In this document: positions 1 to 64,000 of the stretch, piece after piece
Layout of the letters: each line of letters opens with the position of its first letter
Position numbering within the stretch: position 1 is the stretch's first letter
NCBI GenBank assembly: GCA_021775595.1
Contig: JAJFHN010000004.1
Span: 1-64,000 of the forward strand
DNA length: 64,000 nt
DNA from: Hyphomicrobiales bacterium
GTDB taxonomy: Bacteria > Pseudomonadota > Alphaproteobacteria > Rhizobiales > Methyloligellaceae
Direction: 5' to 3'
Program-made: the position numbers and the translations under genes
Notes under the pieces: model-generated
Database searches by the model: none
What the model was told of the DNA's origin: nothing
Seen by the model: the letters and a program-made list of their open reading frames with translations, nothing else

Positions 1-342
1 GATGATGCGCCTCTGACCATCAAACCCGGTGACCGGGCCTTGGTGCCGACCGGCCTCAAGCTCGCTCTGCCGCCGGGATACGAGGCCCAGGTTCGGCCCC
101 GCTCGGGATTGGCGCTTGAGCACGGTGTGACCGTGTTGAACGCGCCCGGCACCATCGACAGCGACTATCGCGGCGAGGTGATGGCGCTGCTGGTGAATTT
201 GGGAACCGCACCCCACACCGTTCGCCGCGGCGACCGCGTCGCCCAGTTGGTGGTACATGCGGTGCCACGGGCGGAGCTGAAGATCGTCGACGAATTGGAG
301 ACCAGTGGCCGCGGAGAGGGTGGCTTTGGCTCCACCGGCTAG
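1..342 (+). CDS. dut: dUTP diphosphatase (dUTPase), 5' end cut by window
   Basis: Hydrolyses dUTP to dUMP and pyrophosphate, keeping uracil out of DNA and supplying dUMP for thymidylate synthesis; cytosolic homotrimer in this family. The frame is open from base 1, so the N-terminus lies outside the window; 113 C-terminal residues are visible. They show motif 2 (VRPRSGLA), motif 3 ([11 protein letters not shown], with the Asp and Tyr that hold deoxyuridine), motif 4 (GDRVAQLV) and the Gly-rich C-terminal motif 5 ([10 protein letters not shown]) that closes over the phosphates. Only the N-terminal motif 1 region is missing. The moeB-like gene follows after 23 nt on the same strand, so the two are probably co-transcribed. 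Identity is secure. Confidence 0.95.
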
Positions 343-365
343 GAACGAATGCGAGGGAGACTGCG

Positions 366-1196
366 ATGAAGCTGACCTCAGAAGAGATCGAGCGCTATAA
401 GCGTCATTTGGTGCTGAAGGAAGTCGGCGGTCCAGGTCAACAAAAACTCAAGAATTCCAGCGCTTTGGTTGTTGGCGCAGGCGGGCTTGGCTCGCCGGTA
501 TTGCTTTATCTAGCAGCGGCGGGCGTGGGCACGATCGGCGTCATCGATGACGACCGCGTCTCGCTCGACAATTTACAACGCCAGGTGATCCACGACACTG
601 CCCATGTCGATACGCTGAAGACCGAAAGCGCTGCAGAGACCATCGGCCGCATCAATCCGCATGTGAACGTGGTGCGCCACTCCGAGCGGCTCGACGCCGA
701 TAATGGCCTGGATATCATTTCGCAATATGACATCGTCGCCGATGGTTCCGACAATTTCGCGACACGCTATCTCGTCAACGACGCCTGTTACCTGGCGAAA
801 AAGCCATTGGTGTTCGCGGCCATCGGCCCCTTTGACGGTTATCTGTCGACGTTCCGGCCCTTTGAGAACGACACCGACGGCAAGCCGAAACCCTGCTACC
901 GCTGCATCTTCCCCGAAGCGCCACCGCCCGGCACAGTCGCAAATTGCGCCGAGGTCGGTATTCTGGGCGCCGTTGCTGGCGTGCTCGGCACGCTTCAGGC
1001 CATTGAAGTCTTGAAGGAGATTATCGGCGTCGGCGAGTCTCTCTCCGACGGACGTCTTCTGATCTATGACGCCCGCGGCGCGCGCTTCCAGAGCGTCAAC
1101 GTTGCCTGGGATCCAAACAATCCGCTGACCGGCGAGAGCGCCACCATCACCGATCTTGCGATCCATAAAACCGCTGACGGCAGCCAAGCGGCATAA
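366..1196 (+). CDS. moeB: HesA/MoeB/ThiF family adenylyltransferase
   Basis: E1-like enzyme expected to adenylate the C-terminal Gly-Gly of a small sulfur carrier (MoaD or ThiS) for molybdopterin or thiamine synthesis. Visible are the N-terminal ERYKRH segment (9-14), the nucleotide-binding loop GAGGLGSP (37-44), DNLQRQ with the catalytic Arg (68-73), the zinc-type CYRC pair (177-180) and Cys194 in NCAEVGILG. The second CxxC expected near the C-terminus is absent: the equivalent stretch reads DPNNPLTGE. No C-terminal rhodanese domain is present (276 aa). The ATG has a strong Shine-Dalgarno (GAGGGAG, about 6 nt spacing). The MoeB versus ThiF assignment cannot be settled without the partner gene. 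Confidence 0.85.
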   Translation: MKLTSEEIERYKRHLVLKEVGGPGQQKLKNSSALVVGAGGLGSPVLLYLAAAGVGTIGVIDDDRVSLDNLQRQVIHDTAHVDTLKTESAAETIGRINPHVNVVRHSERLDADNGLDIISQYDIVADGSDNFATRYLVNDACYLAKKPLVFAAIGPFDGYLSTFRPFENDTDGKPKPCYRCIFPEAPPPGTVANCAEVGILGAVAGVLGTLQAIEVLKEIIGVGESLSDGRLLIYDARGARFQSVNVAWDPNNPLTGESATITDLAIHKTADGSQAA

Positions 1197-1202
1197 CAAT
1201 CG

Positions 1203-1231
1203 CCGGGCGGCAGCCTATGGCCACCGCCCGG
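1203..1231. terminator. Stem-loop between two convergent genes, possible terminator
   Basis: Perfect 8-bp inverted repeat CCGGGCGG/CCGCCCGG with a 13-nt loop, lying between the convergent ends of the moeB-like gene and the small secreted-protein gene. Neither strand has a convincing T-run after the stem, so it is only a weak candidate for a bidirectional terminator. Confidence 0.3.
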
Positions 1232-1279
1232 TCGAGGTATTAGCTCACGCGCCACGCAAGAGCGCGCATCGATAAGCGA

Positions 1280-1606
1280 TTACCAGCAGATCCAAACCGT
1301 GCCGACTCTGGCGCAATTGGGACCAGGCCGTACCCGACCCTGATAGACCCGGCGCGGACGGATCGGCACACAGCGCGGACCGACATGCCGATGCCAGGCA
1401 ACGACGCCCCAGCGAGGCACATAAGCCAATCTCCAGGCGCGGTTGCAGCCATGTACTTTGATCGGTGCATTGGGGTTGTCCAGCTGGCTGCCAATCTTCG
1501 ACATGTTGTCAACGCCGTTGATTGGCGCGGCCTGAACTGCCGCGCCAAGCATCGCAAGGCTGGCGACTGCGAAGGCAAGTGCACATGTGCGTATATAGGT
1601 CATCAT
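1280..1606 (-). CDS. Small exported Cys-containing protein of unknown function
   Basis: Not recognised as a named family. The 108-aa product has a clear Sec signal peptide: basic start (MMTYIRT), a hydrophobic core rich in Ala/Leu/Val, and a likely cleavage after VQA at residue 26. The mature part is basic and rich in Trp, Arg, His and Pro, with four Cys (54, 79, 98, 107), suggesting two disulfides in the periplasm. I place the start at the first of two adjacent ATGs because GGAG precedes it by 5 nt; an open extension upstream has no such site. It resembles, in composition only, the short exported Gly/Cys/Trp-rich proteins common in rhizobia. It lies 165 nt downstream of the dehydrogenase gene, behind a 12-bp palindrome. 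Confidence 0.6.
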   Translation of the reverse strand: MMTYIRTCALAFAVASLAMLGAAVQAAPINGVDNMSKIGSQLDNPNAPIKVHGCNRAWRLAYVPRWGVVAWHRHVGPRCVPIRPRRVYQGRVRPGPNCARVGTVWICW

Positions 1607-1704
1607 TTGATCTCCGTCGGTCACAAACAGAGGCGCGCCCATACCAACGGCCCCTTCAACGTTCCGCTTGGCTATTGCAAATCGGAACCACGAACCCCCG
1701 TGTA

Positions 1705-1716
1705 CCGATTAATCGG
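1705..1716. repeat. 12-bp perfect palindrome upstream of small exported protein
   Basis: CCGATTAATCGG is a perfect palindrome located about 100 bp upstream of the small exported-protein start and 55 bp past the dehydrogenase stop. Another CCGATT half occurs nearby on the minus strand. It could be an operator, but no regulator can be assigned. Confidence 0.25.
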
Positions 1717-1771
1717 ACAACTGCGGCAATTTTTGGTCTGAACCGTCGGACTGAGGGGCGCTTTCGCGCGC

Positions 1772-2764
1772 CTAAAACATCGCCTGATGCACCCGGTCGG
1801 GTGGTGCATGGCCATCGAGAAAGGTCTTGATGTTGATGATCACCTTCTCGCCCATATCAACGCGGCCTTCGATAGTGGCCGAGCCCATATGGGGCAAGAC
1901 AACCGTCCGGTTGCTCTTGAGAAACTTAGGATTCACCGCAGGTTCGTGTTCGAACACGTCAAGCCCCGCACCTGCGATTTCCTCGGCCTCAATCATTCGC
2001 GCCAGAGCGTTTTCGTCGATCACCTCGCCGCGCGCCGTATTGACGATATAGGCCGTGGGCTTGAGCAGTTTCAGCCTGCGGGCCGACAGCAAGTGATAGG
2101 TCGCCGGCGTGTGGGGACAGTTGACCGAGATGATATCCATCCGCGCCAACATCTGATCAAGGCTTTCCCAATAGGTCGCCTCGAGCTCCTGCTCGATCTC
2201 TTGTCCGATCGGGCGGCGGTTGTGATAGTGGATCTGCAACCCAAACGCCCTGGCCCGGCGCGCCACCGCCTGGCCGATATGGCCCATTCCGACAATGCCG
2301 AGCCGCTTGCCGAAAATTCGGTTTCCCAGCATCCAAGTCGGCGACCATCCCTTCCAGTCGGCGCCTTCGGATTTGAGAAATGCCGCTCCCTCCGCCAATC
2401 GCCTGGGCACGGCCAGGATCAACGCCATGGTCATGTCGGCCGTATCCTCGGTCAGCACCCCCGGCGTGTTGGTGACGATGATGCCGCGATTACGCGCCGT
2501 CTCGAGATCGACATTGTCGACGCCGGTACCGAAATTGGCGATCAGTTTGAGCTGATCGCCCGCCTGGCTCAACACACTCCGGTCAATTCGATCGGTCACG
2601 GTCGGCACCAGAACATCGGCCTCTTTGGCCGCCGCAATCAGCTGCTCGCTGGTCATCGGCGCATCGTCCACATTGAGCCGCGCGTCAAACAATTCGCGCA
2701 TGCGCGTTTCCACCACATCCGGCAACCGGCGCGTCACGACAATGTGCGGTTTTTTGGAAGCCAT
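1772..2764 (-). CDS. D-isomer-specific 2-hydroxyacid dehydrogenase (glyoxylate reductase-like)
   Basis: NAD(P)-dependent oxidoreductase interconverting a 2-keto acid and a D-2-hydroxy acid. The 330-aa protein has the split catalytic domain (about 1-105 and 300-330) around a Rossmann domain with GMGHIGQAVARR (159-170). The catalytic triad is complete: Arg245 in NTARGEVID, Glu274 in DVFEHEP and His292 in LPHMGSAT. The substrate-loop sequence NFGTGVDNVD and the overall pattern are closest to the glyoxylate/hydroxypyruvate reductase (GyaR) group, but substrate cannot be fixed from sequence. The ATG at the right end is the natural start (MASKKPHIVV). It is divergent from the SH3-domain gene. Phosphoglycerate dehydrogenase is unlikely because no C-terminal ACT domain is present. 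Confidence 0.88.
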   Translation of the reverse strand: MASKKPHIVVTRRLPDVVETRMRELFDARLNVDDAPMTSEQLIAAAKEADVLVPTVTDRIDRSVLSQAGDQLKLIANFGTGVDNVDLETARNRGIIVTNTPGVLTEDTADMTMALILAVPRRLAEGAAFLKSEGADWKGWSPTWMLGNRIFGKRLGIVGMGHIGQAVARRARAFGLQIHYHNRRPIGQEIEQELEATYWESLDQMLARMDIISVNCPHTPATYHLLSARRLKLLKPTAYIVNTARGEVIDENALARMIEAEEIAGAGLDVFEHEPAVNPKFLKSNRTVVLPHMGSATIEGRVDMGEKVIINIKTFLDGHAPPDRVHQAMF

Positions 2765-3046
2765 ATGAGTGATCCGCGTCTCTAACCAGTGCAGCGCGGC
2801 GGCAAAGCCGAGCCGAATGGACAGCGAGCTTCAAGGGCGGCGAACGTTGCTGACGCATGTGTCTATCAGAAGGCAGACGATAAAACAAAGCACCGAATCT
2901 GCATAAACGCCACGATCCCTTCATCTTTTTGTCGCATCCCTTGGATCGGCGAATCACGCATATAAAATAGGCAGATCAGACGGCCGCTTCGCATCCAATA
3001 TGGGCAGGCCCATGAGGAGCGGAGAGGCAGCCGGAGTTCACAGACC

Positions 3047-3598
3047 TTGAACACCCACTTGGCCAATTTGTTGCTGCTCGTGATTTTGCTCACGCTGCCG
3101 GCCATGCCCAATCATTCCAGTGCCCGGGCCCAGGAGGCCGAGGCGCCGGCCGCCCAAAGCAAGGGCGGGAGCGGGCTCCCGGTTCCCAGGTTCGTCTCGC
3201 TCAAATCAAGCCGCGTCAATGTCCGCAAAGGCCCCAGCACCGAGCACGCGGTGGTCTGGGTTTTCTCCCAGGCAGGGCTTCCGATCGAAGTCATTTCCGA
3301 ATTTGAGAATTGGCGGCAGGTGCGCGATTCGGAGGGCGCCGAGGGCTGGGTGTTTCACGCTTTGCTGAGCGGCCGGCGGACCGGTGTCATCATGCCGTGG
3401 GTCAAGGAAAAACAGGAGGTTGTTTTGCGCAATGGCCGCAGCGCCAGCAGCGCGGCAGTGGCGCGCATCGAGACAGGCGTGCTGGGCGGTCTCGTATCCT
3501 GCGACGGCGAATGGTGCGAATTCACCGTCAATGGCTACTCGGGATACATCGAGCAGGAACGCCTGTGGGGCGTTTACCAGGGCGAGCGCATCAACTGA
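3047..3598 (+). CDS. Exported protein with two bacterial SH3 domains
   Basis: A 183-aa secreted protein. Residues 1-29 form a signal peptide ending near SARA-QE. Two SH3b-like units follow: about 50-108 (VNVRKGPS...VVWVF...WRQVRD...GWVFHALL) and about 112-175 (VVLRNGRS...GGLV...WCEFTVNGYSGYIEQERLWG). Two Cys (152, 157) in the second unit may pair. Such domains usually bind cell-wall peptides, so a periplasmic, envelope-associated role is inferred. No ATG exists in this frame before the first domain; the start is TTG at 3047, with GGAG about 10 nt upstream and an in-frame stop further up at 2963. The neighbouring dehydrogenase and irr genes are commonly found beside such a gene in Hyphomicrobiales, but no direct functional link is visible. 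Confidence 0.8.
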   Translation: MNTHLANLLLLVILLTLPAMPNHSSARAQEAEAPAAQSKGGSGLPVPRFVSLKSSRVNVRKGPSTEHAVVWVFSQAGLPIEVISEFENWRQVRDSEGAEGWVFHALLSGRRTGVIMPWVKEKQEVVLRNGRSASSAAVARIETGVLGGLVSCDGEWCEFTVNGYSGYIEQERLWGVYQGERIN

Positions 3599-3679
3599 CG
3601 CGCAGCGTTCAATGGGTGCTGAACCCGCAAGCCAAATTGTATGGGATGAGCCCGCAGCGCCAAAATGGGTGCGACGCGG

Positions 3680-4102
3680 TTAGGTCGTGTCCCTGCCGAC
3701 AAGGCGCACCAAAACGTCAACTCTCGAAATTTCCATGCCTTCTGGCGGCGTTGGCAGATCGCCAATATTGATCGTGCCCGATGGAATATCTTCGAGCGTG
3801 CCGTCGATCTCCGAGAAAAAATGGAAATGATTGGACGTGTTGGTATCGAAGTATGTCTTACAGCCCTCGACCGCCACTTCGCGCAACAAACCTGCTTGGG
3901 TCAATTGGTGCAGCGTGTTGTAGACCGTGGCAAGCGATACGGGCATGTCGCAGCGCAGCGCTTCCTCGTGCAGTTGCTCTGCCGTCACGTGGCGATCGCC
4001 CGGCGCGAACAGCAACTCGGCCAGCGAAACTCTCTGGCGCGTCGGCCTCAAGCCGGCATCGCACAACATCTTCCGGCCATCGATATGTCTGTGTTCACTC
4101 AT
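3680..4102 (-). CDS. irr: Iron response regulator Irr (Fur family)
   Basis: Transcription factor that in rhizobia senses iron through haem status and controls haem, iron-sulfur and iron-transport genes. The 140-aa protein has a Fur-type winged helix (about 15-75, including VSLATVYNTLHQLTQAGLL) and the Irr-typical YFDTNTSNHFHFF segment (84-96) followed by DIPSG and a GMEISRVDVLVRL tail. The adjacent-His haem site of characterised Irr proteins (HHH) reads His-Phe-His here, and no N-terminal GCPWHD haem motif is present. I use the ATG at 4102, not an upstream TTG, because a good -35/-10 pair would start transcription near 4140, inside that extension. It is divergent from fabA, a conserved arrangement in Hyphomicrobiales. 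Confidence 0.88.
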   Translation of the reverse strand: MSEHRHIDGRKMLCDAGLRPTRQRVSLAELLFAPGDRHVTAEQLHEEALRCDMPVSLATVYNTLHQLTQAGLLREVAVEGCKTYFDTNTSNHFHFFSEIDGTLEDIPSGTINIGDLPTPPEGMEISRVDVLVRLVGRDTT

Positions 4103-4146
4103 TTTGATTTTGCAGCACTCGTGCTTGTTAGGAATGTATCTCAACA

Positions 4147-4175
4147 ACTATATTTGGTAACAGCCCCAGCCGCAA
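4147..4175 (-). promoter_or_regulatory. Putative sigma-70 promoter of irr
   Basis: On the minus strand TTGCGG (4170-4175), 17-nt spacer, TATAGT (4147-4152). Predicted transcription start is about 4140, giving a leader of roughly 38 nt before the irr ATG. This AT-rich patch stands out in the 217-bp irr-fabA intergenic region. Assigned by eye from consensus. Confidence 0.45.
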
Positions 4176-4319
4176 GCAGCCAGTGCAGGACGCATATAGC
4201 GATTGAAGCCTAGCGGCAACCCCAATCAGACCAATGTCCATGACTATTGCACCAGGAGCCGAGTGTGATAGGAAACGTCCAGCATCGGGACAACCGGAGC
4301 CCATTTGGCGCGGGGAGCA

Positions 4320-4853
4320 ATGGCAAAAGATAAATCCAGTTACGAGTACGAGGACCTGTTGGCCAGTGCGCGCGGCGAACTCTTGGGTCCAGGAAATGCC
4401 CAATTGCCGCTGCCGCCAATGCTGATGTTCGATCGAATTTCAAACATCGTCGAAGATGGCGGCGAGCACGGCAAGGGTCAGGTGGTTGCCGAGTTCGATA
4501 TCTCGCCCGACCTTTGGTTTTTCGCCTGTCATTTCAAGGACGATCCAGTGATGCCCGGCTGCTTGGGCCTGGATGCGCTTTGGCAACTGCTGGGCTTTTT
4601 TCTGGGCTGGCTTGGCGCGTCTGGCAAGGGACGCGCACTATCGGTAGGTGAAGTAAAATTTTCAGGTATGGTGCTGCCTTCGGTCAAGAAGGTGGAATAC
4701 GTGGTTGACCTTAAACGCGTCATCAGGCGCAAGTTCACACTCGGTGTCGGTGACGGCCTGCTCAAGGCCGACGGCGAAACCCTTTATACGGCCAAGGATT
4801 TGCGCGTGGGGCTCTTCGCAGACGAGCCCCAGGGCGGTAACTCCGACGCATAA
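4320..4853 (+). CDS. fabA: 3-hydroxyacyl-ACP dehydratase/isomerase FabA
   Basis: Dehydrates 3-hydroxydecanoyl-ACP and isomerises trans-2- to cis-3-decenoyl-ACP, the branch point to unsaturated fatty acids. The 177-aa protein contains the hot-dog fold signature with catalytic His71 ([15 protein letters not shown]) and Asp85 (LGLDALWQL), matching His70 and Asp84 of E. coli FabA. The start ATG follows GGGGAG only 2 nt away; an in-frame TTG 15 nt upstream has a better-spaced GGAG, but the ATG gives the N-terminus typical of homologues ([14 protein letters not shown]). It heads the fabA-fabB-fabI cluster divergent from irr, which supports the FabA rather than FabZ assignment. Confidence 0.95.
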
Positions 4854-4923
4854 TCGATTGCGTTGAACCGCCAAAACGACCTATCCATAAAAGCGACCGG
4901 CATAGGACGATAAGGGTATTGGT

Positions 4924-6141
4924 ATGAGACGCGTCGTGGTCACCGGAATGGGGATTGTGTCGTCAATCGGCAACAGCACCCAGGAGGTGCTTGCATCCTT
5001 GCGCGAAGCGCGCTCGGGCATCGTCCGGGCCGACGAATACGCCGAGTATGGATTCCGCTGCCAAGTTCATGGCGCCCCGACGCTGGACTGGGAAGAGGTT
5101 CTCGACCGTAAGATCCGCCGCTTTATGGGCGCAGGTGCTGCCTGGAACTATATCGCCATGGACCAGGCGATCCGCGATTCCGGGCTCGAAAAAGACGAAG
5201 TCTCTCATGAACGAACCGGCCTCGTTATGGGATCGGGCGGCCCGTCCACCAAAGCGATCGTCCGCGCGGCAGAGACAACGCGCGCGCGCGGCGCAAAAAA
5301 AGTCGGCCCCTTCGAAGTGCCCAAGGCCATGTCGAGCACCAACTCGGCCACGCTTGCCACGCCTTTCGGAATTCACGGCGTAAATTATTCCATCTCCTCG
5401 GCCTGCTCGACCTCCGCCCATTGTATCGGCAATGGCGCCGAACTCATCCAATGGGGCAAGCAGGACATTGTTTTTGCCGGCGGCGGCGAGGAACTCGACT
5501 GGACCCTTTCGGTGCTCTTTGACGGCATGAATGCCATGTCGTCCAAATTCAACGAGACGCCTGAACGCGCCAGCCGCGCCTATGATCTCAACCGCGACGG
5601 CTTTGTGATCGCAGGTGGCGCTGGTGTTCTGGTGCTCGAAGAACTGGAACACGCTAAGGCCCGCGGCGCAAAAATTTACGGTGAGTTGGCCGGTTATGGC
5701 GCGACATCCGACGGCTTCGACATGGTGCAGCCCTCCGGCGAGGGCGCGGCCCGCTGCATGCGCCAAGCCATGAACGGGCTCGATTGCCCCATCGACTACA
5801 TCAACCCGCATGCCACCTCAACGCCGATCGGCGACGTCAAAGAAATCGAGGCGATTAGGGACGTCTTTGGCGACAAGATTCCGCCTATCAGCGCCACCAA
5901 GTCGCTGACCGGACATTCCCTTGGCGCCACCGGCGTTCAGGAATCCATCTACTCGCTGTTGATGATGAACAATGGCTTCATCTGTGAATCGGTGAATATC
6001 GACGAAATCGATCCCCGCATGGCCGACATACCCATCATCACCGAGCGCCAGGACGACGTTGAGATCAATTGCGCCATGTCCAACAGCTTCGGATTTGGCG
6101 GAACCAACGCAACGCTGATTTTCAAACGCCATGATTCTTAA
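4924..6141 (+). CDS. fabB: 3-oxoacyl-ACP synthase I FabB
   Basis: Condenses malonyl-ACP with acyl-ACP, including the cis-3-decenoyl-ACP made by FabA, so it works with its neighbour in unsaturated fatty-acid synthesis. The 405-aa thiolase-fold protein has the nucleophile Cys161 in [10 protein letters not shown] and the decarboxylation histidines His296 ([11 protein letters not shown]) and His331 ([12 protein letters not shown]), two residues off the E. coli FabB numbering (163, 298, 333). The C-terminal [15 protein letters not shown] motif is intact. It begins 70 nt after fabA with ATGAGACGC and is followed 73 nt later by fabI. Pairing with fabA makes FabB more likely than FabF. Confidence 0.95.
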
Positions 6142-6214
6142 AACCCAGGCCCGGGCACCCGGGAGTGTCCCGATCCTTGCAACCAACGCGACCTTGTAGA
6201 AATCGAGTTTCAAA

Positions 6215-7093
6215 ATGGCATCTAACACCGAAGACACGCCCGGCAAATTGATGAGCGGCAAGCGGGGCCTCGTCATGGGCGTCGCCAATGACCGTTCAAT
6301 CGCCTGGGGCATTGCCAACACGCTGGCCCAACACGGCGCCGATTTGGCGTTTTCCTATCAGGGCGACTCCTTCGGTCGCCGCGCCGTACCCTTGGCCGAA
6401 TCCGTGGGATCGAAGATCATTGTGCCCTGTGATGTTGCCGATCTAGAAAGCGTCGACGGCGTCTTCGACGCCATCGCCAAGGAATGGGGGTCGCTGGATT
6501 TCATCGTCCACGCACTGGCTTTTTCCGACCGCACCGAGCTCAAGGGCCGCTATGCCGAAACCACTCGTGAGAATTTCCTCAACACCATGGTGATTTCGTG
6601 CTTCTCGTTCACTGAAGTCGCCAAGCGCGCAGCCGCCCTCATGCCCAACGGCGGCAGCATGCTGACGTTGAGTTTCGCGGGCTCGAACCGCGTCGTGCCC
6701 TGCTACAATGTGATGGGCGTCGCCAAGGCTGCGCTGGAAGCGAGCGTGCGGTATTTGGCGGCCGATTTCGGTTCCGACGGCATCCGCGTCAACGCGCTCT
6801 CACCCGGTCCGATGCGGACACTGGCTGGCGCCGGAATTTCGGATGCCAGGGTGCTCTTCAACTATCAGCGCAAGCATTCGCCGCTGAAACGCACACCTAA
6901 TTTGGACGAAGTCGGCGGCTCGGCGCTCTATCTGCTGTCCGATCTCTCCGGCGCCGTCACCGGCGAAATTCACTTCGCCGATTGCGGGTACTCGATCACC
7001 GCAATGCCGACGCTCGACGACCTGAAAGAAATGGACGAGGAATCGTCTCCCCGCAAGGCGACCTCCGACCCCCCAGCCGAAGCCGCTCAATAG
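6215..7093 (+). CDS. fabI: Enoyl-ACP reductase FabI
   Basis: NADH-dependent reduction of trans-2-enoyl-ACP, the last step of the fatty-acid elongation cycle. The 292-aa short-chain dehydrogenase fold has the FabI-type nucleotide site (MGVANDRSIAWGIA, 21-34) and the catalytic pair Tyr164 and Lys171 in CYNVMGVAKAALE, equivalent to E. coli Tyr156 and Lys163. The residue equivalent to E. coli Tyr146 is Phe154 (TLSFAGS), as in mycobacterial InhA (Phe149). A charged tail of about 25 residues (DDLKEMDEESS to the end) extends past the usual C-terminus. Third gene of the fab cluster; it converges on pnp across a terminator. Confidence 0.93.
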   Translation: MASNTEDTPGKLMSGKRGLVMGVANDRSIAWGIANTLAQHGADLAFSYQGDSFGRRAVPLAESVGSKIIVPCDVADLESVDGVFDAIAKEWGSLDFIVHALAFSDRTELKGRYAETTRENFLNTMVISCFSFTEVAKRAAALMPNGGSMLTLSFAGSNRVVPCYNVMGVAKAALEASVRYLAADFGSDGIRVNALSPGPMRTLAGAGISDARVLFNYQRKHSPLKRTPNLDEVGGSALYLLSDLSGAVTGEIHFADCGYSITAMPTLDDLKEMDEESSPRKATSDPPAEAAQ

Positions 7094-7106
7094 GACCCCC
7101 TGGCCT

Positions 7107-7144
7107 CTAAAGAAAACGCCCCCCTGCGTGACCGCAGGAGGGCG
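7107..7144 (-). terminator. Intrinsic terminator of the rimP-pnp operon
   Basis: Read on the minus strand: a 12-bp GC-rich stem (CGCCCTCCTGCG with CGCAGGGGGGCG, one U-G wobble), loop GTCA, then TTTTCTTT. It lies 37 nt past the pnp stop codon. On the plus strand the stem has a C-A mismatch and no T-run, so it mainly serves pnp, though it may slow fabI transcripts too. Confidence 0.75.
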
Positions 7145-7180
7145 CGAATTATGGCCGGCGGTTAGACCAACCAAATTTGA

Positions 7181-9322
<2,142 letters not shown>

Positions 9323-9405
9323 TGTGTCGGTTTACCTATGTTGTCTCGTGGCGCTGCCCCATGCAGCGCGTCCTTCTCGGTCGTACAATTTCAAATTTCC
9401 TAAGC

Positions 9406-9452
9406 CAGACCGGAGTGCCAAATAGCTCGTCGAGCCGTTCCGCACCGGTCTG
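9406..9452 (-). promoter_or_regulatory. rpsO-pnp intergenic stem-loop, candidate RNase III/PNPase control site
   Basis: CAGACCGG (9406-9413) pairs with CCGGTCTG (9445-9452), and the flanking GTGC/GCAC bases can add to the stem. No T-run follows, so it is not a normal terminator. In E. coli an RNase III-cleaved stem in the pnp leader drives PNPase autoregulation; the same role here is inferred from position and structure only. Confidence 0.4.
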
Positions 9453-9466
9453 CAGTCGGATGCGCC

Positions 9467-9736
9467 TTAGCGGCGAATCCCCAACCGCTTGATCAAATCC
9501 TTATAGCGATCGTCATTGATGGCCCTGACATAGTCGAGCAGGCGCCGGCGTTGACTCACCATTTTGAGCAAACCGCGTCGGGAATGATTGTCCTTTGCGT
9601 GGGTTTTGAAGTGCTCGGTCAAGTTCGTGATGCGTTCGGTGAGAATCGCAACCTGCACTTCGGGCGAACCTGTGTCGCCGTCCTTCGTAGCGTATTCCTT
9701 GACAAGCTCTAGCTTGCGCTCGGGCGTTATCGACAT
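9467..9736 (-). CDS. rpsO: 30S ribosomal protein S15
   Basis: Binds the central domain of 16S rRNA early in 30S assembly. The 89-aa protein is the standard family length and carries the rRNA-binding signature [17 protein letters not shown] (about 20-36) and [23 protein letters not shown] (48-70). The ATG is preceded by AGGAGAT at about 6 nt. It sits 23 nt downstream of truB and upstream of pnp, so it can be read from the rimP operon as well as possibly from its own promoter. Confidence 0.97.
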
Positions 9737-9759
9737 CGGTATCTCCTGGTCGAATTGAA

Positions 9760-10686
9760 TTACATCAGATTGAAAACACGGGTAGGACGCAGGGTTCCCT
9801 GCTCGACCTCGCCGAGCGCCACAAGCATTCCATTCGATGTGGCGTAGACTGGGCCCGTGATTACCGGAGCATCGCGCCCGCGTAAGAGGACAGACTGTCC
9901 CCGTTTCAACCTGGCCGCATCAGACCCGCTTATGGTCAACGCCGGGATGTCGTCCAGCGCAGTCTCCACAGGTTTGAGGGCGCTCAAGAGCCCCTCGCGG
10001 CCGGCGGCACTATGGCTTATCTCCATTAGTTTATCTAGCGAAATCGTGCCCTTGAGATCGAACGGCCCCACCCTGGTGCGGCGCAATGAACTCACGTGTC
10101 CCAGGCACCCTAGCGCCCGGCCCAAATCGCGCGCGATGGCGCGCACGTAGGTGCCCTTGGCGCAATCGGCCTCGAACACGGCGCGATCACTGTCGGGCTG
10201 CTCGACCAACTCCAGACGCTCGATTCGCGCCGGCCGGGCCGAGAGCTCAAATTCCTGTCCATCTCGGGCCAGATCGTAGGCGCGCGCGCCATTCACCTTC
10301 ACCGCTGAAAACGTCGGAGGCACTTGCATGATATCGCCGGTAAACACCGGCAATTCGGCTTCGATCCGTCCGGTTTCCGGCCTCTCCCGGCTGGTCGCAA
10401 CCTCGGCCCCTTCGCTGTCGTCGGTTTCTGTCTCACTGCCCCAATCGACCGTGAAGAGATAGCTCTTTTGACCATCCATTATGTGTGGAACGGTTTTGGT
10501 CGCCTCGCCAAATGCGATCGGCAAGATGCCGGTCGCTAGGGGATCGAGCGTGCCGGCATGGCCCACCTTCGCGGCGGAGAACATCCGTTTGAGCCTGGCG
10601 ACCGCCTCGGTGGAGGTCATGCCCGCGGGCTTATCGAGCACCAGCCAGCCATGCACGGGCTCGCCTTTGCGCCGCCGTGCCTTCAT
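9760..10686 (-). CDS. truB: tRNA pseudouridine(55) synthase TruB
   Basis: Isomerises U55 in the T-loop of elongator tRNAs to pseudouridine. The 308-aa protein begins with [13 protein letters not shown] and has the catalytic Asp48 in [11 protein letters not shown], followed by the [10 protein letters not shown] strand and the [13 protein letters not shown] segment; the C-terminal PUA-like region covers about 240-308. Its start overlaps the rbfA stop by 4 nt (ATGA), indicating translational coupling, and rpsO follows after 23 nt. Confidence 0.96.
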
Positions 10687-11102
10687 GACTGATCTGAACC
10701 CACGTCGCGGGCAACCTTGGGCGAGCGCAGCAGGCTATCGATACGCTCGGACTCATCGAATGAGTCGTCGAGCTTGAAGCTGATTTCCGGCATGAATTTG
10801 AGCGAGACTCGCCTGGCGACCTCACCGCGAACGAATTTTCTATGCCGCCCAAGCGCGTCGACGACGTCCGACTGCGATTGGCCGCCGAGCGGCATGACAA
10901 ACGCGGTCGCTTGGCGAAGGTCGGGGCTGACTGTGACCTCGGTAACGGTCAAAACGACGCCGCTTAGAGCCGGATCCTCGACGCCAGACCGCAGAAAGAC
11001 GTCCGCCAACGCCTTGCGCAATAATTCGCTCACGCGCAGCTGGCGTTGACCTGGACCCTTGGCGGATCGGTTGACTCGGTCTCGTGCCATTGCGGCGCTC
11101 AT
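10683..11102 (-). CDS. rbfA: 30S ribosome-binding factor RbfA
   Basis: KH-fold late-stage 30S maturation factor acting near helix 1 and the decoding centre. The 139-aa protein shows the family features RVSELLRKALADVF, LTVTEVTVSPDLRQATAFV and FMPEISFKLDDSFDES. A basic N-terminal segment (MSAAMARDRVNRSAKGPGQ) precedes the fold; the start could be the first or second Met. It follows infB by 60 nt and overlaps truB by 4 nt. Confidence 0.95.
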   Translation of the reverse strand: MSAAMARDRVNRSAKGPGQRQLRVSELLRKALADVFLRSGVEDPALSGVVLTVTEVTVSPDLRQATAFVMPLGGQSQSDVVDALGRHRKFVRGEVARRVSLKFMPEISFKLDDSFDESERIDSLLRSPKVARDVGSDQS

Positions 11103-11162
11103 TCGTTGGAGGTGTACATCGCAGCGCCGGCGCGGCTGGTTGGGTCGCGAGGCATTCGAGCG

Positions 11163-13658
11163 CTACAGACTGCGCTCGATTTCTTCCACTTGGAAACACT
11201 CGATCACATCGTCGGCCCGCATGTCCTGATAGCCCTCGAAGGCCATTCCGCATTCCTGGCCAGACTGCACAGCGGAGACTTCGTCCTTGAAACGTTTCAG
11301 CGTGCTGAGCTTACCTTCGTGGATCACGACATCGTCGCGGATCAGCCGCACATTAGCGCCACGCTCGACCTTGCCTTCGGTGATCTGGCAGCCCGCAACC
11401 TTGCCCACCTTCGAAATGTTGAAGACTTCGAGGATCTTTGCGTTGCCGAGGAACGTTTCGCGCATCGTCGGCGCCAACAGGCCCGACATGGCCGCCTTGA
11501 TGTCATCCACCAAATCGTAGATCACCGCGTAATAACGGATTTCGACACCATCGCGATCGGCTGTCGATTTGGCCTGTTGATTGGCGCGCACATTGAAACC
11601 GACAATCGCCGCGCCCGAAGCTGCAGCCAGGCCGATATCCGATTCCGTGATGCCGCCAACACCGGCATGAATGATGCGGGCTTCGACCTCTTCGGTCCCA
11701 AGTTTCTGCAGAGCCGCCACGATCGCCTCGACCGAACCTTGCACGTCGCCCTTGATCAGCAGCCGAAACTCCTGCTGCCCCGCTTCCTTGAGCTGACTCA
11801 TCATTTGCTCGAGCGATCCGCGGCTGCCCGCGCCCGAAGCGTGCACCTGCCGGCGCTTGCGGACGCGATATTCGGTGATCTCACGGGCGCGCGATTCGTT
11901 CTCCACGACGGCGAATTGATCGCCCGCCTCAGGCGCCCCGCTGAATCCAAGAACCTCGACCGGAACAGCCGGTCCAGCTTCATCGACATGGTCACCGTGA
12001 TCGCTAATCAACGCGCGTGCCTTGCCCCACGCCGCGCCGGCGACCACGATATCGCCCACCCGAAGCGTTCCACGCTGAATCAGCACCGTGCCGACTGGGC
12101 CCCGGCCTTGCTCGAGTTTCGCCTCAACGACGACACCCTCTGCTGGCCGGTTTGGATTGGCCTTCAACTCAAGCAATTCCGTTTGCAGCAGAATGGCCTC
12201 AAGCAGCTTGTCCAAATTGGTCTTCTCGGTGGCCGAAACCTCAACCTCGAGCACGTCGCCACTCATGCTCTCGACCACGATTTCGTGCTGCAGCAATTCC
12301 GTGCGCACCTTGTTGGGGTCGGCGTCGGGCTTGTCCATCTTATTGATCGCCACGATGATCGGAACGCTGGCCGCCTGGGCGTGGTGGATGGCCTCGATCG
12401 TCTGCGGCATGACGCCGTCATCAGCGGCAACAACAAGCACCACGATATCAGTAACCTTGGCGCCGCGGGCGCGCATTGCGGTAAAGGCCTCATGACCCGG
12501 CGTATCGATGAATGTGATTTTCTGTTCGCCGTTTTCGATCTGGTAGGCGCCTATATGCTGGGTAATGCCGCCGGCCTCGCCAGCCACGACATTAGCGTGG
12601 CGCAAGGCATCGAGCAGAGAGGTCTTGCCATGATCGACGTGGCCCATGACGGTCACGATCGGCGCGCGCGCCACCTGATTTTCACCTGAATCGTCCTCGC
12701 CAATAAAGCCTTCTTCCACATCCGCGTCCGAAACGCGTTTTATGGTGTGGCCGAATTCTTCGACAATCAACTCAGCCGTGTCGGTGTCGATCACGTCATT
12801 GATCTTGTGCATCTCGCCCTGTTTCATCAGGAACTTGATGACATCAACGGAACGCTCCGCCATGCGGTTTGCCAACTCTTGAATGGTGATCGCTTCTGGC
12901 ACCACCACCTCGCGAGCAATCTTTGTCCCATCGCCCGGCTCGACCGTCTGCCGCTTTTGCCGCTCCTGGCGCCGCCGCAGGGAAGCCAGCGAGCGCTGCC
13001 GTTGGCTGTCATCGAGCGCGTTGGAAATGGTGAGCTTGCCACGCACCCGGCGCTCTTCATCGCGCCTGGCCGCGCTCTTTTCCTTTTTCGGGCGGGCCTC
13101 GGGCCGGCGTTCGGTTTTTTCTTCAGCCGCGCGCGGGCTGTCGCTCGCTGTCCGATCGCGGGCAGGCTCGTCGGCCTTGGCGCGCGTGGCGGCTTCCGCT
13201 TTCACGCGCTCTTCTTCCAGACGCTTGAGCTCCTCGGCTTCTTCGCGTTCGCGCTGCTTGAGTGCCTCGTCCTCCGCCGCACGTCCGGCGTCACCGCGTT
13301 CTTGCTCTTCAGCATCGCGCACTTTCGCCTCGGCCAAGGCTTTTGCGCGCGCATCTTTTTCGTCGTCGGAAAGTTCGCGCAGCACGACGGTGGCGCGCTC
13401 TGTTTCCGTTGTCTCCGCCGTCTGCTCTGTGGCACTTGCGGCGACTTCGTCAGTCTTGAGCTGCTCGTCCTCCGGCGCCGGCGTGCCGCCTGGCGTCTGG
13501 ATCGATCGCTTTTTCTTTTTTTCGACAAGAACCGACTTCGAGCGACCATGGCTGAAGCTCTGCTTCACGTGGCCAGCATCCACCGTCCGCTTCAAATTCA
13601 GCGTCATGGTGCGGGCACCACGGATCGTCTTGTCGCCTTCTTCTTTCGTTTCGCTCAT
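11163..13658 (-). CDS. infB: Translation initiation factor IF-2
   Basis: GTPase that places initiator fMet-tRNA on the 30S subunit and promotes subunit joining. The 831-aa protein has the IF2-associated N-terminal segment ([19 protein letters not shown], about 20-38), a long charged Lys/Glu/Ala/Arg-rich linker (about 45-240), the IF2_N domain (about 255-305) and the G domain with GHVDHGKTS (339-347), DTPGHEAF and NKMD, then the beta-barrel and fMet-tRNA-binding domains. The start ATG overlaps the stop of the upstream rnpM-like gene by 4 nt. The repetitive linker produces long mirror-image open frames on the plus strand that are not genes. Confidence 0.97.
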
Positions 13659-14335
13659 TCTTCACCACATCCCGGCGTACGGGATTCGTTGAATTTCACG
13701 CACCCGGCGCGAAATGCATCGAACCGCGCGATCGCATCAAGCAGCGCGCGAGCCGATTTAACTTCAATTACCGCAGCATGTACCACATTTGACCGGCCCA
13801 ATGCCAAACTCAATTCGTCAACGTTAAAGCAGCGTGCAATTCCGCCCTCGGCGCGCGCCTGGCCGAGGTTTTTCATGTATTTGCCGTCAAGCTTGCGGCA
13901 ACCGTCGTCGCCACCGTCGCTGGCGTGCAACAGACCCGCGACCCGGCCGTCTTCCAGCGCCCGCTCGATCTTGCCAAACCCGGCGACAACGGCACCCGCC
14001 TTATTGGCCAAACTCAAGCGCGACAACGCGTCTTGTTTGAGCAAATCTTCGACCAATTGGCTCAATTCCGGATCGACCGTGACCCGCCGTTTGAAAGCGC
14101 GTGCGAAATGGCCCTTGCGCACCGCCTGATCTAGAATATCCCGTTTACAGCCTATCCATACGCCGCGGCCCGGCAGGCGCTGCTTGAGATCGGGAACAAC
14201 CGCGTCATCAGGCCCAACCACGAATCGGATCAAGTCGGACTGCGGGTGTTGCTCACCGTCAACGGCACACCGGCGCAGGCGCTCGCTCACCGCTTCGCCG
14301 TCAGCCGGCGCCCGTTGCTTCAAGCGTGCATTCAC
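13655..14335 (-). CDS. RNA-binding YlxR (RnpM)/YlxQ-type fusion protein
   Basis: The 226-aa protein joins two domains that are separate in Bacillus. Residues about 18-85 match the YlxR/RnpM (DUF448) family: [19 protein letters not shown] and [11 protein letters not shown]. Residues about 105-210 look like an L7Ae/L30e (YlxQ-like) RNA-binding fold: [38 protein letters not shown] and [16 protein letters not shown]. YlxR has been reported in Firmicutes as a modulator of RNase P; that role here is inference. Location between nusA and infB is the standard one, and the stop overlaps infB by 4 nt. Confidence 0.85.
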
Positions 14336-14367
14336 CGCTCAGTACTCTGCTCGGACGTATCGGCAAA

Positions 14368-16062
14368 CTAAGACGCAGCGGGCGTGCCATCAGCATCGCC
14401 GGGGCCGGTCTCGGTCAAAATTTGTCCCGCCAGCGCCGGTTCACCGGCTTCCTCATCTGTCTCCGCCTCGCCTTCCGGAGTTTCCTCTTCGGCTGGCTTG
14501 AGATCTTCCTCGGTGATCCAACCCGCCTTCAGTCTGGCGGCCACGATCATCGCTTCGACATCTTCCACGGCGAGCTCGAAGCTTTCGAGATAACCCGCGT
14601 GGCGCACCATTTCTTCCTCTTCCCGCTCGTGCCAGCCCAGCAGGTCGTCGGTCGCGCAATCGGCAAAATCTTCGACTGTCTTGACGCCATTCTCGCCAAG
14701 CGCCACCAGCATTTCCGTCGTCAGTCCGTCGATTTCAGCGACCTCGTCGGCAACGCCGAGTTCACGCCGCTTGGCGGTCAGCCCCGCTTCGCGGCGCTCG
14801 ATGTACTCGCGCGCACGCGTTTGGATCTCCGTCGCCGTATCGTCGTCAAATCCTTCGATGCCGGCCACTTCCGAGAGCTCGATATAGGCTACCTCGTCGA
14901 CCGAGCTGAAGCCCTCGGACGTCAGCAACTGAGCGATCACCTCATCGACGTCAAGCGTCTCCATGAACATATCGGTGCGCTCGACGAATTCGGCCTGACG
15001 GCGTTCGGATTCCTCGGCCTCGGTCAGGATATCTATGTCCCACCCGGTCAGCTGCGAGGCCAGCCGCACATTCTGTCCGCGCCGCCCGATCGCCAGCGAC
15101 AATTGAGTATCGGGCACGACCACCTCAATGCGCTTGGCGTCCTCATCGAGCACCACCTTGACCACTTCGGCCGGCGCTAGGCCGTTGACGATGAAGGCCG
15201 CCGCATCGGGTGACCACTGAATGATGTCGATTTTTTCGCCCTGCAGCTCGTTGACGACCGCTTGCACCCGGCTGCCTCTCATTCCGACACACGCGCCCAC
15301 GGGATCGATAGCGCTGTCATTGGAGATCACCGCGATCTTGGCGCGCGAACCCGGATCTCGCGCCACCGATTTGATTTCGACGATGTTGTCGTAAATCTCC
15401 GGTACCTCTTGGGCGAACAGCTTGGCCATGAACTCCGGATGCGTTCGCGAGAGAAATATTTGTGGCCCGCGTTGTTCGCGACGCACATCGTAAATGTAGG
15501 CGCGGACCCGATCGCCGTAACGGAAGTTCTCGCGCGGCAGCGTTTCGTCGCGCCGAACGATCGCCTCGGCACGCCCCAAATCGACAACCACATTGCCGTA
15601 TTCCACGCGCTTGACGATGCCGTTTACGATCTCGGAGATGCGGTCCTTGTATTCCTCGAACTGCCTCTCACGCTCTGCCTCGCGCACTTTCTGCACGATC
15701 ACTTGCTTGGCGTTTTGCGCGGCGACCCTGCCGAAATCCAGCGGAGGAAGCGGTTCGGCAATGAAATCGCCCGGTTCGGCCGCGGGATTGCGCTTCTTGG
15801 CCTCCTTGAGCGAAATCTGCGTTGCCTCGGATTCGACGCCATCCACGACCTCCAGCAGCCGGGACAGGCGTATGTCTCCCGTATCCGGATCGATCTCGGC
15901 ACGAATCTCGTTCTCGCTGCCATAGCGCGACTTGGCCGCCTTCTGGATCGCGTCTTCCATCGCCGTGATGACAATTTCACGCTCGATGGATTTCTCCCGC
16001 GCCACCGCATCTGCGATTTGCAGCAGTTCAAGTCTGTTTGCGCTTACACCGGCCTGAGCCAT
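14368..16062 (-). CDS. nusA: Transcription termination/antitermination factor NusA
   Basis: Binds RNA polymerase and nascent RNA, modulating pausing, intrinsic and Rho termination, and rRNA antitermination. The 564-aa protein has the N-terminal RNAP-binding domain (about 1-130), S1 (about 135-205), two KH domains (about 230-345, with VGACVGMRGSRVQAVV and SLAIGRRGQNVRLA) and C-terminal helix-hairpin-helix acidic repeats, ending in a Glu-rich tail. I use the ATG at 16062 (MAQAGVSANRLELLQIADAV) because GGAG precedes it by 7 nt; an open extension of 15 codons upstream lacks support. It follows rimP by 66 nt in the canonical operon. Confidence 0.96.
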   Translation of the reverse strand: MAQAGVSANRLELLQIADAVAREKSIEREIVITAMEDAIQKAAKSRYGSENEIRAEIDPDTGDIRLSRLLEVVDGVESEATQISLKEAKKRNPAAEPGDFIAEPLPPLDFGRVAAQNAKQVIVQKVREAERERQFEEYKDRISEIVNGIVKRVEYGNVVVDLGRAEAIVRRDETLPRENFRYGDRVRAYIYDVRREQRGPQIFLSRTHPEFMAKLFAQEVPEIYDNIVEIKSVARDPGSRAKIAVISNDSAIDPVGACVGMRGSRVQAVVNELQGEKIDIIQWSPDAAAFIVNGLAPAEVVKVVLDEDAKRIEVVVPDTQLSLAIGRRGQNVRLASQLTGWDIDILTEAEESERRQAEFVERTDMFMETLDVDEVIAQLLTSEGFSSVDEVAYIELSEVAGIEGFDDDTATEIQTRAREYIERREAGLTAKRRELGVADEVAEIDGLTTEMLVALGENGVKTVEDFADCATDDLLGWHEREEEEMVRHAGYLESFELAVEDVEAMIVAARLKAGWITEEDLKPAEEETPEGEAETDEEAGEPALAGQILTETGPGDADGTPAAS

Positions 16063-16128
16063 TGCATTTCTCCAAAATTCCACCCTTTGCCATGTGTGCT
16101 TGGGCACTGGCGGGTCACGTCAATTTCT

Positions 16129-16677
16129 TTAAGTCTTGGCAGCCGCCTGCAGAAGCTCGTCGCTGAACACCAGTTTCGCCTCTGCGATCAGTGTCAGCGG
16201 AAATCCGACCGTTATCGGATCCGTCTCCTCATCGAGCGCCAGTTGTAGCCGCACTTCACCTTCTTCAAAGCCTTCAATCCGACCGCGGAACCTCTTGCGG
16301 CCATCGATCAATTCCTTGAGTTCGATTTTTGCCTCGTATCCGTTCCAGGTCTCGAAATCACGCGGTCGGACCAGCGGGCGGTCTATGCCCGGCGACGACA
16401 CCTCGAGCCGATAGCCGCCAGAAAATGGATCGTGCGCGTCGAGCAACGGCGAAATGCGGCGCGAGATGGCGCTGCAATCTTCGATGCTGATCTCGCGATC
16501 CGTTCGCTCCACCATGATCTGCACCGTCCCGCCGTCGCGGCTAGAAACCTTCACGCGCACCAGCGAACATCCCAATTCATTGAGCACGGGCTCCGACAGT
16601 CTGGCAATCTCGCCTGCCCGGCCGGCTTCGCGGATAAAACGCTCATCCATTTCTGCGTCATCGCGCCTAACGGACAT
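16129..16677 (-). CDS. rimP: Ribosome maturation factor RimP
   Basis: Needed for 30S maturation. The protein shows the family core SEPVLNELGCSLVRVKVSS, MVERTDREISIEDCSAISR, the strongly conserved YRLEVSSPGIDRPLVRPRDF and a C-terminal Sm-like barrel (RFRGRIEGFEEGEVRLQL). The frame stays open 108 nt further upstream, but that extension would run through a strong intrinsic terminator, so I place the start at the ATG at 16677 (182 aa, AAGG about 6 nt upstream); the ATG at 16650 is the alternative. First gene of the rimP-nusA-rnpM-infB-rbfA-truB-rpsO-pnp operon. Confidence 0.92.
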   Translation of the reverse strand: MSVRRDDAEMDERFIREAGRAGEIARLSEPVLNELGCSLVRVKVSSRDGGTVQIMVERTDREISIEDCSAISRRISPLLDAHDPFSGGYRLEVSSPGIDRPLVRPRDFETWNGYEAKIELKELIDGRKRFRGRIEGFEEGEVRLQLALDEETDPITVGFPLTLIAEAKLVFSDELLQAAAKT

Positions 16678-16735
16678 GTCGAACCTTGGCGTGCGCCAAA
16701 TGGTGTCTCGCTCCGATTCTCTCGGAACCAGCCCC

Positions 16736-16770
16736 ACAAAAACAAAAAGAGCGGACCGAGGGGTCCACTC
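16736..16770 (-). terminator. Intrinsic terminator/attenuator in the rimP-nusA leader
   Basis: On the minus strand GAGTGGACC - CCTC - GGTCCGCTC forms a 9-bp stem with a tetraloop, followed directly by TTTTTGTTTTTG. It lies 75 nt past the trmB stop and about 59 nt before the rimP start, and only about 23 nt after the predicted start of the promoter at 16800-16827. It could simply end trmB transcripts, or act as an attenuator for the nusA operon. Confidence 0.85.
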
Positions 16771-16799
16771 CTGATCAGTCATCAACCATGAGTGTTCCT

Positions 16800-16827
16800 A
16801 ATATAACCGAGTTTCACGTCCGTTCAA
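16800..16827 (-). promoter_or_regulatory. Putative sigma-70 promoter of the rimP-nusA operon
   Basis: Minus strand TTGAAC (16822-16827), 16-nt spacer, TATATT (16800-16805); predicted start about 16793. The leader begins with a tiny possible frame (ATG GTT GAT GAC TGA) and then enters the terminator at 16736-16770. By-eye consensus call. Confidence 0.5.
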
Positions 16828-16845
16828 GGCAACTCGACGTTTGCG

Positions 16846-17541
16846 TTAAAGGCGGCGGAACGTCAGAAAATAGGGCTGGCGCCCTTGCGCACGCGCTTTC
16901 TCCTCATAGCGCGTCTGCGGCCAATCATCCGGCCGCTCGCGCCAGTGGGCCGGGCGCGTGGCGGTCCAAGCAAAAGCTGGATGCCTCAGCACGTTCCCCA
17001 GCATGACGGCCGCGTAATCTGCAATGTCGCTGGCCATACGCAATTCGCCGCCAGGCGCCAGAACGCGCGCCAGGGCATCGAGCGTCTCACCGGTGACGAG
17101 CCGTCGACGCTTGTGGCGCTTCTTCGGCCAGGGATCGGGAAACAGCACAAAAACGCGATCAATCGTGGATTGGGGCAACCAGGCCAGTACGTCTCGCGCA
17201 TCGTCCGCGTGCAAGCGCACAGTGCCAAGCTCCCGCTCATCGATCTCGCTCAAAACCTTAGCGATGCCGTTGATGAAAGGCTCACAGCCGATGAGTCCGA
17301 CGTCGCGATTTCGGTCGGCCTGCCAGACAAGGTGTTCGCCCGCGCCAAAACCGACTTCGAGCCAAACGCTGCGCACTGACGGATCGAACAGCGTTGTGAG
17401 CGCTTCGGGCGCCGGCTTTGCCAGATCAATAGCCACATGCGGCAGCAGCGTCTCGATCAGGTGCTGCCTGCGGGCGCTCAAACGATGGCCCTTGCGCCGC
17501 CCGTAAAGCCGGCGTCGGCCCGCTTCGCCGCCATTCATCAT
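16846..17541 (-). CDS. trmB: tRNA (guanine-N7-)-methyltransferase TrmB
   Basis: Makes m7G46 in the variable loop of tRNAs using SAM, the product of the adjacent metK. The 231-aa Rossmann methyltransferase has the SAM motif WLEVGFGAGEHLVWQA, the acidic LHADDARDVLAWL segment and the TrmB hallmark FVLFPDPWPKKRHKRRRLV with the catalytic Asp. The basic start MNGGEAGRRRLYGRRKGHR is family-like, so I use the tandem ATG at 17541; the frame is open further upstream into the metK end without support. Distance to metK is 59 nt. Confidence 0.95.
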   Translation of the reverse strand: MMNGGEAGRRRLYGRRKGHRLSARRQHLIETLLPHVAIDLAKPAPEALTTLFDPSVRSVWLEVGFGAGEHLVWQADRNRDVGLIGCEPFINGIAKVLSEIDERELGTVRLHADDARDVLAWLPQSTIDRVFVLFPDPWPKKRHKRRRLVTGETLDALARVLAPGGELRMASDIADYAAVMLGNVLRHPAFAWTATRPAHWRERPDDWPQTRYEEKARAQGRQPYFLTFRRL

Positions 17542-17600
17542 AGTGCTCTGCTGGTCTTTTCGGAGCTGCCTTTGCGCCGCGGCGCATATCGAAAGGCGCG

Positions 17601-18785
17601 TCAGCTCAATGCTGCCTTGATCGGTTCCACCAAGTCCAGCCGCTCCCAAGAAAACCCGCCATCATCATCGACATCGCGGCCGAAATGGCCATAGGCCGCG
17701 GTGCGCTCATAGATCGGACGCGACAGCGCCAGGTGTTCGCGAATGCCCCGCGGCGACAGGTCCATAATCTCGGAGATGACGCCCTCCAGCTTTGCCTCAT
17801 CGAGCGTTCCGGTACCGTGCAGGTCCGCATAAATCGAAAGCGGCTTGGAAACGCCGATCGCATAGGCCAGCTGCAGCGTACATTTGTCCGCCAGTCCGGC
17901 CGCAACCACATTCTTGGCGACGTAGCGCGCCGCGTAAGCCGCCGAGCGATCGACCTTCGTCGGATCCTTGCCCGAAAACGCGCCGCCGCCATGGGGCGCC
18001 ATACCGCCATAGGTATCGACGATGATCTTACGGCCGGTGAGGCCCGCATCGCCGTCAGGGCCGCCAATCACGAACCGTCCAGTCGGATTGACGTAGAATT
18101 CATCTTCCGGACACATCCAGCCATCGGGCAGAACGTTTTCGACAAAGCCCCGCACCAGCTCGCGGATCTCATGCTGTTCGGCCTCTTCTGTGTGTTGGGT
18201 CGAGACAACGACGGACGTCGCTTTGACAGGTTTGCCGTTTTCATAAAGCAGCGTGACCTGACTCTTTGAGTCCGGTCCCAGCAAGTCGGTCGTGCCCGCG
18301 TGCCGCGCCTCGGCCATGTCGTGCAGAATTCGGTGGGAATAGTGGATCGGCGCCGGCATGAGGCTTTCGGTGTCGCTGCAGGCATAGCCAAACATGATGC
18401 CTTGATCGCCCGCGCCTTCGTCCTTGTTGTGCGACGAATCAACGCCCTGTGCGATATCGGCCGACTGCTCGTGCAGATAGTTATCGACCTCGGCCGTTTT
18501 CCAATGGAAGCCGTCCTGCTCGTAGCCGATTTCGCGGATACAGCGCCGGGCCGCCTCTTCCATCACCGCAGGTGTGATCTCGGCAGGCCCGCGGACTTCG
18601 CCGGCCAGCACCACCCGATTCGTGGTCGCAAGGGTTTCGACCGCAACCCGCGAGAGGGGATCGGCACCCAGATAAAGATCGACGATGGCATCGGAGATGC
18701 GGTCACAAAGCTTATCGGGGTGCCCCTCGGACACCGACTCGCTCGTGAACAGAAATGATTCGCGAGACACTTGCCCCTCACTCAT
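17601..18785 (-). CDS. metK: S-adenosylmethionine synthetase
   Basis: Makes SAM from methionine and ATP. The 394-aa protein has the N-terminal [21 protein letters not shown] methionine/ATP site, the [10 protein letters not shown] hexapeptide, and the C-terminal [19 protein letters not shown] phosphate-binding loop. I place the start at the ATG at 18785 ([11 protein letters not shown]); an internal GTG five codons later is preceded by GAGGGG and is a real alternative. A 13-bp hairpin ends next to the ATG, so translation may be regulated. Downstream is trmB, upstream a conserved XRE regulator gene. Confidence 0.96.
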
Positions 18786-18786
18786 T

Positions 18787-18821
18787 GCGCGAAGATTGCG
18801 CGGTTCTTGCAATCTTTGCGC
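18787..18821 (-). promoter_or_regulatory. Long hairpin abutting the metK start codon
   Basis: In the transcript GCGC-A-AAGATTGC pairs with GCAATCTT-C-GCGC around the 9-nt loop AAGAACCGC: 12 pairs with one A-C mismatch, ending one base before the ATG. No T-run follows, so it is not a terminator. It does not match the SAM-II or SAM/SAH riboswitch consensus that I know. Translational control of metK is inferred. Confidence 0.45.
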
Positions 18822-18854
18822 TGAGCGTCAAGCCGCTAGAGCCGGCCAATAGCT

Positions 18855-19280
18855 TTATGGACTGGTGTCGCTGGCGGCAGCGCCAGAAAGCGACCGCATG
18901 AGATCGACGATGGAGCGCCGGACCCGCGCGTCCGAAATGCGGACATAGGCGCGGTTGAGCTCAAGACCCTCGCGCGAATTCAGAAAATCGTAAATCACCG
19001 AGTCTTGTTCCGATTCGCGCGCGGTCGGCGACGAGCCGGTGCCCTGGATCGGCGCATCCTGGAAAAAGAATTGAATGGGGACGTTCAGCACTTGAGAAAG
19101 CTGGTACAGCCGGCTGGCGCCGATCCGGTTCACGCCCTTCTCATATTTTTGGATCTGCTGAAATGTCAGGCCAACGTTTTCGCCAAGCTTTTCTTGGCTC
19201 ATGCCGATCATCAGCCGACGCAGGCGTACGCGGCCACCAACATAGATATCGATTGGATTTGGCTTTTTGTCGCCGGCCAT
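18855..19280 (-). CDS. XRE-family helix-turn-helix regulator upstream of metK
   Basis: The 141-aa protein has a Cro/CI-type HTH in residues about 17-71 (RLRRLMIGMSQEKLGENVGLT, then QQIQKYEKGVNRIGASRLYQLSQVLNV), followed by a PIQFFFQDAP linker and a C-terminal region (SREGLELNRAYVRISDARVRRSIVDLMRSL) that is conserved in the alphaproteobacterial homologues located beside metK. The target is unknown; control of metK or autoregulation is suggested by position alone. It precedes metK by 69 nt. A 16-bp inverted repeat lies 220 bp upstream of its start. Confidence 0.85.
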   Translation of the reverse strand: MAGDKKPNPIDIYVGGRVRLRRLMIGMSQEKLGENVGLTFQQIQKYEKGVNRIGASRLYQLSQVLNVPIQFFFQDAPIQGTGSSPTARESEQDSVIYDFLNSREGLELNRAYVRISDARVRRSIVDLMRSLSGAAASDTSP

Positions 19281-19499
19281 GTCCAGATTTCATATTGATG
19301 CGGCATTGACCAATTCGACCAATGTCGCATTCCCGAATTGTCGCGGCACCTGCCCCTCAGCTTTGGTGGCCGCGCGTGGCAGCCTTCTACGGGCAGTTGC
19401 ACAGCGGGTCAAGCCAACATTATGACAATTGAATATTTGCGAAACCCGCGGATTTTCTTGGCTTTTCGCCACAAATCGTAAATTCTGCAATTCCAAAGA

Positions 19500-19515
19500 G
19501 ATACGTTATAGTATC
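19500..19515. repeat. 16-bp inverted repeat upstream of the XRE-metK genes
   Basis: GATAC-GTTATA-GTATC sits in the AT-rich 286-bp gap between lnt and the XRE regulator gene. It has the size and symmetry of a dimeric HTH operator. No partner protein can be assigned; autoregulation by the XRE protein is a guess. Confidence 0.25.
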
Positions 19516-19566
19516 AGTGACAATATCATTTGAAAAATATCCATTTTGTAATCAACAATTACCGCT

Positions 19567-21225
19567 TCATTTTTTTTTCGGTCGCCGCGCGGCAGCCAAC
19601 CCAAGCCATACCAGTGACAGAATCACCAACACCGCGACCTCGATCGCGCGTCCCCATCTTACGAAGGGCGGCGGTGATATAGCGTTTGGAAGCGAGGCGT
19701 CCAGCGCTCCCTGCGCGCCCAAACCGAACTCAGCGACAACGCGGCCGTATGGATCGATCACGGCCGATATACCCGAATTGGCCGCGCGCACGACTGGCAG
19801 ACCCTGCTCCACCGCGCGCACCCGCGCTTGGTGAAAGTGTTGATAGGGACCGCTGGTGATGCCGAACCATGCATCATTGGTCAAGTTGAGTAGCCAGCCC
19901 GGCTGCCCGCCGTCCCCCCTGACCCAATGGGGAAAAATAATTTCATAACAGATCAACGGACTGAAGGGCGGCGCGCCCTCGACGCTCAGCGGCCCATGCC
20001 GGCCGCCCACCGCAAAGCCACCGCGCTGGCGTGTCAATTGTTCAAGACCGATAGCCTCCAGCACATCCTGCAGTGGCAGAAACTCACCGAACGGCACGAG
20101 ACGAATCTTGTCATAGGTTTCCAGAATGCGAGCGTTGTGGTCCATCACAAAAATCGAATTGTAGATGCGCCGCGCATTGATCTCGCCGCTTGCTGCCATG
20201 TCGCTCTCGCCCCGTGCCGCGCCCACGATGAGGCTCGTACCGGGCGGCAACAGGTTCGCAATTGCGCGCAACGCCTCGCGCGTATCTGCCAACAGAAACG
20301 GCACCGAGGATTCCGGCCAGATCACGTGGGTCACGCCCTTGAGGCCCGAACTTTCCGGTCCCGCACTCAGCCGCATCAGGGTGTGGAACACCTGCGCACG
20401 ATTTTGCGGTTTCCATTTCTCCGACTGCGGGATGTTGGGTTGGACGATCCGCAAATGCACGCCCTCGATAAATCCTGCCGAACCAGCACTCAGCCGCCAT
20501 GTGCCCCACGCCGTGCCGGCAATAAGCAACGCTGCCGCCATGACCGGTATCGCCAGGCGCGACGTTCGCGTTTTTCCTGCCATCCATGCAGGCGCCCACA
20601 GGCCCGCCGGTGCGGCGAAAATCAACACCGCGATCGGCGTCAAGCCATAGACGCCAAGCAGCGATGTCGTCTGCATCAATACGTCGGACGAGGTCAGCCC
20701 ATAACCCAACGCGTTCCAAGGAAATCCTGACAACAGGTGTCCGCGCAGCCACTCGCACACCATCAAACCGAGCGCCAACGCCACCAACCGCGCCGGACCC
20801 GGACGCCAGCCCAGCCAGGCAAGCGCCGCCGCGCCGCCGTAATACAGCGCCAGTCCCGCCGGCAGCATCGAAACGGCGAACGGCAGCAGCCAGGCAAAGC
20901 GGTCCGCTTCGACGAGAAACGCCGCGCCGATCCAATAGAGCCCCGCCAAAAAATAGCCGAAACCAAACAACCAGCCGGTGAGCGCCGCCCGCCAAACGGA
21001 TTTGGTCGCAAGACTGGCGCCGGCCTCGATCCCGGGTTTGGCGCAGCCGTCGAGCAACCACACCAAAATGGGGAGCGTGATGAACAGCACCGGCGCGGCG
21101 TAAAATGGCGCCATGGCGAGCACCGAGACCGCGCCAGCGGCGATGGCACACAGCCCCCGCCGCCATCCGGCAAGCTCGGCGACCCAAGTGGCAACGCCAA
21201 TGATCAAGTGCTGCGCCCGGGTCAT
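19567..21225 (-). CDS. lnt: Apolipoprotein N-acyltransferase Lnt
   Basis: Inner-membrane enzyme adding the third acyl chain to the N-terminal Cys of lipoproteins, the last maturation step before Lol sorting. The 552-aa protein has several N-terminal membrane segments and a periplasmic nitrilase domain with the catalytic triad visible: Glu in VIWPESSVPFLL, Lys in TYDKIRLVPFGEFLP and Cys in PLICYEIIFP. The basic tail (AARRPKKK) closes the protein. Start taken at the ATG at 21225 (MTRAQHLIIGVATWV); a GTG 20 codons upstream is possible. It follows the corC gene by 72 nt. The LpoA-like lipoprotein elsewhere in this window would be a substrate. Confidence 0.94.
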   Translation of the reverse strand: MTRAQHLIIGVATWVAELAGWRRGLCAIAAGAVSVLAMAPFYAAPVLFITLPILVWLLDGCAKPGIEAGASLATKSVWRAALTGWLFGFGYFLAGLYWIGAAFLVEADRFAWLLPFAVSMLPAGLALYYGGAAALAWLGWRPGPARLVALALGLMVCEWLRGHLLSGFPWNALGYGLTSSDVLMQTTSLLGVYGLTPIAVLIFAAPAGLWAPAWMAGKTRTSRLAIPVMAAALLIAGTAWGTWRLSAGSAGFIEGVHLRIVQPNIPQSEKWKPQNRAQVFHTLMRLSAGPESSGLKGVTHVIWPESSVPFLLADTREALRAIANLLPPGTSLIVGAARGESDMAASGEINARRIYNSIFVMDHNARILETYDKIRLVPFGEFLPLQDVLEAIGLEQLTRQRGGFAVGGRHGPLSVEGAPPFSPLICYEIIFPHWVRGDGGQPGWLLNLTNDAWFGITSGPYQHFHQARVRAVEQGLPVVRAANSGISAVIDPYGRVVAEFGLGAQGALDASLPNAISPPPFVRWGRAIEVAVLVILSLVWLGLAAARRPKKK

Positions 21226-21297
21226 ATGTCGGCCGCCAACGATTGTTTCGGCATTTGGTTGTGGTGGGTTCCCGAGCGCCCGCACCCGGCAGGGGCG

Positions 21298-22293
21298 CTA
21301 AGCGCCGTCACCGCCCGCCCGATCTGATGCGTCGTCGACGCGGATTTGACGATGGATGCGAAGCTTCTTGATCCGGCGCGGATCCGCATCGAGCACTTCG
21401 AATTCGATCAAATTGGCGTGCGGCACGATTTCACCTCGTACCGGTACACGGCCAAGAAGCGTAAAGACCAGCCCGCCAAGCGTATCGATATCGTCGTCGA
21501 GCTCTCCCGCCTGGATTGATTCACCCAGATGCTCTTCCAGTTGCGAAATTGTTGCCCGCGCATCCGCGATCAATCCGAGCGTCGCATCGTCGCGAATCAA
21601 TGGCCCGCCATTGACGTCGTGCTCATCTTCGATCTCGCCGACGATTTCCTCCACCAGGTCTTCGATCGAAACAAGCCCATCGGTGCCGCCATACTCATCC
21701 ACCACCAACGCCAGATGAATCCGCGTCGTCTGCATGCGCAACAGCAGATCGACGACCGACATGGACGGCGGCACGAACAGCACTTCGCGCCATATCTTGG
21801 TTTTGGCGAGCGGAAGCGACAGATCGACGGATGCGAGATTGACCGCGCCTTTTTTGGCGCTGCTCTTACGGCCTTTGGGCGCCGACTGCCCGGTGATCCA
21901 GCTCATCAAATCCTTGATGTGCACCATGCCGCGCGGATCATCCAAGGTGTCGTTATAGACCGGGATGCGCGAATGGCCGGCCTGCTCGAACACCCGTAGC
22001 AGTTCGGCCAGCGGAGTCGCCTCGTCGACGGCAATGATGTCGGCGCGCGGCACCATCACGTCTTCCACCCGCAGCGTGCCGATGCGCAAAATATTACGCA
22101 ACATGGCGCGCTCCTGCAGCGAGAAGCTTGTCGTTGCCTCATGCTCGTTTTTCAGGGCATCGCCAATCACGCCGCGCAGATCTTGGCCTTCGGCCAATCC
22201 GAGCACGGACTTCAATCGCTCAAACAGGCTTGGCTCGCCTGCTTGCTCATCGCTTGCGTCCTGGGGACCTTGCCGTGTGCCAGCGTTGCTCAT
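21298..22293 (-). CDS. CBS-domain hemolysin-family protein (CorC/HlyC type)
   Basis: Soluble 331-aa protein of the CorC/TlyC group: a lead segment (SLFERLKSVLGL), paired CBS domains (about 75-210, with VEDVMVPRADIIAVD, HSRIPVYNDTLDDPRGMVHIKDL and LALVVDEYGGTDGLVSIEDLVEEIVGEI) and a C-terminal transporter-associated domain (DARATISQLEEHLGESI onward). It lacks the N-terminal membrane domain of full-length CNNM/CorC-like transporters, as usual for the copy located between ybeY and lnt. Proposed roles are in divalent cation handling; the hemolysin name is historical. Confidence 0.88.
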   Translation of the reverse strand: MSNAGTRQGPQDASDEQAGEPSLFERLKSVLGLAEGQDLRGVIGDALKNEHEATTSFSLQERAMLRNILRIGTLRVEDVMVPRADIIAVDEATPLAELLRVFEQAGHSRIPVYNDTLDDPRGMVHIKDLMSWITGQSAPKGRKSSAKKGAVNLASVDLSLPLAKTKIWREVLFVPPSMSVVDLLLRMQTTRIHLALVVDEYGGTDGLVSIEDLVEEIVGEIEDEHDVNGGPLIRDDATLGLIADARATISQLEEHLGESIQAGELDDDIDTLGGLVFTLLGRVPVRGEIVPHANLIEFEVLDADPRRIKKLRIHRQIRVDDASDRAGGDGA

Positions 22294-22307
22294 CGCATCC
22301 AGTGAAT

Positions 22308-22853
22308 CTAGGCCGATTCGGCCACGGCGGCGACCGCATAAGGGTCGGCAATGGCCAGACCGCTCAAAATTCGCCGCTCCAGCCCTTCCATCTGCCGGGC
22401 GTCCTCATCGGTTTCGTGGTCGTATCCGACCAGGTGCAGCACGCCGTGAACCACCAGATGGGCGGCGTGATGGTTCAAATCGAGCCCGGCAGTCCGCGCC
22501 TCGGCGGCCACCGTCTCGAACGCCAACACCACATCGCCCAAAGTGCGCAAGCCGATCTGCGCCGGCATGTCGTCTGTGGCCGGGAACGAGAGCACGTTCG
22601 TTGGCCGGTCCGTGTTGCGCCATGTGGCGTTCAGCTGGCGCACCTCCGCATCGTCGCAGAGTACGACTGCAACTTCGGCGTCAGTATTCTTGCCGCCGCC
22701 GGCCACAGAAAAGGCATTTCGCGCGGCGCGCTTCAGCAGATCTTGATCGATTCCCGCCGCATCCCAATCGCCGCTGCGCAGGACGACCTCGACGCTGAGT
22801 AACGCATCGGAACGCCGATTGCTGCTGGCGGGACCATTCATGGGTTCAGCCAT
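22308..22853 (-). CDS. ybeY: Endoribonuclease YbeY
   Basis: Single-strand RNA endonuclease acting in 16S rRNA 3'-end maturation and ribosome quality control. The 181-aa protein has the zinc-binding motif HGVLHLVGYDH (three His) and the family segments LNATWRNTDRPTNVLSFP and LGDVVLAFETV. The start ATG at 22853 overlaps the phoH stop by 8 nt, consistent with translational coupling. The neighbouring phoH and corC genes form the widespread ybeZ-ybeY-corC-lnt order. Confidence 0.95.
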   Translation of the reverse strand: MAEPMNGPASSNRRSDALLSVEVVLRSGDWDAAGIDQDLLKRAARNAFSVAGGGKNTDAEVAVVLCDDAEVRQLNATWRNTDRPTNVLSFPATDDMPAQIGLRTLGDVVLAFETVAAEARTAGLDLNHHAAHLVVHGVLHLVGYDHETDEDARQMEGLERRILSGLAIADPYAVAAVAESA

Positions 22854-23844
22854 TTTTCTCATACGCCTCGACGATCTTGGAAACCAGATCGTGACGCACC
22901 ACATCGGCGCGGGTAAACGCCACGTGACCGATGCCGCTAATTCCGTTCAACAGATCGATCGCTTCCACCAAGCCGGAGTGTTCACCCTTGGGCAAGTCAA
23001 CCTGCGTCGGGTCACCCGTCACCACCATTTTGGAATTTTCGCCCAATCGCGTCAGAAACATTTTGATCTGCATCGGCGAGCAGTTTTGCGCCTCATCGAG
23101 AATTACGATGGCGTTGGAGAGCGTACGCCCGCGCATGAACGCCAAGGGCGCGATCTCAATGACGCCATTGTCGAGGTCGCGCACCACCCGCTCGGCCGGT
23201 AATACATCGTAGAGCGCGTCGTACAGCGGCCGCAGATATGGATCGACTTTTTCGCGCATGTCTCCCGGCAAAAAGCCAAGGCGCTCGCCAGCCTCAACGG
23301 CCGGGCGCGACAGGATCAATCTATCGGCAACGCCGCGCTCAAGACACGCCGCGGCGAATGCGACCGCCAGATAGGTCTTGCCCGTTCCAGCCGGGCCGGT
23401 GGCAAACACCAGGTCGGTGGACTCAAGCGCTTTCATATAAGTGCTTTGCATGGGCGTGCGGCCGGTGATGAGGCGTTTGCGCGTGCGGATCTGCGCTTCG
23501 TTCCTGCCGTCAGCATGCGATGCGCCGTTCTTGGCAGGTTTATCATGGCCAACTGGCGTCGCTTGGACGTGGCGGATAGCGCCGTCGATGTCGCCTGGCC
23601 CAATCGATTCACCTGCTTCGAGCCGCCCATACAGGCACTCCAACACCGTTTTGGCGATCTCACAATCGTGCCGTGCACCCGACACCGTTACGACATTGCC
23701 ATGCACCACCATTTCAACGCCGAGGCGGTCCTCGAGCACGGCCACATGAGCATCGTACTCGCCGAGCAAATCGGCGACGAGCCGGTTGTCCTCGAAAGGA
23801 ATAACCAGGCTGTCGATATCGTCTAACGTTCTATGAGGTTCCAA
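22846..23844 (-). CDS. ybeZ: PhoH-like ATPase (YbeZ)
   Basis: Cytosolic ATPase that partners YbeY in rRNA processing in other Proteobacteria. The 332-aa protein has an N-terminal KH-like region (about 1-75) and a P-loop domain with FATGPAGTGKTYLA (Walker A, about residue 150) and AIVILDEAQNCSP (Walker B), plus MVVTGDPTQVDLP. The start is TTG at 23844: an in-frame stop lies two codons upstream, no ATG occurs before the conserved DNRLVADLLGEYD segment, and homologues begin just before this segment. Shine-Dalgarno is weak. Confidence 0.92.
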   Translation of the reverse strand: MEPHRTLDDIDSLVIPFEDNRLVADLLGEYDAHVAVLEDRLGVEMVVHGNVVTVSGARHDCEIAKTVLECLYGRLEAGESIGPGDIDGAIRHVQATPVGHDKPAKNGASHADGRNEAQIRTRKRLITGRTPMQSTYMKALESTDLVFATGPAGTGKTYLAVAFAAACLERGVADRLILSRPAVEAGERLGFLPGDMREKVDPYLRPLYDALYDVLPAERVVRDLDNGVIEIAPLAFMRGRTLSNAIVILDEAQNCSPMQIKMFLTRLGENSKMVVTGDPTQVDLPKGEHSGLVEAIDLLNGISGIGHVAFTRADVVRHDLVSKIVEAYEKNG

Positions 23845-23928
23845 AATTTATGCCAGTGTCCGTTGGCGAACACCACTCTACGCCGATGCAGCTCAGGCAG
23901 TGTCTATGTCCCATCGATTGTGCCGCGA

Positions 23929-25311
23929 TCATATGCGCTGATCGCGCCCGGGCAGAGATTGTGCCAGCCTCAATATGTCTCCATCAAGACTATTCGCCCC
24001 AATGCCGTTTATTTCAACCGGTGCGATCGTTCCGATCAAGTCCTCGTCGCCCATAGCGTGAACGGGTTGCAAATAGGGCGACCGACCCACCAGCTGGCCG
24101 GGTTTGCGCCCCTTCCGCTCCAGCAGTATGGGCATCGTGACGTTCATGAACCCCGCATTGAATGAGGATTTCTGCCGCTCGATCAGGGCTTGCAAGCGCT
24201 GTAACCGTTCCGATTTTACGGCGTCGGGAACCTGATCCTCGGCCAAGGCCGCCGGCGTTCCAGGGCGGCTCGAGTATTTGAATGAATAGGCTTGGGCGAA
24301 GCCGATCTCGTTCACCAGCGCCAGCGTCGCTTCGAAATCGGCATCGCTTTCGCCGGGAAATCCGACGATAACGTCGGTTGAAAGCGCCATATCGGGCCGG
24401 CCCTCACGGATTTTTGCGACCAGCTCCACATAGTCGCCTGCCGTGTGTTTGCGGTTCATCGCCTTCAAAATCCTGTCCGAGCCCGACTGAAACGGTAGGT
24501 GAAGATAGGGCATCAATTCCTCGATATCGCGGTGGGCGGCGATCAGACCAACGTCCATATCGCGCGGGTGGCTGGTGGTGTAGCGCAACCGCTCAAGCCC
24601 ATCGATCCGCGCCAAATGACCAAGCAGCCTGGCCAAAGACCAGACTTCGCCATCTGGCCCCTCTCCGTGATAGGCGTTGACGTTCTGGCCCAACAGCGTG
24701 AGCTCCTTGACGCCCGATCCAACCAGCGCCTGCGCCTCGGCTTCCACTTGGCCGACGGGCCGCGAAAACTCCGCGCCGCGGGTGTAGGGCACGACGCAGA
24801 ACGTGCAAAATTTGTCGCAGCCCTCTTGAATGGTCAAAAACGCCGTCGGCGCGCGGCCGCGCGCGCGATTCTTGGGAAGCTGCTCGAATTTGCCTTCGGC
24901 AGGGAACTCGGTCTCCACCACCGGTTTGCGCGTCTTGGCTTGCTCCTCCAAGAGTTGCGGCAGGCGCTGATAGCTTTGCGGCCCGATAACAAGATCGACG
25001 ATGCCCGAGCGCGCGACAATCTCCGCGCCTTCGGCTTGCGCCACACAACCTGCAACCGCGATCAGCGTTTCCTTGCCGTCGCGCGCGCGGGCATCCTTGA
25101 TCTGGCGCAGCCGGCCCAGCTCCGAATAGACCTTTTCGGCCGCCTTTTCGCGAATGTGACAGGTGTTTAAGACGATCAGATCCGCGTCATGGGCGTCCGC
25201 ATTCAGCTCAAAGCCGATTGGCGCCAGAACATCCACCATTCGTTCGCTGTCATAGACGTTCATTTGGCAACCGAACGTCTTGATGTGGAGTGTCTTGCGT
25301 TCCTTCGTCAT
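23929..25311 (-). CDS. miaB: tRNA-2-methylthio-N6-dimethylallyladenosine synthase MiaB
   Basis: Radical-SAM methylthiotransferase completing ms2i6A37 in tRNAs. The 460-aa protein has the UPF0004 domain with auxiliary-cluster cysteines Cys15 (TFGCQMN), Cys51 (NTCHIREKA) and Cys89 (AGCVAQ), the radical-SAM CxxxCxxC (Cys165, 169, 172) and a C-terminal TRAM domain (about 380-445). It carries two 4Fe-4S clusters, so it depends on iron-sulfur supply, and its start overlaps the fur stop by 1 nt (TGATG). Confidence 0.96.
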
Positions 25312-25748
25312 CAGGTCTTCGGCTTTGTCAGCGGCACGCCATAGAGCTCGAGCCTGTGGTCGACAAGACGATAGCCGAGCTCACGCGCGATCGCTTCCTG
25401 CAAGCGTTCGATCTGCTCATTTTGAAATTCGATCACGTGACCTGTTCGCATATCGATGAGATGGTCGTGATGCTCCTTGGCCACCTGCTCGTATCGGGCC
25501 CGGCCATCACCGAATTCATGCCTGGCCAGAATGCCCGCCTCCTCGAACAACCGAACCGTGCGGTAAACTGTGGAGAGTGAAATGCGCGGATCGACCGCAA
25601 TCGCCCGGCGGTGGACCTCCTCGACATCTGGATGGTCATCGGCAGCGGATAGTATCTGCGCAATCACACGGCGTTGGCCGGTCATGCGCATTCCTTTTTC
25701 CGAGCATAGGCGCTCGAGCCGGCTTTGATGCCTGGAGCCCTTCGACAT
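25311..25748 (-). CDS. fur: Fur-family metalloregulator (Fur/Mur)
   Basis: Metal-dependent repressor. The 145-aa protein has the winged helix (about 10-85, with [20 protein letters not shown]) and the [16 protein letters not shown] metal/dimerisation segment (93-108). The CxxC structural-zinc pairs of gamma-proteobacterial Fur are absent (DMRT occupies that place; the only Cys is residue 15). This is the pattern of the alphaproteobacterial Fur/Mur group, where manganese rather than iron is often the effector, so metal identity is open. It sits 69 nt downstream of rimI, upstream of and overlapping miaB. The start could also be the GTG three codons earlier. Confidence 0.88.
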
Positions 25749-25817
25749 CTTCCTCACACGACGACGCCACCTTGACCACGTTATAGGCCCCTCGATTGAG
25801 ACCGTCCACAGAGCGCA

Positions 25818-26285
25818 TCAGTCCCTCAGCGTTATCGCCAACACGCGCGCGTCCTGCGCGTCCTCTGCGTAATACCCCCGCCGCACACCGACCTCTTCGA
25901 AACCCAACGTGCGGTATAGGCCGAGCGCGGCCTCATTGTTCGCGGCGACTTCGAGAAAAACGCGGGCGACACCCTTCTCCGCAAGCTCGCCGAGCGCGCG
26001 CTCCCAGAGTGCCCGCGCTATGCCGCGCCGGCGCGATTCATTTGCCACCGCCAACGTAATGATCTCGGCCTCATCCACGGCGCATCGGCACACGATCAAT
26101 CCCGCCAAATGACCCGCCGCATGGGCACCGAACACAATACAGCCGGGATCGCTCGCATACGCCGAAAAATCGGCCGCAGGCCAGCTTGCATCGAAGCAGC
26201 GCCCATACAGTTCGGAATAGGATTCGGCTTCGCTTGCCTCGCCCCGCGCCACTTGCCAAGCAGCCGGCGCCAATGCCGTCATCAT
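25818..26285 (-). CDS. rimI: Ribosomal-protein-alanine N-acetyltransferase RimI-like
   Basis: GNAT-fold acetyltransferase, in E. coli acetylating the N-terminal Ala of S18. The 155-aa protein has the acetyl-CoA motif LAVANESRRRGIARALWERAL and the C-terminal NEAALGLYRTLGFEEVGVRRGYY characteristic of RimI. It overlaps the tsaB stop (ATGA), the classic tsaB-rimI pair, which makes RimI more likely than a generic GNAT protein. Confidence 0.88.
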   Translation of the reverse strand: MMTALAPAAWQVARGEASEAESYSELYGRCFDASWPAADFSAYASDPGCIVFGAHAAGHLAGLIVCRCAVDEAEIITLAVANESRRRGIARALWERALGELAEKGVARVFLEVAANNEAALGLYRTLGFEEVGVRRGYYAEDAQDARVLAITLRD

Positions 26286-26977
26286 TTCAGCCTCGGTACG
26301 GACTTGCCCGTTTGGGGTTTGGCGTCTGGCGGGCGAAGATAGAGCGGCGAAACCGTTGCTTCGGCCAGCGGTGCATTGAGTGCCATCTGGGCCAAGTCCT
26401 CCGCATCAGGCAGCAAGTCGGGCAACTGGGCGCCAATTCCTGAATCCGGACGCGCTGCCGCCAAAAGGTGCGCGCCGCTGCCGGCCGCAACCTCCCCTTC
26501 GCCCATTCGCGCTGCTGCGAGCTCGGGTGTCAGCAGTGCGATCTCGTCCAACGCAGCGCCGCGCCCGTCAAAGCGGCCAAAATAAACCTGCCCCCGGCGC
26601 GCGTCATGAACGATGGCAATCGGTTGGTCGGCTGCGATACCGGTCTCGCGCCGCGCCCGTCGCGCCATCACCGCGAGCGTGGTCAGGCCAACGAGCGGTG
26701 CACCCGTTGCCAGCGACAGGCCGCGCGCCGCTGCCACGCCCACGCGCACGCCGCTGAAGCTGCCCGGCCCCACGGTGACCGCAATGCGTTCGAGATCCTC
26801 GAAACGGCAATCGGCCTGTTCCATCGCCTTCACGATCATCGGCATAATTGCTTCGGCATGACCGCGCTCGCGCAGCTCTCGCAGCGCGATGATGTCGGCA
26901 CCATCATTGCCGTTTGCCGGGCGCGTAACCGCGGCAGAGCACGCCGCCAGGCAGGTCTCCAGTGCCAAAAGTCTCAT
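26282..26977 (-). CDS. tsaB: tRNA threonylcarbamoyladenosine biosynthesis protein TsaB
   Basis: Non-catalytic ASKHA-fold partner that dimerises with TsaD for t6A37 formation on ANN-decoding tRNAs. The 231-aa protein has the family signatures LLALETCLAACSAAV, RGHAEAIMPMIV and VTVGPGSFSGVRVGVAAARGL. The usual Asp of LALDTS is Glu, consistent with TsaB lacking the metal site of TsaD. AGGA precedes the ATG by 5 nt, just past the upstream reductase stop. Confidence 0.94.
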   Translation of the reverse strand: MRLLALETCLAACSAAVTRPANGNDGADIIALRELRERGHAEAIMPMIVKAMEQADCRFEDLERIAVTVGPGSFSGVRVGVAAARGLSLATGAPLVGLTTLAVMARRARRETGIAADQPIAIVHDARRGQVYFGRFDGRGAALDEIALLTPELAAARMGEGEVAAGSGAHLLAAARPDSGIGAQLPDLLPDAEDLAQMALNAPLAEATVSPLYLRPPDAKPQTGKSVPRLK

Positions 26978-26983
26978 TTGGTC

Positions 26984-27574
26984 CTAGATGATTTCGGCGA
27001 TTTCATTGAATTCAAAGCGGGGCGAACGTGGGAACAGCTTTGAAGAATCGCCGTATCCCAAATTGCACAGGAAATTCGATTTGATCTGCGTACCCGCGAA
27101 AAGCGCTTCATCGACACCGGCATTGTCGAAGCCGGACATTGGACCCGTGTCGAGACCCAGAGCACGGGCTGCGATCAAAAAATACGCGCCCTGCAGCGTG
27201 CCGTTGCGAAACGCCGTCGTCGCTATGTGGTCGGGCTTGCCCTCGAACCAGCTCTTGGCGTCATCGTGCGGAAACAGCTTCGGTAAGTGTTCGTAGAATG
27301 CGAGGTCGTAGCCAATAATGGCACACACCGGTGCGCTCATCGTCTTGGTCATATTTCCCGCCGAGAGAAACGGCTTCAGCCGCTCTTTCGCTTGCGCCGA
27401 CTTGGCAAACTGGATGCGCGCCGGCGAGCAATTGGCGCTCGTGGGACCCATTTTCATCAGGTCAATGAGCTCGGCAAGCAACGCGTCCGGCACGTCCTTG
27501 TCCAAAAAGACATTGTGCGTGCGCGCCTCAAAGAATATCTGGTCGAGGGCTTGAGAATCGATTGGATGTGACAT
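26984..27574 (-). CDS. RutE/HadB-type NAD(P)H nitroreductase family protein
   Basis: FMN-dependent reductase fold. From the ATG at 27574 (GGGAG about 5 nt upstream) the protein is 196 aa, the length of RutE. Visible are the FMN-binding [20 protein letters not shown] segment, the [34 protein letters not shown] block and the C-terminal [21 protein letters not shown]. RutE reduces malonic semialdehyde in uracil breakdown, but no rut genes are present here, so the physiological substrate is unknown. It lies between nfu and tsaB on the same strand with small gaps. A long open extension upstream has no start support. Confidence 0.85.
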
Positions 27575-27642
27575 GGCCGCTCCCAACAGCGAACCGCCGT
27601 TATGAGCACATGGGTCCGGCAAGGGCAAGCCGGCCCGGGCGG

Positions 27643-28200
27643 CTAGATCGGACGAACTTCCTGAATCTCGGGAATAAAGTGGCGCAGCAGATTTTCGATT
27701 CCATGCTGCAGCGTCGCCGTCGAGCTCGGGCACCCGGCGCAGGCGCCCCGCATATGCAAGAACACGATGCCTTCCTTATAGCCGTGGAAAACTATGTCGC
27801 CGCCGTCTTGGGCGACAGCCGGGCGCACCCGCGTCTCGAGCAGCTCTTTGATCGTGTTGACCGTTTCCTCGTCCTCAGGAGCGAAGAATTCATCGTCCGT
27901 CTGATTCTCGCCCTCGAGGCCCTCGACCACCGGCGCCCCGGAGAGGTAGTGCTCCATAATGGCGCCCAGAATGGCGGGCTTCAGGTGCTGCCATTCGGCT
28001 TCGCCCTTGGTGACGGAAATAAAATCACCGCCAAAGAAGACGCCGGCCACGCCGTCGATATCGAACAGCCGTAGGGCCAAGGGTGACTGCCCCGCTGCGC
28101 CTGGATCGCGAAAATCGAGCGTCCCCGAGCCAATCACGCTGCGGCCGGGAATAAATTTCAGGGTTGCCGGATTGGGCGTGGCTTCGGTCTGAATGAACAT
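27643..28200 (-). CDS. NifU-like iron-sulfur scaffold/carrier (Nfu)
   Basis: The 185-aa protein has an N-terminal Nfu_N domain (about 1-88, [19 protein letters not shown]) and a C-terminal NifU domain (about 115-180) with the cluster-binding CAGC (Cys154, Cys157) in [15 protein letters not shown]. It receives and hands on 4Fe-4S clusters to apo-enzymes; MiaB, TrmB-independent but encoded downstream in the same direction, is a plausible client. The promoter region has an Irr-type palindrome over the -10 box, suggesting iron-responsive control. Identity as an Nfu protein is clear; exact clients are not. Confidence 0.93.
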
Positions 28201-28266
28201 TTAATGCCTCTGGGTGTGATACCGCGACGCCGGCCAATTGGGCCTGGGGCGGCGGAAGCGGAATAC

Positions 28267-28304
28267 ATTAGAATCATTCTATGAAATATCGCCTCGCCTT
28301 GCAA
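28267..28304 (-). promoter_or_regulatory. nfu promoter with overlapping Irr-type (ICE) box
   Basis: Minus strand: TTGCAA (28299-28304), 17-nt spacer, TAGAAT (28276-28281). The -10 box is half of the 13-nt perfect palindrome TAGAATCATTCTA (28269-28281), inside the 17-mer ATTAGAA-TCA-TTCTATG (28267-28283), close to the published Irr element TTTAGAA-N3-TTCTAAA. A protein bound there would block the promoter. Predicted leader about 70 nt. Confidence 0.5.
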
Positions 28305-28358
28305 ACCGATAAACTGCGCGAACGCATTTCTCGTGGAAAAACAAGCAACCCCGAAAAC

Positions 28359-28868
28359 TCAAGCCAGCGCCTTGATGTCATCGGTTGAAAGGTCGCCAGG
28401 TACGATGGTGATTGGAATCGGAAAGCTGCCGGCCACTTTACCCGCCGCAAGCGAGGCGACCAGCGGACCGGGTCCCGATGGATCTTTCGAAGCGCCCAGC
28501 ACCAAAATGGCAATGTCCTCATCTTCTTCGATCAGAGCGACGATTTCCTCGGCAATGCTGCCTTCGCGGATAATTTGCTCGGGCTCAAGATTGTCATGGC
28601 CCAGCGCCTTGAGCTTGCGGCCGAACAGGCGGAACACGGCGCGGGCTTTGTTCGTACCCTCCTCGCGGGCAATTTCTTCCACGCCCAACCAGTGCTGGAA
28701 CTCGCCCGGTTGAATGACGAACAAAAGCGCGAGCGCGCCGCCCTTTGTGTGTTCGGCCCGGCTGGCGGCAAATTCGAGTGCGATATCGCATTCCGGAGTC
28801 TCGTCGACGACGACGAGAAATTTCCGTTTGTGCCCTTTTTCAAAGACTTTGCGTGTCTTGCGAACCAT
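28359..28868 (-). CDS. Universal stress protein family (UspA fold)
   Basis: A 169-aa single-domain Usp: KRKFLVVVDETPECDIALEFA at the N-terminal strand (about 14-34) and the C-terminal LVLGASKDPSGPGPLVASLAAGKVAGSFPIPITIVPG (about 121-157). The canonical ATP-binding GxxGxxG-S/T pattern is altered (GASKDPSGPG), so nucleotide binding is uncertain. It lies between trpS and nfu in the same direction; this linkage to murJ-trpS is common in Hyphomicrobiales. Function beyond a stress-related role is unknown. Confidence 0.85.
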   Translation of the reverse strand: MVRKTRKVFEKGHKRKFLVVVDETPECDIALEFAASRAEHTKGGALALLFVIQPGEFQHWLGVEEIAREEGTNKARAVFRLFGRKLKALGHDNLEPEQIIREGSIAEEIVALIEEDEDIAILVLGASKDPSGPGPLVASLAAGKVAGSFPIPITIVPGDLSTDDIKALA

Positions 28869-28918
28869 AGACGAATGCTGCCATTCCTTGTTGCCGACAG
28901 CAACCGGTTAGACGCCGC

Positions 28919-29956
28919 TCAACTCTGGATGAATCCGATAATGTCTTTGGCGCCGTGCAGAATTGGCGCCGCCAGCTCGCGCGCCCGGCCAGCTCCATCC
29001 GCCAGAACCTGATCGATGAATGCCGGGTCATCCATCAGCCGCGTCATTTCCGCGCCAACCGGCGCCAGCGAGGCCACAGCGAGCTCCGTCAGACGCTCTT
29101 TGAATTGCGAAAACTGCTGCCCGCCAACCTCGGTGAGCACTTCATCGCCCGATTTGCCAGCCAAAGCGGCATATATCCCCACCAAGTTTTGCGCCTCCGG
29201 TCGGCCCTCGAAACCCGCCGCCTCGTGCGGCAACGGCTCGGGATCGGTTTTCGCCTTGCGGATCTTCTTGGCGATGGTGTCTCCGTCATCGCTCAAATTG
29301 ATGCGCGAGAGATCGGAGGGATCCGATTTGCTCATCTTGTTCGTCCCATCGCGCAGCGACATGACGCGCGCCGCCGGTCCCGTAATGAGCGGTTCAGGCA
29401 ACGGAAAATACTGGTCGCCAAATCCTTTTTCGGCGATGGCGGTTGCGAAATCGGTGTTGAATTTTTGTGCGATGTCGCGCGAGAGCTCCAGATGCTGCTT
29501 CTGGTCTTCGCCGACCGGCACATGGGTCGCCTGATAAAGCAGAATATCGGCCGCCATCAGATTGGGATAGGTGAACAGGCCCACGGAGGCGTTTTCACGA
29601 TGCTTGCCGGCCTTCTCCTTGAACTGGGTCATCCGATTGAGCCAGCCCATGCGTGCGACGCAATTGAAAATCCACGCAAGCTCCGCGTGACCTGAGACCT
29701 GGCTCTGGTTGAAGACGATGTGGCTCTTTGCATCGATGCCGGCCGCGATGAAGGCCGCCGTTACCTCACGGGTGTTGTGCGCCAACGCCTGCGGGTCCTG
29801 CCAAACGGTGACGGCGTGCATATCGACAACGCAATAAATGCAGTCGAATTTATCCTGCAAGGCGACGAAATTGGTGATCGCGCCCAGATAGTTGCCCAAA
29901 TGCAGATTGCCCGTGGGCTGAACGCCCGAAAAAACGCGCATCGGAAAGTCGGTCAT
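28919..29956 (-). CDS. trpS: Tryptophanyl-tRNA synthetase
   Basis: Class Ic aminoacyl-tRNA synthetase charging tRNA-Trp. From the ATG at 29956 ([15 protein letters not shown] upstream) it is 345 aa, normal for bacterial TrpS. The HIGH-type motif is GNLHLGNY (16-23) and the KMSKS motif is intact ([10 protein letters not shown]). ATG at residue 6 is an alternative start. It follows murJ by 64 nt. Confidence 0.96.
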
Positions 29957-30020
29957 ATCCCTGTCCCTCGAATCGCACGGGTTATGGCGTCTGCGACCAA
30001 ACCAAGCAAGCCCCACGCCG

Positions 30021-31580
30021 CTATTGCCGCCTCAGGCCTTTCAACAGCGCCGGTAGGTTCGCGGCACCGGTCAGTTGGCAGGCCAAGGCGTAGACCAGCA
30101 GCCCGCCCGCCACCAGAACGCCGAGCGCCGCCATTTGCACCAGCAACCCGTTCTCGGGCCCAAACCAGTCGGAAAGTCCAGTGGCCGCGAGCCACAAGTA
30201 TGCGCCCATAATCACGCATGAAAGCAGAATGGGTCCCGCCAGAGCGCGCAGCCGGTCATCCAGTTTGAAGCCGCCGCGCCGCGAGAGCGAAACGGCCAGC
30301 AGGGCGGCGTTGGTCCAACCCGCCAGAGATGTCGCCACGGCGATGCCGACATGGCCGATCAAAAAGAACAATGACAGCGAGCCCACGATGTTCACGATCA
30401 CGCTTATGCCGGCAAAAATCATCGGCGTGCGCGTGTCTTCGCGGGCAAAAAACGCCGGCGAGAGAACCTTGATCACCACAAAAGCTGGAAGCCCTACGGC
30501 AAACGCCATCAGCGCCGCTGCGGTGGCGGGCGTATCACTTGCCGCAAAGGCGCCGCGTTCGAACAAAACTTGAATGATCGGGACGGGCACCACGATCAGT
30601 GCTATTGCCGCCGGCAATGTCAGCAGGCTTGAAAACTCGAGCGAGCGGTTCAGGCTGGACATCGCGCCGTCGCCGTCGTCTGCCCGCAATTGCTTGGAGA
30701 GTTCGGGCAGCAAAACCACGCCGATGGCGATGCCGACAATTCCAAGCGGCAGCTGATAGATGCGATCCGCGTAATAGAGCCAAGAGACGGCGCTGTCCTG
30801 AAGCGACGCGATGATCGTTCCGATCACGATGTTGACTTGCGTGATACCGCCGGCGATGACGCCCGGAATTCCCAGCCGGATCAGCCTGCGCATGTCCGCA
30901 TTGATCTTGGGCATCCTCAATCTGAGGCCAAATCCCACGCGCCATGCCCAAAAGCCAAGCACCGCAAGCTGAAGCAGACCGGCCACGGCGACACCCCACG
31001 TGATGGCAACGCCGGCGCGCGGCGTGTCGCCCCAGCCCGCCATTGCGACGCCGGTGAGCACGCCAATCAGCACAACATTGAGCAGCGTAGGCGCCGCAGC
31101 CGCGACCGCGAAGCGGCCCAGTGCGTTGAGCAATCCCGACAACAGGGCGACGAGCGACACGAACAGCAGGTAGGGAAAAGCGATGCGCGTGAGCAGCACG
31201 GCGAGATCGAATTTGTCTGGCGAAGCGGCAAAGCCCGGAGCGATCAAGTACATCAGCCATGGCATCGAAATCTCGGCCAACGCCGTGGTGACCAGAAGCG
31301 CCGCCAGCAGCATGGCGAGCGCCTGCTCGGCAAATTCGCGCGCCGACGCATCGCCCTTGCCGTCGAGCCGCTTGGCGAAGAGGGGCACGAACGCGGCGTT
31401 GAAGGCGCCTTCTGCAAACAGCCGGCGAAACAGGTTGGGGAAGCGGAAGGCGACGAAATATGCGTCCGCTATCGCCCCGGTACCAAGCACCGCCGCGATC
31501 AGAATATCGCGGACGAAGCCGAGCACGCGGCTCACCATTGTCATGCCACCGACAGTGAGGAAGGAGCGGTAAAGCTTCAT
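30021..31580 (-). CDS. murJ: Lipid II flippase MurJ
   Basis: Polytopic inner-membrane MOP-superfamily protein translocating lipid II for peptidoglycan synthesis. The 519-aa protein opens with [28 protein letters not shown], the MurJ N-terminal signature containing the essential Arg residues, and has about 14 hydrophobic segments, including [24 protein letters not shown] and [25 protein letters not shown]. The glnD-rhomboid-murJ-trpS order resembles that of other Hyphomicrobiales. Confidence 0.95.
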
Positions 31581-31638
31581 GACGCCGGATTAGATGAGGT
31601 TGGCCTCAAGAACAAGCGCCCTTGTGAACGCAGCCGTC

Positions 31639-32346
31639 TCAGAGGTCGCCGGTCGGTTCTGGCTCGAGCCGTGCTGGCGCCAACAGCCAAAGCAAGATGA
31701 TGCCTGAGAAAAAGCCGCCCAAATGCGCCCACCAGGCAACGCCGCCGCCCAATTCCGGAGCATAGAGTTCAAGCCAGCCCTGCATGATCTGCATCAGGAA
31801 CCAAAAAATGGCGAAGAACACCGCTGGAATTTCGACAAACAGCGGAATGATGCAAAACAGCGGAACCAGCACTGTGAGCCGAGCGGCGGGATAGGTGAAG
31901 GCATAGGCCGAAATCACGCCAGCGACCGCGCCCGATGCGCCCACGACGGGAACAGCAGATTGGGGATAGAGCATTGTGTGTGCGATCGAGGCGGCAAGCC
32001 CGCAAAGCAAGAAAAAGACGACAAAGCGCACATGACCCAGCCGGTCTTCCATCGCGCATCCAAAAATCCACAACGTCCACATATTGAGAATGAAGTGGAA
32101 CCAACCGCTGTGCAGAAACATACATGTCAGAAATGATTTGTAGTCGCCCGCGTCCAGGCCCATGCCCGATGACCAGCGTGGATCGAAATGCCGCGCCGGG
32201 ATCAGCGCGTATTCGGCAAGCAGCGCACGCATTTCAATCGGCCCAAGCGTCTGCTCGTAAAGGAACACGGCCGAATTGAGCGCAATGATGGCCAACACCA
32301 CCACCGGCGCCGTCTTGCAGAATACCGAGTCACGCAGCGGGAACAT
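31639..32346 (-). CDS. Rhomboid-family intramembrane serine protease
   Basis: A 235-aa membrane protein with six or more hydrophobic segments. The rhomboid features are complete: HFILNMW (His84, Asn88) for the oxyanion region, catalytic Ser138 in VGASGAVAG and catalytic His208 in WWAHLGGF. Substrates are unknown. It lies between glnD (81-nt gap) and murJ (58-nt gap) on the same strand. Active residues are all present, so it is unlikely to be an inactive rhomboid. Confidence 0.9.
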   Translation of the reverse strand: MFPLRDSVFCKTAPVVVLAIIALNSAVFLYEQTLGPIEMRALLAEYALIPARHFDPRWSSGMGLDAGDYKSFLTCMFLHSGWFHFILNMWTLWIFGCAMEDRLGHVRFVVFFLLCGLAASIAHTMLYPQSAVPVVGASGAVAGVISAYAFTYPAARLTVLVPLFCIIPLFVEIPAVFFAIFWFLMQIMQGWLELYAPELGGGVAWWAHLGGFFSGIILLWLLAPARLEPEPTGDL

Positions 32347-32426
32347 GCCTCTGCCCAGTCCTGTTGAGGCCAGACCGCGCCACGATCACGGGCGACCTTG
32401 AAGTTCAACGCATCCTGACCCGCCGC

Positions 32427-35219
32427 TCACGCGGTGGCCAGAGCTTCTGTGTCCTTGTCCTCGATCTTGGCGGCAAGGATCTGTGTCAGGTGACGGCGGA
32501 TGACCTTTGCCCGCCCGTCATCCGTGATCTTTTTGCCGATCAGATCGGTCACATAGAACACATCGACCACCTTTTCGCCGAAAGTCGCGATTTGTGCCGA
32601 TGCGATGTTGAGTTTCAGATCCGACATCTCGCGCGTCAGCTCAAACAGCAAGCCCGGCCTGTCGAGTCCATTGACCTCGATAACCGTCAATTCATCCGAC
32701 AGCGTGTTGTCGATGATGACCTGCGGTTCGACCGTAAAGGCCCGCAGGCGCCGCTTGGCCGGACGCTTTTGAGCCTCAAGCCCGTCGAGGTAAATTTCGC
32801 CCTCCAATAATTTTTCGATCGACTGGGCAATGCGCGTGCCCCGTCTCACCTCATCGTCCGTGCGTTCGAACTCACGCTGTAAGTTGACGGTGTCGAGCGC
32901 CATACCATCGCGGGTGGTGGACAATTGCGCGCTCACGATGTTGGCGCCCGCTTGCGCGCACGACCCGGCAATCATGCTGATTAGGCGCGGATGGCCGGGC
33001 GCAAAGACGACAAGTTCGGTCACGTCCTTGACTGCATCGCTCGTCACATTTGTTGTGAACGTGCGTTTTTCATCTTCGGCCACCGCGATCAAGCGCGCGT
33101 GCTCGGCTTGCGTTTGGGCCTCTGTCCGCAGCCAGTAAGACGGATATTGGCGCGCGATGAAGCGGTCGATCTGGGCCTTCGGCCAGTCGGCCAGCGCGGC
33201 CCGCAACTCTTCTTCGGCCTGGCGCACGCGTTCGGTTCGGCTGAGCGCCGTGACGCCGCCAGCAAGCAGCGGCTCGGTCTCGTAATACAGCGTGTTCAGC
33301 AGCTGTCTCTTCCAACCGTTCCACACCCCCGGTCCCACCGCGCGAATATCCGTGACCGTAAGGATCATGAGCAATTTGAGCCGCTCGCGGCTCTGCACGA
33401 TCTCCGCGAAGTCCGCGATCGTTTTTGGATCGTTCAGATCGCGGCTTTGAGCAAACAAGCTCATCGCCAAATGGAATTCGATCAGCCAAGCAACGGTTTC
33501 GGTCTCTGCGCTTGAGAGACCCAGCCGCGGACACAGCTTACGCGCGATGCGGGCGCCCGCGATCGAATGATCCTCATCGCGCCCCTTGGCGATATCGTGC
33601 AACAGCATGGCCACATACAGCGCCCGGCGATTTTCAATGGTCTTGATGACCTCACTCGCCAACGGCGCATCTTCTTGCGTTTTGCCGCTTTCGATATCGG
33701 TCAGAATTCCGATCGAGCGGATCAAATGCTCATCGACCGTGTAGTGGTGATACATGTTGAATTGCATCATCGAAACGACGCGCCCGAATGATGGAATGAA
33801 GCGCCCCAAGACCCCCGCCTCGTTCATTTTGCGCAGCGTGTACTCCGGATTGCTAGAGCCCGTCAGCAGATCGAGAAACAGGCGGTTGGCCTCCTTGTCG
33901 CGGCGCAACTTGTTGTCGATCAATTTCAACGAGCCGCGCACCAGACGGAAGGCGTCTGGGTGGAAGGCCACATTGTTCCGGTCCGCCAGCCAAAACAACC
34001 GAATGAGATTGACCGGATCGATTTTGAAAACATCGTCTCGCGCCACATTGATGCGTCCGGTGTCGATCCGGAAGTCGCTGGTCTTGCGCAATCGCGAGCG
34101 CTTGCGCCAATTGGACGGCGCCAGCAGCTCATTGAGCGACGGCACTTTTTTCAGCTGCTTGACCTCGAGCGCCGAACACACGATGCGCGTCAGATCGCCG
34201 ACATCTTTGGCGACCAGAAAATAGTGTTTCATGAAGCGTTCGACGGCGCGCAGGCCCGCGTGGTCACGATAGTCAAGCCGCTCGGCCAATAGCGGTTGAA
34301 CGTCAAACGACAAGCGCTCTTCGGCCCGGCCGGTCACAAAGTGCAGATGACAGCGCACGGTCCACAGGAAATCTTCGCACCTTTTGAACGTGCGCTGTTC
34401 GGCCTTTGAGAAAATGCCGAGCTCGACGAAGTTCTCAACCTGCTCCTGGGGATGCAGATAGCGTGTCAGCCAATGCAGCGTATGCAAATCGCGCAAGCCG
34501 CCCTTGCCGTCTTTGACGTTGGGCTCGACCAAATAACGCGATGCGCCCTGATGGGCGTGGCGCTGGTTGCGCTCGGCCAGCTTGGCCTCGATGAATTCGC
34601 GCCCACTGCCTTTGACCACATCTTTTAAAAAGCGCTCCTCCAATGAGCCAAACAGCTCGCCATCGCCCCAGATGAGCCTGGCATCGAGCAGCGATGTGCG
34701 GATTGTCATGTCCGATTGCGAGAGCCGCATGCATTGATCGATGCTGCGGGTGGCATGCCCCACCTTGAAGCCCAAGTCCCACAGCAAATAGAGCATGTAT
34801 TCGACCACGCTCTCGCCCCAAGCGGTTTGCTTGTAGGGCAACAAAAACAGCAGATCGATATCTGATCCCGGAGCCAGCAGGCCGCGGCCATAGCCACCGG
34901 TGGCGACAATTGCCATGTGCTCCGCCGCCGATGGATTTGTCGCGCGATAGACGTGATGAACGGTGAAATCGTAGATCACCCGGATCAACTCGTCTTGAAA
35001 CAGCGACAGGCCCTTGGCGCAGCGTCGGCCATTTCCGTCTGATTCAAGTTGTTTTTGCGCCGCCGCACGCGAGTCGGCGACGAGCGCCTTCAAGCGCTCA
35101 AGCAGCCTCGAGCGCAATTCGCTCTCGCGACCGGACAACTCGCGCCAGAGCTCCGTCAACTCGTCGCGCACCGCCGACGGGTCGAAATATGGCGCGCGCG
35201 GACTTAAGTTTTGGTCCAT
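32427..35219 (-). CDS. glnD: Bifunctional PII uridylyltransferase/uridylyl-removing enzyme GlnD
   Basis: Nitrogen sensor that uridylylates PII proteins when glutamine is low and removes UMP when it is high. The 930-aa protein has the nucleotidyltransferase motif GGYGRGLLAPGSDIDLLFL (about 112-130), a GlnD linker domain, an HD hydrolase domain (HYTVDEHLIRSIG ... LLHDIAKGRDEDHS) and two C-terminal ACT domains (about 720-800 and 835-915) that bind glutamine. All modules are complete. Upstream neighbour is mutS, 51 nt away. Confidence 0.96.
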   Translation of the reverse strand: MDQNLSPRAPYFDPSAVRDELTELWRELSGRESELRSRLLERLKALVADSRAAAQKQLESDGNGRRCAKGLSLFQDELIRVIYDFTVHHVYRATNPSAAEHMAIVATGGYGRGLLAPGSDIDLLFLLPYKQTAWGESVVEYMLYLLWDLGFKVGHATRSIDQCMRLSQSDMTIRTSLLDARLIWGDGELFGSLEERFLKDVVKGSGREFIEAKLAERNQRHAHQGASRYLVEPNVKDGKGGLRDLHTLHWLTRYLHPQEQVENFVELGIFSKAEQRTFKRCEDFLWTVRCHLHFVTGRAEERLSFDVQPLLAERLDYRDHAGLRAVERFMKHYFLVAKDVGDLTRIVCSALEVKQLKKVPSLNELLAPSNWRKRSRLRKTSDFRIDTGRINVARDDVFKIDPVNLIRLFWLADRNNVAFHPDAFRLVRGSLKLIDNKLRRDKEANRLFLDLLTGSSNPEYTLRKMNEAGVLGRFIPSFGRVVSMMQFNMYHHYTVDEHLIRSIGILTDIESGKTQEDAPLASEVIKTIENRRALYVAMLLHDIAKGRDEDHSIAGARIARKLCPRLGLSSAETETVAWLIEFHLAMSLFAQSRDLNDPKTIADFAEIVQSRERLKLLMILTVTDIRAVGPGVWNGWKRQLLNTLYYETEPLLAGGVTALSRTERVRQAEEELRAALADWPKAQIDRFIARQYPSYWLRTEAQTQAEHARLIAVAEDEKRTFTTNVTSDAVKDVTELVVFAPGHPRLISMIAGSCAQAGANIVSAQLSTTRDGMALDTVNLQREFERTDDEVRRGTRIAQSIEKLLEGEIYLDGLEAQKRPAKRRLRAFTVEPQVIIDNTLSDELTVIEVNGLDRPGLLFELTREMSDLKLNIASAQIATFGEKVVDVFYVTDLIGKKITDDGRAKVIRRHLTQILAAKIEDKDTEALATA

Positions 35220-35270
35220 TCCTGTTCAACTCGATCGATCAGCCACGGCGCCCTTGTAGCACAGCTTGGC

Positions 35271-38027
35271 CTAGTCGCGATCACCCGCTGGCGCCATCAT
35301 CGCCTTCAATCGATACAAGAATTCGAGCGCCTCGCGCGGCGTCATGTCGTCGGGGGCCATCGCGTTGAGCGCCGTTTCAACCCCCGAGGGGGCATCGGAA
35401 GCCGCTGGCGGATCAGCGGCCGCGTGAAACAGCGGAAGTTCGTCGGCCAAGTCTTGGGCGGACCGCGTTTGGTCTTGTTCCAAGGCTGCCAGAACCTGGC
35501 GCGCCCTGCCAACCGCCGCATCCGGCAGTCCGGCGAGCTTGGCCACCTGAATGCCGTAGGACCGGTCGGCTGCGCCAGCCTTGACCTTGTGCAGGAAGAT
35601 GATCTCGTCCTGCCATTCCTTGACGTCGATCGTGGCATTTGCCGCATGAGCCAATTTTTGAGCAAGCCCGGTCAGCTCGTGATAGTGCGTCGCAAACAGC
35701 GCACGCGAGCAATTGATGTCGTGCAGGTGTTCGGCGCACGCCCAAGCGATCGATAGACCGTCATAGGTCGCGGTCCCGCGCCCGATCTCATCAAGCACGA
35801 CGAGCGAACGCTCCCCCGCTTGGTTCAATATGCCGGCCGTCTCGACCATTTCGACCATGAATGTGGAACGGCCGCCGGCGATGTCATCGGCCGCCCCCAC
35901 CCGGCTGAACAGCCGGTCGACGACACCGATATGCGCGTCATTGGCAGGCACATAGGATCCCATTTGCGCCATCACCGCGATGAGCGCGTTTTGGCGCAGA
36001 AACGTCGATTTGCCGGCCATGTTGGGACCCGTGACGATCCACAACCGGCCCATCGGCCCCTCGCCGTGGGCGCCCGCGCGCCGGCCCGCGGCCGTTTCAA
36101 GGCATGCGTCGTTCTCGACGAACGGCCCGCCGTCGCCTTTGGCCAGCGCCTGCTCGACGATCGGGTGCCGGCCGGCCTCGATGCGGAACGCCAAGCTCGA
36201 ATCGACAAGCGGCCGGCAATAACGCTGCTCTTCCGCCAACTCGGCCAACGCGGCGTAATGATCGAGTTTGGCCAGCGCGGCCGCGACCTCGCTAAGTGAC
36301 CTGCCTTCCCCATCGGCGGCGTCCTTGAGCGCATTGAAGACCTCAAACTCGATCGCCAGCGCGCGTTCTGCTGCCGTGACGATTTTGGCCTCGGTTTGAG
36401 CCAGCTCTTCGGTGGTGAAACGAACTGCGCTGGCCAGCGTCTGGCGGTGAATATAGCTTTCGCTGAATGGTTCTTCGCGCAACCGATCAGCCGCGTTCAC
36501 CGACACTTCGACGAAATATCCCAGCACATTGTTGTGGCGCACCTTGAGCGACTTCAGCTCCGTCTCTTGCGCATACTTGGTTTGCAGCGCGCCCACGACC
36601 TTTCGGCTCTCATCGCGCAGCGTCAGGTTGTCATCGAGATCGGCGCGGTAGCCCCGGCGGACGAACCCGCCGTCGCGCCGCTGTATCGGCAGCTCGTCGC
36701 CAAGCGCGGATGTAAGCTCATCGCGCAAGCCCGCCGGGCTTTGCTGCAACCGGTCGGCCAACCGGGTAAGTTCATCCGGCAAGCCAAGATTCTTGGCGGC
36801 AATTGCCAAACGTTCGGCGCAACGCGCTGCCACGTGCAGGCCGTCGCGGACCGCACCCAGATCGCGCGGACCGCCGCGGGCCAGAACGAGACGCGCCATC
36901 GCCCGTGCAATGTCTGGCGCCGCACGCAAGTCTTCCCGCAGCCCACCCCGCAAGTCTGCTTCGGCGAGCAGAAACCCCAACGCGTCAAGCCGCGCGCCGA
37001 TTGCCTTTTCGTCGGTCAACGGACTGGAGAGCCGCGCGGCGAGTTCCCGCGCGCCGGCGCCCGTCACCGTTCGGTCGACCGCTTGCAGCAGGCTGCCGCG
37101 CCGTTCGCCGCGGGTCGATCTGTCTATCTCCAGATTGGCTCTGGTCGCCGCGTCGACCACCAGCACGCTCTGGGGGCCAGAACGTGTGGGCGCCCGGAGA
37201 TGGGGTTGGTGCCCAACTTGCGTGATTTCCACATAGGTGAGCAGGGCCGCAACCGCTGCCAATTCCGGCCGGCCAAAACCGCCAAAGCCTTGCAAGTCGG
37301 CCACGCCCAATTTCGACTTGAGCTGCGTCTCTCCCGCCAGACTGTCAAACGACCGCCGGGCGATTGGCGTGATCGCCGCACCCTGCCTCTCGATCAGCCC
37401 GGTCAGCGTCTTGTCGCTCAGATTGTCTTCGCCGATCAGGACTTCGCTCGGCCTCAGCCGCGCCAGTTCGCCCGCCAGATCTTCGCCGGCGAATTCTCCG
37501 ACAATAAATTCGCCAGTGGAAATGTCGAGCGAGGCGAGCGCAAAGCGATCGCCCGGTGTTTGGGTCGAGCTCGGCGCACGGAACAGCGCGGCAAGATAAT
37601 TGCTGCGCTTGGCCTCCAGCAAACTTTCCTCGGTGAGTGTGCCCGGCGTGACCAGGCGCACAACGTCGCGCCGGACAATCGCTTTCGCGCCGCGCTTCTT
37701 GGCTTGCGCCGGGTCCTCGGTTTGCTCGCAGACCGCCACGCGAAAGCCGCGGGCGATGAGACGCTGAAGATAGTCGTCGGCACGGCGCAGCGGTACGCCG
37801 CACATCGGGATGTCTTCGCCTTCGTGTTTGCCGCGCTTGGTGAGTTGGATGCCGAGGGCCTGGGAGGCGGCCACGGCATCCTCGAAGAACAGCTCGTAGA
37901 AGTCGCCCATATGGTAGAACAGCAAGCAGTCGGGGTGGGCCGCCTTGATCGCCAAATATTGCTGGATAACAGGTGTCGTGCCCTTGCCCGTACCCTTCGA
38001 TGTGCTGGTTTTTACCTGTTGGCCCAT
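35271..38027 (-). CDS. mutS: DNA mismatch repair protein MutS
   Basis: Recognises mismatches and small loops and recruits MutL. The 918-aa protein has the mismatch-binding Phe-x-Glu in FYHMGDFYELFFEDA (about 37-51; Phe-Tyr-Glu), connector, lever and clamp domains, and the ATPase domain with GPNMAGKSTFLRQNALI (Walker A), LVVLDEIGRGTATYDG (Walker B) and FATHYHEL. The C-terminal tail (EALEFLYRLKAM) is the tetramerisation-type end. The ATG at 38027 gives a normal N-terminus. It is divergent from maeB across 217 bp in which I see no confident promoter. Confidence 0.97.
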   Translation of the reverse strand: MGQQVKTSTSKGTGKGTTPVIQQYLAIKAAHPDCLLFYHMGDFYELFFEDAVAASQALGIQLTKRGKHEGEDIPMCGVPLRRADDYLQRLIARGFRVAVCEQTEDPAQAKKRGAKAIVRRDVVRLVTPGTLTEESLLEAKRSNYLAALFRAPSSTQTPGDRFALASLDISTGEFIVGEFAGEDLAGELARLRPSEVLIGEDNLSDKTLTGLIERQGAAITPIARRSFDSLAGETQLKSKLGVADLQGFGGFGRPELAAVAALLTYVEITQVGHQPHLRAPTRSGPQSVLVVDAATRANLEIDRSTRGERRGSLLQAVDRTVTGAGARELAARLSSPLTDEKAIGARLDALGFLLAEADLRGGLREDLRAAPDIARAMARLVLARGGPRDLGAVRDGLHVAARCAERLAIAAKNLGLPDELTRLADRLQQSPAGLRDELTSALGDELPIQRRDGGFVRRGYRADLDDNLTLRDESRKVVGALQTKYAQETELKSLKVRHNNVLGYFVEVSVNAADRLREEPFSESYIHRQTLASAVRFTTEELAQTEAKIVTAAERALAIEFEVFNALKDAADGEGRSLSEVAAALAKLDHYAALAELAEEQRYCRPLVDSSLAFRIEAGRHPIVEQALAKGDGGPFVENDACLETAAGRRAGAHGEGPMGRLWIVTGPNMAGKSTFLRQNALIAVMAQMGSYVPANDAHIGVVDRLFSRVGAADDIAGGRSTFMVEMVETAGILNQAGERSLVVLDEIGRGTATYDGLSIAWACAEHLHDINCSRALFATHYHELTGLAQKLAHAANATIDVKEWQDEIIFLHKVKAGAADRSYGIQVAKLAGLPDAAVGRARQVLAALEQDQTRSAQDLADELPLFHAAADPPAASDAPSGVETALNAMAPDDMTPREALEFLYRLKAMMAPAGDRD

Positions 38028-38244
38028 GAAAGGCTATGCCGCGCCTCGAATCCTTGCCACCCGCCAGACATAGCGCGGAGTCTTGGAGCCGTGAAGCCTT
38101 GGCTTCGCGTTATTAACGATAGAGTGCAATCGACGACCCGCGAAGGCGATTGTCCTGCCAGGATGCCGGTTCTATGGTGCCGCTGAGCCCGAGGGACACA
38201 GCACCCGGCGGCAACCAACTTCGACCAACGGTTTCTGACACGCA

Positions 38245-40515
38245 ATGCAACGCCCAACACAAAAATCAAGCGTGACCGATCACGAGGCGCTCCAATTCCA
38301 CAAGTCCGGCAAGCCCGGCAAGTTGGAGATCGCGCCGACCAAACCCATGGCCACTCAGCGCGATTTGAGCTTGGCCTATTCGCCGGGCGTCGCCGCGCCG
38401 GTCAACGCCATCTTTGAAGACGCCCAACTGGCCTACGACTACACCAACAAGGGCAACCTCGTTGCCGTCATCACGAACGGCACCGCCATATTGGGTCTCG
38501 GCAATTTGGGTGCGCTGGCTTCAAAGCCCGTGATGGAGGGCAAGGCGGTTCTGTTCAAGCGCTTTGCCGATGTCAACGGCATCGATCTTGAGGTCGACAC
38601 CACCGACGTCGAAGCCTTCGTCAATTGCGTGCGCTATCTGGGCCCGGCCTTTGGCGGTATCAATCTCGAGGACATCCGCGCGCCCGATTGCTTTTTGATC
38701 GAAGAGCAATTGCGCGAACTGCTCGACATCCCCGTGTTTCACGACGACCAGCACGGCACCGCCATCATCGCGGCCGCCGGCTTCATCAACGCGCTGCATC
38801 TCACCGATCGCGACATCGCCAAGACCAAGCTGGTCTGCAACGGCGCGGGTGCGGCCGGCATCGCCTCGCTGCAATTGCTGAACGCGATGGGCTTGCCGCG
38901 CAAAAACGTCATTCTTTGCGATTCGAAGGGCGTCGTTTATCGCGACCGCAAGGAGGGCATGAATCAATGGAAGTCGGGCTATGCCAGCGACACCAAGGCC
39001 CGCACGCTGGCCGAAGCCGTCGATGGCGCCGACGCATTGTTTGGTCTTTCCGCCGCTGGCGCCTTCACGCCTGAAATGGTCGCCTCGATGGCCGACAGCC
39101 CGATCATCTTCGCCATGGCCAACCCGGATCCCGAGATCACGCCAGAAGAGGTCGCCCAGGTGCGCGACGACGCGATCATGGCCACCGGGCGCTCCGACTA
39201 TCCCAACCAGGTCAACAATGTTCTGGGCTTTCCCTATATCTTCCGCGGCGCGCTCGATGTGCAGGCCAGCACCATCAATGAGACCATGATGATCGCCGCC
39301 GCCGAGGCACTGGCCGAGCTCGCCCGCGTCGAGGTGCCGGACCAAGTGGCCGCCGCCTATCAGGGCCGGCGTCCCCGTTATGGCCGCAATTACATCATCC
39401 CCGTGCCCTTCGATCCGCGCCTGATCTGCCACGTGCCCCCGGCTGTCGCCAAGGCGGCGATGGATTCTGGCGTCGCCCGCCGGCCGATTATCGATATGGC
39501 CGCCTACGGCTCGAGCCTGAGCGCCCGTCTGGACCCGATCGCCGGGCTGCTGCACGCGGTCTTCGAGAAGGTTCGCGCCAATCCCAAGCGCGTTGTCTTC
39601 GCCGAAGGCGAGGAGGATCGCGTCATGCGGGCCGCCAACGCATTTCTCAACGCCGCCCTGGGCGAAGTGGTTCTGATCGGCCGGCAAAAAGCGATCGACG
39701 AGGCGATGACATCGTCAGGCGTCGAGTTCCAACAGTCGATCGAATGCCATGATCCGCGTCACTCCGACCGCAATACCGAATATGCCGAATTTCTCTATGG
39801 CCGGCTCCAGCGCGATGGTTATCTGTTCCGCGACTGCCAGCGCATGGTGAACAACGACCGCAACATATTCGGCGCCTGCATGGTGGCGCTTGGCCACGCC
39901 GACGCCATGGTGACCGGTGTCACGCGCAACTGGTCGACCGCCTACGAAGACATTCGCCATGTGCTCGACCCCAATCCGGGCCAGCGCGTCATCGGCGTCT
40001 CTATCGCGCTCTGCCGCAATCGCACCGTGCTGATCGCCGACACCGCCGTTCACGACATGCACGACGCCGAGGCGCTCGCCGACGTCGCCGAGCAGGCCGC
40101 CAATGTGGCCCGCCGCATGGGCTATGAACCCCGCGTTGCTATGCTTGCGTATTCCAATTTCGGCCACCCGCCGGGCGAGCGCGCTAAATACGTGCGCGAC
40201 GCCGTCCGCTTGCTCGATGAACGCACCACGGACTTTGAGTATGACGGCGAAATGACCGCAGACGTCGCGCTCAATCCCGATGCCATGGCGCTCTACCCCT
40301 TCTGCCGGCTGTCGGAGCCCGCAAACGTGCTCATCATGCCGGCCTTCAACAGCGCCAGCATTGCCACCAAGATGCTCGAGGAACTCGGCGGCAGCACAAT
40401 GCTGGGACCCCTGCTGGTCGGTCTCTCGAAACCGGTGCAGATCGCCACGCTGGGCTGCACCGACGCCATGCTGGTGAATATGGCAGCCCTCGCCGCCTAT
40501 GACGTGACGGGCTAG
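38245..40515 (+). CDS. maeB: NADP-dependent malic enzyme with phosphotransacetylase-like domain
   Basis: Oxidatively decarboxylates malate to pyruvate, supplying NADPH and linking the TCA cycle with gluconeogenesis or acetyl-CoA formation. The 756-aa protein has the malic enzyme part (about 1-430: [13 protein letters not shown], the catalytic Lys region of [19 protein letters not shown], metal-binding [10 protein letters not shown], nucleotide loop [13 protein letters not shown]) and a C-terminal phosphotransacetylase-like domain (about 440-756), which in MaeB enzymes is regulatory and binds acetyl-CoA. Layout and length match the MaeB group. It ends 4 nt from the convergent histidine kinase stop. 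Confidence 0.95.
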
Positions 40516-40519
40516 AGCC

Positions 40520-42943
40520 TTAGGCCGAACTCAACATGGATGGATCCTTGTCGACGCCGACCGGTGCATCGCACCATTTGGCGAGCAGCGCTTCGAGCTC
40601 TTCGCGCTCGAACGGCTTGGCCAAATAATCATCAAGCCCTGAATCCAGATAACGCTGGCGTTCCTCGGAAAACGCATCCGCCGTCAGCGCGACAATGGGC
40701 GGCGCCGTGGCGCCTTGGCTTTGGCAGAGCTGATGGATCACTTTCGTCGCCTCGATGCCGTCCATCTCCGGCATGTGAATGTCCATCAGCACGACATCGA
40801 TCGCGCGGCCTTCGCCCATTATGCTCGCCTTGACGGCCGCGACCGCCTCCTTGCCGTCCTCGACATGGCTGACCTCGCAACCGGTTTTTTCCAGCATTTT
40901 GCTAGCCAGCAGCGCGTTGATGCCGTTGTCTTCGGCAAGCAGCACGTGCTTGCCTTCCTCTTGCCCCTGCGGGCTTTGTTCCTCAAACAGCGCATCGGGA
41001 TCGCTGATGGCTCCGCCATAGGCTGGCGTCACATAGTGGCTGCCCTCGCCACCCTCCAGCTGAGCAAACAGCGAGACCGGGCGCACCGGGCGCACCAGGA
41101 ACGCATCGATCCCGACCCGCTTGAACTCATCGACCTCGCCGCGCTCTGACGGATCGATCAGAACGATCGAACGCAGGGCGTCCGCTTGGCCGCATGCTTC
41201 GCCCGCTTGCGCGATGATCGCACCGCCGCCCCTGGCAATCGACGCTGTCATCAAGATCGCCTCATAGGGCTTGCCCTCGTGCGAGGCGCTCCAGAGCGCC
41301 AGCACCGCATTCTCGGGGCTGGCGTGCTCCACCTGGCAGGCCCGCGCGCGCAACATGCGCGCGATCAGGTCGGCCTCGATCACGCCGTCATCGACGATCA
41401 GCACCCGCGGCGCGCTGCTCAATGCCGGCCATTCCTCGCCGATCGCTGCCTCGCGGTCTTGGCTCAAGGGAATATCGAAGACGAATGTCGAGCCTTTATC
41501 AGGTGTGCTCTCGACCCTTATTTCGCCCCCCATTTCTTCGACCAGACGTTTGGAGATGGCCAGGCCAAGACCCGTTCCGCCGTGCCGGCGCGCACGCGTT
41601 GAATCGGCCTGCTCGAACTCGTTGAAGATGGCGCGCTGATCATCCTCGTCCATACCGATGCCCGTATCGCGCACCTGGCAGCGAATGGCGAATGCGTGGG
41701 GTCCGTCCGCGCGCTCCACTTCCAGGGATACGCCGCCGGATTCAGTAAATTTGATCGCGTTGCCCACCAGGTTCATCAGCACCTGGCGCAATCTGATCTC
41801 GTCGCCGATGACCTGGGCGGGCAGCTTGGGATCGGCAAACCAACCGATTTCCAATCCCTTGTCGCGGGCCCGCGGCGCCAGCAATTCGACGACCCCCTGC
41901 AGCGCCTCGGCCAGATTGAAGGCTTCGTGCTTCAGCTCGAGTTTGCCCGCTTCGATTTTGGAGAAGTCCAAGATTTCGTCGATCAGCGAGAGCAGCGCCT
42001 TGGCGGAAGATTGGATGGCGCGCGAATAGGTTTTCTGTTCGGCCGTCAGATTGGTGTCGATCAGGAGACCGGTCATGCCGAGAATGCCGTTCATCGGCGT
42101 GCGGATCTCATGGCTCATCGAGGCCAGGAAGCGCGACTTGGCTTGGTTGGCGTCTTCGGCGAGCTCGCGCGCTTCCTTGAGCGCCGTTTCGGCCGCGCGC
42201 TGCTCGGTGACGTCGCGGCCCAGCGACTGCACTTCTTTGATGGCGCCGCCATCGCCCCTGATTTCGACGTCCTCCCAGGCAAACCAGCGCGGACCGCTGG
42301 CCGTCTCGACCTCTTGGATGTAGCGCCGCCGGCCGCTGTCGGGATCGCGTTCGACCTCGCCCGCCGAGGCGCCTGCCACCACCGAGACCTCGAAATGCTG
42401 GCCAAGCGCTTCTTCTCTGCTGGTGCCGAATGAGCTGCAAAAGGCGTCGTTGACGAAGGTCAGCCGGCCTTCATTGTCGCAGCGGAAGACGACATCGCCC
42501 TGGCCCTCGACCAGATCGCGGTAGCGCGCCTCGCCGTCGCGCAGGTCCCAACGCATATCTTCGAGGGATTCGAGGCCGCCTTCGAGCTTCTCGGCCAATT
42601 GGTTGAGCCGCGCCTCGGCCTCGCTGGCTGCGATTTGGGCCCGTCCGATTTCGCGCCATAAGGTGAACGCACCGGCGAGCCCGATGCCGAGGCCCGCGAG
42701 AACGAAGGCGAGCCCGCCGTCGATCCGGCCATCCAGATGCAACAGGCCGAGCGTGGTGACCGCGAGCCCGGCGCCGACCAGAAGCAGCTCGCTCGAGACC
42801 GCGCGAACGCGCTTGCAGCGCTCGTTTGCACGCGCGCGGTTCACGCCATCGCGGGCGCATTCACCGGGCCGGCAGGTGATCTTGTCGTTGGTGTTGGCGG
42901 GCTGATACGCGCCAAAGGGGCCTTGGTTACGCTCGAACTGCAC
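40520..42943 (-). CDS. Membrane hybrid histidine kinase with PAS and two receiver domains
   Basis: An 807-aa sensor kinase of unknown stimulus. Order: two membrane segments (about 52-70 and 74-96) with almost no periplasmic loop, a short coiled region, one PAS domain (140-250), HisKA with phospho-acceptor His278 (FLASMSHEIRTPMNG), HATPase (NLVGNAIKFT, DTGIGM, GGTGLGLAISKRL), a first receiver domain (514-628) and a second (667-795). The second has its Asp721 (LMDIHMPEMDG) and Lys in YLAKPF; the first has Thr566 where the Asp should be, so it cannot be phosphorylated normally. Signal is probably cytosolic or within the membrane. The GTG start at 42943 is uncertain; the first 50 residues look poorly conserved. 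No response regulator gene is adjacent. Confidence 0.88.
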   Translation of the reverse strand: MQFERNQGPFGAYQPANTNDKITCRPGECARDGVNRARANERCKRVRAVSSELLLVGAGLAVTTLGLLHLDGRIDGGLAFVLAGLGIGLAGAFTLWREIGRAQIAASEAEARLNQLAEKLEGGLESLEDMRWDLRDGEARYRDLVEGQGDVVFRCDNEGRLTFVNDAFCSSFGTSREEALGQHFEVSVVAGASAGEVERDPDSGRRRYIQEVETASGPRWFAWEDVEIRGDGGAIKEVQSLGRDVTEQRAAETALKEARELAEDANQAKSRFLASMSHEIRTPMNGILGMTGLLIDTNLTAEQKTYSRAIQSSAKALLSLIDEILDFSKIEAGKLELKHEAFNLAEALQGVVELLAPRARDKGLEIGWFADPKLPAQVIGDEIRLRQVLMNLVGNAIKFTESGGVSLEVERADGPHAFAIRCQVRDTGIGMDEDDQRAIFNEFEQADSTRARRHGGTGLGLAISKRLVEEMGGEIRVESTPDKGSTFVFDIPLSQDREAAIGEEWPALSSAPRVLIVDDGVIEADLIARMLRARACQVEHASPENAVLALWSASHEGKPYEAILMTASIARGGGAIIAQAGEACGQADALRSIVLIDPSERGEVDEFKRVGIDAFLVRPVRPVSLFAQLEGGEGSHYVTPAYGGAISDPDALFEEQSPQGQEEGKHVLLAEDNGINALLASKMLEKTGCEVSHVEDGKEAVAAVKASIMGEGRAIDVVLMDIHMPEMDGIEATKVIHQLCQSQGATAPPIVALTADAFSEERQRYLDSGLDDYLAKPFEREELEALLAKWCDAPVGVDKDPSMLSSA

Positions 42944-43055
42944 GACTTACTCGGGGCCAGGAAACTGCGGGACCAGGCGTCCCGTGCCTCAAGTGAATCG
43001 AAATTCTCTTGAGAAAGGCTTACCAGCCGCCCGCGAGCAGCAGAATTCCGGGCAA

Positions 43056-44588
43056 TCAGGCCGCTTCGCGCTGGCGCAATGTCTCGCCGCGATAGCTCAA
43101 GGCTTCCGCGATGTGATCGCGGCCGACGCTTTCCCGGCCATCGAGATCGGCCAGCGTGCGCGCTACCTTGAGGCTGCGGTGATAACCGCGCGCGCTCAAT
43201 TTGAGCCTGTCGGCGGCCTCAGCCAGCAGCGCCAGGCCAGCCTTGTCGAGTGCCACCGCCTCATCGAGCAACCCGCTTGGGCAGTCGGCATTGGTGCGCA
43301 CCTGCTCCGCGTCAAGTGCTTCATAACGCGCAGCTTGGCGGGCGCGCGCCGCGATCACCCGGGCGCGCACCTCCGCGCTTCCTTCCTTGGGCGGTGGCCC
43401 GCTCAATGCCGCAGCACCGAGCGCCGGCACTTCTATATGCAGATCGATGCGGTCGATCAGCGGACCCGAAACGCGCGATTGATAACGTTCGGCGCAATTT
43501 TTGCCGAACCGGCAGGCATAACCCGGCTCGCCGGCCCGCCCGCAGCGGCAGGGGTTCATGGCGGCGACAAGCTGAACGCGCGACGGGTAAGTGATGCGAT
43601 GGTTGGCGCGCGCGATCGCCACCTCGCCGCTTTCGATCGGTTGGCGCAGCGCGTCGAGCACCTGGGGCGAAAATTCCGGTAATTCATCGAGAAACAGCAC
43701 GCCCAAATGTGCCAGCGCGGCCTCACCTGGACGCGGTTTTATGCCGCCGCCCACAAGCGCTGCCATGCTGGCGGAATGGTGCGGCGCGCGGAACGGGCGC
43801 TCGGCGCCGATCCGCCCCTCGCTCAAAGCGCCGGCAAGCGAGTGCACCATGCTGACTTCCAGCATCTCAGCAGGCGCCAACGGCGGTAAAATCGAGGGCA
43901 GCCGCTGCGCCAACATCGATTTGCCCGCTCCGGGCGGTCCCACCATAAGAAGATGATGGCCACCAGCGGCGGCCACCTCAAGGGCGCGCCTGGCACTTTC
44001 CTGACCGCGAATTTCGTTGAGATCGGGCAACGGCTCAGAGCGCTCGCGCACCTTGGGTTCGGGCCGGCTCAGGCTCTGCAATCCCTTGAAATGATTGATC
44101 AGGCTCAGAATGCTTTTGGGCGCTAGAATGGTCATATCGGCGGACGCCCAGGCCGCCTCGGCGCCACAGGAATCCGGGCAAATCAGCCCCAGCCCCAATG
44201 CATTGGCGCCGATCGCCGCCGGCAGACCGCCCACGACCCGCGCGATCGTGCCATCGAGCCCAAGCTCGCCCAGCACGCAATAACCCTCAAGGCTGTCTTG
44301 TGCGATGGCGCCCGAAGCCGCCATCAACCCAAGGGCAATCGGCAAATCGTAGTGGCTGCCTTCCTTGGGCAGATCGGCTGGCGCCAGATTTACGGTGATG
44401 CGTTTGGGCGGCAACGCCAGGCCGATGGCCGAGAGCGCGCTCCGCACGCGCTCGCGGCTTTCGGCCACCGCCTTGTCCGGCAGGCCGACAATGGTGAAGG
44501 CGGGCAGGCCGGAGGAAACCTGCACCTGGACCTCGACGGCGCGCGCCTCGATGCCGGAAAATGCGACCGTGGTGACTTGCGCGTACAT
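43056..44588 (-). CDS. comM: YifB/ComM-family Mg-chelatase-like AAA+ ATPase
   Basis: Hexameric helicase-like ATPase; ComM extends heteroduplex during natural transformation in Vibrio and Acinetobacter. The 510-aa protein has the N-terminal ChlI-like domain (VEVQVQVSSGLPAFTIVGLPDKAVAESRER region), the P-loop LMVGPPGAGKSMLAQRLP (about residue 218) and the C-terminal Mg-chelatase ChlI domain (RGYHRSLKVARTLADL). Between them lies a Cys cluster MNPCRCGRAGEPGYACRFG typical of the family. The gene is widespread in bacteria not known to be competent, so a role in transformation here is only possible. Confidence 0.92.
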   Translation of the reverse strand: MYAQVTTVAFSGIEARAVEVQVQVSSGLPAFTIVGLPDKAVAESRERVRSALSAIGLALPPKRITVNLAPADLPKEGSHYDLPIALGLMAASGAIAQDSLEGYCVLGELGLDGTIARVVGGLPAAIGANALGLGLICPDSCGAEAAWASADMTILAPKSILSLINHFKGLQSLSRPEPKVRERSEPLPDLNEIRGQESARRALEVAAAGGHHLLMVGPPGAGKSMLAQRLPSILPPLAPAEMLEVSMVHSLAGALSEGRIGAERPFRAPHHSASMAALVGGGIKPRPGEAALAHLGVLFLDELPEFSPQVLDALRQPIESGEVAIARANHRITYPSRVQLVAAMNPCRCGRAGEPGYACRFGKNCAERYQSRVSGPLIDRIDLHIEVPALGAAALSGPPPKEGSAEVRARVIAARARQAARYEALDAEQVRTNADCPSGLLDEAVALDKAGLALLAEAADRLKLSARGYHRSLKVARTLADLDGRESVGRDHIAEALSYRGETLRQREAA

Positions 44589-44689
44589 CGCCTGCCCAGT
44601 CCCGCTCCCTATCGACCCCGGACGAGATTAGCCCAGCGCACGGCGCGAAACAAGAACAATTAGGGAACAAGTAGCCGGTTTGGCCGCCG

Positions 44690-45631
44690 TCAGCCCACTT
44701 TTTTCTCGATCACGTCCCAGATCAGACCAGCGATATCGGTCCCGCCGAAGGCTTTGACCTCGCGGATGCCGGTGGGCGAGGTGACGTTGATCTCGGTGAG
44801 ATATTCGCCGATCACGTCGATGCCGACGAAGATCAGGCCGCGCTTTTTCAGCTCCGGCCCCAGCCTGGCGCAGATTTCCTTGTCGCGGTCGCTCAGCTCA
44901 ACGTGCTCGGCCTGGCCGCCCACGTGCATGTTGGAGCGCGCTTCGTCCGCCGCCGGAACGCGGTTGATGGCGCCGGCGATCTCGCCGTCGACCAAGATGA
45001 TCCGCTTGTCGCCCTGGCGCACCTCGGGCCGGTATTGCTGCACCATGAAGGGCTCGCGGAACACGGTTTGAAAGAACTCGACCAGCGAATTGAGATTGGT
45101 GTCGTCGGGTCCCAGCCGGAACACCGCCGCGCCGCCATTGCCGTAGAGCGGCTTGATGATGATGTCCTTGTATTTCTCGCGAAAGGCTTTGACGACTTCG
45201 AGCGAACTCGTGATCGCGGTGGCCGGCATCAGGTCGAGAAAATCGAGCACGAACACTTTTTCCGGCGCGTTGCGCACGTGGCAGGGGTCGTTCACCACCA
45301 GCGTTTTGGGATGGATGCGCTCCAGAAGATGCGTCGTCGTGATGTAGCTCATGTCGAAGGGCGGATCTTGACGCAGCTGCACGACGTCGAATTCCGCCAG
45401 ATCGACCTGCCGTGGGTCTGAGAGCTTGTAGTGATCGCCCTCTTTGTCCTCGACGCCCAGGCTGTGGCCTTGCGCAATTAGGCACGCGCCCTCCAGGCTC
45501 AAATGATCGGGCGTATAATAGAAAATCTCGTGCCCGCGCGACTGGCACTCGAGCAGCAGCGCAAAGGTCGAATCGCCGCGGATGTCGATCCGATCGATCG
45601 GATCCATCTGAAACGCAACCCGCAATCCCAT
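44690..45631 (-). CDS. gshB: Glutathione synthetase
   Basis: ATP-grasp ligase joining gamma-glutamylcysteine and glycine. The 313-aa protein shows the GshB core: [22 protein letters not shown] at the N-terminus, [33 protein letters not shown] (Gly-rich ATP lid) and [22 protein letters not shown] strong GGGAGAG lies 6 nt before the ATG. Alphaproteobacterial order gshB-yraN-rsmI-LpoA is conserved. The GST encoded near the right edge would use its product. Confidence 0.96.
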
Positions 45632-45691
45632 AAGACTTCTCTCCCTGCCCGTCGCCGCCCGGCGCCAAGCTGCCGTGGGGCGCCCTCAAGG

Positions 45692-46051
45692 TCAAATCCG
45701 AAATGCGTCCGCCAAATACCGCGGCCAGGACCACGGGCTGAGCAAGATCACATCGAAGCCTGTATCGAAGTCACCATCGGGCCGATTGCGCGAAAGCCAG
45801 TGCTGCGCCGCGCGCGCGATCCTGTGCTGCTGTTGGGTCGAGACCGCGAAGGCGCTTTCTGCCTGGCTTGGCCGCACCTTCACCTCGACAAAGGCATAGC
45901 GGCGGCCCCGTCGCGCCACGAGATCGATCTCGCCGACCGGGCTGCGATAACGCCGCGCCAGAATGCGGTAGCCCTTGAGTGTGAGCAGCACCGCGCCCGC
46001 GAACTCCGCTCGCAATCCCTTGCGGTAGGCCCGCCGCCGCCGCTCGCTCAC
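45692..46051 (-). CDS. yraN: UPF0102 (YraN) nuclease-fold protein
   Basis: A 119-aa protein with the restriction-endonuclease-like core of the UPF0102 family: AEFAGAVLLTLKGYRILARRYR, then GEIDLVARRGRRYAFVEVKVR holding the acidic and Glu-x-Lys residues of a PD-(D/E)xK active site. Biochemical role is not established. It overlaps the rsmI stop by 4 nt, a very common pairing. Confidence 0.9.
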   Translation of the reverse strand: MSERRRRAYRKGLRAEFAGAVLLTLKGYRILARRYRSPVGEIDLVARRGRRYAFVEVKVRPSQAESAFAVSTQQQHRIARAAQHWLSRNRPDGDFDTGFDVILLSPWSWPRYLADAFRI

Positions 46052-46986
46052 GGGGCCTGCGCCGGCTTGGCCTCGTTGGCCAGCGCCAGGGCGATTTTGT
46101 AGACCTTGCCCCGCGGCACGCCGAATTCGGCCGCAACGGCGCGGGTCGCGTCGCGCACGCTGAAGCTCGCAAGCCGCGCCTTGAGCCGCGCCTCGATCGC
46201 TGCATCGGAGACGATTTGCTCCGCGGCTGCCTCAACGACCACGACGAACTCGCCCTTGCGCATCTCATCGGGCCAGCCGGCCACAAGATCTGCCAAGTCG
46301 TCGAGCGGCGCTCGCGCAATCGCTTCGTGTTTTTTCGTGAGCTCCTTGGCAATCGCCGCCTGGCGACCGCCGAACTCTGCTGCCAAATCGGCCAGCACCG
46401 CCTCGATCCGTTTCGCCGTCTCGAACAAAATGAGCGTGGCGGGCAACACCGCCAACACCTTGATCCGTTTGCGCCGCGCGGTCTGCTTTGGCGGCAGGAA
46501 GCCTTCGAAAAAGAATCTGTCGCTCGGCAAGCCCGAACTGACCAGCCCCGCCAACAGCGCGCTGGGGCCCGGAATGGCATGAACGGCAAGCCCCGCATCC
46601 TGGGCCTCACGCACCAGTTTGAAGCCTGGGTCTGACACCAGCGGCGTGCCGGCATCGGAAATCAGCGCGACCGATGACCCGCTGGCGATGCGCTCCAGAA
46701 TGCGCGGGCGCTCGCGCGCCGCATTGTGCTCGTGATAGGCCGCAAGGTCGCGTTTGATATCGAAATGGCTGAACAGCTTGCGTGAATGGCGCGTGTCCTC
46801 GCAATAAACCAGATCGGCGCCGCTGAGCACCGCCAAAGCGCGCAAAGTGATATCGGCCAGATTGCCAATGGGCGTGGAGACGAGATAGAGCCCCGGCACA
46901 AGCGGCTTGGCCAGTTCGTCCGCCAGCACATCACCGGTGCGGCTGGGCAGCTCGCCGCGCTTGCTGGATTTTTTGTCTTTTGCCAT
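46048..46986 (-). CDS. rsmI: 16S rRNA (cytidine(1402)-2'-O)-methyltransferase RsmI
   Basis: Tetrapyrrole-methylase-fold enzyme that 2'-O-methylates C1402 in the ribosomal P-site. The 312-aa protein has LYLVSTPIGNLADITLRAL, VYCEDTRHSRKLFSHF, VALISDAGTPLVSDPGFKLV and AIPGPSALLAGLVSSGLP, all RsmI signatures. Start is taken at the ATG at 46986 (MAKDKKSSKRGE). It is divergent from the LpoA-like lipoprotein gene across 276 bp. Confidence 0.95.
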   Translation of the reverse strand: MAKDKKSSKRGELPSRTGDVLADELAKPLVPGLYLVSTPIGNLADITLRALAVLSGADLVYCEDTRHSRKLFSHFDIKRDLAAYHEHNAARERPRILERIASGSSVALISDAGTPLVSDPGFKLVREAQDAGLAVHAIPGPSALLAGLVSSGLPSDRFFFEGFLPPKQTARRKRIKVLAVLPATLILFETAKRIEAVLADLAAEFGGRQAAIAKELTKKHEAIARAPLDDLADLVAGWPDEMRKGEFVVVVEAAAEQIVSDAAIEARLKARLASFSVRDATRAVAAEFGVPRGKVYKIALALANEAKPAQAP

Positions 46987-47262
46987 AACAATCAACTGGT
47001 TACATCAATCCTGCGCGCGGTTACTTCTTCACCCGTGGAACGCCGCGCGGCGTCACGCAGCGGCGCGTGAACGCGCCACAAATCTAGGGGCTCGGCTGGC
47101 CTGCGTCTATCATGCTGCAGCCACAGTTGGCCGTTAGGCCAAATCCGGCAACGCCGCAGCAGTGGACGAATGACATGGTGTTAACCATAATCGTCTACTG
47201 AATGTGCTCAGAGCCATCGCCGCACACCGTGGCGTTAGGGACCGATACGGGTAAATCGACCT

Positions 47263-48498
47263 ATGCCGATGCGGCAAGAACGTGTGATTTCCATCGCTTG
47301 GCGGCGCCTGTGGTGCGCCCTATTCGTGCTGGCCACAGCGCTGGTTCTGACCGGTTGCCGCGGCGGGGGTTCGGGCCAAGCGGGCATGGACGGATCCGGC
47401 TTTGGCCCCAACGGTCAAGCCCAGCCCGGTGGGCTGATGGGACGCGGCGGGCCCAAGGTCAAGGTGGCCTTGCTCTTGCCGACCACCGCGAAGGGCAACA
47501 CCGCGCAAATCGCCCAAGCCCTCAAACAGGCTGGCGAACTCGCGCTGTTTGATTTCGACAATCCCGCAGTAACGCTGGTCGCCAAGGACACCAAGGGAAC
47601 GCCAGAAGGCGCGCGTTTGGCCGCCGAGCAGGCGGTGAACGACGGCGCCGAACTCATTGTCGGCCCGCTGTTTTCCAAGTCGGTGGCGGCTGCTGCGCCC
47701 GTCGCCCGGCAAGCGGGAATTCCGATCATCGCCTTTTCGAGCGATCGGCAGGTGGCCGGAAACGGCGTCTATTTGCTGAGTTTCTTGGCCGGCTACGACG
47801 TCGGCCGGATCGTCTCCTACGCGGTCTCGCAGGGCAAACGCTCCTTCGCCGCGCTCATTCCAAATTCGCCTTATGGCAATGTCGTCGCACAAGCCTTCAC
47901 GAGCGCCGTCTCGCGATCGGGCGGCCAGATCGCGGCGGTCGAGCGCTATCCGCTTGAGGCCAACGCCATGCTGGAGCCAGCCAAAAAGATTGCGGCGCTG
48001 GCCACTGCCGAGCCGCCGCAAATCGACAGCATCTTCATTCCCGCCGGCCCCGAAACCTTGCCGACGATTTCAGCGCTGATGCCCTATTTCGAGATCGACA
48101 CCAAGACCATCAAGCTGCTGGGCACCGGCCGTTGGGACTTTGCCGGCATCGGCCGCGAAAAACCGCTGATCGGTGGTTGGCTGCCTGGACCCGACCCGAA
48201 AGGTTGGCGTTCGTTCACCCAGCGCTACGTCAAGACCTACGGCAAGACGCCGCCCCGCCTGGCCAGCCTGGCCTATGATGCCGTTTCTCTGGCCGTTTCG
48301 CTCTCGAGCAACCCGCCGGGCAGTCGTTTTACGCCTGACAAACTGACGCGCGCCAGCGGATTTGCAGGCGTCGATGGCCTGTTCCGGTTGCGCTCCGACG
48401 GCACGTCTGAACGCGGTCTGGCCATCCTCGAAGTCCAGCGCTTCGGCACGCGGGTGATTGATCCAGCGCCCTCGGCCTTCGGCAACGCGCAGTTCTAG
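47263..48498 (+). CDS. LpoA-like penicillin-binding protein activator lipoprotein
   Basis: A 411-aa predicted lipoprotein: basic start, hydrophobic stretch and lipobox LVLTGC (Cys32), then a Gly-rich linker (about 33-62) and a periplasmic-binding-protein type I fold (about 66-400; VKVALLLPTTAKGNTAQIAQALKQAGELAL, AELIVGPLFSKSVAAAAPVARQAGIPIIAFSSD). This matches the C-terminal domain of E. coli LpoA, which activates PBP1A; the alphaproteobacterial proteins lack the N-terminal TPR domain. Activation of a class A PBP is therefore inferred, and a ligand-binding role is possible. Position beside rsmI is conserved. Lnt and general lipoprotein maturation would process it. Confidence 0.85.
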   Translation: MPMRQERVISIAWRRLWCALFVLATALVLTGCRGGGSGQAGMDGSGFGPNGQAQPGGLMGRGGPKVKVALLLPTTAKGNTAQIAQALKQAGELALFDFDNPAVTLVAKDTKGTPEGARLAAEQAVNDGAELIVGPLFSKSVAAAAPVARQAGIPIIAFSSDRQVAGNGVYLLSFLAGYDVGRIVSYAVSQGKRSFAALIPNSPYGNVVAQAFTSAVSRSGGQIAAVERYPLEANAMLEPAKKIAALATAEPPQIDSIFIPAGPETLPTISALMPYFEIDTKTIKLLGTGRWDFAGIGREKPLIGGWLPGPDPKGWRSFTQRYVKTYGKTPPRLASLAYDAVSLAVSLSSNPPGSRFTPDKLTRASGFAGVDGLFRLRSDGTSERGLAILEVQRFGTRVIDPAPSAFGNAQF

Positions 48499-48511
48499 AG
48501 CTGATTTTCTC

Positions 48512-49723
48512 TTAAGCCACCAGTTCGGCGATTACGGCGTTCAACACCAGCCGTCCCTGGTCGCTGACGCGCAGCCAGCCCTCATCGATCTCGACCATGC
48601 CCTGCGCGCGCATCATCGCAAGGCCCTCGGCATCGATCTCGCCACCGATTGCCGCCAGACGCTGCAGGTCGATGCCCTCGGCCAGGCGCAAGCCCATCAA
48701 CAGAAATTCGGAGACGTGCTCGCTTGACGCGAGCGCGTGCTGATCTTCAAGGCCGTGTCCTTCTGCCTCGACTTGATCGCGCCAGGCTTCGGGCGGTCGC
48801 AGCGTCGCCAGATGCGTGCGGACGCCTTCGATTGTCAGCCTGGCATGGGCGCCGGGCCCAACGCCGGCATAATCGCCCGAGCGCCAATAGAGCAGATTGT
48901 GCCGGCACTCTTCACCCGGCCGGGCGTGGTTGGAAATCTCATAAGCCGCAAGGCCCGCCTGCTCTGTGATGGCCTGGGTCGCCTCGAACAATTCTGCGGC
49001 AGATTCGCTATCGGGAACGAGCAGCTTGCCCGCCGCGTTGAGCGCAGCAAAGGGCGTATTGGGTTCGATGGTGAGCTGATAGAGCGACAGATGATCGACG
49101 CCGAGCTCGAGCGCGGCCTCGAGCTCCCGCTGCCAGCGCCGCACGTTTTGATACGGCCGGGCATAGATCAGGTCGATCGACACTCGCTCGAAATGGTCCC
49201 GCGCCACACCAAGCGCCGCCTTGGCTTCTGCTGCGCTGTGCTGGCGCCCAAGCGCTTTGAGCGCCGCATCGTCTAGGGCTTGAACGCCGAGCGAGACGCG
49301 GTTGACGCCGACTTGGCGCAACTGTGCGAAGTTGGCCGCTTCAACGCTCGTCGGATTGGCTTCCAGCGTGATTTCCGCATCACCCGCCAACCGCCAGTTG
49401 GTCGCGATCTGATCTAAGATCGCCGCGACTGTCGCCGGGGCCATCAAGGAGGGCGTGCCGCCGCCAAAGAACACGCTCGCCACCTTCCGTGGCCCCGTCA
49501 GCGCCGCCATGTGATCGAGCTCAGTGCGATAGGCTGCGAGAAAGCGCTCTTCGTCGATGCCGCCATGGCGCACATGCGAGTTGAAGTCGCAATAGGGACA
49601 CTTGGCCAGACAGAACGGCCAATGGACATAGACGCCGAAGCCGGCGTCTTGGGCGCTATTGGCGGCCTTCGACGATTTCGGCGACGAACTGTTCGAAGGC
49701 TTTTGCGCGGTGCGATATGGCAT
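48512..49723 (-). CDS. hemW: Radical SAM haem chaperone HemW
   Basis: Radical-SAM family protein related to HemN; HemW binds haem and delivers it to membrane proteins. The cluster motif is Cys38, Cys42, Cys45 ([14 protein letters not shown]), followed by [16 protein letters not shown] and [10 protein letters not shown]; the short N-terminus and CxxxCxxC without the extra Cys of HemN support HemW over coproporphyrinogen oxidase. The only plausible start in frame is the ATG at 49723 (403 aa), which makes the first 23 codons overlap rdgB; the 28 residues before [10 protein letters not shown] are low-complexity Ser/Lys-rich. Last gene of rph-rdgB-hemW. Confidence 0.9.
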
Positions 49724-50279
49724 GCTTCTGCGCTGGCTCCATTTCGCCGAACGTCTCTTCGTGGTCATCGGCGACGAAGATCGGATCATAGCCGAATCCG
49801 TAATCGCCGCGTGGCGGCCAAACAAGGTGGCCGAACACCTTACCTTCGAACAAATGCACCCGCTCGAGCGGCCAGGCAATGGCGAGCACACAGGTGAAGT
49901 TGGCGCGGTTTGGCTCGTTTGACACCACCCCTGCCTCCGCCAACTCGCGCGCGATGCGCGCCATAGCGCGCCGGAAGTTCTTGGACTCGCCCGCCCAGCG
50001 CGCCGAATGAATGCCGGGCGCACCGCCGAGCGCTTCGACCTCGAGGCCCGAATCATCCGCCAGCGCCGGCATGTTGGCCGCCTCGGCCGCGGCAACGGCC
50101 TTGATCACGGCGTTTTCTGCAAAAGTGGCGCCGGTTTCTTCGGGCTCGGCGAGGCCCAAATCAGAAGCCGCTATGGTTTCGATGCCGAGCGGCGCCAGCA
50201 GCGCCTCGATTTCACGCACCTTGCCCGCATTGTGGCTCGCCACCACAATCTTGTCGCCGGCGCGCAGCTTGCCCGCCAT
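49656..50279 (-). CDS. rdgB: Non-canonical purine NTP pyrophosphatase RdgB
   Basis: Hydrolyses dITP, XTP and related nucleotides to monophosphates. The 207-aa HAM1-family protein has [17 protein letters not shown] (substrate loop), [42 protein letters not shown] (catalytic Asp) and [14 protein letters not shown]-type C-terminal residues with [10 protein letters not shown]. Its ATG overlaps the rph stop by 1 nt (TGATG), giving tight coupling. Confidence 0.96.
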
Positions 50280-50992
50280 CAGCCGACGGACAGCTTCTGC
50301 AGGTTGCAGAGTTCGGCGATGCCCTTCTTGGCCAGTTCCTTTAGGGCTTCAAATTGCGCCTCGCTGAAGGGGTCGCCTTCCGCCGTGCCTTGGATCTCGA
50401 CGATCCCGCCGGTCCCGGTCAGCACAAAATTCACATCTGCATCGGCTTGGGAATCTTCGGCGTAATCGAGATCGAGCACCGCCTGACCGCCATAAAGACC
50501 GCAACTGACCGCCGCCACCTGATCGCGCATCACATCCGGGCCCACCATATCGCGCGCCGCCATCCAGGCGATGCAGTCCTGCAACGCCACCCAAGCGCCG
50601 GTGATGGACGCTGTTCTGGTGCCGCCATCGGCCTGCACCACGTCGCAATCGACGGTGATTTGCCGTTCGCCCAAAGCCTTGAGGTCGACCACTGCGCGCA
50701 TCGAGCGCCCGATCAGCCGCTGGATTTCAAGCGTGCGGCCCGATTGCCGCCCGGTGGCCGCTTCGCGCCTCATGCGTTCGGACGTGGCGCGCGGCAGCAT
50801 GCCGTATTCGGCCGTCACCCAGCCCTTGCCCTGCCCCTTGAGCCAGCCCGGCACGTTATCCATCAGGCTCGCCGTGCACAGCACGTGGGTGTTGCCGCAT
50901 TTGATCAGGCACGAGCCCTCCGCATGCAGCGAAACGCCCCGCTCGAGTGAAACGGGCCGCAGTTCTTCTGGCTCGCGCTTGGATGGGCGCAT
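50279..50992 (-). CDS. rph: Ribonuclease PH
   Basis: Phosphorolytic 3'-exoribonuclease trimming tRNA 3' ends. From the ATG at 50992 it is 237 aa, the family's standard length. Visible are [31 protein letters not shown], the [22 protein letters not shown] phosphate-binding arginine stretch and the metal-binding [19 protein letters not shown]. Divergent from hrcA with one small exported-protein gene between, an arrangement otherwise conserved in alphaproteobacteria. Confidence 0.96.
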
Positions 50993-51157
50993 GCTGGCAA
51001 GTGTCCCTCTGATCCAGATTAAGCGATTGAATCGCGCCAACCCTAACGGAGGCCCGGTGCACGATCAACGGCCCACACGCCAAGCGGCCGCACCCAATAC
51101 GCATAACGATGGGGCGGCCGCCGACCGGGACGAAGGAATGTTAAGGACGATTGACGC

Positions 51158-51445
51158 TTAACAGGCGCCCCAGTTCTGGACTGTGTTTGCGCGGATAATG
51201 GCTTCGGATTGAGCCGTCTGCTGGGAAACCTTGCGGCACCATTTGTAATGGCCGTTGTACCAATTGTGCCAGCGGAAGCCCTGGCACTGCTTACCGGAAT
51301 TGACCATTTGCTGGTATTGAGCCACTGCCGTTCCGGCGTAATTGTGACAAAACGGTTCGTTGGCCGCCATGGCATTGGTGGCAAAGACGACAACACCGAC
51401 CATCGCCAGCGCGCCGATAACGAAGATTTTCACTTGGCTGTACAT
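51158..51445 (-). CDS. Small exported four-cysteine protein of unknown function
   Basis: A 95-aa protein with a textbook signal peptide (MYSQVKIFVIGALAMVGVVVF, cleavage likely after AMA at residue 28) and a strong Shine-Dalgarno (AGGGAG, 6 nt). The 67-residue mature part has Cys33, Cys54, Cys70 and Cys95 in a regular pattern: C-x3-A(x)2-AVAQ, about 20 residues, C-x-GFRWHNW, H-x2-WC, then a Gln/Ala-rich helix ending in Cys at the very C-terminus. Two disulfides in the periplasm are likely. I recall similar short C...YA..AV.Q...C.GF...W...H..WC proteins in alphaproteobacteria but know no function for them. It is inserted between rph and hrcA. Confidence 0.7.
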   Translation of the reverse strand: MYSQVKIFVIGALAMVGVVVFATNAMAANEPFCHNYAGTAVAQYQQMVNSGKQCQGFRWHNWYNGHYKWCRKVSQQTAQSEAIIRANTVQNWGAC

Positions 51446-51652
51446 TGATTTCTCCCTTACTCCAGTGATCGGCTTCGACCTGCTCGAAACCCATTGCTCA
51501 ATTGGTCGCGCTGGCGCGCCAAAAGGTTCAAATCGATCGTTTTTCCGCAGAGTTGTGGGAAATTCCGATTGGGCGGAACCACCGGCCGGCGATCTTAACG
51601 GGAATCGGCATGCTGGTTTGACGGCCACCCGCCCACGCCCTAAATAGAAGTC

Positions 51653-52750
51653 ATGCGTGAAAAGGAATTGCATATCGCCGCCCAGGCCGTGCACCAGGGC
51701 ATGGCGGGTCTAACCGACCTGAACGCCCGCTCGCGCGATATCTTCCGCCATATCGTCGAGAGCTTTCTCGCCACCGGCGATCCGGTCGGCTCACGCAATG
51801 TGAGCCGGCAGCTGCCCGTCACCTTATCGCCCGCCTCGGTGCGCAACGTCATGTCGGACCTCGAGGCGCTCGGCTTGATTTACGCGCCCCATACCTCGGC
51901 CGGGCGCCTGCCGACCGAATTGGGCTTGCGGCTCTTTGTCGACGGCCTGCTTGAGGTGGGCGGCTTGAGCCAGACCGAACGCGAACAGATCAAGTCACAA
52001 ATTTCCGGCAACGCCGAGGATCTGCTGATCGAGGACGTGTTGAGCGAAGCAAGCGGAATGCTTTCGGGCCTGCTGCGCTGTGCCGGCGTCGTGTTGACGG
52101 AAAAGCAAATTGTCCGCCTAAAGCACATTCAGTTCGTCACGCTGGAGCCCACCCGCGCCCTTGCGGTGCTTGTCGGTGAAGACGGCAGCGTCGAGAACCG
52201 CGTTGTCACGCTGCCTGAAGGTCTGCCGCCTTCGGCTCTTGTGCAGGCGACGAATTATCTCAATGCGCGGATTGCCGGACAGACTCTCTCTGAAGCGCGC
52301 GCCAACATTCAAATCGAATTGGAACGCCATGAGGCCGAATTGGACGCGCTCAGCGCCAAGGTGGTCGAGGCGGGCCTGGCCGTCTGGTCCGGTGCGGACG
52401 GCGGCCGCAAGAACCTGATCGTGCGCGGCCGTTCGCATCTGTTGGATGAGCTGACGCCGCTCGACGACATGGAGCGCATCCGCCGCCTGTTTGACGATCT
52501 CGAAGCCAAGAAGGAGCTGATCCAGCTGCTTGAGCTGGCCGAGCAGGGCGACGGCGTGAAGATTTTTATTGGCTCCGAGAACCAGCTGTTTTCGCTTTCT
52601 GGCTCGTCGCTGATCGTCGCCCCATTCCAGGACGAAGAGCATAAGACAGTTGGCGTGCTCGGCGTAATCGGACCCACACGCCTTAATTACGCGCGAATCA
52701 TACCCATGGTCGACTATACGGCCAAGCTTGTCGGCCGTTTGCTGACTTGA
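51653..52750 (+). CDS. hrcA: Heat-inducible transcription repressor HrcA
   Basis: Repressor that binds CIRCE operators and is tuned by GroEL. The 365-aa protein has the N-terminal winged helix (about 20-90: [26 protein letters not shown] and [28 protein letters not shown]) and the GAF-like HrcA domain with [27 protein letters not shown] and the C-terminal [23 protein letters not shown]. No CIRCE inverted repeat is visible upstream of hrcA, grpE or dnaK here, so its target (usually groESL in alphaproteobacteria) must lie elsewhere. grpE follows after 68 nt. Confidence 0.95.
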
Positions 52751-52776
52751 TTTCTCTGCTCTCGGTCCGATATCGA
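52746..52776 (+). promoter_or_regulatory. Candidate RpoH (sigma-32) promoter of grpE
   Basis: CTTG (52746-52749), 17-nt spacer, CCGATATCGA (52767-52776), matching the alphaproteobacterial RpoH pattern CTTG-N17/18-CYTATNTNNG at the -35 box and 5 of 7 fixed positions of the -10 box. It overlaps the hrcA stop codon and ends 42 nt before grpE. Confidence 0.4.
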
Positions 52777-52818
52777 TGACGCAGTGCTTTCATTTTTTAC
52801 GATGATATGTGAGCTCCA

Positions 52819-53562
52819 ATGAGTGAGAAGAAACCACCCTCCGCGCCAAAGCCCGGGGATCAGAAGCCCAAGGCAGGCCCCAAGCAGGCCGCCAGCGCCG
52901 CGCCGCCTGAAAACGAGGCCGCCGATGCTGCGGGCTGGGCTGCTGGCGAGGGCGCCGAGGTCGAAGCAGCAATCGAGACGCTCCAGGCCGAAAACGCTGA
53001 TCTTAAAGACCGGTTGCTGCGCGCAGTTGCCGAAATGGAAAATCTCCGCCGCCGGACCGAACGCGAAAAGTCCGAGACGGCGAAATACGCCGTTACGGCG
53101 TTCGCCCGCGACGTCTTGAGCGTCGGTGACAATATCGCCCGCACGATCGACGCCGCGCCAGAAAACGAGATCGCCCGCGACCCGGCGCTCAAAGCGCTGC
53201 TCGAAGGCGTTCAAATGACCGAGCGCGAGCTGCTCAATATTTTGGAGCGCCACGGCATCAACAAAGTCGTTCCCAAGGGTGAGCGCTTCGATCCCAATCG
53301 CCACCAGGCGATGTTCGAGGTCGAGAACAAGGACGTGCCCGCGGGCACGATCGTCGAGGTCGTCCAGGCCGGCTACGTCATCGAAGACCGTATTCTCCGG
53401 CCTGCCATGGTCGGTGTCGCCAAGGGCGGAGAAAAGCTGCCGAAACCTCCTGCCGAACCGCCCAAGGCGGCCAACGACGACAGCCCGCAATCTCCAGATT
53501 CACCCGAGGACGGCGGTCCCGGTGACGGCAAAGTGGGCATCAACGTCGACAAGAGCGCTTGA
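52819..53562 (+). CDS. grpE: Nucleotide exchange factor GrpE
   Basis: Releases ADP from DnaK. The 247-aa protein has a Pro/Ala-rich N-terminus (1-45), a long dimerising coiled coil (about 55-100, EAAIETLQAENADLKDRLLRA and MENLRRRTEREKSE) and the C-terminal beta domain (FDPNRHQAMFEVENKDVPAGTIVEVVQAGYVIEDRILRPAMVGVAKG). A 45-residue disordered Pro/Asp/Gly tail extends past the usual end. It works with dnaK and dnaJ encoded 2 kb downstream. Confidence 0.95.
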   Translation: MSEKKPPSAPKPGDQKPKAGPKQAASAAPPENEAADAAGWAAGEGAEVEAAIETLQAENADLKDRLLRAVAEMENLRRRTEREKSETAKYAVTAFARDVLSVGDNIARTIDAAPENEIARDPALKALLEGVQMTERELLNILERHGINKVVPKGERFDPNRHQAMFEVENKDVPAGTIVEVVQAGYVIEDRILRPAMVGVAKGGEKLPKPPAEPPKAANDDSPQSPDSPEDGGPGDGKVGINVDKSA

Positions 53563-53590
53563 GGCTTGCGCCAAATCGAGCATTTTAGGG

Positions 53591-54028
53591 ATGGATATTT
53601 GGACCATCCGAAGGGCTGTGCCTGATGATGCGGATCCCTTGTCGGATTGCATAGACGCAGCCTATGCCCAATACGCGGCGCGCATCTCAGATTTGCCGCC
53701 CCTATCGGCGGCCTGCGCCGACGAGATAGCCCAGCACCAAGTGTGGGTTGCGGAAATCGGCAAAGACATCGTCGGCGGCCTCGTCATGATTCCGATGGAG
53801 GGTTTCATGCAATTGGCCAATGTCGCTGTGCATCCCAACCACCGGCGCATCGGACTGGGACTGGCGCTCATCGCACTTGCCGAGCGTGAAGCATTGGACC
53901 GCGGCTACCGTGAACTCCGCCTGACGACCCATCGCGATATGCCGGAAAACATTGTTTTCTATGAGCGCCTTGGCTGGCAGTTGGATAACCGGCACGGCAA
54001 TAAGGTTTCGATGAAGAAGACGGTTTAG
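53591..54028 (+). CDS. GNAT-family N-acetyltransferase
   Basis: A 145-aa single-domain acetyltransferase: IRRAVPDDADPLSDCIDAAY at the N-terminus, VWVAEIGKDIVGGLVMIP, the acetyl-CoA loop LANVAVHPNHRRIGLGLALIALAEREA and the C-terminal ENIVFYERLGWQLDNRHG. Substrate is unknown. The frame is open into the grpE end, but protein similarity begins at the ATG at 53591, immediately preceded by AGGG at very short spacing. It lies 28 nt after grpE and 13 nt before a methyltransferase gene. Confidence 0.85.
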   Translation: MDIWTIRRAVPDDADPLSDCIDAAYAQYAARISDLPPLSAACADEIAQHQVWVAEIGKDIVGGLVMIPMEGFMQLANVAVHPNHRRIGLGLALIALAEREALDRGYRELRLTTHRDMPENIVFYERLGWQLDNRHGNKVSMKKTV

Positions 54029-54041
54029 AGCGGAGACGACG

Positions 54042-54704
54042 ATGGCTCAGCCCAGCAAATTTTGGGACAGACTCGCCGAGCGCTATGCCAAGCAGCCCGT
54101 CTCCGACGAGGCCGCATTTCAAAGAAAATTGCAAATCACGCGCGAGCACCTGAAGCCCGATATGAAGGTCTTGGAGTTCGGCTGCGGAACCGGCACGACC
54201 GCCATCGCCCATGCGCCCCATGTGGCGCACATACGGGCAATCGATATCTCGCCGAAAATGATTGAGATCGCCCAAGCCAAGGCTGACGGCGGCAAGCTGA
54301 AGAACGTTTCATTCGAATGCGCGTCGATCGACGAGTTCGACGTGCCCGATCGGAGCTTCGATGCCGTATTGGGGCTGAGCATCCTGCATCTCTTGGAGAA
54401 CAAAGACGAGGCGATTGCCAAAGTTCACAAAATGCTGAAGCCAGGCGGCGTCTTCGTCACCAGCACGGCTTGCCTTGGCGATAAGATGAAATTCATCAAG
54501 CTCATCGCGCCGATCGGAAAATTTTTCGGACTGATGCCGCACGTCGCGGTCTTCACCAGCGAGGACCTTGTGGAGAGCATGAGCGATGCCGGCTTTGCGA
54601 TCGATCATCGCTGGAAACCGGAAAAAAGCCTTGCCGTGTTCGTCGTAGCCAAGCGAGAAGCTTTGCGGCGAGCGGCTATGTCACCCGCCGCAGCGTCAGG
54701 TTGA
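54042..54704 (+). CDS. Class I SAM-dependent methyltransferase
   Basis: A 220-aa Rossmann methyltransferase: motif I VLEFGCGTGTTAIAHA (about 44-59), motif II acidic IRAIDISPKMIEIA, and FDAVLGLSILHLL with MLKPGGVFVTSTACLG. The C-terminal third has a hydrophobic patch (FIKLIAPIGKFFGLMPHV), suggesting a hydrophobic or lipid-like substrate, but this is a guess. GGAG precedes the ATG by 6 nt. Its last 29 nt overlap the convergent alkB gene. Confidence 0.85.
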   Translation: MAQPSKFWDRLAERYAKQPVSDEAAFQRKLQITREHLKPDMKVLEFGCGTGTTAIAHAPHVAHIRAIDISPKMIEIAQAKADGGKLKNVSFECASIDEFDVPDRSFDAVLGLSILHLLENKDEAIAKVHKMLKPGGVFVTSTACLGDKMKFIKLIAPIGKFFGLMPHVAVFTSEDLVESMSDAGFAIDHRWKPEKSLAVFVVAKREALRRAAMSPAAASG

Positions 54705-55317
54705 AGCGCCCGCCCTCGGACAAGAGGCCGCTCGTGCCTGGATGGATGCGGGCGATGCCGTGATAGGCCATCCGGGTCGCGCCGCCCAACACGACGACGT
54801 CGCCCGAAGCAAGATCGAAGCTCGTCACTTTATCCGCCCGCCGCAATCCGCCCAGGCGGAAGCGCGCGCTGTCGCCAAGCGATAACGAGACCACCGGGGC
54901 CGATCTGTCGGCCTCGTCACGGTCGCGATGGTCGCCGAGCTTGGCGCCCGCGTCGTAATAGTTGATCAGGCAAGCTTCGGGCAGCGCCGTGTGGCCCGAT
55001 ACCGCCCGCCACACGGCGATGGCCTGCTCTGGCATCATGGGCCAGGGCGCGCCGGAATCGGGGTGAATGCGCTCATAGCGATAGCCCCCCGCCTTGTCGG
55101 ACACCCAGCCCAATTGACCGCAATTGGTCATGGCGACGGAAAAGGGCTTTCCAGTGCCTGGCATGGTGGGCAAAAAGAGCGGTGCGGCGGCGATAATTGC
55201 GCGAATCTCTTTGAGCAGCGTTCCCTGCGCTTGAGCGTCCAAAAATCCAGGATAATAGCCAAAATCTTTGGGCAGAGACTCCCGATCCGGCAATATCGGC
55301 TGGCTGCGCGAATTCAC
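54676..55317 (-). CDS. alkB: Alpha-ketoglutarate-dependent DNA repair dioxygenase AlkB
   Basis: Fe(II)/2-oxoglutarate dioxygenase that oxidatively demethylates 1-methyladenine and 3-methylcytosine. All cofactor ligands are visible: His130 and Asp132 in GDHRDRDEAD, His186 in MAYHGIARI, Arg204 and Arg210 in RFNLTLRRV for 2-oxoglutarate; the nucleotide-lid sequence YRYERIHPDSGAPWPMMP is AlkB-like. I choose the GTG at 55317 (213 aa, close to E. coli AlkB at 216; AAGGT upstream). A TTG 24 codons earlier is possible but would place the dnaK heat-shock promoter inside the coding region. Confidence 0.92.
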   Translation of the reverse strand: MNSRSQPILPDRESLPKDFGYYPGFLDAQAQGTLLKEIRAIIAAAPLFLPTMPGTGKPFSVAMTNCGQLGWVSDKAGGYRYERIHPDSGAPWPMMPEQAIAVWRAVSGHTALPEACLINYYDAGAKLGDHRDRDEADRSAPVVSLSLGDSARFRLGGLRRADKVTSFDLASGDVVVLGGATRMAYHGIARIHPGTSGLLSEGGRFNLTLRRVT

Positions 55318-55352
55318 CGCTTTACCTTTATGCGATTCATGCTCCGCGCCCG

Positions 55353-55384
55353 CTTGCGGGGCCTTATCCTCGCCCTTATATAAC
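55353..55384 (+). promoter_or_regulatory. RpoH (sigma-32) promoter of dnaK
   Basis: CTTG (55353-55356), exactly 18-nt spacer, CTTATATAAC (55375-55384): agrees with the alphaproteobacterial RpoH consensus CTTG-N17/18-CYTATNTNNG at every fixed position except the last. Predicted start near 55392 gives a dnaK leader of about 118 nt. No CIRCE element is seen in that leader. Confidence 0.65.
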
Positions 55385-55509
55385 CCCAAGACCCGTATTC
55401 ACGGAATCGTTATGGGGACTGGCCCTGTACTGCACAGTGGGGAGTATGGGGCGCGCCAGGTGCCAAATGGGCCTGGACAGTCTGCCGAAGATAAGAGGTT
55501 TTATTTATT

Positions 55510-57426
<1,917 letters not shown>

Positions 57427-57463
57427 GCCGCCGACCAACCCGGTAGCGAAGAATGCGTAAAAT

Positions 57464-57511
57464 GCCCCGCCTTATGCTATGCACCACATGCAGGCCCGGG
57501 CGGGGCTTTTT
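57464..57511 (+). terminator. Intrinsic terminator between dnaK and dnaJ
   Basis: GCCCCGCC (57464-57471) pairs with GGCGGGGC (57499-57506), followed by TTTTT. The 27-nt loop can form an inner ATGC-type hairpin. It starts 38 nt after the dnaK stop and ends 26 nt before dnaJ, so dnaJ is probably expressed by read-through, lowering DnaJ relative to DnaK. Confidence 0.8.
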
Positions 57512-57537
57512 CCAACAAGATCTGACATAGCGCGGGC

Positions 57538-58677
57538 ATGGCGAAACAAGATTATTACGACATTCTGGGCGTCTCCCGTGACGCTGGCGAAGACGACGTC
57601 AAAAAGGCATTTCGCAAGCTCGCCAAGCAACTCCACCCCGACCACAATCCGAGCGACGAAGAGTCCGAACGCCGCTTCAAAGAGGTCAACGAGGCTTACG
57701 AGGCCCTCAAGGATCCCCAAAAGCGCGCGGCCTATGACCGCTTCGGTCACGCCGCGTTTGAGAACGGCGGCATGGGTGGGGGCGCCCACGGTTTCGGCGC
57801 GGACTTCTCCAGCTCAATGTCAGAAATTTTCGACGACCTGTTTGGCGAATTCATGGGCGGACGGCGCGAGCGCAGCCGGTCGGGCCACGAGCGCGGCGTC
57901 GACCTGCGCTACAATATGGAAATCAGCCTGTTCGAGGCCTATGAGGGCAAGACCGCGCAGATCCGCGTGCCGGGAAGCGTCACCTGCGAGCCGTGTTCGG
58001 GATCGGGCGCCAAACCTGGAACCAAGCCGACGTCGTGCCGCACTTGCGCCGGCTCGGGCCGGGTCCGCGCCAGTCAGGGCTTTTTCACAATCGAGCGCAT
58101 TTGCCCTGGATGCCAAGGTCATGGCGAAATCATCGAAGACGCTTGCACGGCGTGCGGCGGATCGGGACGTGTGACCAAGGAGCGCACGCTCTCGGTCAAC
58201 ATTCCATCGGGTGTTGAGGACGGCACGCGCATTCGCCTGGCGGGCGAGGGCGAAGCGGGTCTGCGCGCAGGCCCGCCCGGCGATCTCTACATTTTCCTTT
58301 CGACCAGGCCGCACGAGTTTTTTCAGCGCGACGGCGCGGACCTGTTTTGCCGGGTGCCCATCGCCATGACAACGGCGGCCCTTGGCGGCCAGATCGAGGT
58401 GCCCAACGTCGATTCCAGCCGCGCCCGGGTCAAGATTCCCGACGGCACCGAGACCGGCCGGCAATTTCGTTTGAAGGGCAAGGGCATGCCCGTACTACGG
58501 TCGAAGACCAAGGGCGACCTCTACATCCAGGTCGACGTCGAAACGCCCAAGAGCTTGACATCAAAGCAGCGCGAGTTGCTGAAGGAATTCGAAGCCTCGA
58601 CCACCGAGAGCACACACCCGCAATCATCGGGCTTCTTTGCGCGCGTCAAAGAGTTCTTCGAAGGCATCGGCGAATAG
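57538..58677 (+). CDS. dnaJ: Chaperone DnaJ (Hsp40)
   Basis: Co-chaperone stimulating DnaK ATPase. The 379-aa protein is a complete type I DnaJ: J domain (5-70) with the HPD motif in KQLHPDHNP, Gly/Phe region (about 78-120), four CxxCxGxG zinc repeats ([32 protein letters not shown], about 150-215), and the C-terminal substrate and dimerisation domains. It lies 111 nt after dnaK beyond a terminator; pyrF follows 60 nt downstream. Confidence 0.97.
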
Positions 58678-58737
58678 GACTCCAAGTGACAAACGCATTG
58701 ACCATTCAGACGCCTCGCGCGTCGATCCGAGCTGCCA

Positions 58738-59442
58738 ATGGCGAGTAAAGCCTCACAACGCCTAATCGTTGCCCTCGACGTGCCGACGGTCGAGGAAGCC
58801 CGCGCGCTGATTACGAGCCTGGGCAAAATGGTCGGCTGCTACAAAATCGGCCTCGAGCTGCTGATTACAGGCGGCGGCGATCTGGCGCGGGAGCTGGCTG
58901 AGGACGGCATGGACGTTTTCATCGACGCCAAGCTGTTGGACATTCCCCGCACCGTAGAGCGCGCCACCGCCAATGTCGCGGAAATGGGCGCCAAGTTTCT
59001 CACCGTTCACGGGCACGACCGCCAAACCCTTGAAGCCGCCGCGGCGGGCCGGGGCAAGAGCGATCTCAAGTTGCTCGCCGTCACCGTTTTGACGAGCGTC
59101 GATGGCGGCGATCTGGCCCAACAGGGCGTCGCCATTCCGGCTGAAGACCTTGTCGCCCAGCGCGCCAAGTTCGCCAAACAAGCCGGTTTTGACGGCGTGG
59201 TGGCCTCGCCCGCCGAAGTTGGCGCGATCCGCCAGGCGGTGGGCTCGAAGCTCTCGATCGTCACGCCGGGCATCCGGCCCGCTGGAGCGGCCAAGGGCGA
59301 TCAGAAACGTGTGGCCTCGCCGGCGACGGCGATCAAGAACGGCGCCGACTATCTGGTGATCGGCCGGCCCATCACCCAGGCCGAGGACCCGAAGGCAGCC
59401 ACGCAGGCCATTCTCGACGAGATCAAAAAAGCTCTGAAATAG
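58738..59442 (+). CDS. pyrF: Orotidine 5'-phosphate decarboxylase
   Basis: Final step of de novo UMP synthesis. The 234-aa TIM barrel has VALDVPTVEEA (Asp14), Lys36 in CYKIGLELL, and the catalytic Asp63-x-Lys65-x-x-Asp68 in FIDAKLLDIPRTV, plus VTPGIRPAG and DYLVIGRPITQA for phosphate binding. Located after dnaJ, as in many alphaproteobacteria. Orthodox in length and motifs. Confidence 0.96.
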   Translation: MASKASQRLIVALDVPTVEEARALITSLGKMVGCYKIGLELLITGGGDLARELAEDGMDVFIDAKLLDIPRTVERATANVAEMGAKFLTVHGHDRQTLEAAAAGRGKSDLKLLAVTVLTSVDGGDLAQQGVAIPAEDLVAQRAKFAKQAGFDGVVASPAEVGAIRQAVGSKLSIVTPGIRPAGAAKGDQKRVASPATAIKNGADYLVIGRPITQAEDPKAATQAILDEIKKALK

Positions 59443-59502
59443 CCGCCTACAGCGCCGGCAATCAGTTGGTCAGCGCTCACGCCCTATGGCATCGTGCCGG
59501 CC

Positions 59503-60018
59503 ATGGCGACCGACTACGAAAAGATCTACCGAGCCTCCAAGCACGCGCTGGGCCCGCCGACAAAAGAGTTTGTCGAGTTCTTTGAGACATTCGGCAAGCC
59601 CAATGCCTGGATTCTGGACATCGGCTGCGGACAAGGCCGCGACGCCCTGCACATAGCCCGGCTGGGCCATCGCGTCACCGGCGTGGACAGTGCGGCAACG
59701 GGAATCCGGCAATTGCTGGAAGACGCGTCGACTGAGGATCTCGACATCGAAGGCGCTGTTGCCGACATTCGAAGCTACGCGCCCGTCAGAAAATATGACG
59801 TCGTCGTCATCGACAGAACCCGTCATATGCTCAAAACATGCGAGCGATCCGGCGCGCTGTGCCGACTGCTGGACGCAACAGCGGCCCAAGGTGCGGTGCT
59901 GATCGCAGACGAGAAATCGAACATCGCCGGGTTTCGGACCACATTCAACCAGTCACCGCACGATTGGTCGCCGATCCTCGATGAGCGCGGCTATCTCTTT
60001 GCCCGGCGTATTGACTAG
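59503..60018 (+). CDS. Small class I SAM-dependent methyltransferase
   Basis: A 171-aa Rossmann-fold protein with motif I WILDIGCGQGRDALHIA, acidic VTGVDSAATGI and motif III-like KYDVVVIDRTRHML. It resembles the TehB/thiopurine methyltransferase group in size and in the GCGQGRDALHLA-type motif, but substrate is unknown. The expected C-terminal helices are short, so it is near the minimal size for this fold. Start is the ATG at 59503; a GTG three codons upstream is possible. It ends 26 nt from the convergent folD stop. Confidence 0.8.
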   Translation: MATDYEKIYRASKHALGPPTKEFVEFFETFGKPNAWILDIGCGQGRDALHIARLGHRVTGVDSAATGIRQLLEDASTEDLDIEGAVADIRSYAPVRKYDVVVIDRTRHMLKTCERSGALCRLLDATAAQGAVLIADEKSNIAGFRTTFNQSPHDWSPILDERGYLFARRID

Positions 60019-60043
60019 CCGCTCTAGTCAGTTGCCTATGCGG

Positions 60044-60931
60044 CTAGATCTCTGGCGTCTCGACCCCGTTGATGGCACACGCCGCATCAAGCGTGTTGGC
60101 GAGCAGGCAGGCGATGGTCATTGGCCCGACGCCGCCAGGCACCGGCGTGATCGCGCCCGCAATGCCTTGGGCTGAGGCAAAATCAACATCGCCAACGAGC
60201 TTCGTCTTGCCCTCGGCCGTATCGATCCGGTTGATACCGACATCGATGACCGTGGCGCCCGGCTTGATCCAATCGCCGGTAACGAGCTGTGGCCGCCCGA
60301 CGGCGGCAAACAGAAGATCGGCGCGGCGGGCCACACCCGGCAGGTCGCGGGTCTTGGAGTGCGCCACCGTGACGGTGGCGTTCTCGCGCAGCAGCAATTG
60401 CGCCAGCGGCTTGCCGACGATGTTCGAGCGCCCGATCACCACCGCCTCGAGACCGGTCAAATCACCGCGCACGTGCTTGGCCAGAATGATGCAGCCGCGC
60501 GGCGTACAGGGGCTGAGCGCGTCTTCGCCCGCCGCCAGCCTGCCCACATTCATCGGATGAAAGCCGTCGACGTCCTTGGCCGGATCGATGGCGTTGAGAA
60601 CGCGCGCGGTATCGATCTGGCCTGGCAGCGGCAGCTGCACCAATATCCCGTGCACGCCCGCATCGGCATTGAGCTTCTCGATCAGCCCCAACAATGTGGC
60701 TTCGCTTGTCTCGGCGTCGAGCCGGTGGTCAAAGGATGCCATGCCCGCTTCGAGCGTCTGCTTGGCTTTGTTTCTGACATAGACTTGGCTCGCCGCGTCC
60801 TCGCCGAGCAAGACCACCGCGAGCCCTGGCACCAGGCCATGATCGGCCTTGAGCTTGGCGACGCGGACTGCGACCTCAGCCCGCAACTGCGCCGCGATCG
60901 CCTTGCCGTCGATGAGAGTGCTCTCGCCCAT
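60044..60931 (-). CDS. folD: Bifunctional methylenetetrahydrofolate dehydrogenase/cyclohydrolase
   Basis: Converts 5,10-methylene-THF to 10-formyl-THF, feeding purine and fMet-tRNA synthesis. The 295-aa protein has the catalytic Tyr and Lys in [48 protein letters not shown] split over the active site, and the NADP-binding [18 protein letters not shown]. The C-terminal [15 protein letters not shown] motif is intact. It is 10 nt downstream of the DUF167 gene on the same strand. Confidence 0.96.
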
Positions 60932-60941
60932 GGCAATCCCC

Positions 60942-61271
60942 CTAGCCCGCCTTGGCCAGCAGCGCCTTAAGGCGCGCAGCCAGCTCCTGCGAATCGCCCG
61001 TGATATGAAGCATTTTCCGCCGGTTTGTCACGCCGCGCTCCACCCGAACGTTACTCTTGGGCGCGCCCAACCAATCGGCAATCATCACCGTCAGCGCCGC
61101 GTTGGCCTTGCCCTTATCGGGCGCGGCGCGGACCCTCGCGTTCAACACGGCCTCGCCGTCGATGCACGCGACGGATCCGATTTCGCTCCGCGAGGACTTG
61201 GGGCTCAAACGCACCGCCAACCGCACGCCATCGGGTGCCTTATTGAATGGTAATTGCTCCGTCTGGACCAC
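60942..61271 (-). CDS. DUF167 (YggU) family protein
   Basis: A 109-aa protein of the conserved YggU family, function unknown: [17 protein letters not shown], the hallmark [23 protein letters not shown] and [16 protein letters not shown]. The only start before the conserved core is GTG at 61271, which overlaps the end of yggT by 32 nt. The yggT-yggU pair is widespread; folD follows 10 nt downstream. Confidence 0.85.
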
Positions 61272-61581
61272 CGATCTGCTGATAGGTCGGCATGAGCATG
61301 GGTGCGATAAAACCGATCAGAACCACGTCGCGCAAGAAGAACAACGCGAAAATCAACACGATCGGCGAAATGTCGATGCCACCCAGATCGGGCATGAACC
61401 GCCGGATCGGACCCAGCGCCGGTTCCGTCAGCCGATAGATCGCGTCGGCGACCATATAGACGAATTTGTTATGGGTGTTCACCACATTGAAGGCGACCAG
61501 CCAACTGAGAACGGCGCCGATGATGATCAGCCAAATATAGGCGTTTATCACCATGACGATGAAGCCGATGAGCGCGAGCAT
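61240..61581 (-). CDS. yggT: YggT family membrane protein
   Basis: A 113-aa inner-membrane protein with two main hydrophobic segments (about 2-27 and 75-100), the polar NTHNKFVYMVADAIYRLTEPALGPIRRFMPD loop between them being the YggT signature. Proposed roles in osmotic tolerance or division are not proven. ATG at 61581 is preceded by GAGAGGG at 8 nt. It heads the yggT-DUF167-folD set. Confidence 0.9.
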   Translation of the reverse strand: MLALIGFIVMVINAYIWLIIIGAVLSWLVAFNVVNTHNKFVYMVADAIYRLTEPALGPIRRFMPDLGGIDISPIVLIFALFFLRDVVLIGFIAPMLMPTYQQIGGPDGAITIQ

Positions 61582-61701
61582 AGGTGTGTCCCTCTCCAAG
61601 GATCAGGCCATGATGTAGCCGTCCACGCGTCCAACCGCAAGCACTGAAGGCAGATCAGCATGACCAGCAAATGCCCAATAGCGGTGCGCACGCCAGCTTG
61701 C

Positions 61702-61730
61702 TTGACAGCGCTGGGAGCCGACCCCTAAAT
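61702..61730 (+). promoter_or_regulatory. Putative promoter of tRNA-Ala
   Basis: A perfect -35 box TTGACA (61702-61707), 17-nt spacer and a weak -10 box CTAAAT (61725-61730), placed 22 nt before the tRNA 5' end. The -10 match is poor, but position and -35 quality support it. Confidence 0.45.
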
Positions 61731-61752
61731 GGCCGCGTCAGATGTGACCCGT

Positions 61753-61828
61753 GGGGCCGTAGCTCAGTTGGGAGAGCGCTACGTTCGCAACGTAGAGGTC
61801 AGGGGTTCGATTCCCCTCGGCTCCACCA
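61753..61828 (+). tRNA. tRNA-Ala(CGC)
   Basis: 76-nt cloverleaf: acceptor GGGGCCG/CGGCTCC (one G-T wobble), D-arm GCTC/GAGC, anticodon stem CTACG/CGTAG with loop TTCGCAA (anticodon CGC, alanine GCG codons), T-arm AGGGG/CCCCT with loop TTCGATT, and a genomically encoded CCA end after the discriminator A. All stems are intact. Confidence 0.97.
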
Positions 61829-61887
61829 TTCCACCCACTTGTAAAACGCCCGATGGCGGCGCGTAACAGGCCGACAGCCATTGACGT

Positions 61888-62478
61888 TCACTCGCTCGGC
61901 CGGCTCTCCATCATGGCCGGGCGCTGTGAGAAATCGGCCAACCATGCAGCAAGTTCGGGGCAATCCGGCCGCCAAGTGTTGCTGAAGCGGTAGTCGGTGT
62001 ATTCCAGCGCGCAAGCGCTGGCGATCTGGTCCATGCGCAGGGGACCCGCGGTGATGGCGCCCGCCAGGCCTTCCATGTGTTTGAGGCTGCGCATAATCCG
62101 TATTTCCAGTTTTTCGATGACGTCCTGCCGGGGCTCGTCTTTCTTGCGAATGATCTCCATGCGCCGCTGCAAGCCCGCCTCCATGACGCCGATCGCCAAG
62201 GCCACACGGGTCTCATGCGCCCAATCGCCGCTCGGGAAGATCGTCGGGTTCGCCGAAATGGCGTCGAAATAGGCGCAGATCGTGCGGCTGTCATAGATTG
62301 CTTGCTCGCCATCGACGATCAGCGTCGGGATCAGGCGCAACGGGTTCCACTTATCGAGAAAGTCGGCCGAATAGACGTCGATAACCCTCTCATCGACATC
62401 GATGCCGAGCTCCAGTGCAACGACCTTGCTGGTGCGGCCGAACGGCGAGGTCGGCCCGTTCATCAGCTCAAGACCCAT
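61888..62478 (-). CDS. Glutathione S-transferase family protein
   Basis: A 196-aa GST fold: N-terminal thioredoxin-like domain (about 3-80: GPTSPFGRTSKVVALELGI, LIPTLIVDGEQAIYDSRTICAYFD with the cis-Pro and the DS glutathione gamma-Glu site) and an all-helical C-terminal domain. Ser/Thr near residues 10-11 would be the catalytic position. AGGAGCGATCGC precedes the ATG. It is 21 nt after the decarboxylase-fold gene and likely the last gene of the right-edge operon; whether its substrate relates to that pathway is unknown. Confidence 0.88.
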   Translation of the reverse strand: MGLELMNGPTSPFGRTSKVVALELGIDVDERVIDVYSADFLDKWNPLRLIPTLIVDGEQAIYDSRTICAYFDAISANPTIFPSGDWAHETRVALAIGVMEAGLQRRMEIIRKKDEPRQDVIEKLEIRIMRSLKHMEGLAGAITAGPLRMDQIASACALEYTDYRFSNTWRPDCPELAAWLADFSQRPAMMESRPSE

Positions 62479-62499
62479 GCGATCGCTCCTGCGTGCCGC

Positions 62500-63207
62500 C
62501 TAAAACGGCGCTTCGCCGAATTTTTGCTGGCCGCCCGGGTAGCAGAAAGCCAAATCGGGGAAGAACACCGCAAACGTGACATTGAGCGGCTGCTTGGGCC
62601 GCAAGTCGTAGAACGGCGAAGCTGGATCGAGAAACTCGATCGATTTGACTTCGATGTCCTCCTTGACGCCTCCGACAAACGGATAGCGCCCCAATTCGAG
62701 CGACCCATCGCGGCGCGTGAGATAAAGCAGCTGGCCCGGCACCGGCGGCGAGACGCGCGGGCTGTAGCTGGCGTGGGTGCGGATCACAGGCTTGTCATCG
62801 AGATAGGTCGTCGCCACGACGTCCTTTTCCGAAATTTCTAGCTCGGTCCGCCCGCCGGCCATGGTCGGAAGTCCGTGGGCCTTGGCATAGTCGGCCATGG
62901 TTTTGGAGCTGTTGTAGTAGTGAGTCCACCAACGGCAGGGCATGCCTTCATAAAGATCATGGCCCGCCAGCTCCACGCCCATATAGGTCAGTGTGTAGGG
63001 GCCCCAGCTGCCCGGAAAGCCAGCATTGGAATGCAGGTCCTCGCGCGGCACCCAATATTGGTTGAGGAACGCCGTGCCGGGATTTGCCGGTTCGAAGCCT
63101 TCGGGCGCAAGCGATTTGAGCGCCTCCTGGTCTTCCACTTCGAAGCAAACATAGAGCACCTCGGCCCCGGTGATCAGTTGCGGCGAAAGCACCATCTCAT
63201 TGCTCAT
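62500..63207 (-). CDS. Acetoacetate-decarboxylase-fold protein without catalytic lysines (tentative)
   Basis: A 235-aa cytosolic protein. By eye it aligns with the acetoacetate decarboxylase superfamily: ALKSLAPEGFEPANPG at 29-44 matches the ADC 'VVPEPLEI' segment, WTHYYNSSKTMADYAKAHGLP at 94-114 matches 'MMYLDNEPAIAVGRELSAYP', and the beta-rich RTELEISEKDVVATTYLDD follows. The adjacent Lys-Lys pair of ADC, which forms the Schiff base, is replaced by Thr115-Met116, so it should not decarboxylate acetoacetate by that mechanism. ATG at 63207 has GAGG at 6 nt. It lies between a biotinyl-carrier gene and a GST gene. Function unknown; fold assignment is moderate. Confidence 0.55.
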   Translation of the reverse strand: MSNEMVLSPQLITGAEVLYVCFEVEDQEALKSLAPEGFEPANPGTAFLNQYWVPREDLHSNAGFPGSWGPYTLTYMGVELAGHDLYEGMPCRWWTHYYNSSKTMADYAKAHGLPTMAGGRTELEISEKDVVATTYLDDKPVIRTHASYSPRVSPPVPGQLLYLTRRDGSLELGRYPFVGGVKEDIEVKSIEFLDPASPFYDLRPKQPLNVTFAVFFPDLAFCYPGGQQKFGEAPF

Positions 63208-63280
63208 CACTCACCTCTTCGCTGCGGCGCCGCCATCCCGCGCCAATTGATCCATTGTCTCCGCTACGGATGTCCCATTG

Positions 63281-63499
63281 TCACTCAATCACGACCACCA
63301 CCACATCGGCATCAAGACCCTCTTGGCCTTCTTCCACCTCGACCGTCTTGACGGTGCCATCGCAAGGGGCCTCGTGCGGCACCTCCATCTTCATCACTTC
63401 CATAATGAAAAGCGTGTCGCCTGCCGCCACCTTGTCGCCGGCCTTGACCAAGACCTTCCACATATTGCCCGCCGTCTGGGTGCGTACTTCCTCTGCCAC
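63281..63499 (-). CDS. Stand-alone biotinyl (BCCP-like) carrier protein
   Basis: A 72-aa single biotinyl/lipoyl domain. Lys37 in IMEVMKMEVPHEA is the biotinylation site (MKM motif); the hammerhead strands VLVKAGDKVAAGDTL and GTVKTVEVEEGQ flank it. It has no Pro/Ala linker or extra domain, unlike AccB. GTG start with GGGAGG at 5 nt. It is placed 11 nt after a KipA/PxpC-type carboxyltransferase gene, so it likely carries CO2 between that enzyme and a biotin carboxylase encoded beyond the window. Pyruvate or oxaloacetate carriers are less likely given the neighbour. Confidence 0.85.
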   Translation of the reverse strand: MAEEVRTQTAGNMWKVLVKAGDKVAAGDTLFIMEVMKMEVPHEAPCDGTVKTVEVEEGQEGLDADVVVVVIE

Positions 63500-63510
63500 C
63501 GTGCCCTCCC

Positions 63511-64000
63511 TTAGGTGCTAATAGACTGCTCGCTGCAGATCTCGCGCAAGTCATGCGCCAAGGCCTGGGCCTCTTCGACGCTGACCGCCTTGAACCGATA
63601 AATCTCACCGGGTTTCGACTGTCCGAGCTTCCAAAACGCGCTGCGCGGCACGGTATAGGGATTGATGAAGCCCCCCATGCTGGGTCCGTCATTGACCAGA
63701 ATGATCGGTGTCTGCCCGGCAAGGTTTATGGCGCCGCAAGGATATCCCTGATCGATGATGTTGGATGGCTCGGAGCCGTGTTCGGGCGCCTTGTCGGTCG
63801 CTTTTTCCGCGAAACTCCAGTCGGGACCATCCAGCCGGAAGCCCGTGCGGTCGCTCTTCGAAGACAGTTTCCAATCGCTGCCAAGGAAGCGCTCGTGACC
63901 GGCGTCATCGATCCAATCGTCGTTGGGCCCTCTGACCACCTCGATTGACCACTGCTTGTCGGATGGAAATTCGGGTCTTGCATCGTCCCTGACCTTGCGG
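63511..64000 (-). CDS. KipA/PxpC-type biotin-dependent carboxyltransferase subunit, 5' end cut by window
   Basis: The frame runs off the right edge, so about 162 C-terminal residues are seen. Features of the KipA/PxpC/allophanate-hydrolase subunit 2 (AHS2) family: VRGPNDDW, GFRLDGPDW, the highly conserved EPSNIIDQGYPCGAINLAG, PIILVNDGPSMGGFINPYTV and FWKLGQSKPGEIYRFKAVSVEEA. This family includes 5-oxoprolinase subunit C and the carboxyltransferase part of urea carboxylase. The adjacent biotinyl-carrier gene points to a biotin-dependent carboxylase rather than to 5-oxoprolinase. Substrate cannot be read here. Confidence 0.85.
   Translation of the reverse strand, partial: RKVRDDARPEFPSDKQWSIEVVRGPNDDWIDDAGHERFLGSDWKLSSKSDRTGFRLDGPDWSFAEKATDKAPEHGSEPSNIIDQGYPCGAINLAGQTPIILVNDGPSMGGFINPYTVPRSAFWKLGQSKPGEIYRFKAVSVEEAQALAHDLREICSEQSIST

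Follow-up and report, generated by a model that had tools for sequence, protein, structure and literature searches.

In rhizobia, Brucella and related bacteria, Irr is one of the main regulators of iron. It binds DNA in its heme-free form, and its role at a given promoter is set by the location of its binding site, the ICE (Irr box) (PMC7762939). Where the ICE covers the start site, as in mbfA and bfr, the gene is repressed (PMC3413700). In B. japonicum, Irr represses both of these genes (PMC4902296); in R. sphaeroides, it binds the promoter of mbfA (PMC3413700). At hmuR/hmuT of B. japonicum, according to work cited in PMC3836376, the ICE precedes the promoter and has a positive effect. For the alphaproteobacterial iscR-suf genes, an Irr box was predicted by Rodionov 2006, as cited in PMC6956336. 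The ICE and Irr are already known, as is the prediction that Irr controls genes of iron-sulfur assembly. An ICE at nfu, the gene of an iron-sulfur carrier, is not mentioned in the literature searched, a body of work to which the Rodionov 2006 regulon prediction did not belong. Much of the knowledge on the Irr regulon comes from B. japonicum, which belongs to a genus without an ICE at nfu.

In this study, we analyzed a stretch of 64,000 nucleotides from a member of the Hyphomicrobiales (the window), in which a predicted ICE lies in front of nfu and an irr gene is present. The features concerned are given below.

3680 to 4147, minus strand: irr, heme-responsive regulator of the Fur family (NF045678, 207 bits, cut-off 150; NF045677, 195 bits, cut-off 170)
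23929 to 25311, minus strand: miaB, tRNA methylthiotransferase (TIGR01574, over cut-off)
25311 to 25757, minus strand: regulator of the Fur family, Fur/Mur type (PF01475; NF006999 at 101.9 of 146 bits, below the NCBIfam Fur cut-off)
25818 to 26285, minus strand: rimI-like GNAT acetyltransferase (PF00583), overlapping tsaB
26282 to 26977, minus strand: tsaB, threonylcarbamoyl-adenosine synthesis (PF00814), 6 nt after rutE
26984 to 27577, minus strand: rutE-like malonic semialdehyde reductase of the nitroreductase family (NF003768, over cut-off), next downstream of nfu
27643 to 28200, minus strand: nfu, iron-sulfur carrier of 185 aa with an Nfu_N domain and a NifU C-terminal domain with CxxC (PF08712 and PF01106, over cut-off)
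28267 to 28283, minus strand: predicted ICE (Irr box), a 7-3-7 palindrome conserved before nfu in relatives
28276 to 28281, minus strand: predicted -10 hexamer TAGAAT of the nfu promoter, inside the ICE
28299 to 28304, minus strand: predicted -35 hexamer TTGCAA, with a 17-nt spacer

The ICE is located in the 158-nt gap between uspA and nfu. On the plus strand, positions 28267-28283 read ATTAGAA-TCA-TTCTATG (CATAGAA-TGA-TTCTAAT on the minus strand), and the center of this 17-mer is a perfect 13-bp palindrome, TAGAATCATTCTA, at 28269-28281. Compared with TTTAGAA-N3-TTCTAAA, the 17-mer has mismatches at three of 14 positions, all of them outer ones. The sequence TTAGAATCATTCTA at 28268-28281 is the sole exact TTAGAANNNTTCTA in the whole 2.9 Mb genome. 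A match with three mismatches, taken alone in 64 kb, is unremarkable and not significant, as 0.50 matches to the consensus with up to three mismatches are expected and one was found. On the nfu strand, TTGCAA-N17-TAGAAT agrees with the sigma-70 consensus at nine of 12 positions and is the top-scoring promoter near the ICE, which covers the -10/+1 region of this best predicted promoter and whose half-site itself resembles a -10 box. In the relatives, the best -10 is located either inside the ICE, as here, or 2-12 nt upstream of it, and a single fixed -35/-10 layout was not found among them. The first-pass annotation had described the palindrome, the 17-mer and the hexamer spacing correctly, and its promoter with a -10 box in the palindrome is the best one at this locus but not a general arrangement among relatives. 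Its calls of nfu as an iron-sulfur carrier (both Pfam domains over cut-off), of irr in the same window (over both curated Irr cut-offs) and of co-directional genes downstream of nfu, including fur and miaB, were borne out as well: rutE, tsaB, rimI, fur and miaB follow on the same strand.

A lack of conservation of the palindrome upstream of nfu in relatives had been named as one of the findings that would refute the idea, and the comparison did not refute it. In 80 nfu loci from named genomes, any match with at most three mismatches that lay no more than 220 bp from the start was counted as an ICE. Such a site is present upstream of nfu in 31 of the 80. This is far more than chance, since about 0.05 were expected from the rest of the loci (0.16 in shuffles); the 332 kb of remaining sequence of those loci holds one match of equal level. 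In a survey of the order covering 61 genomes, the region upstream of nfu was readable in 27 genomes of the same family, and each of them has an ICE 49-82 bp before the gene. The nearest named relatives of the window by Nfu include Methyloligella and Methyloceanibacter. Of 31 further families of the order, 20 have an ICE before nfu with no more than three mismatches, one of them a perfect match; outside the order it was found in one of 29 families. In the set of named genomes, the nfu loci of Hyphomicrobium, Roseibium, Aestuariivirga and Nitratireductor carry it. According to the information profile of 36 sites, conservation covers the ICE and a few bases next to it: the T, AA, TTC and AA of the palindrome are near-invariant (about 2 bits), and most columns beyond the palindrome and its immediate flanks stay below 0.35 bits.

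The site is not universal in the order. A close ICE before nfu is absent from 11 of the 31 other families, and all 16 Bradyrhizobium nfu loci are without one. The absence of the nfu site does not mean the absence of Irr, because Irr-family matches were found in 61 of 61 genomes of the order (59 over cut-off); loss of Irr as the cause of the missing sites was rejected on this ground. In Bosea (L052 and L066, at -76) and in another family (L163), a variant palindrome, TGGAA-N3-TTCCA, stands upstream of nfu. This is possibly a diverged ICE and was left out of the counts. One same-family genome (G009) has a second, more distant nfu copy of about 64% identity without an ICE (L168, C56:76532-77080).

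We searched whole genomes with a sequence-only covariance model (R1) built from the nfu sites of the 31 relatives, with the window excluded, and scored at most 150 candidates per genome. In the genome of the window, the eight best matches fall at four places: iscR-iscS (suf), with an ICE upstream of iscR, fbpA, the nfu site, and both ends of a PepSY_TM/ApbE cluster. The nfu site of the window ranks third, with a modest score (13.6 bits, E of 0.38 per genome). In five relatives, the best matches include mbfA, bfr, iscR-suf, an fbpA-like gene and nfu, and the mbfA and bfr assignments exceed the cut-offs of NF045676 and TIGR00754, respectively. The fbpA-like iron ABC transporter operon of the genome has a tandem pair of ICEs upstream (C101:37235-37284; L089:3238-3284). 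Convergent to this operon is the bacterioferritin gene (C101:33782), whose own ICE, ATTGTAATCGTTCTAAG, is weaker, with four mismatches, about 58 nt before the likely start. Two more tandem pairs, at C49:62512-62549 (L090:2513-2549) and 66724-66763 (L179:2725-2763), delimit one cluster that encodes a PepSY_TM protein, ApbE and a protein judged porin-like by eye, without a Pfam match. It is possible that this cluster is iron-related and controlled by Irr.

Irr is by far the best candidate for the binder because the motif derived from nfu sites finds the mbfA and bfr targets and because irr lies in the window. The irr gene is 24 kb from the ICE and divergent from a fabA-fabB-fabI run, its translation shows an HxH motif (NHFHFF), and inspection by eye revealed no ICE at its own promoter. 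A predicted Irr/ICE site on the nfu promoter, as originally put forward, is strongly supported by its conservation and by the motif common to mbfA, bfr, iscR-suf and fbpA, which are known or predicted targets of Irr. It is highly probable that the palindrome is an ICE at which heme-free Irr would bind over the -10/+1 region of nfu and repress the gene at low iron. The first-pass annotation gave no direction of control; both the placement of the site and published work suggest that nfu is repressed at low iron, and it is from the position over -10/+1 that repression by heme-free Irr is predicted. Under low iron or heme, heme-free Irr would bind the ICE across the -10 and start site, block RNA polymerase and lower nfu expression, while plentiful heme would make Irr release the ICE and allow transcription of nfu, likely together with rutE, tsaB and rimI. 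Here we infer the binding of Irr to the ICE, the repression and its downstream reach. A shortage of iron would then probably turn down the final step of iron-sulfur delivery. By these comparisons, the palindrome is almost certainly a binding site of Irr, which would make nfu a further target of the Irr regulon, one whose site is absent from Bradyrhizobium, where Irr has mostly been studied.

The opposite direction, in which the ICE is an Irr site from which Irr activates nfu at low iron, appears improbable, although it has some observations on its side. Whether Irr activates or represses is a matter of site position, and it is common for Irr to activate directly (PMC7762939). When Brucella abortus lives inside host cells, the level of its NifU protein goes up 1.5-fold, and SufB and Irr increase as well (PMC5587712); this counts against simple repression if that Brucella gene carries an ICE. 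A caution for the repression reading comes from the iscR P2 promoter of R. sphaeroides: an Irr box was predicted there from -13 to +1, in the same geometry as the nfu ICE, and no binding of Irr to it was seen in vitro (PMC6956336). Against activation, the ICE of this locus and those of the relatives lie on the best -10 or directly after it, which is the position of the repressed bfr and mbfA sites and not one upstream of the -35.

It is very improbable that the palindrome serves a different protein, either one of the Fur/Mur type or an Rrf2-type regulator such as IscR. A TTAGAATCATTCTAA-like sequence can also be read as a 7-1-7 palindrome of the Fur/PerR kind, a Fur-family gene is present downstream in the nfu gene run, and the genome has an IscR-type regulator. 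On the other hand, the Fur family of this genome consists of three genes only (Irr, the Fur/Mur type and a Zur-like one) with no separate PerR, and the model built on nfu sites retrieves mbfA and bfr, which are established Irr targets. PerR was rejected as the binder for the first of these reasons. Control by RirA was rejected too, as no protein of the genome reaches the RirA cut-off and the closest one fits NsrR slightly better. A chance palindrome sitting in a promoter, for which the half match expected per window could be quoted, was rejected as having next to no probability by the position-specific conservation before nfu and the 332-kb background.

If Irr represses at the nfu ICE, the question is how far downstream the control reaches. 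The order nfu-(rutE)-tsaB-rimI-fur is kept among relatives. Several same-family genomes show an overlap of rutE with the end of nfu, and tsaB and rimI overlap or nearly so in most genomes compared. In the window, gaps of 65 nt (27578-27642) and 60 nt (25758-25817) separate nfu from rutE and rimI from fur, and no terminator-like site was found in either. The fur and miaB genes share a single base in the window, whereas most other families of the order have 0.85-1 kb between the two, a spacing with room for one more gene. Judged from this arrangement, ICE control likely reaches nfu-rutE-tsaB-rimI; its extension to fur is plausible at most, and to miaB only possible. The case for fur and miaB is weaker because rutE and fur are each preceded by a gap of about 60 nt and because fur and miaB are separated in most other families. 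The first-pass annotation had placed iron-sulfur delivery, a second metalloregulator and tRNA thiomethylation together under iron control. This is partly supported: the part on delivery agrees with the ICE at nfu, and the conserved gene order means that fur and miaB may be included.

A wider reading is that in most Hyphomicrobiales a single ICE lets Irr control an nfu-(rutE)-tsaB-rimI-fur(-miaB) unit, which would connect Irr to Fur/Mur by a regulatory link that Bradyrhizobium either lost or never had. We regard this as rather doubtful. If it is true, the heme status would set three things at once: iron-sulfur delivery, a set of tRNA-modification enzymes and the amount of a second metalloregulator. 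The shared gene run offers a candidate link from Irr to Fur/Mur. The conserved nfu ICE by itself would extend Irr control to late iron-sulfur delivery, beside suf assembly, iron storage and iron uptake.

The nfu site can be compared with three known systems. The bfr and mbfA sites of B. japonicum and R. sphaeroides share with it the 7-3-7 form TTTAGAA-N3-TTCTAAA and, going by the predicted nfu promoter, a place over the promoter or start site. They serve iron storage or export, whereas the predicted nfu ICE belongs to an iron-sulfur carrier gene. The box predicted at iscR-suf is, like that of nfu, associated with an iron-sulfur gene, and in R. sphaeroides its -13 to +1 position corresponds to the predicted geometry of the nfu ICE; in that system, Irr did bind a different site, which lies some 50 nt upstream of P3, an internal promoter (PMC6956336). 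In hmuR/hmuT, iron control likewise depends on an ICE, but the nfu ICE overlaps the predicted -10/+1 region instead of lying upstream of the promoter.
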